64,000 nt of DNA from Mucilaginibacter inviolabilis (GTDB lineage Bacteria; Bacteroidota; Bacteroidia; Sphingobacteriales; Sphingobacteriaceae), in contig NZ_JAANAT010000003.1 of assembly GCF_011089895.1 (NCBI RefSeq), forward strand, positions 558,001 through 622,000. Direction: 5' to 3'. Shown here one piece after another: positions 1 to 64,000 of this stretch; position 1 is the stretch's first letter, and every line of letters begins with the position of its first letter. A program made the position numbers and the translations under genes. Below the pieces are notes generated by a model, which had not been told where the DNA came from, did no database searches, and was given only the letters and a program-made list of their open reading frames with translations.

Positions 1-1260
1 GAAGCGTATATGCCCACAACCATAGTTGTGAGTGTTTTAAATATCGACAGGAATAAAGATCTTACGCCTACACACGTCAATGAAAATAGTACATCAGGCG
101 GGGCAGATCAATTCCTGGGTTTTTTAAAAAAGGAATTGATTCCCTACATAGATAAAACATACCCATCTAACGGCAATAATATATTATGGGGGCATTCATT
201 TGGTGGCTTATTTGTAATGTATGCACTATTAAATGAGCCCAAAGCTTTTAATTCATACATCGCAGTCGACCCTAGCTTTTGGTGGGATAAACAGTACTTA
301 CCCAAAATAGCTGGCAATAAACTACCTGCTTTAGCTGATGTAAAAGCCTCTTTATTTATAGGGGGACGAGCCGGCAACGATGGTAAAGGCATGAAGATTG
401 ATACCATGGAGGCTATTCTGAAAAAAATGGCACCCGCTGGTTTAGACTGGAGAGTTTCAATGTACCCTGATGAGACACATGGTTCGGTGCGGCTAAAAAC
501 TACTTATGACGGTTTGAAATTTATTTATTCAGGGTATGGTACCAAAGGTCCTACCATTCATCCAACCAACGGGATTCTCCTAAAGAACAAGCCGATTAAA
601 ATGTGGTTTTTCGGCGATTCATCAAAAGTAAGATATACTACCGACGGAACGGAACCCACCCTGGCGTCTGCGGCAATAAAAAAAGAGTTTACTTTATCCG
701 CACCAGGAAAACTGATCGCGAAACGATTTTCGAACAATGGGATGTATGATATCTCCAGCGTTGGTGAATTTAAAGAAGGGAACTATTTGCCCGCGCTTTC
801 AAAGGTAAAAAACATAATACCCGGAGGCTTTAATTATACTTATTATGAAGGTAAATGGGATAAAGTGCCCGATTTTAGTAAATTAAAACCTGTTAAAACA
901 GGGCTTACGGATACAGCCTTTAGATTTAGTAAACTCCCCAGCAAAAATAATTTTGCACTGCTTATTGATGGTTGGATACAAATAAAAGAAGAGGGCTATT
1001 ATCTTTTTGGGCTGGCTTCTGATGATGGTTCAAAACTATATATCAACAACAGGTTATTGATTGATCATGATGGCTTGCACGATAATAATAGTGCCAAATC
1101 ATATATACTACCCTTACAAAAGGGCTTTTATCCCATCAGGGTGGAGTACTTTCAGAAAGACGGGGACTATGACTTGCAACTACTATACCTCACACCGGGT
1201 ATTTCTGATATTAAAAAGATAGTCCCGATACCTTTTGAGTTGCAATACCATCATCAGTAG
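1..1260 (+). CDS. secreted-type alpha/beta esterase with PA14 domain (5' partial)
   Basis: The reading frame is open to the left edge (E-A-Y precedes the first ATG at 10), so the true start lies outside the window. The visible N-terminal part begins inside an esterase D/IroE-like alpha/beta hydrolase fold: the TTIVVSVLN...DLTPTH stretch normally lies well into such proteins, the nucleophile elbow is GHSFGG (about residue 62), and DPSFWWD and a late DETHG histidine follow. Residues about 180-260 resemble a chitobiase/hexosaminidase C-terminal bead (YTTDGTEPT), and about 275-400 a PA14 domain (YYEGKW...LLIDHDG), which usually binds carbohydrate. Together this suggests an exported carbohydrate esterase; the substrate is unknown. 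It converges on the bacilliredoxin gene with a shared terminator between. Confidence 0.8.
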   Translation, partial: EAYMPTTIVVSVLNIDRNKDLTPTHVNENSTSGGADQFLGFLKKELIPYIDKTYPSNGNNILWGHSFGGLFVMYALLNEPKAFNSYIAVDPSFWWDKQYLPKIAGNKLPALADVKASLFIGGRAGNDGKGMKIDTMEAILKKMAPAGLDWRVSMYPDETHGSVRLKTTYDGLKFIYSGYGTKGPTIHPTNGILLKNKPIKMWFFGDSSKVRYTTDGTEPTLASAAIKKEFTLSAPGKLIAKRFSNNGMYDISSVGEFKEGNYLPALSKVKNIIPGGFNYTYYEGKWDKVPDFSKLKPVKTGLTDTAFRFSKLPSKNNFALLIDGWIQIKEEGYYLFGLASDDGSKLYINNRLLIDHDGLHDNNSAKSYILPLQKGFYPIRVEYFQKDGDYDLQLLYLTPGISDIKKIVPIPFELQYHHQ

Positions 1261-1263
1261 AAA

Positions 1264-1306
1264 TAAAAAAAGCTGAAAGGATAATTAAACTCCTTTCAGC
1301 TTTTTG
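1264..1306. terminator. bidirectional intrinsic terminator between convergent genes
   Basis: Stem arms AGCTGAAAGGA (1271-1281) and TCCTTTCAGCT (1291-1301) pair perfectly around a 9-base loop. There is an A-run on the left and a T-run on the right, so the hairpin can end transcription from both the esterase gene and the opposing bacilliredoxin gene. Confidence 0.8.
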
Positions 1307-1325
1307 CTTTAAGCCTTCTGCTTAA

Positions 1326-1736
1326 TTAGCAATATTCTTCAAACGCGCCAATCAGGTTGTCGGCAATCATTTGTGCCGGGCGACCTTCAATTTGATGGCG
1401 CTCGATGATATGTACCAGTTTGCCATCTTTAAACAAAGCCATAGCTGGTGATGATGGTGGATATGGCAGCATATAGTTACGGGCAGCATCAACAGCTTCT
1501 TTTTCCATACCTGCAAAAACGGTTACCAGTTTATCGGGATGTTTTTCGTTAGCGGCGGCAATTCTGGCAGCAGGGCGTGCGTTAGCTGCGGCACAGCCAC
1601 AAACCGAATTTACCATTACAAATACAGTGCCTTCGCTTTCAATAGCATGCTTTACAGCATCGGCATCCTTAAGCTCCTCAAAGCCAACTCTTGTCAAATC
1701 TTCCCGCATTGGGGCAACTAAATATTCCGGATACAT
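1326..1736 (-). CDS. BrxA/BrxB family bacilliredoxin
   Basis: This 136-residue protein has the length and layout of the BrxA/BrxB (YphP/YqiW, DUF1094) family, small thioredoxin-fold cytoplasmic proteins that reduce bacillithiol mixed disulfides on client proteins. The signature Cys-Gly-Cys active site is visible at residues 46-48 (VNSVCGCAAANARPA), and the final residue is a cysteine (EEYC), as is typical. It stands alone, convergent with the esterase gene and divergent from the M23 peptidase gene. Whether the organism makes bacillithiol cannot be judged from this window; the family identification is firm, the thiol partner is inferred. Confidence 0.9.
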   Translation of the reverse strand: MYPEYLVAPMREDLTRVGFEELKDADAVKHAIESEGTVFVMVNSVCGCAAANARPAARIAAANEKHPDKLVTVFAGMEKEAVDAARNYMLPYPPSSPAMALFKDGKLVHIIERHQIEGRPAQMIADNLIGAFEEYC

Positions 1737-1940
1737 AATGTTTTTTGTTTACACTAAAATTTACTTCAAACAAAAATAATAAATGATTGGCAGCTTGTAT
1801 GTAAAAAACACAATAATAACACTTTGCTGACGATGGCCCCACACCCAAACCCAGGCTATTAATTGCTTATTAGTTATAGTTTTCTTGAAAACCGGGGTTG
1901 ATTTATAAATAGTAATAAGTATATTGCGTACCCCTAAGTA

Positions 1941-2813
1941 ATGAATTGGATGAACAAAAAACCTTCTGAAATTAGTACGGTTGTTATCATTAGCAAGAAC
2001 CATCAGCATACCCAATCGGTACAAATAAAAACCAAACATCTTAATAGAATACGTCACTATGTGTATAGCACCCTGTCTGTTGTGGTGGTATTGGTAGGTT
2101 TAGTGATCTATTTAAGAGCAGAAAATTTTAGGCAGGAACAAGAAAAACAGCAACTGCTGGCCCAGATAGTAAAATTGAAGGGCGCCATTCCGGTAGCATC
2201 AGCCCAGACTAAAGAAGGCAGTGCCCAATCATATATCCAGGCTATTGAGGGAAAGTTAAAAACCATTAACAATTATTTAAAACGCCGGGGATTAAAAGGC
2301 TTCTCCAACAAAGGTATTGGCGGTGATGATAACGCAGAGGGTAAAAAACTAACCGATAAAGAAGTATACTCCTTGTATAACGACTACCTGAGCCGTTTAA
2401 TGGGAACCATTGCGTTTACACCCATGGGATACCCGCGTATAAGTTCCTTTACTTCATTTTTTGGTTACCGAAGCGACCCCTTTGATGATGGTCGTGCCGA
2501 ATTTCATCCGGGTATCGATTTTAAGGGCCGCAAGGGCGATGAAGTAAAATGTACCGCCAGCGGTAAAGTGGTTTTTGCAGGCTGGAGTGGTGGTTATGGC
2601 AATTGCATCCGCATAGCGCATATCAATAACCTGGAAACCGTGTATGGTCACCTGTCGAAAATAAAAGTAAGAGTAGGTCAGGAAGTAAATGTTGGAGACG
2701 AGATAGGTTTGGTAGGTTCAACTGGTCATTCTACCGGGGCACACTTACATTATGAAGTACGTAAAAATGGCAAGCCTATCAATCCGGTTAATTTTTTAAC
2801 GCTCAATAAATAA
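1941..2813 (+). CDS. M23 (LytM-type) peptidoglycan metallopeptidase, membrane anchored
   Basis: The protein has 290 residues. A short cytoplasmic N-terminus precedes one membrane span (about 41-58), a coiled-coil stretch rich in Q/E/K (about 60-115) and a C-terminal LytM domain (about 165-287). Zinc-binding motifs are seen as H189-x3-D193 (FHPGIDFKG) and H268-x-H270 (GAHLHYEV). The family cuts peptide cross-links of peptidoglycan in the periplasm. ATG at 1941 was kept; a second ATG at 1950 is equally possible because no ribosome binding site is seen. The bactofilin gene follows 91 bases downstream. Such pairs act together in shaping the cell wall in other bacteria (for example Helicobacter Csd/CcmA), so joint function is inferred from context. 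Confidence 0.9.
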   Translation: MNWMNKKPSEISTVVIISKNHQHTQSVQIKTKHLNRIRHYVYSTLSVVVVLVGLVIYLRAENFRQEQEKQQLLAQIVKLKGAIPVASAQTKEGSAQSYIQAIEGKLKTINNYLKRRGLKGFSNKGIGGDDNAEGKKLTDKEVYSLYNDYLSRLMGTIAFTPMGYPRISSFTSFFGYRSDPFDDGRAEFHPGIDFKGRKGDEVKCTASGKVVFAGWSGGYGNCIRIAHINNLETVYGHLSKIKVRVGQEVNVGDEIGLVGSTGHSTGAHLHYEVRKNGKPINPVNFLTLNK

Positions 2814-2820
2814 AATTGAT

Positions 2821-2876
2821 GAGTGGTGAATAGAGAGTAGTGAATGGTTTTCTTAACTACTCTCTATTCACCACTC
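2821..2876. repeat. long perfect intergenic hairpin
   Basis: The 21-base arms at 2821-2841 and 2856-2876 are exact reverse complements with a 14-base loop. The hairpin lies 8 bases after the M23 stop codon and ends 28 bases before the bactofilin start. There is no T-run, so it is not a classical terminator. Its arms share words (GAGTGGT, GAGTAG) with the hairpin at 30688-30757. Confidence 0.85.
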
Positions 2877-2904
2877 ACTACTCACCAATTCATACAACAT
2901 TTCA

Positions 2905-3285
2905 ATGGCTATTTTCGGAAAAAAAGATAAAGTTGCGCTTGATCTTCAGGCTATCTCCACGCTGATTGGTGATGGCGGCGTTTTAGATGGTAACCTTAAA
3001 GCCCCTGCCTTTGCCCGGATTGACGGCCAGGTAAATGGGAACGTAACCATTGACGAAGGGCTGATATTGGGCGAAAAAGGATTGATTACCGGCAACATCC
3101 ACACCAAAGAAATTGTTGTTTACGGAACTGTTAAAGGGGATATCCAAACCGAGTCGCTCGAAATAAAAGCCACCGGCAAAATTACCGGCGAAATAAGTAC
3201 ACAAACCCTGCTGGTTGAAACCGGTGGTGTGTACAACGGCAAGCTCACTATGCAACAAGGAGATAAAAAGCTTTTGGGAGCGTAA
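2905..3285 (+). CDS. bactofilin (polymer-forming cytoskeletal protein)
   Basis: This 126-residue protein consists almost wholly of the bactofilin beta-helix (residues about 18-110): repeated hydrophobic/glycine turns such as ARIDGQVNGNV, GEKGLITGNI, VYGTVKGDI and ATGKITGEI. Bactofilins polymerise without nucleotide into membrane-associated filaments that scaffold cell-wall enzymes. It sits just after the M23 peptidase gene on the same strand, the usual genomic partner, which supports a role in placing that peptidase. The length is normal for the family and both termini are short and polar. Confidence 0.92.
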   Translation: MAIFGKKDKVALDLQAISTLIGDGGVLDGNLKAPAFARIDGQVNGNVTIDEGLILGEKGLITGNIHTKEIVVYGTVKGDIQTESLEIKATGKITGEISTQTLLVETGGVYNGKLTMQQGDKKLLGA

Positions 3286-3287
3286 TA

Positions 3288-3372
3288 GGTTTTACGTTAG
3301 ATCGTGATACGTTTTATGTTATTATGTTTAACTCAAAACGTATAGCATAAAACGTTGCACGTATAACCTCCT
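3288..3372. repeat. imperfect intergenic hairpin
   Basis: Words such as ACGTTTTATG, AAAACGTATAG and CATAAAACGTTGCACG are arranged as imperfect inverted copies around an A/T-rich centre, starting 3 bases after the bactofilin stop. The arms are specific to this site. Confidence 0.55.
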
Positions 3373-3443
3373 CCGTAGAATTGCCATATGGCAACTAATT
3401 CCTTACGCTGGGTGCTTCATTTCATTTTGATGTTTTTATGACT

Positions 3444-3451
3444 TATTTTTG
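3444..3451 (+). promoter_or_regulatory. candidate -7 promoter element for ahcY
   Basis: TATTTTTG matches the Bacteroidota -7 consensus TAnnTTTG and lies 24 bases before the ahcY ATG. No clear -33 TTTG at the usual spacing was found, so this is a partial match. Confidence 0.35.
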
Positions 3452-3474
3452 TGTCTCATAAAAATTGAAATGTT

Positions 3475-4791
3475 ATGTCATCAGTAGAAACTGCATTCGT
3501 TAAATACAAAGTAAAAGACTTTTCATTGGCCGAGTGGGGCCGTAAAGAAATTGAGCTGGCCGAGGCCGAAATGCCTGGTCTGATGGCTCTGCGTAAAGAA
3601 TACGGCCCGTCGCAACCTTTAAAAGGTGCGCGTATTGCAGGTTGCTTGCACATGACCATCCAAACCGCTGTTTTAATTGAAACTTTAATTGCCCTTGGTG
3701 CCGAAGTTACCTGGTCGTCATGTAACATCTTCTCTACCCAGGATCATGCTGCTGCTGCTATTGCTGCTGCCGGTATCTCTGTTTATGCCTGGAAAGGTAT
3801 GAATGCCGAAGAGTTTGACTGGTGTATTGAGCAAACTTTATATTTTGGTGAAGACCGCAAACCGTTGAACATGATATTGGACGATGGCGGCGACTTAACC
3901 AACATGGTGCTGGATAAATATCCTGAGCTGATTGGCGATATTAAAGGTTTATCTGAAGAAACCACTACCGGTGTTCACCGTTTATATGAGCGCATGAAAA
4001 ATGGTACCCTGCCAATGCCTGCTATCAACGTAAATGATTCGGTTACCAAATCAAAATTTGATAATAAATACGGTTGCCGCGAATCATTGGTTGATGCTAT
4101 CCGTCGTGCTACCGATGTAATGATGGCTGGTAAAGTAGCTGTTGTTTGCGGCTATGGCGACGTTGGTAAAGGCTCTGCCGATAGCTTACGTAACTCTGGT
4201 GTACGTGTTATTGTAACCGAAATTGACCCTATCTGCGCCCTACAGGCCGCTATGGAAGGTTTCGAAGTGAAAAAATTAGGCACTGCCATTGCCGAAGCTG
4301 ACATTGTAGTTACGGCTACCGGTAACAAAAACATCGTTCGTGAGCAACATTTCCGTGCTTTGAAAGATAAAGCCATCGTTTGTAACATCGGTCACTTTGA
4401 TAACGAGATCGATATGGCCTGGTTAAATGGCGCTTATGGTAATACCAAAGTTGAAATTAAACCACAGGTTGATAAATATACCATTGATGGTAAAGACGTG
4501 ATTGTATTAGCCGAAGGCAGGTTAGTGAACCTGGGTTGTGCAACCGGTCATCCAAGCTTTGTAATGAGTAACTCGTTCACCAACCAAACTTTAGCTCAAT
4601 TAGAGCTTTGGACAAATGGTGCTGCTTACGAAAACAAAGTATACACACTGCCAAAGCACCTTGACGAAAAAGTTGCCCGCTTACACTTAGCCAAAATTGG
4701 CGTAGAGCTGGAAGTACTTGATCAGGATCAGGCCGAATATATCGGCGTGACTGTTGAAGGTCCGTTTAAACCGGAATACTACAGGTACTAA
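3475..4791 (+). CDS. ahcY: S-adenosyl-L-homocysteine hydrolase
   Basis: This 438-residue protein is full length for the short bacterial/eukaryotic-type enzyme. It splits S-adenosylhomocysteine into adenosine and homocysteine in the cytoplasm, clearing the inhibitor of methyltransferases. Visible family marks are [17 protein letters not shown] near the N-terminus, the [16 protein letters not shown] substrate/hinge stretch, the NAD-binding [14 protein letters not shown] loop, and the conserved C-terminal tail ending KPEYYRY, which reaches into the neighbouring subunit. The start is supported by the normal N-terminal length and a TAnnTTTG element just upstream. The gene is monocistronic, followed by a strong terminator. 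Confidence 0.97.
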
Positions 4792-4816
4792 GTCAAAAGA
4801 TAAAATTCAAAAATAA

Positions 4817-4865
4817 AAAGTCAAAAGGCATGGTTTTAGGATCATGCCTTTTTTATTGACTTTAC
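4817..4865. terminator. terminator after ahcY
   Basis: AAAAGGCATG (4823-4832) and CATGCCTTTTTT (4843-4854) form a hairpin closed by A/T runs on both sides. A wider imperfect inverted repeat (AAGTCAAAA / TTATTGACTTT) extends the stem. It can serve both ahcY and the opposing DUF3817 gene. Confidence 0.75.
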
Positions 4866-4869
4866 TTTT

Positions 4870-5178
4870 TTAATCTCCCAGTTTCCGCAAAATCCTGCTG
4901 TCAATATAAAATGTTCCGAATGGGATAATACAGGCAATAAGTACTTTCCAGGTAGTTGTTTTAAACTTCCATTGCTGTTCAACACCGACACTCAGCGTGT
5001 TAAATACAAAAAGCAAAAATAAAGCGCCATGTATAGGCCCCATAGCCTTCACCATATGCGGATCATGCCCGAAATACTTCAGTGGTACAGCTATAAAAAC
5101 GAGGACAAGTAAGGATATGCCTTCCAGAAAAGCAATGATACGTAAGCGACCGGTGTTTGATTGGATTAAGTTTTTCAT
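4870..5178 (-). CDS. DUF3817 small integral membrane protein
   Basis: This 102-residue protein has three predicted membrane spans (about 12-33, 46-66, 78-96) and family marks of DUF3817 (YdzA-like): the early RIIAFLEGISLL stretch, PLKYFGHDP and GPIHGALFL. Its function is unknown. It begins 9 bases after the end of the upstream membrane-protein gene (5188-5649), so the two form an operon. The TetR-type operator in front of that gene probably controls both. The histidines in the loop and in GPIHGALF are conserved in the family by recollection, not by alignment. Confidence 0.8.
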   Translation of the reverse strand: MKNLIQSNTGRLRIIAFLEGISLLVLVFIAVPLKYFGHDPHMVKAMGPIHGALFLLFVFNTLSVGVEQQWKFKTTTWKVLIACIIPFGTFYIDSRILRKLGD

Positions 5179-5187
5179 GTATGGAGT

Positions 5188-5649
5188 TTAAAATGATCTT
5201 AAATACGGACGGTGTGCAAGTGGTGAAAAGGGCCAGGGAATAGCCATGAGAATAAGGAGCAGGGCTATGCTGAAACTAATGAGCATTACCCTGAATTTTT
5301 CATGAGCAAAAATGAGTCGTTTTGCTTTAGCCGAGCCAATAGTAACCACAATAATGGCGGTTAACATCAAGCTGATGTGAATGATGCCAAAGAAAACCGG
5401 TTCTGTAATATGCCCGCTATTGCCCGGACCTCTGAACAGGGCTTTAACTGTATCGCTTTGCGTATACAAAATAATACCTAACAAAAGTTGAATGTGAGCG
5501 ATGGTAGCTGTCCAGTGTCTTACCAGATCGTCTATTTTGGTAAATGGACTTAGTTTAAAATATCCGCGGTACGATCTGTAAATGGCATATAATAAACTGC
5601 CTAAAACAAGCCAGCGGAAGCAAGAATGGAAAAAAAGAAGTGTATTCAT
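5188..5649 (-). CDS. four-span membrane protein of the Bacteroidota 'cytochrome b'-like group
   Basis: The protein has 153 residues and four hydrophobic spans (about 7-25, 48-65, 86-106, 121-139). It opens with MNTLLFFHSCFRWLVLGS, has internal histidines in RHWTATIAHIQLLLG and GIIHISLML, and ends with IPWPFSPLAHRPY. This pattern matches a family often annotated as 'cytochrome B' in Bacteroidota because of the spaced membrane histidines; heme binding is not established. It is the first gene of an operon with the DUF3817 gene and is preceded by a palindrome nearly identical to the TetR operators upstream of 6287, so it is likely repressed by that regulator. Confidence 0.65.
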   Translation of the reverse strand: MNTLLFFHSCFRWLVLGSLLYAIYRSYRGYFKLSPFTKIDDLVRHWTATIAHIQLLLGIILYTQSDTVKALFRGPGNSGHITEPVFFGIIHISLMLTAIIVVTIGSAKAKRLIFAHEKFRVMLISFSIALLLILMAIPWPFSPLAHRPYLRSF

Positions 5650-5662
5650 ATACGGATAAATT

Positions 5663-5686
5663 AAAACATACTATATGGTATGTTTT
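5663..5686. promoter_or_regulatory. putative TetR operator of the membrane operon
   Basis: A 24-base palindrome has arms AAAACATAC and GTATGTTTT around TATATG. The ACATAC/GTATGT half-sites are the same as those in front of the TetR gene at 6295-6336. It lies 14 bases upstream of the 5649 start codon and 14 bases beyond the TetR stop, so a repressor bound here would block the operon. Confidence 0.7.
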
Positions 5687-5699
5687 GTGATAAAAAATT

Positions 5700-6287
5700 T
5701 TACTGTAGTTGGTCCAGGTATTTTTTTAACTCTCGTAGGTAGGTATGATAACAGGCAGCACCTAAAAGCTTACCTATATTCCGTACTCCGCTGTAACCCG
5801 CGGTTATGAAACAAGCCACCTGTTCGGCATCGGTATCTGGTTTTATACGGCCCGCGTTCTTGCCATTATTAACATTGGTTACCATCGCTTTTTGCCATTG
5901 TAATATGAGTTTTGATAGGGCCTGTTTAAAAGCAGTATTTAAGGGAGCCATTTCTTCAATAAGATTTACCGCCGGGCAACCATACTGTACTTGAAAAAAA
6001 GGTGATTTTAATAACAAATTATGCATCATTAAATAAAGCTCTTCAACCGGGTTAGCTGAATTAGTAAGCGGTGTTACCATGGTCTCGTACATTCCGGGAT
6101 ACATAACTTCTTGTATCATAGCCAGGCCCATTTCTTCCTTGTTTTTGAAATGGTAGAAAAAAGCACCCTTAGTTACCGGGCTATCAACAAGTATATCATC
6201 AATACTGGTCGCCTGGTAGCCTTTTTGATATATCAGGTTAAATGCTCTTTGGAGTATACCAGAGCGGGTTGCTTCTGCTTTAGTCAT
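5700..6287 (-). CDS. TetR/AcrR family transcriptional repressor
   Basis: The protein has 195 residues. The N-terminal TetR helix-turn-helix spans about residues 9-55 (ILQRAFNLIYQKGYQATSIDDIL...VTKGAFFYHFKNKEEM), followed by an all-helical ligand domain in which a cysteine (YGCPAVNLI) and aromatic residues may line the pocket. Such proteins repress their own and neighbouring genes until a small molecule binds. ATG at 6287 gives the standard N-terminus. Two overlapping palindromes built from ACATACT half-sites lie directly upstream, and a matching one precedes the next operon, strongly suggesting autoregulation and control of 4870-5649. The inducer is unknown. Confidence 0.9.
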   Translation of the reverse strand: MTKAEATRSGILQRAFNLIYQKGYQATSIDDILVDSPVTKGAFFYHFKNKEEMGLAMIQEVMYPGMYETMVTPLTNSANPVEELYLMMHNLLLKSPFFQVQYGCPAVNLIEEMAPLNTAFKQALSKLILQWQKAMVTNVNNGKNAGRIKPDTDAEQVACFITAGYSGVRNIGKLLGAACYHTYLRELKKYLDQLQ

Positions 6288-6294
6288 AAAAGAT

Positions 6295-6336
6295 ACTACT
6301 TAGTATGTTCTACGACAAACATACTAAGTAGTATGT
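6295..6336. promoter_or_regulatory. double TetR operator at the autoregulated promoter
   Basis: Outer palindrome: ACTACTTAGTATGTT (6295-6309) pairs with AACATACTAAGTAGT (6318-6332). A second dyad, ACATACTAAGTAGTATGT (6319-6336), overlaps its right arm. Three copies of the ACATACT half-site occur within 42 bases. The position, 8 bases before the TetR ATG, fits repression of its own promoter. Confidence 0.75.
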
Positions 6337-6478
6337 GAATTGCAAAGGAGATTTTTATTCAGGACATTTAAATGACTTTAGCCAGTGTAAAATCTATATA
6401 AACGCCAGTTGTCAAAACCCTTATCCCATTGGTCAAAATGCAATGTTACTTTCAGGAATCCCTGTTTATCTTTAATCT

Positions 6479-7477
6479 ATGAAAAGAATAGCGATCCTCC
6501 TTTCCCTGGCTTTTATAGGTAATCTAAACAGCTTTGCCCAGATACGGATTGATACTGCCGGGTATATCAAAAACAATTCACTCATTTATTCACTGGTTAT
6601 TTCGAAGAACAATAAGATCATCCATCAGCAGTATTTTAACGGACAGGATAGCACTACTTTGTTTAATGACCAGTCGCTTACTAAAAGCGTTATGGCATTG
6701 CTTATCGGTATAGCTATTGATAAAGGTTACATCAGATCGGTAGATGAAAAGGTTGCCGACTTTTTCCCCGAACTAAAAATCGATACCGATAAACGGAAAC
6801 AAGATATTACTATCCGCCAGGTGATGAACCAGGCCTCAGGTTTTTACCATGAAGGTGTTAATGTGGGCGCCTTGTTAACCCTCCCTGATCCATCGGGTTA
6901 TGTGATCAAAGCACCACTGGTGTCGGAGCCCGGGAAAGTGTTCCGGTATAATAACGCGGCTACGCATTTGTTATCCGTCATCATTACCAAAAGTACGGGG
7001 ATGGATACCCGCGCATTCGCCAAAAAATTCCTGTTCGATCCATTGGGAATTACCAGTTGCGATTGGAAAAAGATGAAGGACGGTTATTATGATGGCTGCG
7101 GACTTTTAAGCATCCGCCTGCGCTCCGTTGATATGTTGAAACTGGGTAACCTGGTACTAAATAAAGGGAAATACCATAACCGGCAAATTGTTCCATCCAA
7201 ATGGATAGCGACCATCATCAACCCCGAAGTTACCTATCAAACACCCTGGGGACTGGATGATTCATTATACGGCCTATGCTGGTACCATGCCGATTACCAG
7301 GGAACAAAAATAGTTTATGCCCTGGGCTGGGGCGGGCAGTTTATGTTCGTGATACCATCCTTAAAAGCCGTCATCATGACCAATTCCAGCGTAGCTGATG
7401 TAACGGCTATTAAAGAGGCGGCTTTAATCACAGGGAGGCTTTTTCCTGAATTGATGAAGCAGTTGAAAGGCGAGTAG
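6479..7477 (+). CDS. class C beta-lactamase-family serine hydrolase, exported
   Basis: This 332-residue protein starts with a signal peptide (about 1-20, ending NSFA|QI). The catalytic Ser-x-x-Lys is S66-L-T-K69 in NDQSLTKSVMALL, and the second motif Tyr-x-Asn appears as FRYNNAATH near residue 158. A GWGG stretch near the C-terminus takes the place of the KTG box. The family covers class C beta-lactamases, DD-peptidases, esterases and peptide hydrolases. Nothing in the sequence or neighbours fixes the substrate, and a typical AmpC is longer, so 'beta-lactamase-related esterase/peptidase' is safer than a resistance label. It runs convergently into the deacetylase gene with a 7-base gap. Confidence 0.85.
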   Translation: MKRIAILLSLAFIGNLNSFAQIRIDTAGYIKNNSLIYSLVISKNNKIIHQQYFNGQDSTTLFNDQSLTKSVMALLIGIAIDKGYIRSVDEKVADFFPELKIDTDKRKQDITIRQVMNQASGFYHEGVNVGALLTLPDPSGYVIKAPLVSEPGKVFRYNNAATHLLSVIITKSTGMDTRAFAKKFLFDPLGITSCDWKKMKDGYYDGCGLLSIRLRSVDMLKLGNLVLNKGKYHNRQIVPSKWIATIINPEVTYQTPWGLDDSLYGLCWYHADYQGTKIVYALGWGGQFMFVIPSLKAVIMTNSSVADVTAIKEAALITGRLFPELMKQLKGE

Positions 7478-7484
7478 TTCGGGT

Positions 7485-8483
7485 TTAATTACTCCCCTCG
7501 AACTCCTCCTCCACGCTTTCCCTTAAATCATACAGCAGCCATTGCTTTTTAGCAATGGAACCGGCTTCGGATTGCAGCAGTTTGATAAAATCATTTACGC
7601 CGGTGGGTTCGTTGCCATTGCCGTGGATGAGTACAATGCTGCCGGCTTGTGGTTGCTGCCCTTTGGCCAGCCAGGCATCGGTACCAATCGGTATCAAACC
7701 ATAGTCGGTTAGTTTATATACCAGTTGCTGATCGGATACCAAACCCGGAAACCTGAAAAATACCGACGGTAGCAAGCCGTTTTTGAGCATGGCTTTTTCG
7801 GTTTCCAGTATCTCGTAGTTCATATCGGTACCCGGCTCCAATAAAAAGTTTTCTTTAAGCGGCGCTTTGAGGCTTACCCTGTGATTAAAGGAGTGGTTAA
7901 TCCAGGTGATATAGATCTCGCGTTTGGCCTGCATCTGTTTGAGCCATTCCAGGTCCTGTGGGTGCTGACGCATCCATACACCGGTAACCGAGAGGGCAAT
8001 GGGCGCCGGGCGTTCCACCTTCTGAAACTCCGTAAAAATGTCGGTAAATATGCGCCTGTCGAGCGGGCGGTGCGAAGGACAAAGATCGGCTGTTAAACTG
8101 ATGCCCGTTTCTTTAGGGATGCCGCTTTCAATGCCTGCGTCTTGCAGGGCTACGGATTGTTTTTCGGCTTTGCGCAGCGCTTTCTGGTAAGGTGTGCTTT
8201 TGAAAAAGTCGCGCGCTTGGGTAATGGTCATGGGTTTTACCTGGTAAAAGCTGGGCTCATCAATTTTGGTGACCAGTGTTTGCGGGTTTACCAGCAGGTA
8301 ATAGCTTTTGCCTTCGTTTTCAAACTGGCGCAGTATCATCCAATCCTGCGGGGCATGATGCGCCCAGCCATAAAAAACCTTATAATTTTCTATTTTACGG
8401 TAATTGGCTTGCGCGGCGGCTTTATATTGTAAGCTGCTCAAGATCAATATAGCGAGCAGGTATTTAAGCAGGGCTTTGTTCAT
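7485..8483 (-). CDS. exported polysaccharide deacetylase-like protein
   Basis: The protein has 332 residues with a signal peptide (about 1-24). The first 120 residues are a family-specific domain of unknown role. The C-terminal two thirds resemble the NodB deacetylase fold: an acidic strand (SLTADLCPSHRPLD), the metal-binding His-x4-His type motif in WINHSFNHR, an arginine strand FFRFPG, and a late histidine strand IVLIHGNGNE. The single Asp in the first motif, where most enzymes have a D-D or T-D-D pattern, makes catalytic activity plausible but not certain. The gene overlaps the upstream membrane-protein gene by 20 bases and is probably co-transcribed with it. Confidence 0.75.
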   Translation of the reverse strand: MNKALLKYLLAILILSSLQYKAAAQANYRKIENYKVFYGWAHHAPQDWMILRQFENEGKSYYLLVNPQTLVTKIDEPSFYQVKPMTITQARDFFKSTPYQKALRKAEKQSVALQDAGIESGIPKETGISLTADLCPSHRPLDRRIFTDIFTEFQKVERPAPIALSVTGVWMRQHPQDLEWLKQMQAKREIYITWINHSFNHRVSLKAPLKENFLLEPGTDMNYEILETEKAMLKNGLLPSVFFRFPGLVSDQQLVYKLTDYGLIPIGTDAWLAKGQQPQAGSIVLIHGNGNEPTGVNDFIKLLQSEAGSIAKKQWLLYDLRESVEEEFEGSN

Positions 8484-8985
8484 TCTTATTTAAATTCCAG
8501 TTTTTGCCTGTAAGTATAGCGGTTATTACCAATATCAGCATAAAAATAATAATCAGGGCCGGGGTTATTTGTTTAATAAAGTAAAGGATGTTCTCACCCT
8601 TATCGGCGGTAGAGATAACTCCATTGGGTAAAGCCGATAGTGGTGGATAAATTGTCCAGTCCGGTTTGGGTATCATATTCAGTAATGCAGAAAGGGGATA
8701 TATAATTAGAAGGAACAAAAAATTGGCTATTATCAGTATCAGATTTTGTAGCCTTCTTTTATAACAATAAAAGCTTTCCTTAACCAAATAAATGATGGTG
8801 GTAAGCATTAAAAATACCGGAATAATGATAACCGACCAGTCAATAACGAAATAGGTGTCATGAAGATTAATATCAAGAGAGGCATTTCCTTCCCATGATC
8901 CGGCCAGAAAAGGTACAAACAATCGTGTTGCCAAATAAATAGCAATTAGAATAATAACTTCTGTGATAATGGGTTTAAGTTTCAT
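8464..8985 (-). CDS. four-span membrane protein with an LHDTYFVI motif
   Basis: This 173-residue protein has hydrophobic spans at about 7-27, 48-66, 78-102 and 136-160 and a polar tail (NWNLNKNEQSPA). A short stretch, INLHDTYFVIDW at about 40-51, resembles the HDTYYVVAHFHY segment of heme-copper oxidase subunit I, but the rest of the oxidase sequence and most of its histidines are absent. No function is assigned. Its last 20 bases overlap the start of the polysaccharide deacetylase gene, so translational coupling is likely. Confidence 0.6.
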   Translation of the reverse strand: MKLKPIITEVIILIAIYLATRLFVPFLAGSWEGNASLDINLHDTYFVIDWSVIIIPVFLMLTTIIYLVKESFYCYKRRLQNLILIIANFLFLLIIYPLSALLNMIPKPDWTIYPPLSALPNGVISTADKGENILYFIKQITPALIIIFMLILVITAILTGKNWNLNKNEQSPA

Positions 8986-9019
8986 AACTTAAAGATAAAA
9001 CTTAGTAAATAAGATTAGG

Positions 9020-9051
9020 TTTAGTATTGTATAAATGATGTATTAACTTTG
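9020..9051 (+). promoter_or_regulatory. candidate pdxJ promoter, nearly leaderless
   Basis: TAACTTTG (9044-9051) matches the -7 consensus TAnnTTTG, with a TTTAG at 9020-9024 about 19 bases upstream as a weak -33. The start codon is only 4 bases beyond the -7 box, so the transcript would have almost no 5' leader. Confidence 0.45.
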
Positions 9052-9055
9052 AACC

Positions 9056-9790
9056 ATGACCCGCTTATCTGTCAATATCAATAAAATAGCTACCCTGCGC
9101 AATTCGCGCGGCGGTAATAACCCCGACCTGATACAGGTTGCCAAAGATTGTGAACGTTTTGGCGCCCAGGGCATCACCGTACATCCGCGCCCGGATGAAA
9201 GGCATATCCGCTATAGTGATGTTTTTGAACTGAAAAAGATCGTAACTACCGAGTTTAATATCGAGGGCAATTGTCAGGAACAAAAATTTATCGACCTGGT
9301 ATTGGCCAATAAGCCCGAGCAGGTGACCCTGGTACCTGATGTACTGGGACAAATCACTTCCAACCATGGCTGGGATACCATCACCAATTATCATTATTTA
9401 AAAGACATGATAGCGGTTTTTAAAGAAGCCGGTATTCGCGTATCTATATTTGTTGATCCGATAGCCAAAATGGTAGAAGGTGCCGCCAAGACCGGTACCG
9501 ACCGGATTGAGTTATATACCGAAGGCTATGCCACGCACTACCACCAGGGCCGCGAACTGGCGATAGCACCATATATTGAAGCTGCCGAAGCCGCGCAGGC
9601 TGCAGGCTTGGGTATCAACGGCGGGCATGATCTTGATCTGCATAACCTCCGATATTTTGCCGAGCATGTTCCCGGTTTACAGGAAGTAAGCATAGGCCAC
9701 GCACTTATCAGCGACGCGCTTTATTATGGTCTGGAAAATACCATCCAGCAATACCTGCGGCAACTGGTTCCGGCCGAGACGGATCTTTGA
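9056..9790 (+). CDS. pdxJ: pyridoxine 5'-phosphate synthase
   Basis: The 244-residue length is normal for PdxJ, the TIM-barrel enzyme that condenses 3-amino-2-oxopropyl phosphate with deoxyxylulose 5-phosphate to give pyridoxine 5'-phosphate in the DXP-dependent vitamin B6 route. Recognisable segments are [17 protein letters not shown] at the N-terminus, [51 protein letters not shown] and the phosphate-loop-like [11 protein letters not shown]. The start is fixed by alignment of [10 protein letters not shown] with the family N-terminus. It appears monocistronic. Confidence 0.96.
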
Positions 9791-9798
9791 GCTTTTGA

Positions 9799-9878
9799 AT
9801 ATTGAACACAGAATATCGAATGTTGAATAATGAAGTAAGTTTCGACATTCGATATTCAACATTCATTATTCGATATTA
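9799..9878. repeat. dispersed hairpin, ATCGAATGTTGAATAATG family
   Basis: The left arm contains ATCGAATGTTGAATAATGAA and the right arm its near-complement (ATTCGATATTCAACATTCAT). The same words recur at 10612, 11339, 36050 and 61834, always between genes. Confidence 0.85.
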
Positions 9879-9890
9879 CCGACTGATGGC

Positions 9891-9963
9891 TGTCACCCTG
9901 AGCTCTGTCGAAGGGTGGAGCGCAGAGGCCTGCCCGCCATGCTTCGACGAAGCTCAGCATGAC
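9891..9963. repeat. dispersed hairpin, TGTCA..CTGAGC family
   Basis: Left arm TGTCACCCTGAGCTCTGTCG, right arm CGACGAAGCTCAGCATGACA. Related elements lie at 37829, 39048, 48623, 49993 and 50980. It is placed directly beyond the previous hairpin and before the GNAT gene's stop. Confidence 0.85.
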
Positions 9964-9990
9964 ATCCTTTGAAAAACACAAAATCCGAAA

Positions 9991-10548
9991 TTATGTCATC
10001 AGCTTACCCAATAATATCGCTTTTTCTTGCTCGGGCACAGATGCGGGATCATACAGGCATGAGTGGATGCCACAAATTTCAAATCCATTTTTAAGATAAA
10101 AGTCAATTGCAAGTGTGTTGGTGCTTTGCGTTTCCAGTTCTATAAGCCGGATATTTTGTTCTGTAGCTGTAAATGCAATTTTGGTTAAAAGCAATGTCCC
10201 AATGCCCATTTTTCTATGGCTGTCAGCAACCTCAATGTAATCTACCCACAGCGAATTATTCCATGCGCGTTTTTGGGCAATGGCAACCCCAATCAGCCGG
10301 TCTTTTTCAAAAGCACCCAGGGAAAGGTTCTCGGCAATTAATTCGGCGTAATGATCGGTATCCTCCCGGGTGTAAGTCCAGCGTTTAATATAAGGCTGTT
10401 CCAGTTTTACCCTGGTTAATTTAATAGTAAACTCATTTTTACCTTGAGTTCTGCTGAGCTGATATATTTCATGAGCATGATACCCGCTAAAGCCAAAAGA
10501 ATGTTGATCAGCCAAACTAAATTCTTTTAGTGTTTTTATTTCTATCAT
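9991..10548 (-). CDS. GNAT family N-acetyltransferase
   Basis: The protein has 185 residues. The acetyl-CoA binding core is visible at about 95-130: a strand of VDYIEVADSHRKMGIGTLLLTKI contains the R-x-x-G-x-G/A pyrophosphate loop (HRKMGIGT), followed by LIELETQSTNTLAIDFYLKNGFEICG, the typical N-x-x-A-x-x-F-Y-x-x-x-G-F motif B. The N-terminal 80 residues carry no recognisable second domain. The substrate cannot be told. It is a monocistronic gene flanked by dispersed hairpins. Confidence 0.88.
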   Translation of the reverse strand: MIEIKTLKEFSLADQHSFGFSGYHAHEIYQLSRTQGKNEFTIKLTRVKLEQPYIKRWTYTREDTDHYAELIAENLSLGAFEKDRLIGVAIAQKRAWNNSLWVDYIEVADSHRKMGIGTLLLTKIAFTATEQNIRLIELETQSTNTLAIDFYLKNGFEICGIHSCLYDPASVPEQEKAILLGKLMT

Positions 10549-10611
10549 GTTTTGCTGTAGGTATTCAATTTCTATCTAAAGATAGGTCGAATTCTTAATA
10601 TTAGTTTGGAT

Positions 10612-10660
10612 GGAATATCGAACACGGAATATCGAATGTTGAATAATGAAGTAAGCTTCA
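10612..10660. repeat. solo arm of the ATCGAATGTTGAATAATG family
   Basis: This is the left-hand arm only, with ATATCGAATGTTGAATAATG at its core; no matching right arm follows. It appears to be a truncated copy of the element seen whole at 9799 and 11339. Confidence 0.7.
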
Positions 10661-10734
10661 ACTTTTGTTATCCCCTTAGGGCCATCTGCGATAGACTTTG
10701 AGTGGACAAAAAGTATATTAATGGATATTCTTGC

Positions 10735-11256
10735 TTAAAACCAGCTTTTAAGCTCGCCCGTCATTTTATCCTGTTCAGGTGGTAATTCCGTTTTACCGCA
10801 TATCAATTCATCAATTCCTATGGCTATATCAGTAGCTACAGTTCCATGTCTGATAGCGCTTATAATCCAATTGACACCGCATAGCCATAAAAATGCCACT
10901 ATACCTACCCACCATGGGCCGCCATTTACTAACATAAAAACGCCCAAAATAATTGATATTGCTGATGTGCCGATAAATAACTGACGCATATTTATTTGAT
11001 AGTTAAGGAACCAACAGTTGTTTTCATGAACCAGATTGAAAACACCATTATCAATACCACCAAACAACGAGCCTCTCCAATTAGATGTTGAGCCTTTGTA
11101 ACTAACAGACAGGTCTTTAACAATAACGTGATCTGCTTTGTCCTTCAATATGCTTTCTCTAATATATTGTAATATCTGCCCTTTGTTGTCAGGTGTTATT
11201 ACTGTTTTTAACGATCTATTAAAGATAACAGAGAAAGGAAAAATCATTATTGGCAA
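10735..11256 (-). CDS. hypothetical protein with two membrane spans
   Basis: The family of this 173-residue protein is not recognised. The N-terminal half (about 20-90) is polar with alternating strands and reads like a small soluble domain (VKDLSVSYKGSTSNWRGSLFGG); two adjacent hydrophobic spans follow (about 91-110 and 112-133) and a polar C-terminus. The extreme N-terminus MPIMIFPFSVIF is hydrophobic and could be a weak signal; an alternative start is the ATG three codons in. No operon partner; it faces away from gcvP. Codon use matches the neighbours, so it is probably a real gene. Confidence 0.6.
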   Translation of the reverse strand: MPIMIFPFSVIFNRSLKTVITPDNKGQILQYIRESILKDKADHVIVKDLSVSYKGSTSNWRGSLFGGIDNGVFNLVHENNCWFLNYQINMRQLFIGTSAISIILGVFMLVNGGPWWVGIVAFLWLCGVNWIISAIRHGTVATDIAIGIDELICGKTELPPEQDKMTGELKSWF

Positions 11257-11283
11257 ACTTTGTATAAAGATAATAGAATATTT

Positions 11284-11330
11284 CGTCCCCTTAGGGTCTC
11301 CTGAAAGGGACCCTAAGGGTGTCTGGGAGG
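11284..11330. repeat. CCCTTAGGG-type palindrome
   Basis: GTCCCCTTAGGGTCTCCTGA is followed by AAAGGGACCCTAAGGG, an inverted pair related to the CCCCCTTTAGGGGG family found at 32147, 37949, 47744 and elsewhere. Confidence 0.55.
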
Positions 11331-11338
11331 TCTATAAA

Positions 11339-11415
11339 TCGAACACTGGATATCGAATGTTGAATAATGAACTAAGATTCGGCATTCGATATTCAAAATT
11401 CATTATTCAATATTA
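11339..11415. repeat. dispersed hairpin, ATCGAATGTTGAATAATG family
   Basis: ATATCGAATGTTGAATAATG on the left pairs with CATTCGATATTCAAAATTCA on the right. The element lies between the hypothetical gene and the gcvP promoter. Confidence 0.8.
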
Positions 11416-11457
11416 TGCTCACCCCTGTAAACCCTTTGTCAATAATATATTAGACAA

Positions 11458-11488
11458 TTGTTACTCATCGACTAAAACTGTACCTTTG
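11458..11488 (+). promoter_or_regulatory. gcvP promoter
   Basis: TTG at 11458-11460 and TACCTTTG at 11481-11488 are separated by 20 bases, which fits the Bacteroidota housekeeping promoter (-33 TTTG, -7 TAnnTTTG). Transcription would start about 11492, giving a leader of about 24 bases. Confidence 0.65.
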
Positions 11489-11515
11489 CGGTAAATTTAG
11501 AGGGACACTTGATTC

Positions 11516-14407
11516 ATGATGTTGAACGCAGACTACCAGGAGAAGTTTCAGTCGAGACACATTGCTCCAAATGAGGCCGATACGGCTAAAATGTTAAAAA
11601 CCATCGGGGTAAAATCATTGGACGAGCTTATAGCTCAAACCGTGCCCGATAGGATCCGTTTGAAAGCACCGCTTAACTTACCACCCGCCAAAAGCGAATT
11701 TGATTACCTGAACACTTTAAAGCAAACTGCTTCCAAGAACAAGGTTTTCAAATCGTACATCGGTAAAGGTTATTACGATGTAATTGTACCGGGTGTAATT
11801 CAGCGTAATATCCTGGAAAATCCGGGATGGTACACGCAGTATACGCCTTATCAGGCCGAGATAGCCCAGGGTCGTTTACAGGCGCTGCTTAACTTCCAGA
11901 CCATGGTAGTTGACCTTACCGGGATGGAAATTGCCAACGCTTCGTTGTTGGACGAGGGTACTGCAGCTGCCGAGGCGATGTTTATGCAGTACAGTCTGCG
12001 TAAAAACACTGATGCCAATGTGTTCTTCGTATCTGAGGAGCTGTTCCCGCAAACTATTGATATTTTAAAAACCCGTTCGGAGCCTTATGGCATCGAACTG
12101 CAAATAGGCGATCACCGTACGGTTGAATTAACCGAAAAAATGTTCGGCGCTATTGTACAATACCCTGCCGGTAACGGCGCGGTTTATAACTATGCCGACT
12201 TTGCCGCTAAAGGGCATGAAAAAGGTATTAAGCTAACCGTTGTTGCCGATATCATGAGCCTGGTGCTGTTAACGCCTCCGGGCGAATGGGGCGCCGATAT
12301 TGTGGTGGGTTCTTCACAACGTTTTGGTGTGCCTATGGGCTTTGGTGGTCCGCATGCTGCGTTTTTTGCAACTAAAGAAGAGTACAAACGCTCTATCCCG
12401 GGTCGTATCATCGGTGTTACTATTGATAGTGCCGGTAACTACGCGTTGCGCATGGCACTGCAAACCCGCGAACAGCATATTCGCCGGGATAAAGCAACTT
12501 CGAATATCTGTACTGCGCAAGCTTTATTGGCTATAATGGCTGGTATGTATGCCGTATATCATGGTCCGCAAGGGGTTAAATTAATCGCCGAGCGTATCCA
12601 TGGCTTAACTGTTTTGTTAGCTAAAGCCCTTGGCGAATTAGGTTACGAACAACTGAACGAATCGTATTTTGATACCCTGAAGTTTGATGTTGCTCATTTA
12701 GCTGGTCCTATCCATTCAGAAGCTTTAAACAACGAAATGAACCTGAACTATGATGGTTCGGTGGTTACCATTTCGCTTGATGAAACTACTTCTGTTGAAG
12801 ATGTTAAAACCCTGGTTAGGTTTTTTGCCAAAGTAAAAGGCAAATCGCTTACCGATGTGAATATCGACGAGTTGAAAGCTAAACTGGAAACAGTTATTCC
12901 AGCTGATCTGCAACGTCAATCGGCTTATTTGACACATGCCATATTCAATACGCATCATTCAGAACATGAAATGCTGCGTTATATCAAATCACTGGAAACC
13001 AAAGATCTTTCGCTTTGTCATTCCATGATCGCTTTGGGTTCATGTACCATGAAACTGAACGCTACTACCGAAATGGTGCCGGTTACCTGGGCCGAATTTA
13101 GCAAGATACATCCATTTGCCCCTGCCGATCAGGTAGGCGGTTATATGCAACTGTTTGACGAGATCAACAACTGGCTGAGCGAGATCACTGGCTTTGCCGC
13201 CATGAGCTTACAGCCAAACGCAGGTGCACAGGGCGAATATGCTGGTTTAATGGTAATTCGCGCGTATCATCATGATCGTGGCGATCATCACCGTAACATA
13301 GCTTTAATTCCTTCATCTGCACACGGTACCAACCCTGCATCTGCAGCCATGGCCGGTATGAAGATCGTAGTAGTAAAATGCGATGATAATGGTAACATCG
13401 ATGTGGCCGATATGAAAGCCCGTGCCGAGCAATATAAGGATGAACTGTCCTGCTTAATGGTTACTTACCCATCTACCCACGGGGTGTTTGAGGAATCGAT
13501 CATCGAGATATGTGATATTATACACCAGAACGGCGGCCAGGTTTATATGGATGGAGCCAACATGAACGCTCAGGTAGGCTTAACAAGTCCGGCCAATATC
13601 GGTGCCGATGTTTGCCACCTCAACCTGCACAAAACGTTCTGTATACCACACGGTGGTGGTGGCCCTGGTATGGGTCCTATTGGTGTGGCCAAGCACCTGG
13701 TTCCTTATTTACCGGGACATGCTGTGGTTGATATCGACAGGGGTAAATCAATCCACGCCGTATCGGCAGCTCCGTGGGGTTCGGCTTCTATCCTCATCAT
13801 ATCACATGCTTATATAGCTATGATGGGCGCTGATGGTTTAACCAATGCTACCCGTTATGCTATTTTGAACGCCAACTATATCAAAGCACGTTTACAGGAT
13901 CATTACCCGGTATTATATACCGGTGCCAATGGCCGTTGCGCGCATGAGATGATACTGGATTGCCGCTCATTTAAATCATTTGGCATTGAGGTTACTGATA
14001 TTGCCAAACGTTTGATGGATTATGGTTTCCATGCGCCTACCGTATCGTTCCCGGTTGCGGGTACGGTGATGGTGGAGCCTACCGAATCGGAGCCCAAACA
14101 TGAGTTGGATCGTTTTTGTGATGCGATGATCGCCATCCGTCATGAAATTGCTGATGTAGCCGAAGGCGTATCAGATAAAACAGATAATCCTTTAAAAAAT
14201 GCTCCGCATACAGCCGCTGTAATTACCGGCAACGAATGGGAGCATAGCTATACCCGCCAGAAAGCGGCATTCCCGCTTCCTTATGTGGCTGCTTATAAAT
14301 TCTGGCCATCTGTAGGTAGGGTTAATGATACCCACGGCGACCGGACACTGATCTGTTCATGCCCGCCGCTGGAAGATTACGCCTTTGAAGAAAGCGTGAT
14401 TGAATAA
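11516..14407 (+). CDS. gcvP: glycine dehydrogenase (decarboxylating), P-protein
   Basis: This 963-residue protein is the fused, full-length P-protein of the glycine cleavage system. It decarboxylates glycine with pyridoxal phosphate and passes the aminomethyl group to lipoylated GcvH. The N-terminal catalytically inactive-type half and the C-terminal half are both present. The PLP lysine is K706 in [20 protein letters not shown]; other marks are the N-terminal [32 protein letters not shown] and [15 protein letters not shown] at 11516 is followed at once by a second ATG (11519), and either may be used. Its GcvT and GcvH partners are not in the window, so the system is dispersed. A good promoter precedes it and tandem hairpins follow. 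Confidence 0.97.
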
Positions 14408-14420
14408 ATTTTATTAATGT

Positions 14421-14495
14421 GCAGATTTCAGATGTGCAAATGAAATCTGCCATTGAATATAAAAATGTGCAGGTGGTTTAAGGAGCCATCTGCAC
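14421..14495. repeat. twin hairpins downstream of gcvP
   Basis: Hairpin one: GCAGATTTCA (14421-14430) with TGAAATCTGC (14441-14450), perfect. Hairpin two: TGTGCAGGTGG (14465-14475) with CCATCTGCACA (14485-14495), one mismatch. Both carry the word TGTGCAG, and related words recur to about 14570. The rest of the gap up to 14976 is A/T rich with no gene seen; it should hold the promoter of the response regulator. Confidence 0.75.
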
Positions 14496-14976
14496 ATTTA
14501 ATTAATAATTAATTGCTGAATAGTGATTTCAGCTGCACATTTGAAGTCAGCATATCTGCCCATCTTCAAGTATCCTTCTCTTTTTAATCATTTAATCTTT
14601 AACCGGTCATTTTATTCACTGATTTTCTCTGTCATGTTGTTTGCGTGTTTATTGAACTTTCGATACACCAATGACTTTTTCTGAGGCAACTAAAATGTGC
14701 TTTTAGTGTTTTAATTATTTGATTTTTAGCTTTTTTAGCGTATTTTTATTTTTTGAGAAGAAATTTACCTAAGTGCTATTTGGAAAATCCGATACACTTT
14801 TGCCCAATGTTTTTATTGGAAAAAGCAGATAGCTGTAAAATAAATACAATACTTTGAGGTTATTAATACGTCCTGTTAAAACAATATCGGTGTTGACAAC
14901 TTATAGGAATATAACTTTTTAATTTAACGTAGCGTATAAGTATATCTATAAAAAGCACATCTATTTTAAATGCCTT

Positions 14977-15396
14977 ATGACCATTAATGATAAACCTGTG
15001 AGTGTATTATTAATTGATGACGATGAGATCAATAATTTCATCTCTATTAAATTAATAAAAAAAGCGTTGCTTAATACCGAGATCATGGCGTGTTTAAACG
15101 GAAAATTCGCCATTGAACAATTATCCGATATACAGCGGAAAGATCCGGCAAAAATGCCTGATTATATCTTATTGGACATTAATATGCCTATTATGAATGG
15201 CTGGGAATTTTTAGATGAGTTTAAGCGCCTGAATATCGATCCGCAGGGCAAAAGCAAAATCTATATCATTTCGTCATCGGTATTCAGTAATGATATCAAT
15301 AAGGCCAAATCGTACCCGTTGGTAAAAGACTTTATATCAAAGCCTCTTAATGTCGAAAAAATAAAAGAACTTTTTGAAGTAGGCGCCCACAATTAA
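14977..15396 (+). CDS. single-domain response regulator (CheY-like receiver)
   Basis: This 139-residue protein is only a receiver domain. The acidic pocket is D14-D15-D16 (LLIDDDEINN), the phosphoacceptor D67 (ILLDINMPIMNGWEF), the switch serine S99 (YIISSSV) and the invariant lysine K122 (FISKPL). There is no output domain and no kinase gene nearby, so it probably takes part in a phosphorelay or binds a partner protein. It is preceded by almost 570 gene-free bases. Its stop overlaps the stop region of the convergent MBL hydrolase gene by four bases. Confidence 0.92.
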   Translation: MTINDKPVSVLLIDDDEINNFISIKLIKKALLNTEIMACLNGKFAIEQLSDIQRKDPAKMPDYILLDINMPIMNGWEFLDEFKRLNIDPQGKSKIYIISSSVFSNDINKAKSYPLVKDFISKPLNVEKIKELFEVGAHN

Positions 15397-16160
15397 ACGG
15401 GCTCAACTTTAAAATGTTCGTCATTACGTGTTACACTTCCAATAGCAAATGATTTAGCATGATAAAACAGGCAGATCCATCCTTCTTCGGCTGCCTTTTT
15501 TCCATATTCTTCGCGTAACTGCATCGCCTTACGACCATCCATATCATATTTGGCAATAAATTTTCTGATCAACTGCTCAGGTTCGGGTAGCTCATCTCCT
15601 CCAAAAAATATTTTTTTACCTTCCATCTCAATCCAGAATACCTGGTGATAAGGGCAGTGTCCTCCTGAGTGTTCGTACCTGATGCCTGGCTGTAATTCTC
15701 CATTGCCTTCTACAAACGTAATGTTGACTCCCCGTAGCGCTTCGAATATTTCTTTATGATAAGATGAGGATTTGCCCGCCAGGCCGGTTTCCCATTCCTG
15801 GCGCTGTATCACATGCCGAGCCTGCGGAAAGCTGGGCTCCAGTTTTCCGTTCCGCTCCACAACCAAACCGCCGGAGTGATCATAATGCAGGTGCGACATG
15901 AGTACCAGGGTTACATCCTCCGGATCAAAACCGGCGTTGCGTATATGTTGATGGAGTAATAATTCGTCCCGTGTATCCTTAAAACCAAGGCCGGTATCCA
16001 GCACAATCAGATCATGATCTGTTTTGATCAGAAAAGGGTTAACGTGGATAAATAATGACGCAGGGCGATCTTTCGGGTTGTCGGTTTGCGGGTCAAACGG
16101 GATAAATTTTTTGGTAGCATCAACTGAATAAGAGCCCTCACCTAAAGCGAAAATTTCCAT
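15393..16160 (-). CDS. MBL-fold metallo-hydrolase
   Basis: The protein has 255 residues with the metallo-beta-lactamase fold. The metal motif HxHxDH is SHLHYDHSGG near residue 90, with later ligands in the GGHCPYHQVF stretch, an aspartate in FFGGDELP and a C-terminal histidine in LFYHAKSFA. The N-terminus VDATKKFIPFD and LIVLDTGLGF are typical of the lactonase/hydrolase-like subgroup. Likely a cytoplasmic hydrolase of unknown substrate; no signal peptide is seen. It is convergent with the receiver gene (4-base overlap) and divergent from recJ across a long hairpin. Confidence 0.85.
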   Translation of the reverse strand: MEIFALGEGSYSVDATKKFIPFDPQTDNPKDRPASLFIHVNPFLIKTDHDLIVLDTGLGFKDTRDELLLHQHIRNAGFDPEDVTLVLMSHLHYDHSGGLVVERNGKLEPSFPQARHVIQRQEWETGLAGKSSSYHKEIFEALRGVNITFVEGNGELQPGIRYEHSGGHCPYHQVFWIEMEGKKIFFGGDELPEPEQLIRKFIAKYDMDGRKAMQLREEYGKKAAEEGWICLFYHAKSFAIGSVTRNDEHFKVEPV

Positions 16161-16168
16161 AGTGAAAT

Positions 16169-16260
16169 AGTATCAAGTAGCTAGTATCAAGTATCAAGAC
16201 AACTGCATTGTTAATCAAGCTTCAAAAAATCTTGATACTTGATACTAGCTACTCGATACT
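16169..16260. repeat. long intergenic hairpin between divergent genes
   Basis: The 31-base arms at 16169-16199 and 16230-16260 are reverse complements with one mismatch and a 30-base loop. The words AGTATCAAG and CTAGTATC are repeated inside each arm. It sits between two divergent genes, where a terminator would have no use. Confidence 0.88.
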
Positions 16261-16295
16261 AAAAAATTATCTTTACTGTTTTTATTTGCAAATGT

Positions 16296-17996
16296 ATGAA
16301 TAAACGCTGGACGGTAAGGGATAATGCTGATCATGAAGTAGTCAAAAAATTAGCTGCTGATCTGAATATTGATACCGTTTTAAGTACCCTGCTGGTTCAT
16401 AGGGGAATAAGTACGTTTGATGAAGCCCGTTACTTTTTCAGACCCGATATCCTGCATCTGCATGACCCTTTCCTGATGAAGGATATGGAAAAGGCTATAG
16501 AGCGCATTGATGATGCCATAGCCGCAGGTGAAAAAATACTCATCTTTGGCGATTACGATGTAGATGGCACTACTGCTGTTGCTACCGTATACAGTTTTTT
16601 TAAGGAGCGCTACGAAAGTCTGGAATATTATATCCCTGATCGTTATAAAGAAGGTTATGGGATATCAACCCAGGGTATAGACTATGCCGCCGATAATGGT
16701 TTTACCCTTATCATAGCCTTGGATTGCGGTATTAAATCGGTTGATAAAATTGATTATGCTAATGCCCGGGGAGTTGATTTTATCATTTGTGATCACCACC
16801 TTCCCGGAGCCGAATTGCCCGCAGCTGTGGCCATACTTGATCCTAAGCGGAACGATTGTGAATATCCATATAAAGAACTTTCGGGCTGTGGTATTGGTTT
16901 TAAGCTGATACAAGCTTATGCAGAAACACACGACATTCCATTTGAAGAGGTAGCCCGTTATCTGGACCTGGTAGCCATCAGTATATCTTGTGATATTGTG
17001 CACATCACCGGCGAAAACCGCACGTTGGCTCATTTCGGTTTGCAAAAGATCAACACCGATCCGTGTATGGGGGTAAAAACCCTGGTAGAAATTGCCGGCA
17101 GAACGGGTAATAATCTTAGCATATCGGATGTAGTGTTTTTATTGGGCCCCCGTATTAATGCTGCCGGCAGGATAGATGATGCCAAACATGCCGTTGAGCT
17201 GCTGATTGCCTGCGACGAGAAGCTGGCCCGCGAAAAAGGCATGATGATCAATACGCATAACGCCGAACGTAAAGGGCACGACCTGGATATAACCGGCGAG
17301 GCTTTAAATATGATTGATAATGATGAAGAGCTGATCGGGCGTAAATCAACAGTGGTTTTTAATGAGCACTGGCATAAAGGGGTTATTGGAATTGTAGCAT
17401 CACGCCTTACCGAAAAATATTACCGGCCAACTATTGTACTTACCCGCTCCAACGGGCATGTGGCAGGTTCGGCCCGTTCGGTATTAGGGTATGATCTGTA
17501 TGAAGCCTTGTGTGAATGTAAAGATCTGCTGATACAGTTTGGTGGGCATAAGTACGCGGCGGGCTTAACGATGGAGCCTGAAAATGTGGAAGCCTTTAAA
17601 GCCCGTTTTGAAGAAGTGGTAAGCGCTACCATTGCACCTGAACAATTGATACAGCAGATACAAATTGACGCCGAATTACGTTTAAGCCAGATAGAACCGA
17701 AATTTTTCCGGATCCTGAACCAGTTTGCACCTTTCGGACCTGAGAATATGTCGCCGGTTTTCATCAGTAAAAATGTGTATGTTAGTGGCAATGCCGCTTT
17801 GGTGGGGGCTGCTCATATTAAAATGTCGGTGATGCAGGAGGACTCGGCGGCATTTGATTGCATCGCCTTTAATCATGGCGAATATCTGTCGCAGTTAAAG
17901 CCAGGCGTGCCATTTGATATTTGCTATAGCATTGAAGAAAACGTATGGCGCGAAAGGCGTACTATACAATTGAACATAAAAGGAATAAGGGTTTAA
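16296..17996 (+). CDS. recJ: single-stranded-DNA-specific exonuclease RecJ
   Basis: The 566-residue length is normal for RecJ. The DHH phosphoesterase core shows FGDYDVDGTTA (about 88), VDFIICDHHLPGAELP (the DHH motif), and NAAGRIDDA; the DHHA1 domain has GIVASRLTEKYYRPTIV and SARSVLGYDLYEAL...FGGHKYAAGLT. An OB-fold nucleic-acid-binding domain fills the C-terminus (INIQLNIKGIRV-like end). The enzyme degrades single-stranded DNA 5' to 3' in recombination and mismatch repair. The start gives the conserved MNKRWTVRDN N-terminus. lptB lies downstream, separated by a hairpin-rich gap. Confidence 0.96.
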   Translation: MNKRWTVRDNADHEVVKKLAADLNIDTVLSTLLVHRGISTFDEARYFFRPDILHLHDPFLMKDMEKAIERIDDAIAAGEKILIFGDYDVDGTTAVATVYSFFKERYESLEYYIPDRYKEGYGISTQGIDYAADNGFTLIIALDCGIKSVDKIDYANARGVDFIICDHHLPGAELPAAVAILDPKRNDCEYPYKELSGCGIGFKLIQAYAETHDIPFEEVARYLDLVAISISCDIVHITGENRTLAHFGLQKINTDPCMGVKTLVEIAGRTGNNLSISDVVFLLGPRINAAGRIDDAKHAVELLIACDEKLAREKGMMINTHNAERKGHDLDITGEALNMIDNDEELIGRKSTVVFNEHWHKGVIGIVASRLTEKYYRPTIVLTRSNGHVAGSARSVLGYDLYEALCECKDLLIQFGGHKYAAGLTMEPENVEAFKARFEEVVSATIAPEQLIQQIQIDAELRLSQIEPKFFRILNQFAPFGPENMSPVFISKNVYVSGNAALVGAAHIKMSVMQEDSAAFDCIAFNHGEYLSQLKPGVPFDICYSIEENVWRERRTIQLNIKGIRV

Positions 17997-18000
17997 GTTA

Positions 18001-18115
18001 AGTCAAAATTAAAAATTCGAAAGTCAAAAATCAGGACTTTTGAAATATACATGTAAGTTGAAGCTTAAGTTGGAAATGTGTTTTTTGACTTTTGAATTTT
18101 GACTTTTGAATTTAC
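18001..18115. repeat. AGTCAAAA/TTTTGACT inverted repeats
   Basis: Copies of AGTCAAAA and TTCGAAAGTCAAAA on the left pair with TTTTTTGACTTTTGAA and TTTTGACTTTTGAATTT on the right, around a centre of about 40 bases. The element fills the gap between recJ and lptB. Confidence 0.65.
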
Positions 18116-18118
18116 AAC

Positions 18119-18859
18119 ATGATTTTAAGAGCAGACCATTTAGTGAAAAAATATAAGCAACGTACAGTTGTTAATGATGTATCATTTGAAGTATCGCAGG
18201 GCGAAATTGTAGGTTTACTTGGGCCGAATGGTGCTGGTAAAACTACGTCGTTTTATATGATCGTAGGGTTGATAAAACCCAATGAAGGCCTCATTCATCT
18301 GGACGATCAGGATATTACACAGGACCCGATGTATCGCCGGGCACAAAAAGGTATTGGTTACCTGGCCCAGGAAGCTTCGGTGTTTCGTAAACTTTCTGTC
18401 GAGGATAATATCAGGGCTGTACTGGAAATGGGTAAAATGACCAAAGAAAGGCAACGCGAAAAACTGGAAGAGCTTATTGACGAATTTAGTTTACACAAGG
18501 TTCGTAAAAACCGGGGCGACCTGTTATCAGGCGGCGAACGTCGTCGTACCGAAATTGCCCGTGCCTTGGCTGCCGAGCCCAACTTTATTTTACTGGACGA
18601 ACCTTTTGCCGGTGTGGATCCGATAGCGGTAGAGGAGATACAGGCCATGGTAGCTAAACTAAGGCACCGTAATATCGGTATCCTGATTACCGACCACAAC
18701 GTACAGGAAACATTGTCTATCACTGATCGGGCCTATTTGCTTTTTGAAGGTAAGATACTGGAGTCGGGTGTTCCGGAGGTACTGGCTGAAAATGAAATGG
18801 TACGTAAGGTTTACCTTGGTGCGAATTTTGTTTTGAAAAGAAAAGTATTCCCGCAGTAA
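18119..18859 (+). CDS. lptB: LPS export ABC transporter ATPase
   Basis: The protein has 246 residues with the full ATPase core: Walker [11 protein letters not shown] near residue 37, Q-loop, ABC signature [16 protein letters not shown] near 138, Walker [13 protein letters not shown] and H-loop TDHNVQET. The N-terminus [21 protein letters not shown] and the C-terminal [10 protein letters not shown] match LptB, the ATPase of LptB2FG that drives lipopolysaccharide from the inner membrane. The permease genes lptF/lptG are not adjacent, as is common. Confidence in the ABC ATPase is very high; assignment to LptB rests on the C-terminal tail and family length. Confidence 0.95.
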
Positions 18860-19048
18860 TTCGGGGAGCAGGGATTTTGAGAATATAGATTCATTTTTTG
18901 TCCTGTATTCAAAAACTTACCTTCTACCTGTTAATGTCTTTGCTCTAAAAATCCATATTCATAACGCCGCCTATGGATAGAGCTTTTACGATTAAACAGA
19001 TTTTTCCTATCTTGACTCTTGATTCTTATATCTTGACTCTACTATACT

Positions 19049-20572
19049 ATGACGATCTTTAATTCGGTATTCACCTGGTTCATGAAAAAGCGTATCCATC
19101 AGATAGAGCTTTTTATGAAGTACCCCAATGAGGTGCAGGAGGAATGGTTTGAACAACTGATATCCGGTGCCGAAAATACCGAATGGGGACGCAAATACCA
19201 GTATAAAAGCATTGAGAACCTTAATCAGTTTAAAGAGCGGGTACCTATACAAAGCTATGATACGCTTAAGCCCTATATCGAGCGTATGCTCCTTGGCGAG
19301 AAAAATGTATTGTGGCCTTCGGAGATTCGCTGGTTTGCCAAATCCTCAGGAACGACCAATGATCGGAGCAAGTTTATTCCCGTAAGCGAGGAAGCGCTGG
19401 AGGAATGCCATTTCAAAGGCGGTAAAGACCTGCTCACCATTTATTTTAATAACCAGCCGAATGCCCGCATGTTCACCGGGAAGATATTGACATTGGGTGG
19501 TAGTCACCAGATGAGTCAGCTAAGCGCCGATACTTCTTTTGGCGATCTTTCTGCAGTAATCATGAAAAACTTACCTCTTTGGGCTGAGTTTCACCGTACG
19601 CCCGATCTGGACATAGCCCTGCTGGAAAACTTTGAGGAAAAGATAGAAAAGATTGCACAGGCCACCAAAGATGTGAATGTAACCAGCATCAGCGGGGTAC
19701 CCACCTGGAATCTGGTGCTGTTTAAACGTATACTGGAAATTACCGGCAAAAAAAATCTATTGGAAGTATGGCCCAACCTGGAGATGTATTTTCATGGCGC
19801 GGTTAATTTTACCCCCTATCGCGAGCAGTTTAAGGCGCTGATTCCAAGTGATGATATGTATTACCTGGAGAATTACAATGCCTCTGAAGGCTTCTTTGGT
19901 ATTCAGGATACCAAAGAGCCGGGAGATATGCTGCTGATGCTGGATTATGGGATATTTTACGAGTTTTTACCTCTGGAGAACCTGTATGACGAAAATCCCA
20001 AAACGCTTACATTGGATGAGGTGGAACTGGATAAAAACTATGCACTCATTATAACCACTAACGCCGGATTGTGGCGTTATATGATAGGCGATACCATTAA
20101 GTTTTCCTCGTTGTCGCCATTTCGCATACAGGTTACCGGGCGTACCAAGCATTTTATCAATGCGTTTGGTGAGGAAGTAATTATTGACAATGCCGAGCGG
20201 GCCCTGGAAGAGGCTTGTCGCCAAACCGGTGCTATCATCAGGGAATACACTGCCGCTCCGGTCTACTTTAATGGAAATGATTGTGGTGCGCACGAGTGGA
20301 TCATTGAGTTTGAAAAAAAACCCGCCGAATTTGAACGTTTTGTTGATCTGCTTGATGAAACCTTGCGCCGTATCAATTCCGACTATGATGCCAAGCGTTT
20401 TAAAGATATGGCCCTGCGCCGCCCCATTGTGCGCCGTGCACCCGAAGGCACTTTTTTCAATTGGATGAAAGAAAAAGGCAAATTGGGCGGTCAGCATAAA
20501 GTACCCCGCCTGGCCAACAACCGTGAATATATTGACGCCATTTTGAAAATTATGGAGCCGGTGGGGAGTTAG
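19049..20572 (+). CDS. GH3 (auxin-responsive promoter type) acyl-acid amidosynthetase homologue
   Basis: This 507-residue protein is of the GH3 superfamily (ANL adenylating fold), in plants adenylating jasmonate or auxin and linking it to amino acids. Family marks: SSGTTNDRSKFIPVSEEAL (adenylate loop, near 107-125), VTSISGVPTWNLVL, YNASEGFFGIQD, LIITTNAGLWRYMIGDTIKF and VTGRTKHFINAFGEEVI. Bacteroidota commonly carry one copy; the natural substrate is unknown. The start follows a short A/T leader that contains TATCTTGACTC words. The protein ends 3 bases before a REP-pair palindrome. Confidence 0.9.
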   Translation: MTIFNSVFTWFMKKRIHQIELFMKYPNEVQEEWFEQLISGAENTEWGRKYQYKSIENLNQFKERVPIQSYDTLKPYIERMLLGEKNVLWPSEIRWFAKSSGTTNDRSKFIPVSEEALEECHFKGGKDLLTIYFNNQPNARMFTGKILTLGGSHQMSQLSADTSFGDLSAVIMKNLPLWAEFHRTPDLDIALLENFEEKIEKIAQATKDVNVTSISGVPTWNLVLFKRILEITGKKNLLEVWPNLEMYFHGAVNFTPYREQFKALIPSDDMYYLENYNASEGFFGIQDTKEPGDMLLMLDYGIFYEFLPLENLYDENPKTLTLDEVELDKNYALIITTNAGLWRYMIGDTIKFSSLSPFRIQVTGRTKHFINAFGEEVIIDNAERALEEACRQTGAIIREYTAAPVYFNGNDCGAHEWIIEFEKKPAEFERFVDLLDETLRRINSDYDAKRFKDMALRRPIVRRAPEGTFFNWMKEKGKLGGQHKVPRLANNREYIDAILKIMEPVGS

Positions 20573-20575
20573 ATT

Positions 20576-20733
20576 CGTCGGCAGGGGGCCAGGTTATAAC
20601 CGTCACTCGGCTGGAGCCAAGCGACTGCAGGAGTCTATTGGATAGATTTAGGTAGAAAATAAAACGATTAAAAAAACAACAGCCGTCGCTCGGCTCCAGC
20701 CGAGTGACCACTATTACCCGGCCTCCGGCCGAT
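20576..20733. repeat. REP pair (BIME-like), left flank of the RAYT gene
   Basis: Two REP-like units lie in inverted orientation. The first starts CGTCGGCAGGGGGCCAGG and contains CACTCGGCTGGAGCCAAGC; the second contains CGCTCGGCTCCAGCCGAGTG and CCCGGCCTCCGGCCGA. Relative to the right-hand copy the first unit carries several mismatches that weaken its stems. The stretch is much richer in G+C than its surroundings. Confidence 0.88.
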
Positions 20734-20747
20734 ATCAAAAGACACAA

Positions 20748-21282
20748 ATGTCCGAATTCCGCAAAGCCAATACCGATCGGCCATTTTTTATTACGCTTAC
20801 AGTAGTTGGCTGGATAGATAGATGTATTTACCAGAAGCGAATACTGCGAAGAGTTTTTAAAGAATCTGGAATTTTGTCGTACCAACAAAGGCCTGAAAGT
20901 ATATGCTTATTGTATCATGAGTAACCATATTCATTTGATTGTAGGTTGCGAAGAAGCTAAACTTCCTCAAATTTTCCGGGATCTTAAAAGCTATACAGCG
21001 AAAAGGTTGATAGAAATGATAAGCAATGACCCTGGTGAAACCAGAAAGGAATGGTTACTTTATCTATTCAGATATTTTGCCAATAGCACCTTACAAAACA
21101 AGGAGTATCAATTTTGGCAAAAAACAAATCATCCCACGGAATTAATAACTGCAAGTGTATTTGATCAGAAGGTCGATTATATTCATCATAATCCGGTACA
21201 GTCGATGACGGTTAATGATCAGACAGCTTTTGTGTATAGCAGTGCTAATCCAGATTCTACTTTTAAGGTTGATGAAAGTTAA
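20748..21282 (+). pseudogene. REP-associated tyrosine transposase (RAYT), frameshifted
   Basis: ATG at 20748 opens MSEFRKANTDRPFFITLTVV followed by GWID, the normal RAYT N-terminus, but the frame is lost at 20814-20823 where GATA is tandemly duplicated (GGATAGATAGATG). Removing four bases restores D-V-F-T-R-S-E-Y and joins the downstream frame (KVYAYCIMSNHIHLIVG, the HUH metal motif; VFDQKVDYIHHNPVQ, with the likely catalytic tyrosine). The repaired protein would be 177 residues, full length for the Y1/RAYT group. An internal ATG at 20917 would yield only a truncated 121-residue protein. REP pairs flank it on both sides. In family members the enzyme cleaves and moves REP single strands. As read it is inactivated, unless the frame is recovered by slippage. 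Confidence 0.9.
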
Positions 21283-21288
21283 TTGTCT

Positions 21289-21423
21289 TCGTCGGCCGGA
21301 GGCCGGGTTATAGTCATCACTCGGCTGGAGCCGAGCGATTGCTTGCTCTTTTTTGTTTCATGATATGATGTGCCGTCGCTCGGCTCCAGCCGAGTGACCG
21401 ATATTACCCGGCCTCCGGCCGAT
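21289..21423. repeat. REP pair (BIME-like), right flank of the RAYT gene
   Basis: TCGTCGGCCGGAGGCCGGG and CACTCGGCTGGAGCCGAGCG on the left are mirrored by CGCTCGGCTCCAGCCGAGTG and CCCGGCCTCCGGCCGA on the right, around a 35-base A/T-rich centre. The stems are intact, unlike the first unit of the left copy. It starts 6 bases after the RAYT stop. Confidence 0.92.
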
Positions 21424-21433
21424 AGCTTCAACA

Positions 21434-21467
21434 CAAAAAAAGCCCTGCATGAAAAACGTGCAGGGCC
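21434..21467 (-). terminator. dnaA terminator
   Basis: On the minus strand GCCCTGCACG and CATGCAGGGC form a stem around TTTTT, followed by a run of seven T. It ends 25 bases past the dnaA stop codon. Confidence 0.8.
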
Positions 21468-21491
21468 CATAGTAATATGATAATAGGTCAG

Positions 21492-22916
21492 TTATGACAT
21501 TTTAAGCTTCTTTTGAATGTCGGCAACGTAACCCTTAAATTTCTTATCGGTATCAATAAGGTCTTCAACGGTTTGGCAGGCGTATATCACGGTAGAGTGG
21601 TCGCGGCCGCCAAAGAAGTGACCGATTGATTTTAATGAACTTTTGGTGTGTGCTTTGGCCAGGTACATAGATATTTGACGAGCCTGTACAATTTCGCGTT
21701 TGCGGGTTTGCGATTTTACCATTTCAATAGGCACTTCAAAATACTCGCAAACCAGACTTTGGATATACTCCATCGAAATTTCTTTGGATGAGTTTTTCAC
21801 AAAGTTCTTCAGCATTTGCTTAGCCAGGTTCAGGTCGATCTCCTTGCGGTTCAAGGTTGATTGAGCCAGCAGGGATACCATGGCGCCTTCCAGTTCACGC
21901 ACATTGTTATCAATGTTATGCGCTACATACTCAATTACATCGTTTGAAAGCTCGATGCCGTCCTGGTAGATCTTGTTTTTAAGGATAGCCATACGGGTTT
22001 CCAGATCAGGGATCTGCAAATCGGCAGAAAGCCCCCATTTAAACCTCGAAAGCAAACGCTCTTCTAAACCGGCCAGGTCCTTAGGCGCTTTATCTGATGT
22101 GATGATCAGCTGCTTGCCCGATTGATGTAAGTGGTTAAAGATGTGGAAGAAGAAATCCTGTGTTTTTTCTTTACCGGCAAAATTGTGCACATCATCCATG
22201 ATCAGTACATCAATAGCCTGGTAAAAGTTCACAAAATCATTAATGTTATTGTGTTTAAGCGCATCAACAAATTGCTGGGTGAATTTTTCGCACGATACAT
22301 AAAGTACCAGTTTATCGGGCAATGAGCGCTTTATCTCGTTACCAATGGCCTGGGCCAGGTGGGTTTTACCTAAACCAACACCGCCGTATATCATTAAAGG
22401 ATTAAAAGAAGTACCTCCGGGTTTTGCAGCAACGGCATAACCGGCAGAGCGGGCTAAACGATTGCAATCACCTTCAACAAAGTTTTCAAAAGTGTAGTTT
22501 CTGTTTAACTGCGGATCAACATTTAATTTTTTCAAGCCGGGGATCACAAAAGGGTTTTTAATGTCCTTATTGATCGAGATCGGGATCGGCATTGACTGAT
22601 TTTTGGACTCGGCACCATTTCCGTTCGAAGGCATATTAGTGGTGTATGGTTTACTTGATGATTGCTCAACAACTATATTATACTCTAAACGTCCTTCGTC
22701 GCCTAATTGTTTTTTAATTGTTTTGCGCAGTAAACCTACATAGTGCTCCTCGAGCCACTCGTAAAAGAATAAACTTGGTACCTGTATCGTCAGAACGCTT
22801 CCTTCCATGCGTAAAGCTTTTATTGGCTCGAACCAAGTTTTAAAGCTTTGTGCTGGTATGTTATCTTTTATGATCTGGAGGCAGCTATTCCAAACAGTAG
22901 TACAGGTTTTTTCCAT
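21492..22916 (-). CDS. dnaA: chromosomal replication initiator DnaA
   Basis: This 474-residue protein has all four DnaA domains: N-terminal protein-contact domain I (about 1-85, SFKTWFEPIKALR), a variable linker (about 90-130), the AAA+ domain III with Walker A GGVGLGKTHLAQA and Walker B VLIMDDVHNFAGK, and the DNA-binding domain IV with the signature SLKSIGHFFGGRDHSTVIYA near the C-terminus. It opens the replication origin and is also a transcription factor. ATG at 22916 gives a standard N-terminus (MEKTCTTVWNSCLQII). No DnaN neighbour is present and the upstream gap lacks consensus DnaA boxes. Confidence 0.98.
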   Translation of the reverse strand: MEKTCTTVWNSCLQIIKDNIPAQSFKTWFEPIKALRMEGSVLTIQVPSLFFYEWLEEHYVGLLRKTIKKQLGDEGRLEYNIVVEQSSSKPYTTNMPSNGNGAESKNQSMPIPISINKDIKNPFVIPGLKKLNVDPQLNRNYTFENFVEGDCNRLARSAGYAVAAKPGGTSFNPLMIYGGVGLGKTHLAQAIGNEIKRSLPDKLVLYVSCEKFTQQFVDALKHNNINDFVNFYQAIDVLIMDDVHNFAGKEKTQDFFFHIFNHLHQSGKQLIITSDKAPKDLAGLEERLLSRFKWGLSADLQIPDLETRMAILKNKIYQDGIELSNDVIEYVAHNIDNNVRELEGAMVSLLAQSTLNRKEIDLNLAKQMLKNFVKNSSKEISMEYIQSLVCEYFEVPIEMVKSQTRKREIVQARQISMYLAKAHTKSSLKSIGHFFGGRDHSTVIYACQTVEDLIDTDKKFKGYVADIQKKLKMS

Positions 22917-23448
22917 ATAGATATTAGTAATATATTGATTTCCAACCCCCAGCGAAACAATTTTTGGGCCTGCTACGGAACATCGAATATTGCCAAAAAA
23001 AGCTTATAAAAAAATTAAATTTTCACTTTTTTGGCAAATAAATTTCTGGCATGATAATCAGCTTTTTAATAAAAAAACCTTATTAAATATTGCTTTTTAT
23101 GACAAAAATTGCAATTATATTTCCGTTAGTCCCAATTAATATGAACCGATTAATTTAATAAAAAATCAGGATAATTACCAGGGGGATAATTATTTTTTAT
23201 ACCGTGGCGTGCAACAATAGTTGAGCCAAATTGTTGTTTGTACAACTGTTAAAAATTAATGTTCTGGTATACTGGTAAATAAAATATGGCCCTGCTTTTA
23301 TTTATTGGTATGAAGGTATAAGCAGTGTCTGCAAAAATTTACACTATGTGATACTATCTATTACTAACCAAACGCAGTGCGTCAGCAATTTTCCCAACGG
23401 GGCAGGCTTTGCCCATACATCTTTACTGCCGGATGCTTTGCTATGAAG
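22917..23448. other. 532-base gene-free region upstream of dnaA
   Basis: This stretch is A/T rich with no plausible gene. It holds the divergently placed dnaA promoter region, a CAACAAT...ATTGTTG dyad (about 23212-23238) and a direct repeat of GGATAATTA (about 23170-23191). No copy of TTATCCACA or a close relative was found on either strand by eye, so an oriC here is not supported. Confidence 0.6.
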
Positions 23449-23979
23449 TTAAAATAATTCTTCTATATCCTGCCGTACCAGGCCGGTAGCTATTTCATAT
23501 GGATCCTGTTCCTGTTTACTTAAATGGATCAATATAGTTTTGCTCATTTCTGTACCGGAAGCATCCTGTGGAAGGGCCTTCATCGTATTGTTCACCAGGG
23601 CCAGTGTATCATCCTTTACCCTTTTTACCACATTCCATACCCGTACGCTCACATAAATTTGCTGGGTAACATTATGCTGAAACTCATTCCTGATCTCGGT
23701 AACAACCATCATATGTAGTTCGGCAGCCGAAAGGCCCGAAGCGTTCAGGCGGATAAGCATACTGGCCGGGTTAGCTCTTTCAATAAATAAGATAACGCGC
23801 TCATAAGCCTGCAGGCGTAAGGGCAGCGTTTGACTGCTAACGGCCCTTTTGAGCTCCAGTATCTGTATTTGTTCGGCTTTATCCAGATAGGGTTTAAATA
23901 AATAAAGGGCTACCCACACCACCCCAATGCCGGCAACGGTGTATTTTAAAATATCAAGTATATAGGGTAATGTTTGCAT
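23449..23979 (-). CDS. conserved Bacteroidota protein with one N-terminal membrane span
   Basis: This 176-residue protein has a single hydrophobic span at about 10-28, then a charged region (KPYLDKAEQIQILELKRAVS) followed by a compact helical domain to the end. I believe it belongs to an uncharacterised family widespread in Bacteroidota (DUF7935-type), recognisable by TLPLRLQAYERVILFIERANP and TEIRNEFQHNVTQQIYVS; this recollection is unverified. It lies between the dnaA upstream region and the divergent iscA-type gene. No function is proposed. Confidence 0.7.
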   Translation of the reverse strand: MQTLPYILDILKYTVAGIGVVWVALYLFKPYLDKAEQIQILELKRAVSSQTLPLRLQAYERVILFIERANPASMLIRLNASGLSAAELHMMVVTEIRNEFQHNVTQQIYVSVRVWNVVKRVKDDTLALVNNTMKALPQDASGTEMSKTILIHLSKQEQDPYEIATGLVRQDIEELF

Positions 23980-24043
23980 GTTTTATAAAATGTTAAACTG
24001 AGGTCATAAAATACCGGTTGCAACAAAAATCTACATTTTACAT

Positions 24044-24051
24044 TATATTTG
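24044..24051 (+). promoter_or_regulatory. candidate -7 element for the HesB/IscA gene
   Basis: TATATTTG fits TAnnTTTG. A TTG at 24018-24020 could be the -33 element but the spacing (23) is slightly long. The leader would be about 17 bases. Confidence 0.4.
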
Positions 24052-24071
24052 TATAGTTAAATAAAAATAAG

Positions 24072-24419
24072 ATGAGTACTGCTGTTGAAATTGCACCGGT
24101 AACCTTTACTCCGGGAGCCGTTAAAGAACTTTTTAAATTAAAGGATCAGCAAGAGATAGGCGATGATTTTGGCCTGCGTGTTGGTGTTGAAGGTGGTGGC
24201 TGCTCGGGCATGAACTATGTGCTTGGCTTTGATCAAAAAAAGGATGGCGACCAGGAATATGATATCGACGGTATAAGGGTATTTATGCATAAGGCCCATG
24301 GTTTGTATCTGGCTGGTATGCAGATTGATTTTCAAGATGGCTTAAATGCACGCGGATTTACCTTTAATAATCCTAATGCTGCCAGTACCTGCGGCTGTGG
24401 CACTTCTTTCTCGGTATAA
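24072..24419 (+). CDS. HesB/IscA/ErpA-type iron-sulfur cluster assembly protein
   Basis: This 115-residue protein has the full A-type carrier fold. The three metal-binding cysteines are present: C44 (GGGCSGMNY), and C107 and C109 in the C-terminal STCGCGTSFSV. Such proteins accept Fe-S clusters from the scaffold and hand them to apoproteins in the cytoplasm. Whether it is IscA, ErpA or SufA cannot be decided because no isc or suf genes are nearby; it stands alone with its own promoter and a strong terminator. Confidence 0.94.
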   Translation: MSTAVEIAPVTFTPGAVKELFKLKDQQEIGDDFGLRVGVEGGGCSGMNYVLGFDQKKDGDQEYDIDGIRVFMHKAHGLYLAGMQIDFQDGLNARGFTFNNPNAASTCGCGTSFSV

Positions 24420-24450
24420 TTTCTAATCTCCAGATAGAAGATATTATTTT

Positions 24451-24478
24451 AAAGGCAGCCCACGGGCTGCCTTTTTTG
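24451..24478 (+). terminator. intrinsic terminator after the IscA-type gene
   Basis: GGCAGCC / GGGCTGCC stem (24454-24471) with a CAC loop is followed by six T. It abuts the stop codon of the converging TlpA gene at 24479. Confidence 0.9.
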
Positions 24479-25201
24479 TTAGTTAATTTCATCGATAGTT
24501 TTCCGTATCCAATATGGAACAGCGCCTTCGCCATACCCCTGACTGTTAAATCTGATGGTCCCATCTTTATCCACTACCAAACTTGCCGGACATTGGTCAA
24601 CTCCATAGTAAGCAAATAATGGCATTGAATCACCTACGATGTGGTATTTAAATGGCGATACTTTCAGAAATCGCTCAATATTATCCGTTTTATCTAAAGA
24701 AATTCCAATAAACACAACATCTTTCCGGCCTTGATAGGCTTCTGTGAGGCGGTTAAGTTCGGGCATTTCATACCTGCATGGCGGACAGGCTATAAACCAA
24801 AAATTTAATACCACAATTTTTCCTTTCAGATCAGCCTGTCTGAGTATGGTGCCATTAACTTCTTTCATGTCAAAAAAGGTGAATGAATTGCCGTTTTTAA
24901 AAAACTTGGTTTCTTCAGGCTTAGGGGCTTTAGCCATTACCTTATTTTCAGCGGTTTCATCCCTTTCTGTCAGTATAAAAGCAGTGCTGTCGCTATCATG
25001 TTGAACGGGGCTTAATTTGTACTTACCGGTTGACATTAATTTACTCCAATCCTGATAAGTGAGTTTTTTACCCCGGGCGTTGGTAACTATAGTGGTTTTG
25101 TTAAACCCTAGTTGTTCAATAGGGCGTGTGATCTCAATTTGAGCCTGAACGCTTAATGCAAAACTGAAAGCTATAACGAATGATAGTAGAATTTTATTCA
25201 T
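24479..25201 (-). CDS. exported TlpA-family thiol-disulfide oxidoreductase
   Basis: Start set at 25201, where MNKILLSFVIAFSFALSVQA forms a clean signal peptide; the frame is open further upstream (to 25387) but that would bury the signal and run into the divergent permease gene. The 240-residue protein has a variable N-terminal region (about 20-120) and a TlpA/AhpC-like thioredoxin domain with the active site C-P-P-C in NFWFIACPPCRYEMPEL, the cis-proline strand CPASLVVDKDG and an E-rich helix. It likely reduces periplasmic disulfides; it may depend on a membrane electron donor not present here. Confidence 0.88.
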   Translation of the reverse strand: MNKILLSFVIAFSFALSVQAQIEITRPIEQLGFNKTTIVTNARGKKLTYQDWSKLMSTGKYKLSPVQHDSDSTAFILTERDETAENKVMAKAPKPEETKFFKNGNSFTFFDMKEVNGTILRQADLKGKIVVLNFWFIACPPCRYEMPELNRLTEAYQGRKDVVFIGISLDKTDNIERFLKVSPFKYHIVGDSMPLFAYYGVDQCPASLVVDKDGTIRFNSQGYGEGAVPYWIRKTIDEIN

Positions 25202-25344
25202 GAATAAGGTTTTTCTCCCTGAAAGTAGATGATTATTGCTATACAAACAAGTAAGCTGTATATTATTTAGTTTAACGGTTGAGTTTGCTGTAACAAAATG
25301 ATACGGTGCACAGTCAAACCGCAAAGTTTTTTTATTTTTATACC

Positions 25345-26583
25345 ATGCCGGTAAAAACGTCCTACAAAGAAAATGTCTCCATTGCATTACAATCTATAGC
25401 CGGCAACAGGCTGCGTACATCGTTAACTTCGCTCATTATTGCCATAGGTATTATGGCCCTGGTAGGTATTTTAACCGCCATTGAGGGTATACGGCAGTTT
25501 ACTAATGATGCCTTTGCCGATTTGGGCGCCAATTCATTCACTATTCAAAACCGGGGCGAAGGATTAAACTTTGGTAATGGTGGAAACCACAAGGCTTACC
25601 CGGCAGTTACTTACGACCAGGCCGAACGATTTAAAAATACGTTTAAATTACCTGTATTAACGGCCATCAATCTGGATGTTACAGGTACGGCAGTGGCTAA
25701 GTATGGTAGTGAAAAGACAAACCCCAATATTTCTATTTCGGGATCTAATGAAAATTATCTGGCTACCAGCGGCAAAAAATTATCCTTCGGGCGTAATTTT
25801 TCATCGTCAGAGCTGGAGCACGGCGCCAATGTGGTGCTTATTGGTGACGAGATCAAATCAAAACTTTTTAAAAAGGAAGATCCTATTAATAAATCGCTTT
25901 TTATTGGGAGTAATAAATACCGTATAGTTGGCGTAATTGCGTCAAAAGGATCCAGCTCATTTGGCGGCGACAAATTTTGCATTATACCTATTTTGAAAGC
26001 CAAACAGATAGATACAGTACGTAATATATCCTATACCATAACTATTAAGGTTGCCACTCCGGGTGCGCTTGATGCCACTATTGGCGAGGCTACCTCTTTA
26101 TTCCGCAATATCCGCGGCCTCAATATCGCCAACGACACTAATTTTGATATTACCCGCAGCGATTCTATACAGAAGGAGCTTTCGGGCCAGTTAACAGGTA
26201 TTACAATAGCTGGCTTTGCCATAGGTATCATTACCCTCATCGGGGCCGCCATCGGGCTCATGAACATTATGCTGGTATCGGTTACCGAACGCACGCGCGA
26301 GATAGGTGTGCGTAAAGCTATCGGCGCCACGCCTGCAGTGATCCGCAAACAGTTTTTAATTGAAGCTATTGTAATATGCCTTATAGGCGGGGCCGTTGGT
26401 ATATTATTAGGAATGGCTATAGGTAACCTGATAGCGGTTCAAATCAGCGGAACGTTTGTTGTGCCATGGGCATGGCTGTTTTTTGCTGTACTGTTATGTA
26501 CTTTTATTGGTCTGATATCAGGCTATTATCCGGCAAAAAAAGCCTCCAGGCTTGATCCGGTAGAGGCGTTGAGATACGAATAA
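25345..26583 (+). CDS. MacB/FtsX-type ABC transporter permease
   Basis: Start set at 25345 ([18 protein letters not shown]), the usual MacB-type N-terminus; the frame extends 13 codons upstream without need. The 412-residue protein has an N-terminal span (about 22-42), a periplasmic MacB_PCD domain (about 45-265) and three C-terminal spans with the FtsX motif [30 protein letters not shown]. No ATPase gene or membrane-fusion protein is adjacent, so it must pair with subunits coded elsewhere. The substrate is unknown; lipoprotein or small-molecule export are options. Confidence 0.9.
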
Positions 26584-26586
26584 GAA

Positions 26587-26672
26587 GAGATGCAAGAAGT
26601 AAGAGTCAAGAATCAAGACTCAGTATTTTATATCTTGATTCTTGACTCCTATGACTCCTATCTCTTGCATCT
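26587..26672. repeat. intergenic hairpin with TCTTGATTCTTGACTC words
   Basis: AGAGTCAAGAATCAAGA on the left pairs with TCTTGATTCTTGACTC on the right, and outer arms AGATGCAAGA / TCTTGCATCT close the structure. It separates the convergent permease and phosphatase genes. Related words are found at 18998-19045, 40981 and 46340. Confidence 0.8.
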
Positions 26673-26675
26673 AAG

Positions 26676-27416
26676 TTAAAGCAGTAAAGTATTTTTCAAC
26701 GGGTAGTCAAAAAGCAATTTCTCCACGTAAGTAGTACGCAGTGCCTCTTTTAACGCAGCAGCGTGTTTGGGATGGTGCATATCACTTGATATGAAATCGA
26801 TCAGCTCATTATCAATCAAACTTTCGGCCATTTTCTTTGATTCGCGGCCATAATAACCGGTTAGTGAAATGGTATTCAACTGAAAATTACAACCCCAGGA
26901 ATGCAGGTTTTTAAACTGTTCCAAATCCATGTAAGGATACCTTTCGGGATGGGCCAGGATCGGCTTATAACCCATGTCGTTCATTTTTTGAATAACAGGT
27001 ATGGCATTTGGAGGTTTATTAATAAATGAAAATTCAAATAGGGCATAATTATCCCCCATCGTAAGCAGTCTGCGTTCTTCTACACGGGCCTCAAAAGTTT
27101 CGTCGAAATAGTGCTCTGCGGCCGCTTCAACGGGTATATCAATGTTTTCTTTTACCAGCTCGGCCTTTAATATGTTAAGTGCATTATTAATGGTTTCAGG
27201 GGTGTTCCTGTAAAAATCAACCATGATATGCGGGGTGGCAATAATTTTTTTTATGCCCAGCTCCATCATCTTACGAATCAGTATAATGGAGTCTTCCGGC
27301 GTTTTGGCGCCATCATCAATTCCGGGTAATACATGCGAGTGCATATCAACCATGATAGAATCATAGTTAAAGTGTGCATGTCTTTTTTCCGGTTTCTTTT
27401 TAAATAACCCAAACAT
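26676..27416 (-). CDS. CpsB/YwqE-type PHP-domain tyrosine-protein phosphatase
   Basis: The protein has 246 residues. The polymerase/histidinol-phosphatase (PHP) metal motifs are visible: DMHSHVLPGIDDGAK (about 24), IIATPHIM, the ILAHPERYPYM stretch and a late SSDMHHPK. The family dephosphorylates the tyrosine-rich tail of Wzc-type kinases that govern export of capsular or exopolysaccharide. It is the last gene of a minus-strand run with rfbB, galE and the UXS gene, which supports a role in surface polysaccharide production. No kinase gene is in the window. Confidence 0.9.
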   Translation of the reverse strand: MFGLFKKKPEKRHAHFNYDSIMVDMHSHVLPGIDDGAKTPEDSIILIRKMMELGIKKIIATPHIMVDFYRNTPETINNALNILKAELVKENIDIPVEAAAEHYFDETFEARVEERRLLTMGDNYALFEFSFINKPPNAIPVIQKMNDMGYKPILAHPERYPYMDLEQFKNLHSWGCNFQLNTISLTGYYGRESKKMAESLIDNELIDFISSDMHHPKHAAALKEALRTTYVEKLLFDYPLKNTLLL

Positions 27417-27463
27417 ATTATTCGCAGTTAATCATTGCTCTGGCGCTCATGCCCATGGTGCGG

Positions 27464-28516
27464 TTAACGGTTAGCATACTGTTCACTATAATATTGCTGA
27501 TAATGACCCGATGTAACGTTTTCCAGCCATTCTTCATTCGCCAGGTACCAGTCAACAGTTTTTTCCAGCCCCTCTTCAAAGGTTATCCCGGGTACCCATC
27601 CTAATTCATCTTTAAGTTTGGATGCGTCTATAGCATATCTTAGATCGTGCCCGGCCCTGTCTGTTACAAAAGTGATCAGTTTGGCCGATTCACCTTCGGT
27701 CCTGCCCAATTTCTTATCCAGTATAGTACATAACAAATTGATGAGGTCAATGTTCTTCCATTCGTTATGACCGCCGATGTTATAGGTTGAGCCAGCTTTT
27801 GCCTTGTGGAAAATAAGGTCGATAGCGCGGGCATGATCTTCCACCCAAAGCCAGTCGCGTATGTTTTCGCCTTTGCCGTATACCGGTACAGGTTTGCTTT
27901 GTTTAATGTTATTAATGGCTAAAGGAATCAGTTTCTCCGGAAAATGATAGGATCCATAGTTGTTTGAGCAATTGGATAGTACCGTGTTCATGCCATAGGT
28001 GTCCTGATAGGCACGTACAAAATGATCAGAACTGGCTTTTGATGCCGAATATGGAGAATGCGGATCATAGGCTGTTGTTTCAGTAAACATGCCATCATCG
28101 CCCAGAGTGCCGTAAACCTCATCGGTTGATACATGATAAAAACGGGTTTGGTCATAGCGGCCTTTCCAGTTTTCGCGCGCAGCGTTAAGCAGGTTAACGG
28201 TGCCCACCACGTTGGTCATCACAAATTCCAGCGGACTTACGATAGAGCGATCCACATGCGATTCTGCTGCCAGGTGTATCACCGCATCGGGTTGTTCTGT
28301 GGCAAATAGTTCGTTAATAAATGCAATATCAACAATATCGCCTTTTACAAAACGGTAGTTGGGTTCATTTTCAATATCGACCAGGTTGGCCAGGTTACCG
28401 GCATAGGTAAGCTTATCTAAATTGATAATGGTATAATCGGGATAGTTTTTTACAAAACGCCGCACCACATGTGATCCTATAAAGCCAGCACCACCAGTAA
28501 TAATTATTTTCTTCAT
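27464..28516 (-). CDS. rfbB: dTDP-glucose 4,6-dehydratase
   Basis: The start at 28516 (MKKIIITGGAGFIGSHVVRRF) puts the Rossmann loop at the N-terminus; an in-frame ATG 10 codons upstream is less likely. The resulting 350 residues match the extended SDR enzyme of dTDP-rhamnose synthesis. Marks: GGAGFIGS, HLAAESHVDRSI, the YSASKASSDH active-site tyrosine and lysine, FHVSTDEVYG, SNNYGSYHFPEKLIPL, and GRDxR-like AGHDLRYAID. RmlA, C and D are not adjacent; neighbours galE and UXS point to a nucleotide-sugar group for cell-surface glycans. Confidence 0.94.
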   Translation of the reverse strand: MKKIIITGGAGFIGSHVVRRFVKNYPDYTIINLDKLTYAGNLANLVDIENEPNYRFVKGDIVDIAFINELFATEQPDAVIHLAAESHVDRSIVSPLEFVMTNVVGTVNLLNAARENWKGRYDQTRFYHVSTDEVYGTLGDDGMFTETTAYDPHSPYSASKASSDHFVRAYQDTYGMNTVLSNCSNNYGSYHFPEKLIPLAINNIKQSKPVPVYGKGENIRDWLWVEDHARAIDLIFHKAKAGSTYNIGGHNEWKNIDLINLLCTILDKKLGRTEGESAKLITFVTDRAGHDLRYAIDASKLKDELGWVPGITFEEGLEKTVDWYLANEEWLENVTSGHYQQYYSEQYANR

Positions 28517-28538
28517 CGGTAGAATATTAATAAACACT

Positions 28539-28626
28539 AATTGCACGAATTTAATCGAATTTGATTAATTGGCGCATTTTGATCAATGCAATTTAACCCT
28601 TGAAATTGGATTAAATTCGTGCAATT
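28539..28626. repeat. intergenic hairpin between galE and rfbB
   Basis: The 18-base arms at 28539-28556 and 28609-28626 (AATTGCACGAATTTAATC and its complement) pair perfectly; inner words (TTAATTGGC, AATTTGATT) extend the pairing imperfectly. The structure lies between two genes read in the same direction. Confidence 0.82.
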
Positions 28627-28642
28627 GGGTTTATTTTGTTTT

Positions 28643-29662
28643 TTATAAAGGATTTTGTGATATGTATTTTTCCCATTCCCAGGCTGATTGCATCATGGTT
28701 TCAACACCCAGTTCGGCTTTCCAGCCCAGTTTATTAGTTGATTTGGTTACATCGCCCCAAACTTTTTCTACATCACCCGGGCGGCGCGGGCCAATCTGGT
28801 AATTTAATTTTACACCCGTAGCGCGTTCAAAGGCGTGTATTACCTCTAATACGGTGCTGCCATTCCCGGTGCCTATGTTAAACACATCATAACCGGTAAA
28901 GCTTTCTTTTTCGGCCAGTTTTAGGGCGGCCACGTGCGCTTTGGCCAAATCAACTACGTGTATGTAATCGCGAACACAGCTTCCATCTGGAGTGTCGTAA
29001 TCGTTACCAAATACGGTCAGTTTTTCGCGTTTACCTATAGCTGTTTGGGTAATAAAAGGTACCAGATTTTGCGGCACACCAATAGGTAGCTCGCCTATAA
29101 GTGCAGTTTCATGAGCGCCTACCGGGTTAAAATACCGTAACGCTATTACTTTATAATTGCTTCCCGAAGCTACCATATCGCTCAGTATCTCTTCGGCAAT
29201 TTGTTTGGTGTTGCCATAAGGTGATTCTGCGGGTTTTACCGGTGCGCTTTCGGTAACGGGTAATATGTCTGGCTGCCCGTAAACGGTACAGCTTGATGAA
29301 AATACAAAGTTTAATGATTTACCATAATAAGCTTCCAGCAAATTGATGAGGGAGTAAAAATTATTGCGGTAGTATTTTAATGGTTTTTGTACCGATTCTC
29401 CTACTGCCTTGAAAGCAGCAAAATGAATGATGCCGTCAATATCGGGCTCATTTGCAGCCAGCTCTTTTACGCTATGCTCGTTGCTGAGGTCAAGTTTATG
29501 GAAAACGGGCTTGTAGCCTATTATCCTGGCTATCTGATCCAATATTTTAGGATCGGAGTTTGACAGGTCGTCAACAATAACAGGCTCGTAGCCTGCATTT
29601 ACCAATTCAACAACGGTATGTGAGCCAATAAAACCCAAACCGCCTGTTACTAATATTTTCAT
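28643..29662 (-). CDS. galE: UDP-glucose 4-epimerase
   Basis: This 339-residue protein is full length for GalE, an extended SDR that interconverts UDP-glucose and UDP-galactose using bound NAD. It opens MKILVTGGLGFIGSHTVVEL with the GxxGxxG loop, then IIHFAAFKAVGESVQKP, FSSSCTVYGQP, the YGNTKQIAEE tyrosine-lysine motif and RYFNPVGAHETALIGE, and ends with the substrate-binding GRRPGDVEKVWGD. It is transcribed with the UXS gene upstream (14-base gap) and towards rfbB. Confidence 0.96.
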   Translation of the reverse strand: MKILVTGGLGFIGSHTVVELVNAGYEPVIVDDLSNSDPKILDQIARIIGYKPVFHKLDLSNEHSVKELAANEPDIDGIIHFAAFKAVGESVQKPLKYYRNNFYSLINLLEAYYGKSLNFVFSSSCTVYGQPDILPVTESAPVKPAESPYGNTKQIAEEILSDMVASGSNYKVIALRYFNPVGAHETALIGELPIGVPQNLVPFITQTAIGKREKLTVFGNDYDTPDGSCVRDYIHVVDLAKAHVAALKLAEKESFTGYDVFNIGTGNGSTVLEVIHAFERATGVKLNYQIGPRRPGDVEKVWGDVTKSTNKLGWKAELGVETMMQSAWEWEKYISQNPL

Positions 29663-29676
29663 TTTAAGTAGGTATG

Positions 29677-30660
29677 TTATTTATTATAGTACGCAAAATC
29701 CTTGTGGTTTATTTCTTTTTCGGGCAGAGATTTAAAATAATCCAGCGTGATCTTCAAACCCTCGCTCCGGGATACTTTGGGCTCCCAGCCTAAAATGGCT
29801 TTGGCTTTAGTGATATCCGGCCGGCGTTGTTTAGGATCATCAACCGGCAATGGCAGGCTGATGAGTTTTTGATCGGTACCGGTTAGCTTGATAATCTCTT
29901 CGCCAAATTGTTTTATTGTGATCTCATCGGGGTTACCGATGTTTACCGGCTGTGCATAATCACTGTGCAGCAGGCGGTAGATGCCTTCAACCAGATCGTC
30001 TACATAACAAAATGAGCGGGTTTGTGAACCATCGCCAAACATGGTTAATGATTCGCCCCTCAAAGCCTGACCAATAAAGGCGGGTAATACACGTCCGTCA
30101 TTTAACCGCATACGCGGGCCATAGGTGTTAAAGATTCGCACAATACGGGTTTCCAGTCCGTGGAAGGTATGGTAAGCCATAGTTATAGCTTCCTGGAAGC
30201 GTTTGGCCTCGTCATAAACACCACGTGGCCCAACCGGGTTTACATTGCCCCAATATTCTTCGGGTTGTGGGTTTACGTTAGGGTCGCCATAAACTTCTGA
30301 TGTAGAGGCAATCAGCATCCGGGAACCTTTGGCACGGGCCAGCCCAAGCAGGTTATGGGTACCCAGCGAACCCACTTTTAGGGTTTGGATCGGTATTTTT
30401 AAATAATCAATCGGACTTGCCGGCGATGCAAAGTGTAGTATATAGTGAAGTTCGCCGGGAACATGCACAAATTTGGATACATCATGGTTGTAAAACTCAA
30501 AGTTCTCCAGTTTAAACAAGTGCTCAATATTACGCAGATCGCCGGTAATCAAATTATCCATACCAATTACATGGTAGTCTTCTTTGATAAACCTATCGCA
30601 CAGGTGCGAACCCAGAAAGCCGGCTGCTCCGGTTATTAATATCCGTTTACGAGTTGACAT
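29677..30660 (-). CDS. UDP-glucuronate decarboxylase (UDP-xylose synthase)-type SDR
   Basis: The 327-residue extended SDR starts [19 protein letters not shown] and has the UXS-type marks [22 protein letters not shown] (catalytic Tyr/Lys), [41 protein letters not shown] and [18 protein letters not shown]. These fit the decarboxylase that turns UDP-glucuronate into UDP-xylose better than plain epimerases. It is the first gene of the minus-strand nucleotide-sugar group. Confidence 0.88.
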
Positions 30661-30680
30661 ATTTGTTCCGTTATCACGGG

Positions 30681-30770
30681 TGAGTGGTTGATTGGGTGAG
30701 TAGGTGAATGGTTAAATAGAAACAGTTATAAACTTAATCAACTACTCACCCAATCAACTACGCACCTCAT
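30681..30770. repeat. intergenic hairpin between divergent UXS and kdtA genes
   Basis: TTGATTGGGTGAGTAG (30688-30703) and CTACTCACCCAATCAA (30742-30757) pair perfectly, with outer imperfect pairing GGTGAGTGG / CTACGCACC. Related words form a solo arm near 46718-46752. Confidence 0.8.
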
Positions 30771-30826
30771 ATTGTAATTATTGTTATTACTTTTATGCCC
30801 GGCTAAGATAATCATTCATACTTAAA

Positions 30827-32032
30827 TTGATGTTTTTATATAACATTGGGATCAAATTATATTACTTCGTTATATGGCTCGCTTCGTTTTTTAACACAAA
30901 AGCCGGCCTGTGGATAAACGGGCGCCGGCAACAAAAAATAAAGCCACGTAATAGCAGCATCTGGTTCCATTTTGCATCCCTTGGCGAGTTTGAACAGGGC
31001 CGGCCTATTTTAGAAGCTGTGCGCGAACAGTACGCCGGCAAAAGTATTGTGATTACTTTTTTTTCGCCCTCCGGTTATGAGATCAGGAAGAGCACTCCCC
31101 TTGCCGATGCGGTTTACTACCTGCCTTTGGATACCCCAAAGAATGCCCGCGAGTTTATTGATACAATAAAGCCGGATATGGCCATATTTACCAAGTACGA
31201 GTACTGGTATCATTATTTTAAAGAGCTGAACAGGCAAAACATTCCACTATATATCGTCTCGGGTATATTCAGACCAGGACAGGTTTTTTTTAAATGGTAC
31301 GGAGGCTTACACCGTAAAATGTTAAGTTTTGTAACACACTTCTTTTTGCAGGACGAAAGTTCCGAACAATTGCTCAACAAGCTTGGCCTTACTAGTATAA
31401 CCGTAAGCGGCGACACCCGTTTTGACCGGGTTTGGGCCAACGCGCAAAACCCAAAAGAAATAGCCGGAGTAAGAGAGTTTAAAAACGGACAAAAACTTTT
31501 TATAGCAGGCAGCACCTGGTCCGAAGATGAAAAGCTGCTGGCTACCCTGCCTGCCCTGTACCCTGACTGGAAATTTATTTTTGCCCCGCATGAAGTTGGT
31601 GAGGAAAAAATAAACCACCTGATAGGTTTATTACCCTCAAGCTTAACCGTCAAATATTCACAACTCACAACGCACAACGCACAACTCCAAATCCTCGTCA
31701 TTGATAACATTGGTATGCTGTCGTCTTTATATGCCTATGGTGATATTGCTTATATTGGTGGTGGCTTTGGTGCCGGTATCCATAACACGCTCGAAGCCGC
31801 GGCTTTTGGTCTGCCTGTAATATTTGGCCCCAGGTATTTGAAATTTAATGAGGCTCGCGAATTAATAGCACTGAAAGCTGGTTTCAGTATCAGCAATGAA
31901 ACCCAGCTAAAAGGCATTGTGGATACTTTGATTACCGATGAGGCTTTTTACAGTACAACCAGCAAAAAAATATACAACTATGTACAGGAACATACCGGTG
32001 CCACGGAAATGATCATGAGCCATATTGTCTGA
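30827..32032 (+). CDS. waaA: 3-deoxy-D-manno-octulosonic acid (Kdo) transferase
   Basis: The 401-residue protein matches WaaA/KdtA, the membrane-associated GT30 enzyme that adds Kdo to lipid A precursor. Seen: an N-terminal hydrophobic anchor (FLYNIGIKLYYFVIWLASFF), the acceptor-side motif FHFASLGEFEQGRPIL with the catalytic glutamate, VITFFSPSGYEIRK, FTKYEYWYHYF, and the donor-site IGGGFGAGIHNTLEAAAFG-type segment. A slightly divergent linker (residues about 275-300, SQLTTHNAQLQ) is rich in Thr/Gln and made of short repeated words. The final codons lie inside a long inverted repeat (see 32027). Confidence 0.95.
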   Translation: MMFLYNIGIKLYYFVIWLASFFNTKAGLWINGRRQQKIKPRNSSIWFHFASLGEFEQGRPILEAVREQYAGKSIVITFFSPSGYEIRKSTPLADAVYYLPLDTPKNAREFIDTIKPDMAIFTKYEYWYHYFKELNRQNIPLYIVSGIFRPGQVFFKWYGGLHRKMLSFVTHFFLQDESSEQLLNKLGLTSITVSGDTRFDRVWANAQNPKEIAGVREFKNGQKLFIAGSTWSEDEKLLATLPALYPDWKFIFAPHEVGEEKINHLIGLLPSSLTVKYSQLTTHNAQLQILVIDNIGMLSSLYAYGDIAYIGGGFGAGIHNTLEAAAFGLPVIFGPRYLKFNEARELIALKAGFSISNETQLKGIVDTLITDEAFYSTTSKKIYNYVQEHTGATEMIMSHIV

Positions 32033-32120
32033 ACCCGAATTTTTAGAATGAAAGAATTAATGGAATCTGAATGAAATAAATTCATAAAATTCCCTAATTC
32101 TAAAAATTCAGGTTCAGACA
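32027..32120. repeat. hairpin that includes the kdtA stop codon
   Basis: The 23-base arms at 32027-32049 and 32098-32120 pair with one mismatch. The left arm begins GTCTGAACCCGAATTTTTAG and so contains the TGA stop (32030-32032). The loop has further GAAT/ATTC words. The hairpin could stall ribosomes or protect the mRNA end. Confidence 0.85.
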
Positions 32121-32146
32121 ATTTGCATATTTGCAGATCAAAAATT

Positions 32147-32172
32147 CCCCCTTTAGGGGGCTAGGGGGCTAA
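32147..32172. repeat. CCCCCTTTAGGGGG element
   Basis: TTCCCCCTTTAGGGGG followed by CTAGGGGGCTAA. Near-copies lie at 37949, 47744 and 47811. It ends 3 bases before the start codon of the next gene. Confidence 0.7.
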
Positions 32173-32174
32173 CA

Positions 32175-32984
32175 ATGGGTTTTTTACATCTGCCCGGTTT
32201 GGGTAAAGCGCATTTTCATGAATATGGTACCGGTCATAGGCCGCTGCTGGCTTTTCATGGCTATGGCATGACGGGGAAGCAGTTTCAGGTGCTCGAGCGT
32301 TCTATCCTGCCCAAATATCATATTTACGGGTTTGATCATTTTTTTCATGGAGACAGCAAACTGGAAGGCTGGACAGAGGAACAGATTACCACTGGAATGT
32401 CCAAAAACATGGTGCATAGCTATATGCGGGAATGGTTCAAAATGTATGGTGAACAGCGGTTCTCGGTGATGGGTTATTCCATTGGCGCCAACCTGGCCCT
32501 GATATTATTGGAAGAATATGCGCATTTAATTGACGATGTGATATTAATGGCCCCAGACGGGCTGTCGGTATATAAAGGTTTTCATTTTTTATTGCACAAC
32601 CCCTTGGGTAAATTTATGTTCCGCAGGGTAACCAAAAGTAAATGGCTGGCTCCTTTTGTATTGAAAACCGCGAAACGGGCAGGCATGATAGATGATAACC
32701 TGTACCAGATAGCCTATAATGAAATTGATACGGAACAAAAACGGCTGGATACATATTATACCTTAAATTTGATCCGTTTGCTGAAACCAGATGTGGAAAA
32801 AATAGCCATGCTGATCAATCAATATAAGATCAATTGCCAGCTGATATTTGGTAAAGACGATAAGCTGTTCCCCAAATCGGCAGCGATGCCCTTTATTGAA
32901 AAGTTGGATAATGCCGAGGTGCACGAACTGGCCCTGGGCCACTGGTTGGTTATTAAAGCATTGGATGAATATTTAGTACGATAA
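32175..32984 (+). CDS. alpha/beta hydrolase at the head of the carotenoid-tailoring operon
   Basis: This 269-residue alpha/beta hydrolase has the nucleophile S102 in VMGYSIGANLAL, an oxyanion-side LAFHGYGMTGKQF, the acid in IFGKDDKLFP and the histidine in ALGHWLVIKA. There is no signal peptide, so it is cytoplasmic. Three bases separate it from the first acyltransferase gene, and the run continues through the second acyltransferase, the glycosyltransferase and cruF, so co-transcription is very likely. A role as an acyl-thioesterase or carotenoid-ester hydrolase is possible, but nothing in the protein itself shows it. Confidence 0.8.
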   Translation: MGFLHLPGLGKAHFHEYGTGHRPLLAFHGYGMTGKQFQVLERSILPKYHIYGFDHFFHGDSKLEGWTEEQITTGMSKNMVHSYMREWFKMYGEQRFSVMGYSIGANLALILLEEYAHLIDDVILMAPDGLSVYKGFHFLLHNPLGKFMFRRVTKSKWLAPFVLKTAKRAGMIDDNLYQIAYNEIDTEQKRLDTYYTLNLIRLLKPDVEKIAMLINQYKINCQLIFGKDDKLFPKSAAMPFIEKLDNAEVHELALGHWLVIKALDEYLVR

Positions 32985-32987
32985 ATT

Positions 32988-33611
32988 ATGTTGCCATCGC
33001 GCCAGAATGATACTTTAAGCCGAATGTTTTACCGCTTTATGCGTTGGTGGATGGGGCGTAATTTTAAAGAGATCAGCATACAGCCATTTGAGCCGCGTCC
33101 CGGGCATTCCATCCTGTTGCTTACCAACCATTTTAGCTGGTGGGATGGTTTTTTTGCCAATTATGCAGCCTTCAATAACTTAAAGCGACGCCTTTATATT
33201 ATGATGCAGCATGATCATTTTTTAAAGCATTGGTATTTCAAATACCTGGGAGCTTTTTCCATGAAAAAAGGATCGCGCGAAATGCTGGAATCGCTCACCT
33301 ATTCGGCCGGACTGCTGAACAATCCTGAAAACCTGGTCACCATATTTCCGCAGGGGGCGCTTTACTCTAATCATGAAACGTATATCCATGTGGAGAATGG
33401 GATTGAGCGGCTGATCAAACAGATCAAAGGCCCATGCCAGATAGTTTATCAATGTACGCTGATTGATTATTTTGAGGGTCTGAAACCGCGGGCCTATATG
33501 CATCATTTTGATTGCGGTGTTGCCGGCGAGGTACCCTTTGAAGAACTGAAACAACGCATTAACGATTTTCATCAGCAGGCCTTAAAAAAACAGGCCAACA
33601 TGGAACATTGA
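32988..33611 (+). CDS. PlsC-type acyltransferase, first of a tandem pair
   Basis: The 207-residue lysophospholipid-acyltransferase-type enzyme has the catalytic N-H-x4-D motif as H48 and D53 (LTNHFSWWDGFF) and the second motif FPQGALYS near 122. It shares layout, motif positions and long stretches with the next gene, so they are tandem duplicates. Placement beside a GT2 gene and cruF suggests that one or both acylate a carotenoid glycoside (as CruD does for chlorobactene glucoside) rather than glycerol-3-phosphate; this is an inference from context. Confidence 0.85.
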   Translation: MLPSRQNDTLSRMFYRFMRWWMGRNFKEISIQPFEPRPGHSILLLTNHFSWWDGFFANYAAFNNLKRRLYIMMQHDHFLKHWYFKYLGAFSMKKGSREMLESLTYSAGLLNNPENLVTIFPQGALYSNHETYIHVENGIERLIKQIKGPCQIVYQCTLIDYFEGLKPRAYMHHFDCGVAGEVPFEELKQRINDFHQQALKKQANMEH

Positions 33612-33639
33612 TAGCTGTTATTAGTTAACTTGCGATAGC

Positions 33640-34266
33640 ATGCTGTACGATAAAAAGAACTTTTTTATTAATCGCTTTATGCACCACTATATCAGGTGGA
33701 TAGTTGGCAGACATTTTCATAAATTATCGTTTAACAGTATCGATGTTGACCCTCAGAAATCGATCCTGCTCATCGGCAATCATTTTAGTTTTTGGGACGG
33801 ACTGATATTATACTGCGTTAATGACCAGCTACTAAAAAAGAAATTGCACGTGATGATGCTGGAGGATACGGCCCGCAAAACACCCGCTTTACGATATGCA
33901 GGTGCTTTTTCGGTTAATAAAAACTCCAGGGATGTGTTACAGTCAATAAACTATGCCGCCGGGCTGCTTGATGATCCGCAAAACCTGGTATTGATATTTC
34001 CGCAGGGAAAATTGTACTCCAATTTTATTGATCAAATACATTTTGAAAAAGGGATCTGGCGGATCATAGAGCAGGCACAGGATAAGTTCGGGCTTATATT
34101 TTCGACAACATTTATTCAGTACCTAAAACATAAAAAGCCAACAGCTACCGTTTACTTAAAAAGTATCGAAAGCAATTCGGCTTATAAAAATATAGATGAG
34201 CTGACAAAAGCTTATCAGCAGCATTATGATTCATCAAAACAAAGTGAAACCGAAATAATATTATAA
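33640..34266 (+). CDS. PlsC-type acyltransferase, second of a tandem pair
   Basis: The protein has 208 residues, colinear with the preceding gene: the same RYIRW-type N-terminus, H48/D53 in IGNHFSFWDGLI, the same FSVNKNSRDVLQSINYAAGLL region and the FPQGKLYSNF motif. The two copies differ widely outside the motifs, as expected if they accept different acyl donors or sugars. Its stop is followed two bases later by the GTG start of the glycosyltransferase gene, which suggests translational coupling. Best guess: acyl transfer to a glycosylated carotenoid. Confidence 0.85.
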   Translation: MLYDKKNFFINRFMHHYIRWIVGRHFHKLSFNSIDVDPQKSILLIGNHFSFWDGLILYCVNDQLLKKKLHVMMLEDTARKTPALRYAGAFSVNKNSRDVLQSINYAAGLLDDPQNLVLIFPQGKLYSNFIDQIHFEKGIWRIIEQAQDKFGLIFSTTFIQYLKHKKPTATVYLKSIESNSAYKNIDELTKAYQQHYDSSKQSETEIIL

Positions 34267-34268
34267 AA

Positions 34269-35357
34269 GTGATCATTGCCATATCAATAACCCTCTTTTT
34301 TATTATTCTGCGTTTTACAGTTACCCTGTTTAATTTTATATCCAACCCCAAATTACACCGGGTAGCTAAGGCCTATCAGGATAGGGTATCCATCCTCATC
34401 CCCGCTCGTAACGAGGCCGATAATATTCTTTTGCTATTACAATCTATCCACCAGCAAGAGTACCAAAATTATGAGGTGATCATATTGGATGATGAATCAA
34501 CGGATGATACCTATGCTGTTTGTGCTGCTTTTGCCGAAAGGCACCCACGTTTCCGGGTAATTAAAGGCGGCAAACTTCCCGATGGCTGGATAGGTAAAAA
34601 CCACGCCTGTCATCAGTTGGCCCAACATGCCGACGGTAAGTATTTACTCTTCCTGGATGCAGATGAAGAAGTAAAGGAGGGTTTGATCAACAGCGCGGTA
34701 CACCGGATGCACCTGCACCAGTTGGGTTTATTGAGCCTGTTTACCAACCAGCAAATGGAAACATTAGGCGAAAGAGCTGTTGTGCCGCTGATGCATTTTA
34801 TATTGTTAAACCTATTGCCCGTAAGGCTCATCTATTTGGTGAAAAATGCTTCGGTAGCAGCGGCGAGCGGGCAGTTTATGCTGTTTGATGCCAATACTTA
34901 CCGCCTGCACCAATGGCACAAAGCGGTAAAAAATAAAGTGGTGGAGGATGTAGAGATCATGCGGCTGGTTAAAGCCAACGCCTATAACGGTGAGGCCCTG
35001 CTGGCCAATGGTATGATTAGCTGCCGCATGTATAAAAGCTATAACGAGGCCATCAACGGGTTTAGTAAAAATTTCCTGGCGGCGTTTAACTACAGTATCA
35101 TTGGCTTTTTAATTTACATTGTACTCATCATCGGCGGACCGATGATCGTGATCATGACATTAAATCTGCCCTTACTATTTTTTATGCTGGGATTAATAGC
35201 TTTGAGCCGTATTATGATCTCGCTGTTATCAGATCAGAACCCGGTGAGTAATATCATCATACACCCGGTGCAAATGTTCAATATGCTCATCATCGCGGTT
35301 TTATCCATACAAAAGCATCTCACCAAAACAACGGTATGGAAAGGTCGCAGGATTTGA
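34269..35357 (+). CDS. family 2 glycosyltransferase, likely carotenoid (CruC/CruG-like)
   Basis: GTG start at 34269. The 362-residue protein has an N-terminal membrane span (about 1-21), a GT2 catalytic domain with VSILIPARNEADNILLLLQSI, the DDESTDD region, the metal-binding LDADEE, and the VVEDVEIMRLVK acid-base region, then three C-terminal spans (about 270-345). This architecture and the neighbours (cruF overlapping its 3' end by 22 bases, acyltransferases upstream) match CruC/CruG-type glycosyltransferases that put a sugar on the hydroxyl created by CruF. The sugar cannot be told from sequence. Confidence 0.85.
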   Translation: MIIAISITLFFIILRFTVTLFNFISNPKLHRVAKAYQDRVSILIPARNEADNILLLLQSIHQQEYQNYEVIILDDESTDDTYAVCAAFAERHPRFRVIKGGKLPDGWIGKNHACHQLAQHADGKYLLFLDADEEVKEGLINSAVHRMHLHQLGLLSLFTNQQMETLGERAVVPLMHFILLNLLPVRLIYLVKNASVAAASGQFMLFDANTYRLHQWHKAVKNKVVEDVEIMRLVKANAYNGEALLANGMISCRMYKSYNEAINGFSKNFLAAFNYSIIGFLIYIVLIIGGPMIVIMTLNLPLLFFMLGLIALSRIMISLLSDQNPVSNIIIHPVQMFNMLIIAVLSIQKHLTKTTVWKGRRI

Positions 35358-36010
35358 AAAATCCATTGAAGGCAGCCATTACACGGCCGCAGCGGATATC
35401 CATTATCATCATTATATTATTTCATGCGGTGGGCTTAATAGGATGCTCGCTGCCGGCAACCGATGTGTTGTTTTTAAAACTGGTGCCCTGGCATTTACTA
35501 TTGATGACCGTTGTAATTATATATAACCATGACCAGTTGGAAGGCCTGTTTTTTCTTTTTGCCATGATCGTTTTCCTTACTGGTTTTGCTGCCGAATGGA
35601 TAGGTGTGCATACCGGCTGGCTGTTTGGTAACTATGTTTATGGCGAAACACTAGGTATTCAATTATCCCGGATACCGCTGATGATTGGTGTAAACTGGTT
35701 TTTGCTCATCTACTCCACCGGAGTATTGCTGCAACGAACCCGTATCAAAAGTAGAATCATAAGAATATTAACCGGCGCAGTTATCCTGGTATTGCTGGAT
35801 ATATTGATAGAGCCCATGGCTATCCATTTTGATTACTGGCACTGGGCCAATAACCACATCCCTTTAAAAAATTATGTTTGCTGGTTTGGATTGAGTGCTG
35901 TGCTGCTTTTTGGTTTTGACCAATTTAAGTTTAAGCAGCAAAGCATAGTTGCGCCCGCATTGCTCATCATACAGTTTGTTTTTTTTATGGCACTGGAATT
36001 ACTAAACTGA
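35336..36010 (+). CDS. cruF: carotenoid 1,2-hydratase, CruF type (DUF422)
   Basis: This 224-residue, seven-span membrane protein belongs to the DUF422 (CruF / bisanhydrobacterioruberin hydratase) family. Marks include the conserved AEWIGVHTGWLFGNYVYGE loop, RIPLMIGVNWFLLIYSTG and the DILIEPMAIHFDYWHW segment. CruF adds water to the psi end of a carotene, giving the tertiary hydroxyl later glycosylated. The ATG at 35336 overlaps the glycosyltransferase gene, so coupling is likely. The sequence match to the family is strong; the exact substrate (gamma-carotene or lycopene end) is inferred. Confidence 0.9.
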   Translation: MERSQDLKNPLKAAITRPQRISIIIIILFHAVGLIGCSLPATDVLFLKLVPWHLLLMTVVIIYNHDQLEGLFFLFAMIVFLTGFAAEWIGVHTGWLFGNYVYGETLGIQLSRIPLMIGVNWFLLIYSTGVLLQRTRIKSRIIRILTGAVILVLLDILIEPMAIHFDYWHWANNHIPLKNYVCWFGLSAVLLFGFDQFKFKQQSIVAPALLIIQFVFFMALELLN

Positions 36011-36049
36011 GGCCCACAGCCTCCTGAAGGGGGGATTTAAAGATGATGA

Positions 36050-36131
36050 TATCGAACACAGAATATTCAATATCGAATAATGAAGTAAAAAAGGTTGGTG
36101 TTGGGCATTCGAAATTCTTTATTCGATATTA
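36050..36131. repeat. dispersed hairpin, ATCGAATGTTGAATAATG family
   Basis: ATATCGAACACAGAATATTC and CAATATCGAATAATGAAG form the left arm; TTCGAAATTCTTTATTCGAT lies on the right. It shares words with the copies at 9799, 11339 and 61834. A CTCCTGAAGGGGGGA palindromic element sits just upstream at about 36020-36036. Confidence 0.78.
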
Positions 36132-36226
36132 TTTTATCACTGGTGCATCACCACAAGACCTGTGCTAAAGCAAGATATCGTTTTAACAAAAATCAACGAA
36201 ATCACATAATCATTACCATCAACGGT

Positions 36227-36245
36227 TATTTTTGCTGTAAATTTG
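36227..36245 (+). promoter_or_regulatory. two overlapping -7 elements for ispH
   Basis: TATTTTTG (36227-36234) and TAAATTTG (36238-36245) both fit TAnnTTTG. The second would start transcription only about 4 bases before the ATG. No good -33 element is seen for either. Confidence 0.4.
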
Positions 36246-36252
36246 CAACACC

Positions 36253-37104
36253 ATGGGAGAGTATCAGTTAAAGGTTACTATTGATCAGGATTCGGGCTTT
36301 TGCTTCGGGGTGGTATATGCTATTGATATGGCCGAAGAAATACTGGCCGAAGAGGGCTATCTGTATTGCCTGGGCGATATTGTGCATAACGACGAGGAGG
36401 TGGAACGCCTGAAAGCACTGGGCCTGCGTATTATTGAACATGCCGAACTAGCCAACCTGCATAACGAAAAAGTGCTGATCCGCGCGCATGGCGAGGCACC
36501 TGATACCTATCGTATAGCTTTAGAGAACAATATTACCCTGATAGATGCCTCTTGTCCTGTGGTTTTAAAGCTGCAAAACCGCATCAAGACATCATATGAT
36601 GCCAATGAGAAGATCCTGATTTTTGGCAAGCATGGGCATGCCGAGGTTATTGGCCTGGAAGGACAAACCAATAATGAGGCCATCGTTTTTCAGGATATTG
36701 CCGAGCTGGACAATGTAGAGCTTCCCGAAAATATCACGCTGTACACCCAGACTACCAAAAGCATGGAAAAGTTTTATGGTATCAAAGACGAGCTGATATC
36801 CCGCGGATACAATCTTAAAGCAAATGATACTATTTGCCGCCAGGTATCCAACCGGGATAAGGATCTGCCCAAATTTGTAAGTAAGTTTGATAAGATTGTT
36901 TTTGTATCCGGTCGCAAATCATCAAATGGGAAGGTATTATTTGAAGTATGCCGCAAGCATAATCCCAATACCTACTTTATATCGTCGGCAAGTGAGCTGG
37001 ATAAAGCCACGTTTTCGCCAAATGATACTATTGGTATAGCCGGGGCCACATCAACCCCCATGTGGCTGATGCAGGACGTAAAAGCCGCGCTCGAACAATT
37101 TTAA
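36253..37104 (+). CDS. ispH: 4-hydroxy-3-methylbut-2-enyl diphosphate reductase
   Basis: This 283-residue protein is full length for IspH (LytB). The three cysteines that hold the [4Fe-4S] cluster are C17 (SGFCFGV), C101 (DASCPVV) and C195 (NDTICRQVSNR), with the conserved HNDEEV and RAHG histidines. It makes IPP and DMAPP in the last MEP-pathway step. Placed between cruF and crtW, with crtW starting 21 bases after its stop, it appears to supply precursor to carotenoid synthesis under the same transcript. Confidence 0.97.
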   Translation: MGEYQLKVTIDQDSGFCFGVVYAIDMAEEILAEEGYLYCLGDIVHNDEEVERLKALGLRIIEHAELANLHNEKVLIRAHGEAPDTYRIALENNITLIDASCPVVLKLQNRIKTSYDANEKILIFGKHGHAEVIGLEGQTNNEAIVFQDIAELDNVELPENITLYTQTTKSMEKFYGIKDELISRGYNLKANDTICRQVSNRDKDLPKFVSKFDKIVFVSGRKSSNGKVLFEVCRKHNPNTYFISSASELDKATFSPNDTIGIAGATSTPMWLMQDVKAALEQF

Positions 37105-37125
37105 CAGCACGCTTTTTGCGGTTGT

Positions 37126-37827
37126 ATGATCACCATGCCGAAAAAGCCATCAAATACAGGTTTATTTATTGCTATACTGCTCATTGGCTGCTGGGCTACC
37201 AGTATTGTTTTACTGATGCGCTGGCATTTCAGCTTTGCTAATCCCCTGGTATATTTATTGATGCTGGTTCAAATGCACCTGTACACGGGTTTGTTCATTA
37301 CCGCGCATGATGCCATGCATGGCACTGTATCACCTAACCGCATACTGAATAATCTTACCGGGTACATTTGTACCTTTTTATATGCCTCGTTCTGGTATCC
37401 CAAACTTTATACCAAACATCACCTGCACCATAGTCATGTACATACTGCCGATGATCCCGATTATCATGAAGGCGGTTTCTGGAGCTGGTATGTAAGGTTT
37501 ATCCGTAATTATCTGTCTATATGGCAAATTGTGGTGATGGCTATTGTATTCAATATTTTAAAATTGTGGATACCGCAGCCCAACCTGATACTATTTTGGG
37601 TGGTGCCCTCATTGCTAAGCACGCTGCAGCTATTTTACTTCGGCACTTATCAGCCACATAAAGGTGAGCACGATAATCCATATTTTGCCCGAAGCCAGCG
37701 GCGCAATCATGTACTGGCTTTTTTGAGCTGTTATTTTTTCGGTTATCATTATGAACACCATGATGCGCCGGGGATACCCTGGTGGAAATTGTGGAGAGCC
37801 TTGCCCGGTGCTGAGTCTAAAAAATAG
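37126..37827 (+). CDS. crtW: beta-carotene ketolase, CrtW type
   Basis: The 233-residue membrane di-iron protein has three histidine boxes: HDAMH (61-65), HHLHH (98-102, in TKHHLHHSHVHTADDPDYH) and HYEHH (208-212, followed by DAPGIPWWKLWR). The TADDPDYH, FGTYQPHKG and PWWKLWR stretches are CrtW marks that set it apart from CrtZ hydroxylases and fatty-acid desaturases. It adds a 4-keto group to the beta-ionone ring. Start at 37126 or 37135 (a second ATG three codons in). It follows ispH closely and is probably co-transcribed. Confidence 0.92.
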   Translation: MITMPKKPSNTGLFIAILLIGCWATSIVLLMRWHFSFANPLVYLLMLVQMHLYTGLFITAHDAMHGTVSPNRILNNLTGYICTFLYASFWYPKLYTKHHLHHSHVHTADDPDYHEGGFWSWYVRFIRNYLSIWQIVVMAIVFNILKLWIPQPNLILFWVVPSLLSTLQLFYFGTYQPHKGEHDNPYFARSQRRNHVLAFLSCYFFGYHYEHHDAPGIPWWKLWRALPGAESKK

Positions 37828-37828
37828 T

Positions 37829-37910
37829 TTGTCATTCTGAACGGAGTGAAGAATCTATTAATCTACAAGCATAGTTAAACAATAGATCCTTCGTTCCTCA
37901 GGATGACAAA
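37829..37910. repeat. dispersed hairpin, TGTCA..CTGAAC family
   Basis: TTGTCATTCTGAACGGAGTG on the left and TCGTTCCTCAGGATGACAAA on the right, with inner GAATCTATT / AATAGATCC pairing. It begins one or two bases after the crtW stop. Confidence 0.85.
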
Positions 37911-37948
37911 CCTGCGGAACACGTACCGATCATTTATTTGTAAATTGT

Positions 37949-37974
37949 TCCCCCTTTAGGGGGTTAGGGGGCTA
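37949..37974. repeat. CCCCCTTTAGGGGG element
   Basis: TTCCCCCTTTAGGGGG followed by TTAGGGGGCTAA, almost identical to 32147-32172, immediately upstream of the hemH -7 element. Confidence 0.7.
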
Positions 37975-37982
37975 ATATTTTT

Positions 37983-37990
37983 TATTTTTG
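37983..37990 (+). promoter_or_regulatory. candidate -7 element for hemH
   Basis: TATTTTTG fits TAnnTTTG and ends 10 bases before the ATG, so a leader of only about 7 bases is expected. The -33 position falls in the neighbouring repeat (TTTAG at 37955, spacing 23). Confidence 0.4.
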
Positions 37991-38000
37991 CAGCTTAGTT

Positions 38001-39032
38001 ATGGGTAAAAAAGCAGTTTTATTAGTGAATTTAGGTACACCTGACAGTCCTTCAACGGCGGATGTACGTACTTATCTGAATGAGTTTTTGATGGATCCGA
38101 GGGTAATTGATATCAACCCTATATCACGCACCCTTTTAGTTCGTGGATTAATTGCTCCGTTCAGGGCACCAAAATCGGCTAAATTATACCAGGCTATCTG
38201 GGATAAGGAAACCGGTTCGCCATTAATGCATTATAGTTTGTTACAGCAAAAGGCTTTACAACAGCGCCTGGGCGATGAATACATTGTAGAACTGGCTATG
38301 CGTTATCAGAACCCTTCTATTGAATCGGCATTGAACAGGCTTAAAGCCGCTTTGGTGGATGATATACAGGTTATCGCGCTGTTTCCGCAGTATGCATCGG
38401 CCAGTACCGGCTCTGTTTATGATAAGGTGATGGAGCTATTGGCAGCCTGGGGTACTAAACCCAATATCTCTTTCGTAAATTCTTTTCATGACAACGAAGG
38501 CATGATAGCCACCTTTGCCGATAACGCCCAAAAATATAATCCCGAAAGCTATGATCACGTGTTGTTCAGCTTTCATGGTTTGCCACAAAGGCAGCTGATT
38601 AAAGCCGACCATACCCAGAAACACTGCTTAAAATCCAGCGATTGCTGCGAAACACTTACCGATGCCAATAAAAATTGTTATTCGGCGCAATCCCATCATA
38701 CAGCTAAACTCATTGCCGGGAAGCTGAATATTCCCAAAGATAAATATACCATTTGCTTTCAATCGCGTTTGGGTAACGACCCATGGGTACAGCCTTACAC
38801 TAGCGAAATTGTAGCCAAACTGGCCAAAGAAGGTAAAAAGAGCTTGCTGGTATTTTGCCCGGCTTTTGTGGCCGACTGTCTGGAAACGGTTTACGAAGTA
38901 ACTACCGAATACGGCGACGAATTTAAAGCCCTCGGCGGCGAGAAAGTTCAGCTGGTAGAAAGTTTGAACGATTCACCAATTTGGATAGATGCTTTGGAGA
39001 AAATGGTTAGGGAAAACCATATTGCAGTTTAA
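38001..39032 (+). CDS. hemH: ferrochelatase
   Basis: The protein has 343 residues. HemH inserts Fe(II) into protoporphyrin IX. It begins KKAVLLVNLGTPDSPSTADVRTYL and shows YASASTGSVYDKV, the catalytic histidine in VLFSFHGLPQRQL, TICFQSRLGNDPWVQPYT (GxxPW-like), and the glutamate-rich PAFVADCLETVYEV. A cluster of cysteines (HCLKSSDCCETL) recalls the Fe-S-containing forms and may be conserved in this phylum. It stands alone between crtW and pepP with its own promoter. Confidence 0.96.
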   Translation: MGKKAVLLVNLGTPDSPSTADVRTYLNEFLMDPRVIDINPISRTLLVRGLIAPFRAPKSAKLYQAIWDKETGSPLMHYSLLQQKALQQRLGDEYIVELAMRYQNPSIESALNRLKAALVDDIQVIALFPQYASASTGSVYDKVMELLAAWGTKPNISFVNSFHDNEGMIATFADNAQKYNPESYDHVLFSFHGLPQRQLIKADHTQKHCLKSSDCCETLTDANKNCYSAQSHHTAKLIAGKLNIPKDKYTICFQSRLGNDPWVQPYTSEIVAKLAKEGKKSLLVFCPAFVADCLETVYEVTTEYGDEFKALGGEKVQLVESLNDSPIWIDALEKMVRENHIAV

Positions 39033-39047
39033 GATATTCAAACAAAT

Positions 39048-39131
39048 ATGTCATTGCGAGCGTAGCGTGGCAATCTCGTCGCATGTATAAACGCGAGGAG
39101 ATTGCTTCGTCGTTCCTCCTCGCAATGACAT
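39048..39131. repeat. dispersed hairpin, TGTCATTGCGAGCG family
   Basis: ATGTCATTGCGAGCGTAGCG and its near-complement CGTTCCTCCTCGCAATGACA, with inner GGCAATCTCGTC / GAGGAGATTGC. It is a variant of the TGTCA family with GCGAG in place of CTGAG, between convergent hemH and pepP. Confidence 0.85.
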
Positions 39132-39144
39132 AAAATAATAGACC

Positions 39145-40545
39145 TTACCCTCTCAACCCTTCAATCTCTTTCAAAGTCTTCGGTAAATATTTACCTAATA
39201 GATGACTGCCGGTATCGGTAATCAAAAAGTTGTCTTCAATACGGATGCCGCCAAAATCACGATAGGTGTTCAGTACATCGTAATTGATAAAATCAGCGTA
39301 TTTGTTTTCAGCCTTCCAGCGGTCGATCAGTTCGGGGATAATGTAGATGCCCGGTTCAACGGTAAGTACATAACCAGCTTCCAGTTCGCGTCCCAGGCGT
39401 AGGGATTTTAACCCGAACACGGTTTCTTTTTTCAGCGTATCAGTATAACCTACATATGGTTCGCCTAAATCTTCCATGTCATGCGTATCCATGCCTAACA
39501 TATGACCCAATCCGCATTGGAAAAACATGGTATGCGCACCCGCGGCAACAGCTTCGGCAGCATCGCCTTTCATCAGGTTCACTTGTTTTAACCCTTCTAC
39601 CAATTTTTGGCAGGCGGCCAGGTGAATATCTTTATAACGTGTACCGGGTTTTAGCAGGCTGATGGCATGGTCCATAGAGTTAAGCACCACCTCGTATAAT
39701 TCCTTTTGTTTATTGGTAAAGCTACGCCCAACCGGGAAAGTGCGAGTAAGATCGCCGCCATAGTGCATATCATTCTCGGCACCAATATCACTTAATACCA
39801 TGTTACCATCCTGCAGGGTATTGCCATAATAATGGGTATGCAACGTTTGGCCATGCGTAGTAATAATGGCCCCATAACCCAGGCGACCGTTAGCTGCCAG
39901 GGCTACTTCGTTGGCTATAGCAACCAGTTCATACTCCTTAATGCCGGGGCGAGTAGCTTTAATAACGGCCAGCTGCATATCTACACTGATAGACACCGCT
40001 TTTTCCATCTCCTGTATCTCTAAAGGCGTTTTGATTACCCGCTGCGCAATCACCGCTTTAATCAACTTAACGGATACATGATCCTGTACATCCTCTAAAC
40101 TTACATTAAACCAGTTAGCCAGTTTTATGCGGTTTTCGGGGCGGTATGGAGGCAGAATATGCACTTTTCTGCCGGCGATCAACGCTTTGTGTACATAATG
40201 CAGTATCTGATCGAGCGGTTTGGTTTGGGTAACGCCAACCAATCCGGCCATTTCGTGTACAGTAGGCAGGGTGCCTGTCCAGATGATATCGTCAATGGTC
40301 AACTCGTTGCCGAAAACTACTTCTTCGCCGGTATCGGTATCAATGATGGCAGCCAGGTTTTGCACATCCAGGCCAAAGTAATAAAGAAAAGTGCTGTCCT
40401 GCCGAAAGGGGTAGCAATTGTCTTTATAATTCATGCTGCTATCCTCGTTCCCTAATAACAGGATAATGCCGTCATTCGGCAGGCTTTGCTTTAATATATT
40501 TCTTCTGTCGGTATAAACCTGTTTATCAAAAAGCTGAAGTTTCAT
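39145..40545 (-). CDS. pepP: Xaa-Pro aminopeptidase P
   Basis: This 466-residue protein is of the M24 family and full length for aminopeptidase P, which removes an N-terminal residue ahead of proline. The N-terminal aminopeptidase P domain (IILLLGNEDSSMNYKDN...FRQDSTFLYYFGL) is followed by the metal-binding pita-bread domain: SDIGAENDMHYGGDLTRTFP (two Asp), CGLGHMLGMDTHD (His), LTVEPGIYIIPE (Glu) and GIRIEDNFLI (Glu). It is cytoplasmic and read on the minus strand towards hemH. Confidence 0.95.
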   Translation of the reverse strand: MKLQLFDKQVYTDRRNILKQSLPNDGIILLLGNEDSSMNYKDNCYPFRQDSTFLYYFGLDVQNLAAIIDTDTGEEVVFGNELTIDDIIWTGTLPTVHEMAGLVGVTQTKPLDQILHYVHKALIAGRKVHILPPYRPENRIKLANWFNVSLEDVQDHVSVKLIKAVIAQRVIKTPLEIQEMEKAVSISVDMQLAVIKATRPGIKEYELVAIANEVALAANGRLGYGAIITTHGQTLHTHYYGNTLQDGNMVLSDIGAENDMHYGGDLTRTFPVGRSFTNKQKELYEVVLNSMDHAISLLKPGTRYKDIHLAACQKLVEGLKQVNLMKGDAAEAVAAGAHTMFFQCGLGHMLGMDTHDMEDLGEPYVGYTDTLKKETVFGLKSLRLGRELEAGYVLTVEPGIYIIPELIDRWKAENKYADFINYDVLNTYRDFGGIRIEDNFLITDTGSHLLGKYLPKTLKEIEGLRG

Positions 40546-40740
40546 AGGTTATTATATTGAATGGGTAAAGATAAAGGGTTTTTGCTTTATCATGCAATGG
40601 CGCAACGTGGTCTTTACTTTGTTGTGTGATACTCCTTTAACTGTACCTGCTATTTTCTCCACACGTCATTGCGAGGTACGAAGACAACCCCCGTTATACA
40701 GGGCGAATAATACAAATCGTAGAGCGCTCAATTGCCGCTG

Positions 40741-41072
40741 GGGCTGTCACTTTTGTCGCCACAAAAGTAACCAAAAAGGCTGTCACCAGAAATGCTTCTT
40801 TGCGCTCATAGCCTCTGCCCTGCAAACCGGGCAGAACCACGGGCTGCAATTATTTTGCGCGACTTCGTTCGCTCTTACCCCCGCCCTTCAGCAAAAACTT
40901 GCTATGCCCCTCCAACCGCACTTGGCCACCATTGTTCTTCCCACTTTCGCCCGAAGCTTATCTGCTGACGGGAAAGGAATAGAATCAAGATATTAGAATC
41001 AGGAATCAAGACAATTGCAACTAAATATGTCCCCGTCCCATTCAATAATTCACTAAATCACTAATTCAATAA
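40741..41072. repeat. about 330-bp inverted repeat, left arm
   Basis: This stretch recurs in reverse complement at 46272-46610. The innermost 120 bases on the crtD side, with AGATTAGTGATTTAGTG-like words and ATATGTCCCCGTCCCATTC, are almost identical; the outer part, including GCAAAAACTTGCTATGCCCC and GCAGAACCAC, is more diverged. It encloses an internal hairpin ACTTTTGTCGCCACAAAAGT (40750-40769). The remaining gene-free stretch 40546-40740 holds a solo TGTCA-type arm at about 40663-40690. Confidence 0.9.
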
Positions 41073-42542
41073 TTAAACGAGGTCGCTTACAATTTTGGCC
41101 GAAAGCAGGCAGAGTGGAATACCGCCGCCCGGATGCACGCTGCCGCCGCAGAAATAGAGGTTTTTAATGGCCGACGACCGGTTGGCATGTCGTAAAAACG
41201 CAGCGAACTGACTGTTGGAGCTGGTGCCGTATAACGAGCCTTGGTATGATGATGTTTTACTTTCGATGCTACGAGGGTCGAGGATGCTTTCGGATACGAT
41301 GAGGGGACTAACATCTTCGTTCAGAATATAGCTCAATTTGCTTAATATATTTTGACGTGCGGTGTTGATCAGGCTGTCCCAATCCTGCCCGGTATTGGCC
41401 GGCACGTTGATCATGGTGAACCAGTTTTCGCAGCCCTGTCGGGCATCATCAGATTTGTATTTGGAGCTGATATTAAGATAGATGGTTGGATCGTGGTAAA
41501 TGTCTTTTTGCTGCCAGATATAATCAAACTCGGTTTTATAATCGTTACTGAAAAAGATATTATGCAGGTTTAGCTGCGCGAATTGTTTGTTGATACCCCA
41601 ATAAAATATCAGGGCCGAGCTGCTGCGTTCCTGCCTCAATATCTTTTTAGGAAACAGGTGCGGATGTTGCCTTAACAGCCTGTTATAAGTGAACCAAACA
41701 TCCATGTTGGATACGATGCTGTCGGCAGGTATCAATTCCCCCTTTACTTTGATGGCTTTTGCGCTTTGTTTTTCCAGGATGATCTCATCAACTGGGGAAT
41801 TATAATGAAATATCACACCCAGCGATTCGGCCAGTTTTACAAGGCTGTTTACGATGCTGTACATGCCGCCATCAGGAAAATAAGCACCGTAATGCTGTTC
41901 CAGGTGCGGGATCACATTGAGGGTAGCCGGCGCCGTGTACGGGTTAGAACCATTGTATGTAGCATACCGGTCGTAAAATTGAGTAAGGCGTTTATCCTTA
42001 AAAAAGCCTTGATTGGCTTTGTGCATGGTGCGGAAAGCATCAATCTGCGGAAACCGAAAAACAGAGCGCACCGTATCCCAATGCAAATAAGTTTTTAGTC
42101 GATGTAATGAGCGCTCCAGGAAAACATGATTGGTAATGCTGTATATGTTGGCGCTGTTCTTAAGATAATTTTTAACGGACATGACCGGCTCTCCAATGTG
42201 GAGGTTTACCTCCGTTGCGAATCGTTCTTCATTGGCATAGGCACTCAGGATAGTTCCATCTTCATAAAAGTACCGGCAAACTATATCCAGTTGCTGGTAA
42301 TTGAAATAATCTTTTGGGTTTTTACCGGCAAGTATAAACAGCTCATCCACATACTGCGGCATAGTAAACAAGCTGGGCCCGGCATCAAACCTGAAACCAT
42401 CCTGCTCAAACTCCGATAACTTACCGCCGGGATAATCATTGGCCTCAAAAACATCAACCTGGTAGCCTTTTATAGCCAAACGGATAGCTGCGGCAATACC
42501 GGCGATACCGGCACCAATGATCAACACTTTTTTTACAGGCAT
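41073..42542 (-). CDS. crtD: CrtD-type carotenoid desaturase (CrtI family)
   Basis: The protein has 489 residues. The FAD-binding N-terminus VLIIGAGIAGIAAAIRL and the C-terminal GGSVHPGGGIPLCLLSAK are typical of phytoene-desaturase-family enzymes. The stretch FDAGPSLFTMPQYVDELF, the FYEDGT segment and YDRYATYNGSNPYTAPATL are what I associate with 1-hydroxycarotenoid 3,4-desaturase (CrtD) in Bacteroidota rather than CrtI. It would make the 3',4' double bond after CruF has added the hydroxyl. An alternative is a CrtI or CrtO-like role; with cruF and crtW nearby CrtD is favoured. The stop codon touches the left arm of the large inverted repeat. Confidence 0.82.
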   Translation of the reverse strand: MPVKKVLIIGAGIAGIAAAIRLAIKGYQVDVFEANDYPGGKLSEFEQDGFRFDAGPSLFTMPQYVDELFILAGKNPKDYFNYQQLDIVCRYFYEDGTILSAYANEERFATEVNLHIGEPVMSVKNYLKNSANIYSITNHVFLERSLHRLKTYLHWDTVRSVFRFPQIDAFRTMHKANQGFFKDKRLTQFYDRYATYNGSNPYTAPATLNVIPHLEQHYGAYFPDGGMYSIVNSLVKLAESLGVIFHYNSPVDEIILEKQSAKAIKVKGELIPADSIVSNMDVWFTYNRLLRQHPHLFPKKILRQERSSSALIFYWGINKQFAQLNLHNIFFSNDYKTEFDYIWQQKDIYHDPTIYLNISSKYKSDDARQGCENWFTMINVPANTGQDWDSLINTARQNILSKLSYILNEDVSPLIVSESILDPRSIESKTSSYQGSLYGTSSNSQFAAFLRHANRSSAIKNLYFCGGSVHPGGGIPLCLLSAKIVSDLV

Positions 42543-42700
42543 GGGGTAAAGATAAAATCTATGAACATAAAAAAGGGCAGAACCACGAATGATTCTACCC
42601 CCAGTTAGGTTATTGTACTGAATTTGTCCTGAATGATTTATGGAGCATGCTTCACAGCGTGCCCTGTTGACAAACTCGGCATCATAAGCCTAATATATAC

Positions 42701-42898
42701 TCAACAGGATTTATCTGTTATTGTTTCCTTGCGCTTATTTTGGATAAGGTATAGCACCAGTAAACCTATGCTAAAGCCTTTTAAAAGGCCATCGATGGCA
42801 TCGGGCTCGGAACTATAAAAGCGTTTAACAAAAAAGCTTAGTGCCAGCAGGAATAATCCTATGGGTAGCATATATTTTATGGGAATAAGCGGCTTCAT
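42701..42898 (-). CDS. small two-span membrane protein
   Basis: This 65-residue hypothetical protein has hydrophobic spans at about 8-24 and 38-54 and a short charged tail (NKRKETITDKSC). Homology is not recognised. It lies between crtD and a hairpin-rich gap, on the crtD strand. The membrane pattern and the lack of a competing frame support a real gene, but short length makes this uncertain. Confidence 0.5.
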   Translation of the reverse strand: MKPLIPIKYMLPIGLFLLALSFFVKRFYSSEPDAIDGLLKGFSIGLLVLYLIQNKRKETITDKSC

Positions 42899-42959
42899 GA
42901 TCTATTATGTTTATGGCCCTAAAATTAGGAGATAAGTATTAAAATTCAAAAGGCAGCAT

Positions 42960-43221
42960 TTAGCGCTCATTTGTAACACCACCGGCGAAATGTGGGTGGC
43001 TTCTGATATTCTCATATAGCATAAAGTGCGAACGCCTAAATGAGTGAAAAAGTGGGTTTACATAAATTTAACTCTTTTTTTATATAATTTTTTGATTATC
43101 AATATAATAAATTAATATTTATCATAAAAAGTGTAAACCATGTAAACCCACTTTTGCCCGACGCTCGTTACAAATGGTGCAGGTTTTAGCCCCCTCTCCT
43201 TTGGAAAGGGCTGGGGTGAGG
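42960..43221. repeat. nested intergenic inverted repeats
   Basis: Outer pair CATTTGTAACACC (about 42967) and GTTACAAATGGTGC (about 43168). Inner pair AAGTGGGTTTACAT (43050-43063) and ATGTAAACCCACTT (43140-43153), perfect, around a very A/T-rich loop of about 76 bases. A CCCCTCTCCTTTGGAAAGGG palindromic element follows at about 43190-43212, close to the LysR stop. No gene is seen in the stretch. Confidence 0.7.
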
Positions 43222-44115
43222 CTATTGATGCCCCAAGGCAAAATTGATAAAATTGCTGGTAAGTCCGTAGTCCTCTGTTCCTTTACGACGGATGAAAAAG
43301 AAATCGCGGGTGATCTTGAGACCTTCAATGGGTACCTCTACCAGATCGCCTTCGGCCAACTGACGGATGATAGACGGGCGCGGCATAAAGCCCAGGCATT
43401 GATCGGCTAACAGGAAGTTTTTCAGGGCCTCTGTACCACCCAGGCGAATCTTTACCGACAGATCGGCCGGTTTGATGTGCAGGGCTGATAACGATTTTAA
43501 TACCGCGTTCAGCGTTCCCGAACCACGTTCCCGAACGGCCAGCGGTGTTTTAACAAACTGCTTTAAAGTTAATGATCTGCCCGCCAGCGGACTTTTAGCC
43601 GAACATACCGGTATTACTTCATCGCTCATAAAAGGTTTGTACGATACGGTGGTGAGCTTGTTATCCACCTCGATGATGCCGATATCTACCTCGTGATTGA
43701 GCAGAGCATTCAGAATATATTCTGAGTTGCGGTTTACTAGTTGTACATCTACATTGGCATATTCGCGCTGAAAGCCCGAAAGTATGGAGGGTAAAATATA
43801 CAGGGCGATAGTTGTACTTGCTCCCAAACGCAAATGCCCGGCTGCCTGCGACAGGTTACTGAGTACCGAAAGATCATATTCGATCTTCCGCTCAATTTCG
43901 GTAGCCTGCTGCAGGTATTCGTTCAGTTTGTTGCCAGCATCGGTAAGCAGAATGCTGTTGCCTTTACGTTCAAACAAAGGTACTTTATATTGATCTTCCA
44001 GGGCTTTAACATGTTTGCTGATGGCCGGTTGCGTAATAAACAGTACCTGAGCCGCCTTGCTGAAACTCAGGTTGGCAGCTACTTCCATAAATACACGGTG
44101 AGCAAAGGATATCAT
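43222..44115 (-). CDS. LysR family transcriptional regulator
   Basis: The 297-residue protein has the normal LysR layout. The winged helix-turn-helix (about residues 15-60) reads FMEVAANLSFSKAAQVLFITQPAISKHVKALE, followed by a linker helix and the periplasmic-binding-protein-like effector domain (HLRLGASTTIALYILPSILSGFQREYANVDVQL). Targets are usually adjacent divergent genes, but here the upstream gene is read in the same direction (44125-44922), so the regulated gene is not obvious. The ligand is unknown. Confidence 0.92.
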   Translation of the reverse strand: MISFAHRVFMEVAANLSFSKAAQVLFITQPAISKHVKALEDQYKVPLFERKGNSILLTDAGNKLNEYLQQATEIERKIEYDLSVLSNLSQAAGHLRLGASTTIALYILPSILSGFQREYANVDVQLVNRNSEYILNALLNHEVDIGIIEVDNKLTTVSYKPFMSDEVIPVCSAKSPLAGRSLTLKQFVKTPLAVRERGSGTLNAVLKSLSALHIKPADLSVKIRLGGTEALKNFLLADQCLGFMPRPSIIRQLAEGDLVEVPIEGLKITRDFFFIRRKGTEDYGLTSNFINFALGHQ

Positions 44116-44124
44116 TTGGCTAAG

Positions 44125-44922
44125 TTACTTGTTTAACTTCTCAAAAAAACGACCAGTAAATTTATAGGTGATCAATTTGTGCGTCATTTTATGATTATAG
44201 TCAACCAGTGGTGTGCGGATAGTTTGGGAAGCTTTGTCAAAATAAATGGCCGGGTACGATGACCAGTCGGCAATGGAGCTCACGTCAAAATCATAGTGCA
44301 ACTGGCTGTATACACCGGTAGGCGTTTTAATCAACGGCGGATTACCAATCAACTTACCTTTGTCAATAGTAAATATTTTTAAACCCTGCCCGGCTTTAGT
44401 AGCCGAATAAACCGAATTATAAGTAGCCAGGTAATAGACTTTACCGGCAGTGCTAAACGTGTATATTTTAGGGTACCAGAGCGATACATATCCTTTTTTA
44501 CCAATGGTATCCATCTTTAACAGCGACACCGTTTGCCCGCCGTTTTTGTATTGCAATACATTATAAATATCAAAGCCTCCCTTAACCCCCAGTTGTGTGT
44601 TCCAGGAGTAGGTACGAAATATGCCATCGGCAGAAGTAGCTATCACCAGGCGCTCTTTAACCAGTGAGGTAAAGAGCAAACTAATGGTTTCGGGATATTT
44701 GGAGGTATAGTATTTGAGCTTAACGGCAAAAATCTTGTTTTGCTTCAGCAGCGAATCCATCGCTTTCCAATCCTTTTTGTGCGCCCCGTAATAGTTTACT
44801 TTTTTCAATATCCGGAGCAAATCGCCCTCAATAGCCTGCGGACTATTTTGCGCAAACACAAACTCTGATGCTAAACAACAGCACAATACAACTATCAGCT
44901 TAATGGTTTTCATGGCAAACAA
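44125..44922 (-). CDS. hypothetical exported protein
   Basis: This 265-residue protein has a signal peptide; the most likely start is the ATG at 44913 (MKTIKLIVVLCCCLASEFVFA|QN), three codons inside the longest frame. The mature part is rich in aromatic residues and strands (KYYTSKYPETISLLFTSL, LKMDTIGKKGYVSLWYPK) and looks like a single beta-rich periplasmic or surface domain. I do not recognise a family. It lies 9 bases upstream of the LysR gene on the same strand, so co-transcription is possible, and just past the asd terminator. Confidence 0.7.
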   Translation of the reverse strand: MFAMKTIKLIVVLCCCLASEFVFAQNSPQAIEGDLLRILKKVNYYGAHKKDWKAMDSLLKQNKIFAVKLKYYTSKYPETISLLFTSLVKERLVIATSADGIFRTYSWNTQLGVKGGFDIYNVLQYKNGGQTVSLLKMDTIGKKGYVSLWYPKIYTFSTAGKVYYLATYNSVYSATKAGQGLKIFTIDKGKLIGNPPLIKTPTGVYSQLHYDFDVSSIADWSSYPAIYFDKASQTIRTPLVDYNHKMTHKLITYKFTGRFFEKLNK

Positions 44923-44930
44923 GTTTAAAT

Positions 44931-44959
44931 AAAAAAAGGGATAATCAATTGATTATCCC
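44931..44959 (-). terminator. asd terminator
   Basis: A perfect 22-base palindrome with arms GGGATAATCAA and TTGATTATCCC (44938-44959) is followed on the minus strand by seven T. It lies 31 bases past the asd stop. Confidence 0.88.
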
Positions 44960-44989
44960 TGCCAAAATGTTATTTAAATGGCTATCTGC

Positions 44990-45997
44990 TTACGCTTCAA
45001 CCGGCTGACCGATCAAATGGGCGGCTGCCAGGTACTCGGCAATTTGCACGGCGTTGGTAGCGGCACCCTTGCGCAGGTTGTCTGATACTATCCAACAGTT
45101 CAGGGTATTGTCCTGAGTTTCATCGCGGCGGATACGGCCTACAAAAACTTCGTCCTTATCATGCGCGTCGAGCGGCATTGGGTATTTCAGGTTGGCAGGA
45201 TCGTCAACCACAACAATACCCGGCGATTTGGCTAACAGTTCACGAACTTCGGCCAGGTCAAAATCATTGGCAAACTCAATGTTTACCGACTCCGAGTGAC
45301 CACCCATAACCGGGATACGTACGGTGGTAGCAGTAACCTTAATACTATCATCACCCATGATCTTTTTAGTTTCCAGGATCATTTTCATTTCCTCCTTGGT
45401 ATAGCCGTTCTCGGTGAAAACGTCAATCTGGGGGATCACGTTAAGGTCGATAGTATAAGGATAAACTTTCGGTCCGTCGATACCTTTACGTTCGTTAAAT
45501 AACTGGTCAACAGCTTTTACACCGGTACCGGTTACCGATTGGTAGGTAGAAACTACTACTCTTTTAATTTTATATTTATCGTGCAGCGGTTTTAAGGCCA
45601 CAACCATTTGTATGGTAGAGCAATTGGGGTTGGCGATGATCTTATCGTCAGCGGTCAATACATCAGCGTTCACTTCGGGCACCACCAGTTTTTTGGTAGG
45701 ATCCATGCGCCAGGCCGATGAATTGTCAATAACAGTTGTACCAGCGGCTGCAAATAAAGGAGCCTGCTGTAATGAAGTGCTTCCGCCGGCCGAGAAAATC
45801 GCTACGTCCGGCTTCATCTTAATCGCATCCTCAACAGAAACCACCTTAAACTGCTTACCCTTAAAAGTAATTTCTTTACCAATACTTTTCTCTGAAGCTA
45901 CGGGAATTAATTCTGTAACGGGGAAGTTGCGTTCTGCAAGAACCTGCAACATTTTGGTGCCTACTAATCCTGTAGCACCTACTACTGCGACTTTCAT
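44990..45997 (-). CDS. asd: aspartate-semialdehyde dehydrogenase
   Basis: Start set at 45997 (MKVAVVGATGLVGTKMLQVL), which places the NADP loop at the N-terminus as in the family; the frame is open 13 codons further. The 335-residue enzyme reduces aspartyl phosphate to the semialdehyde in the lysine/threonine/methionine and diaminopimelate routes. The catalytic cysteine sits in IANPNCSTIQMVVAL, and the STYQSVTGTGVKA, GHSESVNIEF and RIRRDETQDN stretches are typical. It is monocistronic, with a perfect terminator. Confidence 0.95.
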   Translation of the reverse strand: MKVAVVGATGLVGTKMLQVLAERNFPVTELIPVASEKSIGKEITFKGKQFKVVSVEDAIKMKPDVAIFSAGGSTSLQQAPLFAAAGTTVIDNSSAWRMDPTKKLVVPEVNADVLTADDKIIANPNCSTIQMVVALKPLHDKYKIKRVVVSTYQSVTGTGVKAVDQLFNERKGIDGPKVYPYTIDLNVIPQIDVFTENGYTKEEMKMILETKKIMGDDSIKVTATTVRIPVMGGHSESVNIEFANDFDLAEVRELLAKSPGIVVVDDPANLKYPMPLDAHDKDEVFVGRIRRDETQDNTLNCWIVSDNLRKGAATNAVQIAEYLAAAHLIGQPVEA

Positions 45998-46189
45998 TTG
46001 TGTTAATTTGTTATATAATAAAACATTAAACTCCAAATATGCAGATTTTTTTTGAGGAATTGAACTTAATCTATCAGATTGGTAGTTTAATATAATTATT
46101 GAATTAATGATTTATTGAATTATTGAGTTGATTTTCCCTCTTGTCTTGATTCTTGTCTCTTAATTCTCATATCTATTAATAATGGCGTT

Positions 46190-46266
46190 ACCTCCGGCCC
46201 GCGCTATCCGCTCATACGCCACAAGGCATTAGCCACGGGCCGGTATCCGCTGCTATCGCTAACGCA
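46190..46266. repeat. GCGTTA...TAACGC dyad with GCCCG-rich core
   Basis: GCGTTACCTCCGGCCCGCGC near 46193 and CGGGCCGGTATCCGC ... GCTAACGC near 46235-46266 are inverted. It lies in a 750-base gene-free gap that also carries A/T words (TTATTGAATTAATGATTTAT, 46098 on) similar to those at the edge of the large inverted repeat, and TCTTGATTCTTGTCTC at about 46145. Confidence 0.6.
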
Positions 46267-46271
46267 GGGGA

Positions 46272-46610
46272 GTAATTATTGAATTATTGAATTAGTGATT
46301 TAGTGAATTATTGAATGGGACGGGGACATATTTAGTTGCAGTTGTCTTGATTCCTGATTCTGATATCTTGATTCTATTCCTTTCCCGTCAGCAGATAAGC
46401 TTCGGGCAAAAACGGGCAGAACAATGGTGGCTTGTGCGGCTGCGGGGCATAGCAAGTTTTTGCTGAAGCGCTGGGATTGCGCGAACGAAGTAGGGCAAAA
46501 TAATTGCAGCCCTGGTTCTGTCCGGTTTGCAGAGTAAAGGCTATGTGCGGCAAAGAAGCATTTCTGCTGACTTGATTTTTGGTTACTTTTTATCAAGAAA
46601 AAGTAACTGG
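46272..46610. repeat. about 330-bp inverted repeat, right arm
   Basis: Reverse complement of 40741-41072. The arm begins TAATTATTGAATTATTGAAT and contains GGGACGGGGACATATTTAG, CAGCAGATAAGCTTCGGGC, GCATAGCAAGTTTTTGCTGA and a TACTTTTTATCAAG..AAAAAGTA hairpin near its end. The stretch 46611-46790 continues with G+C-rich words and a solo CCACTCAC/CAACTACTC arm at 46718-46752. Confidence 0.9.
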
Positions 46611-46765
46611 CCCTCCCGCGGCCAAGAGCGGGTCTGGAACTATTCAAAACCGCAATTCACTCAAGTCAATTCCACGGGCAGAAGCGAGGCCCGAACCATT
46701 TAAAACCGCAAATTAACCACTCACATAATCTAACCTAATCAACTACTCTCCTAACAAGAAATTTT

Positions 46766-46773
46766 TACCTTTG
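46766..46773 (+). promoter_or_regulatory. candidate -7 element for the threonine dehydrogenase-type gene
   Basis: TACCTTTG, the same word as in the gcvP promoter, ends 17 bases before the ATG. A -33 TTTG at the right spacing is not seen. Confidence 0.4.
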
Positions 46774-46790
46774 CCTAAACTCAAAAATAC

Positions 46791-47741
46791 ATGAGCGAAA
46801 AGATCTTAGTGATAGGAGCCAACGGCCAGATAGGGACAGAACTGGTTGTTGCATTACGAAAAATACACGGTGCCGAGAGCGTTATAGCATCCGATATCAA
46901 TGATCCGGGTTATGCCATACGTCACAGCGGCCCATACGAACTGGTGAACGTGCTGGATAAGGACAATCTGCACCACATATTCGAGAAACATCGCCCAACC
47001 CAGGTTTACCTGCTGGCAGCCATACTATCGGCCGTGGGCGAACAAAAGCCCAAAATGGCCTGGGATCTCAACATGACCGGCCTCATCCATATACTTGATT
47101 TTGCCGTGGAGTTTAAAACTGCCAAGGTTTTTTGGCCAAGCTCCATCGCGGTATTCGGACCAAACTCGCCGCAGTTCCATACCCCGCAGTATTGTGTAAT
47201 GGACCCCAATACCGTTTACGGTTTCAGCAAACTTGCCGGCGAACGCTGGTGCGAATATTACTTTACCAAATACGGATTGGATGTACGCAGTATCCGTTAC
47301 CCCGGCCTTATCGGCTGGCGCGCCAATCCGGGCGGCGGCACAACCGATTATGCGGTGCATATATTTCACGAGGCATTAAAAAAAGGCAAGTACACTAGTT
47401 TCCTTTCGGCAGATACCGCTTTGCCTATGATGTATATGGATGATGCCATCAGGGCCACGATATCGTTAATGGATGCCCCGGCCGAACAGCTCACCATCCG
47501 CTCATCATATAATCTGGCGGGTATCAGTTTTACGCCAACCCAACTGGCCGAAGAGATCAAAAAACAGATCCCTGATTTTGAGATCAGCTATGCCGAAAAT
47601 GATCCGCGGCAGGCCATTGCCGATAGCTGGCCAAAGTCAATTGATGATGAATATGCCCAACGCGATTGGGGCTGGAAGCTGGAATATGACCTGGCTGCCA
47701 TGGCCAATGATATGTTAACTAATTTAAAAAATGTAATTTAG
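46791..47741 (+). CDS. L-threonine 3-dehydrogenase, extended SDR type
   Basis: This 316-residue extended SDR starts SEKILVIGANGQIGTELV (NAD loop). Marks of the SDR-type L-threonine 3-dehydrogenase are YLLAAILSAVGEQKP, the FWPSSIAVFGP serine stretch, NTVYGFSKLAGERWCEYY with the catalytic tyrosine and lysine, SIRYPGLIGWRANPGGGTTDYAV and LPMMYMDDAI. It oxidises threonine to 2-amino-3-oxobutanoate, usually passed to glycine C-acetyltransferase (Kbl), whose gene is not here. It is unrelated to the zinc-type Tdh. Confidence 0.9.
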   Translation: MSEKILVIGANGQIGTELVVALRKIHGAESVIASDINDPGYAIRHSGPYELVNVLDKDNLHHIFEKHRPTQVYLLAAILSAVGEQKPKMAWDLNMTGLIHILDFAVEFKTAKVFWPSSIAVFGPNSPQFHTPQYCVMDPNTVYGFSKLAGERWCEYYFTKYGLDVRSIRYPGLIGWRANPGGGTTDYAVHIFHEALKKGKYTSFLSADTALPMMYMDDAIRATISLMDAPAEQLTIRSSYNLAGISFTPTQLAEEIKKQIPDFEISYAENDPRQAIADSWPKSIDDEYAQRDWGWKLEYDLAAMANDMLTNLKNVI

Positions 47742-47743
47742 AG

Positions 47744-47837
47744 CCCCCTAACCCCCTGAAGGGGGAATAAGTAGGCTTAATGGTATAACAAATAAAAATA
47801 ACTCCTTGCTCCCCCTTTAGGGGGCTGGGGGGCTAAG
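47744..47837. repeat. pair of CCCCCTTTAGGGGG-type elements
   Basis: GCCCCCTAACCCCCTGAAGG at 47744 and CTCCCCCTTTAGGGGGCTGG at 47811 lie in inverted orientation on either side of an A/T-rich centre. The first starts right after the TDH-type stop; the second ends 4 bases before the YebC start. Confidence 0.75.
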
Positions 47838-47841
47838 AATT

Positions 47842-48567
47842 ATGGGAAGAGCATTTGAATTCCGCAAAGAGAGAAAATTTAAACGCTGGGCCAAAATGGC
47901 CGTGCAGTTTACACGTTTAGGTAAAGAGATTGTGATGGCTGTAAAAGCAGGTGGTGGTGACGTTAACACCAACTCGCGCCTGCGCACCGCGGTACAAAAT
48001 GCCAAAGCGGTAAACATGCCAAAAGATCGCGTGGAGGCCGCTATAAAACGCGCCAGCAGTCGCGATGAAAAAGATTACGAAGAATTGGTTTATGAAGGTT
48101 ACGCACCATATGGTGTTGCCGTTTTGGTTGAAACCGCAACCGATAATACCAACCGTACCGTTGCCAACGTACGCAGCTATTTCACTAAATATGGAGGTTC
48201 ATTAGGTAAAACCGGCTCATTGGATTTTATTTTTACCCGTAAATCGGTATTCACATTTGAGCCTGGCGACCGCGATCTGGAAGAACTGGAGTTAGAGCTG
48301 ATAGACGCAGGTTTGGAGGAGATATTTGTGGAAGCTGATGAAAATGGTAACGATATTGCCGTAATTCATACCGCGTTTGAAGATTTTGGTAAAATGCAGA
48401 AAGGGCTCGAAGAGCTTGGCATTGAAGTAAAATCGGCCAAACTAGAACGAATTGCACAGTCGTTCCACGAAGTTACCGAAGAACAGGTTACCGATATCAT
48501 GAAACTGATTGACCGTTTAGAAGAGGACGACGACGTACAGGCGGTTTACCATAATATGGCGGAGTAA
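47842..48567 (+). CDS. YebC/PmpR family transcriptional/translation regulator
   Basis: The protein has 241 residues, normal for YebC. The Bacteroidota form begins MGRAFEFRKERKFKRWAKM instead of MAGHSKWANI. Typical segments follow: LGKEIVMAVKAGGGDVNTNSRLRTA, NMPKDRVEAAIKRA, YEGYAPYGVAVLVETATDN, NRTVANVRSYFTKYGGSLG and the acidic C-terminal IDRLEEDDDVQAVYHNM. Family members have been linked to gene regulation and, more recently, to relief of ribosome stalling. It stands alone between two repeat elements. Confidence 0.93.
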   Translation: MGRAFEFRKERKFKRWAKMAVQFTRLGKEIVMAVKAGGGDVNTNSRLRTAVQNAKAVNMPKDRVEAAIKRASSRDEKDYEELVYEGYAPYGVAVLVETATDNTNRTVANVRSYFTKYGGSLGKTGSLDFIFTRKSVFTFEPGDRDLEELELELIDAGLEEIFVEADENGNDIAVIHTAFEDFGKMQKGLEELGIEVKSAKLERIAQSFHEVTEEQVTDIMKLIDRLEEDDDVQAVYHNMAE

Positions 48568-48569
48568 GC

Positions 48570-48706
48570 CCCACCCAACCCTCCCCTGAAGGGAGAGGGC
48601 TTTAAAATAAAACAAAAACAACTTGTCATGCTGAACGCAGTGAAGCATCTATTATGCAGCATGCAAATCTGAGAATAGATCCTTCGCTATCGCTCAGGAT
48701 GACAAA
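48570..48706. repeat. CCCTCCCCTGAAGGGAGAGG element and a TGTCA..CTGAACGCAG hairpin
   Basis: 48570-48602: CCCTCCCCTGAAGGGAGAGG. 48623-48706: TTGTCATGCTGAACGCAGTG on the left and CTTCGCTATCGCTCAGGATG on the right, with inner GCATCTATT / AATAGATCC. Confidence 0.78.
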
Positions 48707-48725
48707 GTAATAAAAGGAGTTTTTC

Positions 48726-48941
48726 ATGCCACTATTCAGTTCACGTAAGGAAGAAAAAAAGGTAAAGGTAACTTTTGCCAATGGCTTGCTTTTTGTTGAA
48801 AAACCAGATGGCAAGCAGCAAGCCTTTCCACTGGAGTGGTTCCCAAAACTGATGAACGCCACCGATGAGGAGCGGGATGACTGGAAACAAACCGATAAAG
48901 GCATCCACTTTAACCAATTGGATGTGAACGTGGATCTTTAA
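48726..48941 (+). CDS. DUF2442 small protein
   Basis: This 71-residue protein holds one DUF2442 domain: VKVTFANGLLFVEKPDGKQ, then FPLEWFPKLMNATDEERDDWK and the closing GIHFNQLDVNVDL. Its function is unknown; in many bacteria such domains are linked with small regulatory or toxin-like modules, but no toxin gene is adjacent. The next gene (repeat protein) lies 90 bases downstream on the same strand, past a hairpin. Confidence 0.82.
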   Translation: MPLFSSRKEEKKVKVTFANGLLFVEKPDGKQQAFPLEWFPKLMNATDEERDDWKQTDKGIHFNQLDVNVDL

Positions 48942-48947
48942 AATAGA

Positions 48948-49022
48948 TATGAGAAGCTAGATGTGAGATATGAGATTGAGCGATATCGGATTGTCTCACG
49001 TCTCATATCTCACATCTCAAAT
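48948..49022. repeat. GATATGAGA/TCTCATATC hairpin
   Basis: GATGTGAGATATGAGATTGAG on the left is mirrored by TCTCATATCTCACATC on the right (about 48997-49018), with additional GATATGAGAAGCTAGATGT words. The centre holds TATCGGATTG. Confidence 0.75.
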
Positions 49023-49030
49023 CTAACCCT

Positions 49031-49984
49031 ATGTTATTCGAAGAGTTTTTTAAGAAAAAAAAGATCGACCTGGCTGCGTTGCAAGCGGCAGAAGGCGCGT
49101 TGTTTTCTGAATTTAAAACTCACTTTGAACAAATGGGCGAAAAAAGTTTCGACCATACCAAAAAATACTGGTTCAATAAACTCAGGCGACAGTTTCCGGC
49201 CGCTCCTGAAGTAAAAACAGAGAAAGTACGGATCGAAAACCCGCTGGCCGAACAAACCATTACAGAAAGCCTTACAGAGGCTGCTGCCCCTGCTCCAAAA
49301 TTGGGTTTCGCACCCAAATTCCGAGCTGGTGGAGTTGCCAAACCCGCCGAAGAGAAGCCGGAAACCCAGGCAGAGGGAACTACGCCTGCTGCTGATCAAG
49401 CTGCTGCCAAGCCAGCATTTAAGCCTCGTTTTAATCCCGGTATGGTAAAACCTAAACCGGCGGAAGAGGCCACGGAGCCAGAGAAAGAGCCCGAATCCAA
49501 AGACGAGAATACTAACCCGGCTCCTGATGCCCCAAAGCCTGCATTTAAACCCCGGTTTAACGCTGCTATGGTGAAACCGAAACCCGCTGAAAAAACGGAT
49601 GAGTCACCAAAAAAGCCCGAAGCAAAAGAAGAAAATACAACGCCAGTAGCCGATGCTCCCAAGCCTGCATTTAAGCCCCGGTTTAATGCTGCTATGATGA
49701 AGCCGAAACCTGTTAACAGCGAGCCTGCGGCGGAAGATCCGCAGAAAGAAAAACCAGAACCATCGCCAAAAGCCGAGGTGCCGGCTCCCAAATTGGGCTT
49801 TAAGCCTCGTTTTAATCCCGGCATGGTAAAACCAAAGTCTGCGGAAAATGAAGTTCAGCCGGAAGAAGAAAAGCCGGAAGATAAAACTGATACCCCGCCA
49901 CCTGCGGAAGAGTCCGCTCCCAAACTTGGCTTTAAGCCCAGGTTTAATACGAAAACCCCTCCGTCAAAACCAACTGAAGAGTAA
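49031..49984 (+). CDS. Pro/Lys-rich repeat protein with six KPAFKPRFN-type motifs
   Basis: The protein has 317 residues. The N-terminal helical domain (about 1-60, MLFEEFFKKKKIDLAALQA...DHTKKYWFNKLRRQF) is followed by a disordered-looking tail with six copies of a motif of about 19 residues, for example PAFKPRFNPGMVKPKPA, separated by acidic/alanine-rich linkers of 20-40 residues. Copies 1, 5 and 6 use PKLGFKPRFN or AFAPKFRAG variants. Each unit is positively charged with the linkers negative. I do not recognise the family. The repeats have high DNA similarity, so recent copy-number change is likely. It follows the DUF2442 gene. Confidence 0.75.
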   Translation: MLFEEFFKKKKIDLAALQAAEGALFSEFKTHFEQMGEKSFDHTKKYWFNKLRRQFPAAPEVKTEKVRIENPLAEQTITESLTEAAAPAPKLGFAPKFRAGGVAKPAEEKPETQAEGTTPAADQAAAKPAFKPRFNPGMVKPKPAEEATEPEKEPESKDENTNPAPDAPKPAFKPRFNAAMVKPKPAEKTDESPKKPEAKEENTTPVADAPKPAFKPRFNAAMMKPKPVNSEPAAEDPQKEKPEPSPKAEVPAPKLGFKPRFNPGMVKPKSAENEVQPEEEKPEDKTDTPPPAEESAPKLGFKPRFNTKTPPSKPTEE

Positions 49985-49992
49985 ATTTCCTA

Positions 49993-50075
49993 TTTGTCAT
50001 CCTGAGCGCAGCGAAGGAGCTATTAGCCGATTTGCATGACGTATAACAGATGCTTCACTGCGTTCAGCATGACAA
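49993..50075. repeat. dispersed hairpin, TGTCATCCTGAGCG family
   Basis: TTTGTCATCCTGAGCGCAGC on the left and GCTTCACTGCGTTCAGCATG on the right, inner GAAGGAGCTATTAG / GATGCTTC. It sits between convergent genes. Confidence 0.85.
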
Positions 50076-50086
50076 GCGATAGGAAA

Positions 50087-50884
50087 CTACTTACTATGCG
50101 AAAATAGCCAGCTAAATAGCTCCGGCTCTTTAAAGGCGTAATCCCAGCTGTTGTGATCAACGCCGGGGTAAAGGGTAAATTTAGGATCGCCGCCTGCCTC
50201 TTTGATCGCCGCTACCATTACTTCGGAATGATCGGCTGGAACAACGCTGTCCTTACTGCCATGGAAGATCCAGAGCGGTACCTTTTTGGCATACTTTTTA
50301 GCATTCAGGCTGTTATCGCCACCGCAGATGGCAAACGCTGCGGCAAATATCTTGGGTTCGCGGCCAATAATTTCAAATGTGCCCATGCCGCCCATGCTCA
50401 GACCGCCTACATAAACCCGGTGTTTATCAACAAAAGGTTTTTCTAAAAACTGGTCGACCAGGCCCATCAGCAAACGCATGGCAATGGTAGGCTGCTCATT
50501 TACCTGGAAAACGAATTTGCGCTTCTGGGTAGCTGGATCGGTTTCCTGTTGTACGTTTGACCAGTAACTATTGGCCGGGCACTGCGGAAAAACTATAATG
50601 GCTTCATATTTCTCCCGTACACTATCCTGTAACAGGCGTGATGGGCCATATTTTAATTGTGACTCATTATTATTACCACGCTCACCGGCACCATGCAGCA
50701 CAAATAGCAATGGGTATTTTTTATTGGGATCAAAATGTTTGGGGAATAGTAAGCGGTAAGGTAAAGTATCGCCTTTTACAGCAAAGCTGCCGCGATCAAA
50801 AGACGATAGATTTTGGGAACGGGCCGAAAAAGAAAATGCTAAGAGTAAACTTAGCATTCCTATAATAATTTTTTTGTGGATCAT
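50087..50884 (-). CDS. exported carboxylesterase / dienelactone hydrolase-like protein
   Basis: The protein has 265 residues with a signal peptide (about 1-23). The alpha/beta hydrolase fold shows LLFVLHGAGERGNNNES, the nucleophile elbow GGLSMGGMGTFEI, the acid in FHGSKDSVVPADHSEVMV and the catalytic histidine in GVDHNSWDYAFK. This type occurs in Bacteroidota polysaccharide loci as an accessory esterase. It is the last minus-strand gene of the SusCD locus, though a hairpin and about 260 bases separate it from the glucanase gene. Confidence 0.87.
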   Translation of the reverse strand: MIHKKIIIGMLSLLLAFSFSARSQNLSSFDRGSFAVKGDTLPYRLLFPKHFDPNKKYPLLFVLHGAGERGNNNESQLKYGPSRLLQDSVREKYEAIIVFPQCPANSYWSNVQQETDPATQKRKFVFQVNEQPTIAMRLLMGLVDQFLEKPFVDKHRVYVGGLSMGGMGTFEIIGREPKIFAAAFAICGGDNSLNAKKYAKKVPLWIFHGSKDSVVPADHSEVMVAAIKEAGGDPKFTLYPGVDHNSWDYAFKEPELFSWLFSHSK

Positions 50885-50979
50885 GGGCTATGTTTAAGAT
50901 CTGTTTATTCAATAGTTGTTAAACAAATTTAAAGCCTTTTGATCTACATTTTTTTAATATTTTTTATTCTTAACTATTC

Positions 50980-51093
50980 TTGTCATTTCGAACGAGGGAC
51001 GAGGAGAAATCTTATACGTCGAGATGAGCAAATCGTACAAGATTTCTCTTCGCCCTCCGGCTCTAGCCCAGCTTCTGCTCATCGAAATGACAG
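50980..51093. repeat. dispersed hairpin, TGTCATTTCGAACG family
   Basis: TTGTCATTTCGAACGAGGGA on the left and TCTGCTCATCGAAATGACAG on the right, inner AGAAATCTTATACG / GTACAAGATTTCTC. A variant of the TGTCA family in which the core is TTCGA. Confidence 0.85.
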
Positions 51094-51142
51094 CGTTTTT
51101 TTGTCTACTTGCGCTCGTTTGCAACGAGTGCAAGGGCATTTT

Positions 51143-52495
51143 TTACTTTTTAGCAATCGCCGGGCTTTCAAAACCTAGTTTGGTAAGACCTTTCTGTACT
51201 TCTGGGCAGCTCATAAACAGTTTCCATAACAAACCCGTGCGGTAGTTTTCAATCATTACGATGATAGGTCCCTGGTCAATGGCCAGGTATGATTTGGCGT
51301 ACCAGTTATGCGATTCGCTGAAGGCATCCACAAAACCATACTCACCCCAGATCTTATCGCCCAGGTCATAATAAAAATGACGCAAGGCTTTCATCGAGTA
51401 TGCCGGTGTGTACGGAAATGCCGACAGCGCAGCAGTAGGTGTGATCACGCCCAGGTCATTAGTTGGCGAATGGGCATTGTAGCCTTCGTAATTATCGCTG
51501 GCGGTAAGTCCCCAGCAATTTTCGCCATAACCTTTAAACTTTTTAGGGTTATCAACACAATAGGCATGATTGATCAATGTATGATTTTTGTTCTGCTCCC
51601 AATAATCAGCATATTGGTCCTTTAAGCCTGTAGGGTTTAAGCCCAGGAACGAGTATTGCGAAAAGAAAAGCGGACCGCCATAATCAAAGCCCAAAGGCAG
51701 CTTAAAGCCGTAAAATGTTCTGCCGTTCTTGAAGAAATCGCTTTGAGCCCAGCCCCTGTGGTATACATCGGCACTTACCGGGTAACGCTCTGCCGAGGCG
51801 GCCAGTACGTAGGTGATCAGGCACTCATTAAAGCCATGTATCGGGAAGTTCATGGCCCAGCCGTTGTTTGGGCTCCAGTGCCAGTACAAAGCGTCGCGGC
51901 CATCACGGGTGTACCAGTTCCATTCCATTTCGCTCCACATCCAGCCAATCACATCGCGTATGCGTTGCTCTTGCGGAGTATTGGCAGTAAAGTATTGCCG
52001 GGCACAAAGTAAGCCCTGGAAAAGATAAGCCGACTCTACAATATCGCCACCATCATCCTTACGGCCAAATGGGATAATCTTGCCGGTTTCGCCGTTCATC
52101 CAGTGCGGAAACGCACCGTGGAAAGAGTTGGCTTTAAATAAAAAGTTAACAATTTTTACCATTCGGTTAACGGCCTGCTCATGAGTTATCCATTTGCGGC
52201 TGTCGGCCACGATGATAGACATGATGCCGAAACCAGACCCTCCGGTAGTTACCACCTCGTTACCATAATCGAAAGAGATATTACTACGTTCACGGGCCAA
52301 ACCGCTTACCGGGTGACCAAAATCCCAGAAATAACGAAATGTTTGGCGCTGTACCACATCAAGCAAAGCATTATCGCTCAGGTTTTTGATAATGCCAAAG
52401 GTTTTAATGGTATCGGTGTTAGCCGTTGCAGGCTTTTGCGCCAGACAGTATATGGCCAGGCATAATAAAAATGGGGTTAACAGTATTTTTTTCAT
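51143..52495 (-). CDS. GH144-type glucanase (glucoamylase-family protein)
   Basis: This 450-residue exported protein has a signal peptide (about 1-19) and one alpha/alpha-barrel domain of the 'glucoamylase-like' family (PF10091). Typical stretches: FDYGNEVVTTGGSGFGIMSIIVADSRKW, GAFPHWMNGETGKIIPFGRKDDGGDIVESAYL, NWYTRDGRDALYWHWSPNNGW and WYAKSYLAIDQGPIIVMIENYRTGLLW. The best characterised members of this group are endo-beta-1,2-glucanases (GH144). The gene directly follows susD, as expected for a utilisation locus. The GH144 call is from pattern memory; another family (GH162 or GH189) is possible. Confidence 0.82.
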   Translation of the reverse strand: MKKILLTPFLLCLAIYCLAQKPATANTDTIKTFGIIKNLSDNALLDVVQRQTFRYFWDFGHPVSGLARERSNISFDYGNEVVTTGGSGFGIMSIIVADSRKWITHEQAVNRMVKIVNFLFKANSFHGAFPHWMNGETGKIIPFGRKDDGGDIVESAYLFQGLLCARQYFTANTPQEQRIRDVIGWMWSEMEWNWYTRDGRDALYWHWSPNNGWAMNFPIHGFNECLITYVLAASAERYPVSADVYHRGWAQSDFFKNGRTFYGFKLPLGFDYGGPLFFSQYSFLGLNPTGLKDQYADYWEQNKNHTLINHAYCVDNPKKFKGYGENCWGLTASDNYEGYNAHSPTNDLGVITPTAALSAFPYTPAYSMKALRHFYYDLGDKIWGEYGFVDAFSESHNWYAKSYLAIDQGPIIVMIENYRTGLLWKLFMSCPEVQKGLTKLGFESPAIAKK

Positions 52496-52606
52496 GTTTA
52501 ATTAGGAGATGCCTTGTATTATAAAAAGCTGGCTTGATAATGGAACAGTTCGCCTTGCGACGGCAGAACTGTTCCGATGTTTATCAATTAACCAAAAGAG
52601 AGTTTT

Positions 52607-54091
52607 TTAGTAACCCGGGTTTTGAGTTAAGGCGCCGCCACTCAGGTCAATTTCTGTTTGAGGGATAGGCCATACTTCGTTTTTGCCCGCTTTCCATCCG
52701 CGTGAGCCAAAAACAGCGGTACCGCGTCCCTGGCGTATCACATCAAAATAGCGTTCAAATTCCATCGCGAATTCAAAACGGCGTTCATTGTAAATAGCTG
52801 CACGAAGCGCCGCCTGATCTGTAGTAGTTACCGGGGGTAATACACCTGCATTTACACCGCGTGCACGGGCACGTACCTGCTCTATCAGCGGAAGAGCTGC
52901 TCCTGAATTACCCAGCTCGTTATTAGCTTCGGCGTTCATGAGTAATACATCAGCATAACGTAAAACGATCTTGTTTTGCTGACAGCCTTCGTTAAAACCA
53001 GATACATACAGCGCAAATGGCACATATGATTTTTGATTGTACATCGGGTTATCGCCCGTTGCCGGGATCTTATCACCCTCTGGTGTGGTTTCGCCCCTGA
53101 ATATAATGGTAGCGTCGCGACGAGGGTCGTTGGTTTCATAGGCCGCTGCCAATCCCGGGCTTGGTACATTAAAGCCCCAGCCACCGCCGGTTACACCGCG
53201 AACACCCTGTACCTGTGAGTACTGTGAGTTAGAGGCAGGCGGGTTGTTGGGTATCAGGTTACACTGTATCTCGAAAATAGATTCCTGATTGTTTTTGTGT
53301 GTTGTTCTGAACATTTGCTCATAATCAGGATATAGTGAATAGCCCATACCCATTACCGCAGTAGTGTAAGTGGCTACATCGGTCCATTTTTTCAGATACA
53401 TGGCAACCTTGGCGTGCATGGTTAAAGCAGCTCCCTTGGTAACATGGCCAATATCAACAGCGCTGTAGCTTTGTGGTAATACAGCGGCTGCATCTGTTAA
53501 ATCCTTTTCAATCTGCGCCCATACCTGGTCTTTTGGAGTACGTGGCAGGTTGTATTCAGAAGCATCTTTGGGCAGGGTTATGCGTAAAGGCACATCGCCA
53601 AAAGCCCTAACCAATCTGAAATATTCATAGGCCCGTATAAATTTGGCTTCGGCCACGTAACGGGCTTTTAATGATTCGTCCATGCTGATGCCAGGTACAT
53701 TGGTAATTATCTGGTTGGCAAAGTTGATGGTTTGATATTGGCCTTTCCAGAAACCACCCAACTGGGCATCACCTGCGGTGATAGTAAAGTTATGATAGTC
53801 ATTAAAAAAGGTAGCATCGCTGGCGGTACTGCCTTTTTCTACATCGTCAGAGCCCATGCTTTCTACAGCGATGGGAGCAAACGCAATGTTGTTCCACTCG
53901 TGCAGGTTAGCGTACATGGCATTTACGGCTTTGGTAGCATCATCCTGTGTTTTAAAAAACTGGGTGGCTGCTGTATTTTGAGCCGGGTTAACATCTAAAA
54001 AGCTTTTTTTACAGCTTTGAATGGATATGGTGGATGCAATAAGACCCCAAACAAGGGCTTTACGCATGAATAAGTTTTTACTGTTCTTCAT
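52607..54091 (-). CDS. SusD/RagB-type nutrient-binding lipoprotein
   Basis: This 494-residue surface lipoprotein has a signal peptide and a lipobox ending IQSC (cysteine near residue 27). The SusD fold is recognisable by the N-terminal NTAATQFFKTQDDATKAVNAMYANL, YEYFRLVRAFGDVPLRIT and the C-terminal SGAALPLIEQVRARARG, AAIYNERRFEFAMEFERYFDVIRQGRG and the final WPIPQTEIDLSGG-L-Q-N-GY. It binds polysaccharide and lids the SusC channel. ATG at 54091 is used; an internal ATG nine codons in gives the same lipobox. Twelve bases separate it from susC. Confidence 0.93.
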   Translation of the reverse strand: MKNSKNLFMRKALVWGLIASTISIQSCKKSFLDVNPAQNTAATQFFKTQDDATKAVNAMYANLHEWNNIAFAPIAVESMGSDDVEKGSTASDATFFNDYHNFTITAGDAQLGGFWKGQYQTINFANQIITNVPGISMDESLKARYVAEAKFIRAYEYFRLVRAFGDVPLRITLPKDASEYNLPRTPKDQVWAQIEKDLTDAAAVLPQSYSAVDIGHVTKGAALTMHAKVAMYLKKWTDVATYTTAVMGMGYSLYPDYEQMFRTTHKNNQESIFEIQCNLIPNNPPASNSQYSQVQGVRGVTGGGWGFNVPSPGLAAAYETNDPRRDATIIFRGETTPEGDKIPATGDNPMYNQKSYVPFALYVSGFNEGCQQNKIVLRYADVLLMNAEANNELGNSGAALPLIEQVRARARGVNAGVLPPVTTTDQAALRAAIYNERRFEFAMEFERYFDVIRQGRGTAVFGSRGWKAGKNEVWPIPQTEIDLSGGALTQNPGY

Positions 54092-54102
54092 CTTTATACT
54101 GA

Positions 54103-57100
54103 TTAAAAAGTAACGCTAACGCCAAAATTATAGATGGCATACAATGGATAAACGTTGGCATCAATGCCACGGCCGGTAACAATTCCGCCATCGCCCACTG
54201 TTCCGCCTATCTCTGGCGAGAAGCCTTTATAGCCAAAAATGTTAATCGGGTTTTGAGCATTGGCGAATATTCTTACTTTAGATATTTTCCATTTACTGAG
54301 CAAACTAGCCGGTAATGTATAACCTAATTGAGCATTCCTTACCCTAAAGTATGCGCCGCTTTCGACATAAAATGAATTTGGCGCTGCGTTGGAGTTTTTG
54401 CCCACATTAACAGATGGATAGGTGTTTGAAGTTCCGGCACCATGCCAGCGGTGGTCATAAAAATCCTGGGTAAAGTTTTCATTACCAAAGCGGTAAGCAA
54501 TATTGGCGTTATACACGCTTACACCGGTTACTCCCTGGAAATCAATAGCCAGATCGAAGTTTTTATAGGTGAAAGAGGTGTTGATACCATAGTTATATTT
54601 TGGCAGCGGATTGCCCAGTGCTACCCGGTCGCGGCTGTCAACAATACCATCATTGTTGGTATCCTGGTAAATAAAATCGCCGGGAGCTGCTCCTGGTTGT
54701 TTGGAATTGGCTACCTGTTGCGGGGTTTGGAAGATCCCGGTGACTTTGTAGCCATAAAACTGACCAATAGGCTGACCCACAACCGTACGCGTTGCCAATG
54801 CCCCGTTGGCAATGCCTGCACCACCATCATAAATAGGGTTTTGACCGGTTATTACACTCAATACCTTGTTGTTGTTGATACCCAGGTTGGCACTGATACT
54901 GTAAGAAAAATCTTTGGATGCCTGATCTTTCCAGCTTACTAAAAACTCAAAGCCCCGGTTACGGATAGTGGCCTGGTTGCCGATGATAGAGCTGTTGTTG
55001 GTACCCAATGAACCTGCTACCGGTATAGCGAAAATGGCATCCTGTGTTTCACGATTATAATAATCGGCTTCGAAGGTTAGTTTATTAGAAAACAGACCGC
55101 CTTCTAAACCAAAGTCAGATGATACTGTTCTTTCCCATACAATGGATGGAGGCACAATACTGTTGATGCTTGCTCCAGGATAGGCCACCTGCGGGTTACC
55201 GAATATGGCTGTCAGGTACGGATCTGTTGCTATAACCTGAACAGTTGGGTTGATAGGTACTACAGAGTTACCTACTTTACCCCAGCTTCCGCGCAGTTTC
55301 AGATTGCTGAATATCTGCTGATCTTTCATGAAATCCTCATTGGTAACTACCCAGCCTGCACCTACAGAAGGGAAGTAGCCATAAGTATGGGCGCCATAAA
55401 ACTGTGAAGCACCATCGCGGCGGATAGAGGCATTTAACAAATATCTGTCTTTGTAGGAGTAATTAACACGGGCAAACTGTGATAATGCACGTGAACGGAT
55501 CTGCCTGCCCGGAGTGGCCAGGTAAGTTACCTTCGCTGTATCAGGGAAGGATGTTTGCAGGTTGCCGTTGGCCTTGTAAGGTACATTATCTGCCTGGCCA
55601 TCATTTTGCCTGGTTACGTTTTCAAGGGCACTGTAACCTACCAGGGCGGTTAGCTTATGATCGTCGTTGATTTTAACATCATAAGTTAAGGTATTTTCCC
55701 AGATCCAGTTACGCACATCGGTATGATCAACATTCAGGTTGGTTTTATTGCTGAACTGTTTAACCGTAGCCTGATATTGTGGTACGAATGTCCTCACCTC
55801 TGCCTGGCTTACATCGCCGCCGAAGCTCGATCTGAATTTCAGGTTTTTAAGGATGGAAACTTCGCCATATACATTATAGGTAACGCGTTTGTTTTTGCTA
55901 CGTTGATTGTAGAAATCAATTGTTGCCTGTGGATTGTAGTTATTACCATCACCTGTGCCATAATCATTAGGGTCGCCGTAGCCACCGTTTGCTTTACGTA
56001 CGGGTAAGGTAGGCGCTGCCCCATACAACTGATTGAAAATGGTTGTCGGGATATCTCTTGATGTGCTGGATAACCCACTGGCAGTATAGCCTAGTTTTAC
56101 AATTTTCCCTATTTTAAAATCGTTTGATAAGTGCAGGGTATAACGTTTGTAATTGTTGGTTTGTACCAGGCCATCCTGATCAAGGTAACCAAACGAGTAG
56201 TTGTAAGTGTACTTATCCGTACCACCGCTAACCGATAGTTCATGATTGGTGATGAAAGCTTTGCGCAGGATTTGCTTATACCAGTCGGTGCCGTTACCAA
56301 AGCTGGCCGGATCGGCAAATACAGGTTTACCATTGTTAAGCGCCGCCAATTCATTTACAGCAGTAGCATATTCGGTACCGTTGGCCACTTTTACCTGGTT
56401 GGTAACTGCCTGAAAGCCCACAAAGCCATTATAGTTAATAACGGGTGCGCCCTTGGTACCACGTTTAGTGCCAATAAGCACTACGCCGTTAGCGGCTCTG
56501 ATACCGTAAATAGCCGTACTTGAGGCATCTTTCAGGATGCTGAAACTCTCGATATCCTGTGGATTAAGAAAGCTGATATCATCATACCACACACCATCAA
56601 CCACAAAAAGAGGTTTGGTATTACCATAAATAGTACCTAAACCCCTAATGGTGATATCCGGCGATTTGCCGGGTGTGCCGTTGTTGGTGATCTGAACACC
56701 CGCTACCTTGCCCTGCAAGCCGCTTACGGCGTTTGGAGAGGCTTGTTTTGCCACATCTGCTCCTTTAACGGTAGTTATGGAACCGGTAACGTCAAGCTTA
56801 CGCTGTGTACCATAACCAATAACTACTATTTGCTGCAGCTCGTTGGTTTGTGGCAGCATAGATACATTAATGGTGGTTTGGCCACTAACCGGAATTTCCT
56901 GACTGGCATAACCTATATATGCAAATTTTAAAGTTGCATTGCCTGGCGCACTAATGGAGTAAGCTCCATTAACATCTGTTTGGGTACCTGCTGCTGTTCC
57001 TTTTACCGAAACGGTTACACCTATTAAGGCTTGTCCGTTGGTATTGTCAGTTATTTTTCCTTTTACTGTAACGTTCTGTGCAAACGCGGCGTCATAAGAA

Positions 57101-57147
57101 AACAAGAACAATAACATTAACCCCGAAATAGTAAAAAATCTCTTCAT
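54103..57147 (-). CDS. SusC/RagA-type TonB-dependent outer-membrane transporter
   Basis: The protein has 1014 residues with a signal peptide (about 1-23). A carboxypeptidase-regulatory-like domain (KGKITDNTNGQALIGVTV..., about 26-105) is followed by the plug (about 115-235) with the SusC signature KPLFVVDGV and the DIESFSILKDASSTAIYG stretch, then a 22-strand barrel ending YNFGVSVTF with a C-terminal aromatic. It imports oligosaccharides bound by SusD using TonB energy. The short N-terminal extension without an STN domain suggests no anti-sigma control; the regulator just upstream fits. Confidence 0.95.
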   Translation of the reverse strand: MKRFFTISGLMLLFLFSYDAAFAQNVTVKGKITDNTNGQALIGVTVSVKGTAAGTQTDVNGAYSISAPGNATLKFAYIGYASQEIPVSGQTTINVSMLPQTNELQQIVVIGYGTQRKLDVTGSITTVKGADVAKQASPNAVSGLQGKVAGVQITNNGTPGKSPDITIRGLGTIYGNTKPLFVVDGVWYDDISFLNPQDIESFSILKDASSTAIYGIRAANGVVLIGTKRGTKGAPVINYNGFVGFQAVTNQVKVANGTEYATAVNELAALNNGKPVFADPASFGNGTDWYKQILRKAFITNHELSVSGGTDKYTYNYSFGYLDQDGLVQTNNYKRYTLHLSNDFKIGKIVKLGYTASGLSSTSRDIPTTIFNQLYGAAPTLPVRKANGGYGDPNDYGTGDGNNYNPQATIDFYNQRSKNKRVTYNVYGEVSILKNLKFRSSFGGDVSQAEVRTFVPQYQATVKQFSNKTNLNVDHTDVRNWIWENTLTYDVKINDDHKLTALVGYSALENVTRQNDGQADNVPYKANGNLQTSFPDTAKVTYLATPGRQIRSRALSQFARVNYSYKDRYLLNASIRRDGASQFYGAHTYGYFPSVGAGWVVTNEDFMKDQQIFSNLKLRGSWGKVGNSVVPINPTVQVIATDPYLTAIFGNPQVAYPGASINSIVPPSIVWERTVSSDFGLEGGLFSNKLTFEADYYNRETQDAIFAIPVAGSLGTNNSSIIGNQATIRNRGFEFLVSWKDQASKDFSYSISANLGINNNKVLSVITGQNPIYDGGAGIANGALATRTVVGQPIGQFYGYKVTGIFQTPQQVANSKQPGAAPGDFIYQDTNNDGIVDSRDRVALGNPLPKYNYGINTSFTYKNFDLAIDFQGVTGVSVYNANIAYRFGNENFTQDFYDHRWHGAGTSNTYPSVNVGKNSNAAPNSFYVESGAYFRVRNAQLGYTLPASLLSKWKISKVRIFANAQNPINIFGYKGFSPEIGGTVGDGGIVTGRGIDANVYPLYAIYNFGVSVTF

Positions 57148-57408
57148 AGTGGTTAATAATAAAAATAATAGAATGGAATAATTGGTTTATTAGTTCTACA
57201 AAACTGAGGAGATATTAGGCGTTTATCAAAAAAACTAACTCAACATTAATACATCATTAACAAAACACTTTCTCAAGAGTAAATATTTTTATTTACAAGT
57301 ATTTGATTGTTAATGAATTAATAATGACTGATAGGTTGTGTGTGTACTACAGGATTAAACTCCGTCGGTTAAACATTTATAAAGGCTGTGAGAGGTAATG
57401 ATGTAGTG

Positions 57409-60300
57409 TTAAAGCTCAATAAGAAACTCTGTAAGGTTCTTATCATGCTCCAGATTGAGCTTTTTACGCAGCCTGTAACGCCTGATCTCGACACCCCGAA
57501 GCGATATGTTTAAGAGTGAAGCCATTTCTTTACTGCTCATGTTCATGCGCAGATAGGCGCATAATTTCAGATCATTGGGCACCAGATCCGGGTGACTGGA
57601 TTTGAGTTTTTTGAAAAAGTTTTCATGTGCCTCGTTAAAACTTTTTTCAAATATGTTCCAGTCGCGCTCATCATTCATGCCCTCGTCAATCACTTTTTGT
57701 ATGCGACGTAATTGATCGTCGGCCAGTTTTTTGCCCGAGCTGTCTTTCAAGTGTATTATTTCTTCGCTTATTTTTTGCAGCAGTTCATTTTTATAAACCA
57801 GGTTCATGGCTGAGTTGGCCAGTTCGCGACTTTTACCGGCGAGATCTGCCTGCAGCTGTTCATTTTTTATGTTGATGATATGCTGCTCGTTGGCAATAGC
57901 TTCCTGTTTTAAAAACTCCTCTTTTTCTTTTTGCAGTTTTTCCTGTATATGCTGCTGGTGGCGCCTGAGCTTTAAGCGGTAATAGTATCTGATAAGATAA
58001 TAGCCCCCGATAAGCAGCAGTATATAAAAAAAGATAGCCACTTTGCTGGCATACCAGGGAGGCAGCACGGTAAATGTTAAAGTAGTTATGGTCGATATAT
58101 TTTGATCATTGATTTTGGCCCGTACTTTAAAATGATAGGTGCCCTGGTTAAGGTTGGTAAACTCTTTCTGGCTTTGCGGTGCCCAGTCAGACCATTGCCG
58201 GGAGTATCCTTCCAGGTAATATTGAAACTTGATTTTGGCCTGCTTGTAATAGGGCAAAGAATAAGCTATGCGGATATTGTTTTGCGCGTAAGGAATCTCA
58301 ATGGTGTTATGAGTGCTGTTCATATCGCTGATCACGTAAACCTTGTCGGTTACGTTTTCGATGCGGCGTATCAGTACCGGGGGGATTTTTATTGTGCTGG
58401 GCAACAGAGCGTCGTCATCATTCAATATCACAAAACCATCGTCGATGCTGATGAGGTAAGTTAAATTATTGATGCGGTTAATGGTTTCGTAGTGCTGTAC
58501 CATTTGTCCGTTAAGCACAGCAAACTTATTGGTGTCGATACTCGGTTTGCCGGCTACCGAAAAGTCGGCTAGCGCTACACGCCCATGATTGATAAACCAA
58601 TACCGTTTGCCCAGCGCTTTGATGATCTTACCCGAAGCCGCGAAGGTGCCCAGTTTTTTATTGAGCTGGGTGTATTTAAAAAAGCGGTCGGTGATATCGT
58701 CGTAAATATAAAAACCCGAGTCGGACGAGAAAACCACGTGGTTGTCCAGGTCAAATACATTTACGTTGTAGTTGCCGGGCAGGCCGTATTGCCTGTCGTA
58801 ATATATACTGGAAGTTACTTTTTTAAGATCGCTGCTCAGCGTGAGTTTATAAATACCCTTGTACGCATGGCTTACCCATATCTGGCCTTTGCTGTCCCGC
58901 TCCACATAGCGCGATGGTTCGCCAAAATTTTCCACTTTATGACTGAATATCCAGTTGCCGGCTGCATCTTTTTTATAAACCGCCAGCCCGTTATAAATGC
59001 CCTGTATCAATAGGTCGTTGCTGAGCTTTTTGATGGTCCAGCCACCTGTCATTGCCGAAATTTTGGTAATGGTATTCCCGTTTACCTGGTACGTGCCGTT
59101 ATTATGACCGCAAAGCAAGCGCCCATCCTGTAACGACAGATCCCATACCTGCCCTTGCGAACCAGGTATCAGCTTAAAATCAAATGATTGAAAAAGCTGA
59201 TTGTCAGCGGTCATCCAGTCACTATAAAAAAGACCCTGGTTGGTACCCAGGTAGATCTTGTTGTTAAAAATAATACTGGCGTAAACGGTTCCGAACTTGC
59301 CGGTTTTATCAAAATAAAAGTACAGCGGAGAGTTTACCTCAATACGGTCGATGCCATTATCCAGACCCGCCCACAGGTTTTGCTCACTGTCGGTATATAA
59401 GCTTAATACGGTATTGTTTTGCAGCCCGCTTGCCTTATTGATGTGCTGTACCACGCGGCCGGCAGTATCCACTATTACAATACCGTTAAGTATGGTACCG
59501 TAAGCAAAATATTTGCCAGGTATCCGCACTCCGTTATTCAGCTGATAGGTTTTTAAAAAATCATTAGCCTGATTGGCCCAGGGAATTATACGGGAGCCAT
59601 CATAAATAAACAGTCCGTTTTGCGCGGTACCAATAATATATTTATTACCCTGAAACGGAAGTATAGACAGCACACCGCTGGTGCCTAATATATTACTGCC
59701 CTGCACATACTCCAACCGGTTGCCCTTTAGCTCAAACAAACCTGCCGATACCTGTTCCACAAAAAAACGTTTACCGGCCTGGAATAAAAACAGATAAGGC
59801 TTTGGAGCTTTAACAACGCTGATATTACCGTTTGCGTAAATAAATATGGCACCGAATGATTGAAACAGCACCCTGTCGCCATCGATATATATTTTCCAGA
59901 TCTCTTCGTTAATAGGACGATACTTTTTAGGCACCAGGCTAATGAGCGAGTTATACTTTAAAAAGCCTTTATTATCATCCTGCCAGTAGCCAAATTCGCC
60001 AAAGGCGCCGGTGTATATTTTGCCTTTGCCGTCGGCCGAAACTGAGCGTACTACCAAATCATTAGGCATATGGTGCTGCTGCCAGTATTTACCGTCGAAA
60101 CTTAACAGACCTTCGGCATTGCCAAAGTACATGATACCCTGTTCATCTCGTGTAACCGACCAGTTTTGGTTACCCGACTGGTACATGTTTTTGGTGTAGT
60201 TTTGAACATAAGGTACACCTATGCTTTTGATATCAACCGCGCCGGAATGAAAAATAGCAGTGAAAAACAGGTATAAACCAATCCAAATAGCTTTACGCAT
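57409..60300 (-). CDS. membrane propeller sensor / LuxR-type HTH regulator (Y_Y_Y family)
   Basis: Start set at 60300 (MRKAIWIGLYLFFTAIF...), which yields a signal-like anchor; 34 codons upstream lack purpose. The 963-residue protein has a large periplasmic beta-propeller (about 40-650), a Y_Y_Y domain (about 660-750: PPVLIRRIENV...FQYYLEGYSRQWSDWAPQ), a membrane span near 755-775 and a cytoplasmic coiled coil ending in a LuxR-type helix-turn-helix (last about 70 residues, MSSKEMASLLNISLRGVEIRRYRL). It has no kinase, so it may act as a direct membrane-bound activator of the SusCD genes. It is the first gene of the locus, separated by 261 bases. Confidence 0.88.
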   Translation of the reverse strand: MRKAIWIGLYLFFTAIFHSGAVDIKSIGVPYVQNYTKNMYQSGNQNWSVTRDEQGIMYFGNAEGLLSFDGKYWQQHHMPNDLVVRSVSADGKGKIYTGAFGEFGYWQDDNKGFLKYNSLISLVPKKYRPINEEIWKIYIDGDRVLFQSFGAIFIYANGNISVVKAPKPYLFLFQAGKRFFVEQVSAGLFELKGNRLEYVQGSNILGTSGVLSILPFQGNKYIIGTAQNGLFIYDGSRIIPWANQANDFLKTYQLNNGVRIPGKYFAYGTILNGIVIVDTAGRVVQHINKASGLQNNTVLSLYTDSEQNLWAGLDNGIDRIEVNSPLYFYFDKTGKFGTVYASIIFNNKIYLGTNQGLFYSDWMTADNQLFQSFDFKLIPGSQGQVWDLSLQDGRLLCGHNNGTYQVNGNTITKISAMTGGWTIKKLSNDLLIQGIYNGLAVYKKDAAGNWIFSHKVENFGEPSRYVERDSKGQIWVSHAYKGIYKLTLSSDLKKVTSSIYYDRQYGLPGNYNVNVFDLDNHVVFSSDSGFYIYDDITDRFFKYTQLNKKLGTFAASGKIIKALGKRYWFINHGRVALADFSVAGKPSIDTNKFAVLNGQMVQHYETINRINNLTYLISIDDGFVILNDDDALLPSTIKIPPVLIRRIENVTDKVYVISDMNSTHNTIEIPYAQNNIRIAYSLPYYKQAKIKFQYYLEGYSRQWSDWAPQSQKEFTNLNQGTYHFKVRAKINDQNISTITTLTFTVLPPWYASKVAIFFYILLLIGGYYLIRYYYRLKLRRHQQHIQEKLQKEKEEFLKQEAIANEQHIINIKNEQLQADLAGKSRELANSAMNLVYKNELLQKISEEIIHLKDSSGKKLADDQLRRIQKVIDEGMNDERDWNIFEKSFNEAHENFFKKLKSSHPDLVPNDLKLCAYLRMNMSSKEMASLLNISLRGVEIRRYRLRKKLNLEHDKNLTEFLIEL

Positions 60301-60469
60301 AGTGCTTATAACAGATACCCGAATGTGATCAGTTGCACGAAAATACAGTTTGCCCCGGATAAAAAACAATAGCCGCCCTATAATTGTATTATTAACAAGC
60401 ACAAAATGGCTATTGCAGATACTAAGCTATTTTGTTAGCTTGCAATTAAACAACGATAAACTAACAAAC

Positions 60470-60673
60470 ATGAAGAAACTATTTACCATGCTAATGCTCG
60501 CAGTAATGAGCTTTGGCGCCGTTACCAGCTACGCACTACCTCAAACTAAAAAAGATGGCACTGCCGATAAAAGGTACAAAGCAAATAAAGTGAAATTAAA
60601 GAAAGACGGAACTCCAGATAAGCGCTATAAAGCCGCTAAACCAGCAGCAGCTCCGGCTAAGAAAAAAGCCTAA
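60470..60673 (+). CDS. small basic secreted protein with two KKDGTxDKRYK repeats
   Basis: The start at 60470 gives the signal peptide MKKLFTMLMLAVMSFGAVTS (the longer frame from 60350 would hide it). The 67-residue precursor has a mature part of about 45 residues with two near-identical units (KKDGTADKRYKANK and KKDGTPDKRYKAAK) and an Ala/Lys tail. Such peptides recur in Bacteroidota genomes in my recollection, without known function. It is divergent from the regulator gene and ends at a strong terminator. Confidence 0.75.
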   Translation: MKKLFTMLMLAVMSFGAVTSYALPQTKKDGTADKRYKANKVKLKKDGTPDKRYKAAKPAAAPAKKKA

Positions 60674-60675
60674 TA

Positions 60676-60717
60676 AAAAAGAATCCCCGATGATATTTTC
60701 ACCGGGGATTCTTTTTA
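60676..60717 (+). terminator. intrinsic terminator of the small protein gene
   Basis: AGAATCCCCG (60680-60689) and CGGGGATTCT (60703-60712) form the stem, with an A-run on the left and a T-run on the right. The right arm is duplicated at 60767-60782 (see next entry). Confidence 0.85.
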
Positions 60718-60725
60718 TGGAGTTA

Positions 60726-60782
60726 GACTTACGAAGTTTTAAAAACTTCGTAAGTCTTTATAAGTACCGGGGATTCTTTTTT
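60726..60782. repeat. hairpin insert with duplicated terminator arm
   Basis: A 31-base perfect palindrome (60726-60756), centred on one A with GACTTACGAAGTTTT on its left side, is followed by a second copy of the terminator arm CCGGGGATTCTTTTT at 60767-60781. The two copies (60702-60716 and 60767-60781) lie exactly 65 bases apart, as if a short hairpin element had been inserted with duplication of its flank. Confidence 0.75.
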
Positions 60783-60793
60783 ATTGGTCAAAC

Positions 60794-61753
60794 TTATTCG
60801 GCCAGGTGTATCTTTCCTTTTTTCTGCACGTTTACAGGTTGAGGTACTTTTACATAATAGCCCGTGCCATCGTACTCCCTTTTGCGGGGATGGCTTTGAC
60901 AGGCATCGCTGCAGCAGCCTTCCATTTTGGTGCCGCATTCATCGCATTGGGTAAAATGCTCATTACACTCCGGATTGGCGCAATTGATCATTTTGGGCGT
61001 AACCTTACCGCAGTTGCGGCAGGTTGATATCACCACCGGGTTCACACTGTTTACATCAACAGAAAGGCGGTTGTCAAAAACATAGCATTTGCCTTCAAAA
61101 TCTTCGCCACCGGCTTCTTTCCCGTATTTGATGATGCCGCCATGCAATTGGTAAACATCCTTAAAACCTTCATGCAGCAACAGTGCCGATGCTTTTTCGC
61201 ATTTAATGCCACCGGTGCAATAGGTTAATATCTTTTTGTCCTTGTATTGGGCCAACTGATTGATCATCTCCGGAAAATCCCTGAAATTTTCAATATCCAG
61301 CGTTACCGCGTTTTTGAATTTGCCCAGGGAGTGTTCGTAGTTGGAACGCACATCAAGAACCACCACATCGTCGCGGTCCTTCATCGCCAGGAAATCTTTT
61401 GGTTCCAGGTGCTTGCCGGTTTGCTGCTGCGGGTTAATCACATTAGGATCGCGCAGGCCAGAGTGTACAATCTCTGATTTATACCGCACGTGCATTTTTA
61501 CAAAAGAAGGGGTATCTACCACATCCAGCTTAAAATCAATACCGGCAAAACGCGGGTCGGCATGCACCGTATCCATATAAGTTTTACAGGCTTCGGCTGA
61601 GCCCGAAACGGTACCGTTAAGCCCCTCGGTAGCTACAATAATGCGACCGGTTAAACCTAAACTTTTACAAAATTTTAAATGATCGGCAGCAAATTGCTCC
61701 GCATCAGCTATTGTTGAATAACAATAGTATAGTAGTGTATTATATTGTGCCAT
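60794..61753 (-). CDS. trhO: tRNA uridine 5-oxyacetic-acid hydroxylase TrhO (rhodanese family)
   Basis: Start set at 61753 (MAQYNTLLYYCYSTI...), the normal N-terminus; the frame from 61774 is less likely. The 319-residue protein has an N-terminal ferredoxin-like domain (about 1-95), a rhodanese domain with the active cysteine C179 in ILTYCTGGIKCEKASALL, and a cysteine-rich C-terminal tail (CRNCGKVTPKM-type, at least eight Cys) that probably binds zinc. TrhO hydroxylates C5 of uridine 34 in certain tRNAs. It lies alone on the minus strand. Confidence 0.92.
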   Translation of the reverse strand: MAQYNTLLYYCYSTIADAEQFAADHLKFCKSLGLTGRIIVATEGLNGTVSGSAEACKTYMDTVHADPRFAGIDFKLDVVDTPSFVKMHVRYKSEIVHSGLRDPNVINPQQQTGKHLEPKDFLAMKDRDDVVVLDVRSNYEHSLGKFKNAVTLDIENFRDFPEMINQLAQYKDKKILTYCTGGIKCEKASALLLHEGFKDVYQLHGGIIKYGKEAGGEDFEGKCYVFDNRLSVDVNSVNPVVISTCRNCGKVTPKMINCANPECNEHFTQCDECGTKMEGCCSDACQSHPRKREYDGTGYYVKVPQPVNVQKKGKIHLAE

Positions 61754-61800
61754 AATCCATTGATACCGCTGCAAACGGTGTTAAATGAGGCGCAAAGATA

Positions 61801-61944
61801 CGATTTTGAGCTTTAAGCTCAAAATCGGAAGTCAATATTGAACATCGAATGTTGAATTTCGAATAATGAAGTTGTTTTAAGAAAATGTAAGTTCTTATTT
61901 TATCCTTCGATATTCGAAATTCAGCATTCGGCGTTCATTATTAA
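61801..61944. repeat. GATTTTGAGC palindrome plus a hairpin of the ATCGAATGTTGAAT family
   Basis: 61801-61827 is a near-perfect palindrome (CGATTTTGAGCTT and its complement). 61834-61944 holds ATTGAACATCGAATGTTGAA and GAATAATGAA on the left, and CTTCGATATTCGAAATTCAG and GTTCATTATT on the right, around a 30-base centre. Confidence 0.75.
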
Positions 61945-61955
61945 ATACTTTCACC

Positions 61956-64000
61956 CTACCTTATGCCATAAAATATCCTGAAACCTTGTATATATTTTTG
62001 GTTGCCGGCGTAGGAAATACCATAGTCAACCCGGAAAATGAGGCGTTGTACACCGATATAAAACTCGCGGTAATTGGTATTGCCTTTGGTAGTAAGGTAA
62101 TTGGCGCCTATGAGTTCTTCCAGTTTTAACTTCCGTAGCAGGGGTATTCTGTTAAATATCGATCCGGCAAAATTATGCTGATAATGGGCTTCCAGGAACG
62201 CGCCGTTGGTGCTGTAAGTATAAAAAGGTAAAAAGTGGAAACTGCCCACATAAGTTGGGTCGAAGGTTAAACCCTGGTTACCCAAAAAGTGGTTATAATC
62301 CATATAATACAACTTATTATTATTGAAAAAGCCACCGGCAGATATCTTAAACGACGAGAAACCGGTTAACCCGAAACGGATGTTATTTTGCGAAATATCA
62401 ACTGAAGCAAAATCATAATCAACATCAGAACCAAATGCATTTTTGATACCCTTACGGTAGTTCACAGTGAGGGTTGGGTATTTTGAAGGCAGATTGAATT
62501 TACCGGTTGGCCTGGTTTCATACTGCTGATCAAAAGTAATGGTAGCCGATGCCGTGAAAACAAGGGCCTGATTATCCGGAAATAATTCCGAGTGATCATT
62601 AGCAGGTGTTCCCGGCGGGGCCAAAGGATTATTGGAGGTAAACTCCCGGTCCTTTACATCCTTAAACTTGCCAAAAGCGGTATTATATAACTGGCTGCGG
62701 CTGGCATAACTCAGGTTGCCATTGAGCAAAACACCATTCAGTATTTCGCGCTGATAGCCAAACATGCCGTAATGTGAGCGATAATATTTTACATAGTTGT
62801 TTTCGCTGAGCAGCGTACTCAGTGTATTAAAGTATAAGGAACGTGTACCTACGTTATTCAAATCGAGCACATCACTGCCAAAACCGGCAAAGAATTTGGC
62901 GTTATGGAAAGGATCATTCAGATACTCGCCATACATATTGGCGCTTAATATTTTGTTGGAGAAGCCATACCGTACATCGGGTGTAATGCTGTACGATCTT
63001 AAGCTATCTAAAACATGTGTATACTTTATTTTGGCATTGATACCGAAGCCCTCCACCGTGTTGTAATAAAATGTTTGGATGAACGGGAATATATACAGGG
63101 AGTCTTTTTCATTGCGGCTGCTGGCATGATATCCAAATATGAGGTAGCCCGGATAATTAATATGATTTTTGTGGTGTTGCAGGGTATCCAGGTACCGGTC
63201 TGTTTTTTTGAAAGCCGCTATACTATCCTTTTTCTGATAATCACGGGCTTCCTGTTTGGTTAAAGGAACCGGACGTGCCGAAGCCCAGTAATCCTCCTTT
63301 TTAGAGTTGGCAGTAGTATCAACCTTTAATATTTCACCGGTAAAAAATCTATCCGGGAAGGTAGGATTAATTTTATAGTTGTTGTAAATGGTGTTATAAT
63401 AGCCGCCAAACCTAAATCCTAACACCTTACCCTTAAAGTTAAATTGTACCGATGCGGGCATCCATACACTGTCGGTAACGGCAATATATTGTTGTTTTAT
63501 TTGTAGTGTATCAATCAGGTTAATGTTGCTTCTTTTATTGGTTACATATAAATCGGCAGCGTATATGCGCCAGTCGCCCTCTACTATATATATATTGCCT
63601 TCAAAGTACTGGCCGTGTCCGCGGCGTGGTATTACCTGTATTTTATCAATAGTACGGCCATTCTCAACCGAGGTGCCCAGCAGCTTATAGCGATAAAAAA
63701 TACCGGCGAATGCGGCTACAGGCGATACAAATCCCCGGGTACTTAAACCGTTAATGGCAAACACATTCTGATAAAAATTTACCTGCAAATCCGAAGCCTT
63801 ATTATAGCTGAACGCGGTGTTGATACCCGCCATTTTTTTGGCGATGGTTATTTCTCTTATCTTATTTGGTTTTTGAAAGCTGAGGTCGGATAATGACTCC
63901 GACTGGTAAAGAATCCCCCGGCCGTTAGAGTCGAGATCAAGGGTTTGCCTTACAGCCGGTGATAGCAATGATTTGGGTGCGCTCAGTAACCTTTGTACAC
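61956..64000 (-). CDS. DUF5686-type outer-membrane protein (N-terminus beyond window)
   Basis: The frame is open to the right edge (the first in-frame TTG at 63968 is preceded by an uninterrupted coding frame reading V-Q-R-L-L-S-A-P-K-S), so the start is outside. The 681 visible residues are the C-terminal part of a DUF5686 protein: a conserved soluble part (about 35-265 with IQVIPRRGHGQYFEGNIYIVEGDWRIYAADLYV) and then a long beta-barrel-like region of alternating aromatic strands (YFNTLSTLLSENNYVKYYRSHYGMFGY), ending FRIFYGIR. Usual members begin with a carboxypeptidase-regulatory-like domain. Probably a surface-exposed barrel; the role is unknown. Confidence 0.85.
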   Translation of the reverse strand, partial: VQRLLSAPKSLLSPAVRQTLDLDSNGRGILYQSESLSDLSFQKPNKIREITIAKKMAGINTAFSYNKASDLQVNFYQNVFAINGLSTRGFVSPVAAFAGIFYRYKLLGTSVENGRTIDKIQVIPRRGHGQYFEGNIYIVEGDWRIYAADLYVTNKRSNINLIDTLQIKQQYIAVTDSVWMPASVQFNFKGKVLGFRFGGYYNTIYNNYKINPTFPDRFFTGEILKVDTTANSKKEDYWASARPVPLTKQEARDYQKKDSIAAFKKTDRYLDTLQHHKNHINYPGYLIFGYHASSRNEKDSLYIFPFIQTFYYNTVEGFGINAKIKYTHVLDSLRSYSITPDVRYGFSNKILSANMYGEYLNDPFHNAKFFAGFGSDVLDLNNVGTRSLYFNTLSTLLSENNYVKYYRSHYGMFGYQREILNGVLLNGNLSYASRSQLYNTAFGKFKDVKDREFTSNNPLAPPGTPANDHSELFPDNQALVFTASATITFDQQYETRPTGKFNLPSKYPTLTVNYRKGIKNAFGSDVDYDFASVDISQNNIRFGLTGFSSFKISAGGFFNNNKLYYMDYNHFLGNQGLTFDPTYVGSFHFLPFYTYSTNGAFLEAHYQHNFAGSIFNRIPLLRKLKLEELIGANYLTTKGNTNYREFYIGVQRLIFRVDYGISYAGNQKYIQGFRIFYGIR

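Follow-up and report, generated by a model that had tools for sequence, protein, structure and literature searches.

In the sequence considered here, a gene for a REP-associated tyrosine transposase (RAYT; 20748-21282) lies between a GH3-family gene and dnaA, and its reading frame is broken by a tandem gain of four bases. This raises the question of whether the gene is in recent decay or is turned off and on by the loss and gain of a repeat unit; a reading made without database searches (the sequence-only reading) had put forward both. The window, by which we mean the whole 64,000-nucleotide stretch analysed (G000:C3:558001-622000), belongs to a Mucilaginibacter assembly of 7.15 Mb in 13 contigs. 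The nearest named matches are the Mucilaginibacter MAG RYN_307, strain L294 and M. rigui, and the search of the genus took in 149 Mucilaginibacter genomes. We consider it very likely that the locus is a REPtron, that is, a RAYT gene with its own REP pairs, which has been inherited vertically at the GH3-dnaA junction and which a duplicated GATA unit has very recently inactivated. The features on which this answer rests are collected in Table 1.

Table 1. Features of the RAYT locus and its neighbours, in window coordinates.
Feature	Coordinates	Strand	Remarks
GH3-family gene, upstream neighbour	19049..20572	+	Pfam GH3, GH3_M, GH3_C; orthologue adjoins the RYN_307 RAYT
REP r1, decayed, outer REP of upstream pair	20576..20628	+	85% to r3; folds no better than shuffles
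REP r2, inner REP of upstream pair	20682..20734	-	96% to r4; two-hairpin fold, z -2.8
RAYT first piece; frame kept from the N-terminus as far as WID, lost from there to the stop	20748..20924	+	N-terminus common to RYN_307 and G147
Frame-breaking tandem unit GATAGATAGAT	20813..20823	+	GATAGAT or less in relatives read
RAYT second piece, 152 codons in ancestral frame, HuH/W/Y motifs	20824..21282	+	PF01797, NF047646; aligned with 15 relatives
REP r3	21290..21342	+	Similarity; two-hairpin fold
REP r4	21372..21424	-	Similarity; two-hairpin fold; r3-r4 pair z -14
dnaA, downstream neighbour, converging on the RAYT gene	21492..22916	-	Pfam DnaA_N, Bac_DnaA, Bac_DnaA_C

A RAYT gene in two frames

The reading frames confirm what had been claimed of the gene's anatomy. 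Translation from ATG 20748 gives a RAYT N-terminus (MSEFRKANTDRPFFITLTVVGWID), a GATA duplication then breaks the frame, which stays lost until the stop at 20922-20924, and the motifs SNHIHL and DYIHHNP, together with FWQ, stand in the other frame, a run of 152 amino acids from 20824 to the stop at 21280-21282. The first piece (MSEFRKANTDRPFFITLTVVGW) agrees with the N-termini of the RYN_307 and G147 genes. A full protein of 177 residues had been given for the repaired gene; the two pieces sum to 176 (24 + 152).

The Y1/HuH transposase domain that marks a RAYT is present. The second piece matches Y1_Tnp (PF01797) at E 1e-7 and scores 71 bits against REP_Tyr_transpos (NF047646), a model whose cut-off of 80 bits is set for whole proteins and against which three intact relatives score 83, 89 and 91 bits. 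Matches to solved structures were weak and fell on IS200-type transposases (best E 0.0088; 4 of 177635 distinct sequences). The intact frame of a working RAYT is missing, the break lying at 20813-20823, and the window gene is, by its reading frames, a RAYT pseudogene rather than an active RAYT.

For subclass 2.6 the motifs are NH[LIV]H, WQ and YIH[QN]NP. The window gene carries NHIH, WQ and YIHHNP, the last of which departs at the Q/N place, a position occupied within the clade by Q, N, D, R or H; 84 residues separate its HuH motif from the tyrosine. Motifs, spacing and phylum together suggest that the gene fits subclass 2.6 (Bertels group 5). In this clade the first HuH histidine (window 20917-20940) is preceded by S in 12 of 16 members and by N in four, the window gene included.

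The window genome has one RAYT copy of this clade. Elsewhere it holds three further Y1 transposase genes with open frames (L286, L287 and L288): two, of about 150 aa each, have YI[EK]NQExHH motifs such as are listed for subclass 1.2, and the third, of 181 aa, has NHFH and YIHQNP. Near the ends of contigs C4 and C5, L003:1303-1740 and L004:1402-1839 are copies of a RAYT of another family, internally deleted (92% over 438 bases); they are possible miniature elements derived from a RAYT.

How the frame was broken

At the break an ancestral GATAGAT has become GATAGATAGAT, a GATA run of 2.75 units. The shorter GATAGAT, which encodes a conserved Ile-Asp, is found at the site in RYN_307 and others, and polymerase slippage on it, duplicating one GATA unit, would be the most likely cause of the lesion. 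Among all the loci compared, those of the window genome are the only ones with the exact three-unit site. The tandem four-base nature of the lesion, as it had been described, stands; the run itself is no longer than chance would give, since the window contains four period-4 runs of at least 11 nt and simulations lead one to expect 3.7 (range 1-7). A truncated product would end at 58 residues, and as this is short of the HuH motif no active enzyme would be expected from it.

Three other accounts of the break have to be weighed. The one that survives best, improbable as we judge it, is an error of assembly or consensus over a gene that is intact in the cell; a mixed culture is likewise conceivable. 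Such an error would sit well with a frame that is otherwise clean, but the usual assembly error is a single base in a homopolymer, unlike a tandem gain of four. The base-level quality of the window speaks against it too: 68 of 77 matching reference ORFs from G022 and G086 align in one frame at 90% or more and without a stop, eight of the other nine are antisense to a longer ORF, and the ninth aligned over 310 of its 364 residues. At the thresholds used, none of the 77 was split into two frames, the ninth case being partial.

Slightly less probable again is the low-copy switch that the sequence-only reading had offered. As a reversible device, gain and loss of a GATA unit would toggle the RAYT and spare the genome constant transposition. 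The lesion is indeed a whole tandem unit that one event could revert, and what remains of the gene is clean enough to be switched back. The scan of 76 relative loci yielded 31 rows in which a GWID-type site could be read, some of them from a locus already represented, and in 17 of these ATA precedes GAT or GAC, which makes the repeat possible; in the other 14, however, a different codon breaks it, and a third unit is absent from all 31. The tract is of chance length, whereas known phase-variable tetranucleotide tracts are much longer, and the nearest relatives are without the gene, relatives having lost it by deletion or other lesions. A literature search on tetranucleotide-repeat phase variation in Bacteroidetes gave no paper on RAYT by title. 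On tract length, chance expectation and the state of the relatives we set the switch aside as improbable: GATAGAT appears to be a slippage-prone site that chanced to slip, not a maintained tract.

Least probable is recoding, in which a programmed +1 shift or a restart at ATG 20917 would still yield a product; this ATG overlaps the first stop (ATGAGTAA), standing 5 bases ahead of 20922, and starts an open run of 121 codons that includes the HuH motif, but it is the conserved Met before that motif in 16 of 16 members compared, its product would be without the first 55 residues of the fold, and the relatives read have a single frame across the site.

A probably old resident with a lesion that looks young

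Duplication of a GATA unit in a long-resident gene, our preferred reading, makes demands on both the history of the site and the age of the lesion. An intact RAYT orthologue occupies the same GH3-dnaA site in RYN_307 and agrees at 86% over the second piece. Nine further genomes have a clade RAYT adjoining GH3 or dnaA, and the M. rigui RAYT has neither as its neighbour. Within the roughly 5.5 kb read around each of 16 clade loci, both genes flank the RAYT in two, GH3 only in six, dnaA only in three and neither in five. At the six GH3-only loci dnaA does not adjoin the RAYT (in G147 it is about 150 kb off), and at the three dnaA-only loci GH3 lies some 20-35 kb away. The most economical interpretation is that the genes originally stood in the order GH3-RAYT-dnaA and that this arrangement was later broken on one side or the other.

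The trees point the same way among the nearest members. In the RAYT tree the window gene joins RYN_307 and then G147, G152 and G079, as it does in the GH3 tree; farther out the two trees disagree, G143 grouping with other members. Silent divergence from RYN_307 is 0.74 per site for RAYT and 0.69 for GH3. A recent arrival of the RAYT was considered, and set aside in view of the shared site and of a silent divergence akin to that of GH3. Single in copy, placed as in RYN_307, with one neighbour kept in nine more of the 16 loci and with nearest-member trees that agree, the gene appears most simply to be an old, vertically inherited resident.

The lesion, by contrast with its host gene, looks young. 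The 152 codons past the break contain neither a stop nor a further frameshift, and they show no excess of amino-acid changes and no relaxation on the window branch. Judged against three outgroups, that branch has 12-18 silent and 3-4 replacement changes, and the RYN_307 branch 16-23 and 6-7; G171 (end shift) and G078 (stop) were excluded from the codon alignment and enter neither set of counts. In neutral simulation, replacements numbered about 17 when sites had changed at 0.05 each and about 31 at 0.10, and a run of 152 stop-free codons has a probability of 0.17 under neutral drift of 0.10 per site. Free drift has probably not gone beyond a few hundredths of a change per site, a bound that is rough because silent sites are near saturation against RYN_307. 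The same saturation makes dN/dS against RYN_307 (0.02) of little use, and we rely on the per-branch counts instead. Of the two possibilities first put forward, it is recent decay that is upheld, by the intact orthologue at the same site, the want of a second lesion and the lack of any sign of relaxed selection past the break.

Loss of the gene in relatives

Eight genomes, the window genome among them, make up two sister groups in the midpoint-rooted GH3 tree. RYN_307 has an intact RAYT, the window genome the frameshifted gene and G022 a REP scar; in the other five (G086, G155, G116, G061 and G098) the GH3-dnaA site contains neither this RAYT nor such a REP. Support within G000/G022/G086/G155 is 69-70% in the GH3 tree, so the losses are not exactly countable.

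The scar in G022 runs from the GH3 junction through the r1 side and reaches the dnaA junction through r3-r4. As r1 and r3 repeat each other in the same orientation at a distance of 714 bases, a deletion between them is the economical explanation, and most likely the RAYT was removed by recombination or slippage between the two, one hybrid REP pair being left behind. The head of the hybrid REP is closer to r3 than to the present, decayed r1, so the exact joint is not fixed and an origin in r1 is argued from the GH3 junction and a handful of bases; it is also conceivable that the G022 site represents the state before insertion. Inside this hybrid REP sits a 177-bp element with inverted ends CACAGGTGTTGGGAAG (L166:1820-1996). 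In the GH3-dnaA gap of G155 (L285:436-1530) neither RAYT nor REP is present; the gap contains an ORF of about 360 codons, which to the eye looks as if it has a nuclease-type N-terminal domain.

Related species have lost the same gene in other ways, the M. rigui RAYT by a frameshift near codon 108 and that of G078 by an in-frame TAA. Gene decay at the window locus is of an ordinary kind, and these other losses make it more telling.

REPs at the locus and across genomes

Two inverted REP pairs frame the RAYT in the positions that had been claimed; the stems given for the pairs do not hold for r1, which reads AGCCAAG and is folded as well by 126 of 200 shuffles. The other three form two hairpins each (z -2.2 to -2.8). 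A sound REP consists of a small hairpin CGGCC-GGA-GGCCG, an ATA-bearing linker and a larger hairpin GTC-A-CTCGGC/GCCGAG-C-GAC with an A/C mismatch. We examined this fold in 23 REPs (four from the window, five from elsewhere in its genome and 14 from six relatives): 96.6% of cells pair, a rate biased upward because the REPs were chosen by eye around the stems, and slid versions pair at 30-44%. Less dependent on that choice are the compensatory changes, with both sides altered in 6 of 14 pairs, as where GGC/GCC has become GCG/CGC in three REPs, and with a covariation score that none of 500 shuffles reached. CGTC-tagged REPs (PMC3733652) were considered in view of the GTCA at the stem foot, but set aside: their published stems and tails are different, and they reportedly have no transposase.

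The REP pairs go far beyond what chance would give: the downstream pair folds at z = -14, and across the 7.15 Mb the stem pattern turns up at 10 places when up to one mismatch is allowed (8 are exact), a reversed control at none. By similarity (E up to 0.01) there are 13 places, four at the RAYT and nine at seven other sites, so that the gene is flanked by inverted REPs with copies elsewhere in the genome. Three of the seven sites match REP sites of G022 along both flanks, two of them also one of G086 or G155, and the REPs at these three are consequently older than the split. The REP pair at C6:149752 is unmatched in G086 and G155, which have 1.2-1.3 kb of other DNA without such a REP between matching flanks, and for the remaining three sites the flanks had no long match among the REP loci compared. 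Conversely, one REP site shared by G022 and G155 was examined and has no REP in the window genome; five further shared sites fall outside that comparison. Comparing the G022 site L233 with the window genome also brought up a high-copy repeat of about 90 bases, unrelated to the RAYT-locus REPs, at G000:C3:567888-567970 (window ~9888-9970) and some 40 other places in the genome.

Counts in relatives are of matching rows, with both orientations of the palindrome included. The window genome has 31 such rows at E up to 10; under a stricter limit, E 0.01, there are 68 in G022, 50 in G155, 16 in G086, 49-52 in G147, G152 and G079, and none in G116, G061 and G098. One of six genomes searched (that of L065) gave no REP match. 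As G022 has lost the gene and yet holds more REPs than the window genome, REP number does not simply track the presence of the RAYT.

Upkeep of these REPs by another transposase of the genome was also considered. Apart from the window gene, a PF01797 search found four Y1 transposases over the cut-off and a protein search two RAYT fragments, and their loci (about 3.1-3.4 kb each) contain no REP of the RAYT-locus family. This argues against such upkeep, cross-action being still conceivable, and the REP family seems to be left with no evident transposase of its own. Because none of the other Y1 transposases found has this REP family at its flanks, the RAYT-locus REPs should no longer be copied, and uncopied REPs would then decay or be deleted.

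Implications and comparison with known systems

The current view is that RAYTs persist because of some benefit to the host and that they maintain their REPs. The window genome offers an apparent young natural knockout, RYN_307 a living orthologue at the same site, and G022 a close relative without the gene; together they allow REP numbers and REP decay to be compared with no need to construct a mutant. That a gene under strong past constraint has still been repeatedly lost is suggested by these loci, and bears on the nature of the host benefit. More tentatively, and with slightly less than even confidence, we propose that the REPtron carries the means of its own removal in its outer direct-repeat REPs, and that REP-mediated deletion and unit slippage repeatedly clear a constrained, vertically inherited RAYT from beside dnaA in one lineage. 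If so, matched species with a live, a freshly dead and an excised RAYT would make RAYT upkeep of REPs measurable.

Among known systems the nearest is RAYT/TnpAREP subclass 2.6 (Bertels group 5) as set out in PMC6006769; the RAYT groups were defined in a 2017 paper, according to PMC6006769 and PMC8049555. The window RAYT resembles this subclass in its Bacteroidota host, its NHIH, WQ and YIHxNP motifs, the SS after its core (by eye), its low copy number, the lack of a GT[AG]G foot on its REPs, the REP copies elsewhere in the genome and a HuH-Y distance close to the published median of 82. It differs in being frameshifted, in that most of its clade has S where NH[LIV]H is tabulated, and in having well-formed two-hairpin REPs with compensatory changes, whereas the REPs of subclass 2.6 are described there as free of GT[AG]G and of weaker, atypical structure. 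Subclass 2.5, in the same source, spans Xanthomonad and Pseudomonad species. Single copy and vertical inheritance are stated for RAYTs in PMC8049555.

Frameshifted or nonsense RAYTs outlived by their REPs are described in Pseudomonas and Stenotrophomonas in PMC3686654, where a model predicts slow REP decay after the loss. Our locus likewise combines a lesioned RAYT gene with leftover REPs, but it belongs to another phylum and another RAYT subclass, adjoins dnaA and has a probable REP-to-REP deletion scar in a close relative. The 2010 paper PMC2817692 associates one third of RAYTs with multi-REP BIMEs and reports no RAYT homologues in other major bacterial lineages. It also describes RAYTs flanked by inverted REPs; the window gene is similarly framed by REPs in inverted orientation, but has a full inverted pair on each side and is itself broken. 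Set beside these systems, and with no prior report of the following found among the matches listed from the open-licence literature, in so far as its texts were accessible, the locus adds a RAYT resident beside dnaA in the Bacteroidota, a REP of regular structure associated with a subclass 2.6-like RAYT, and what is probably an excision between REPs.
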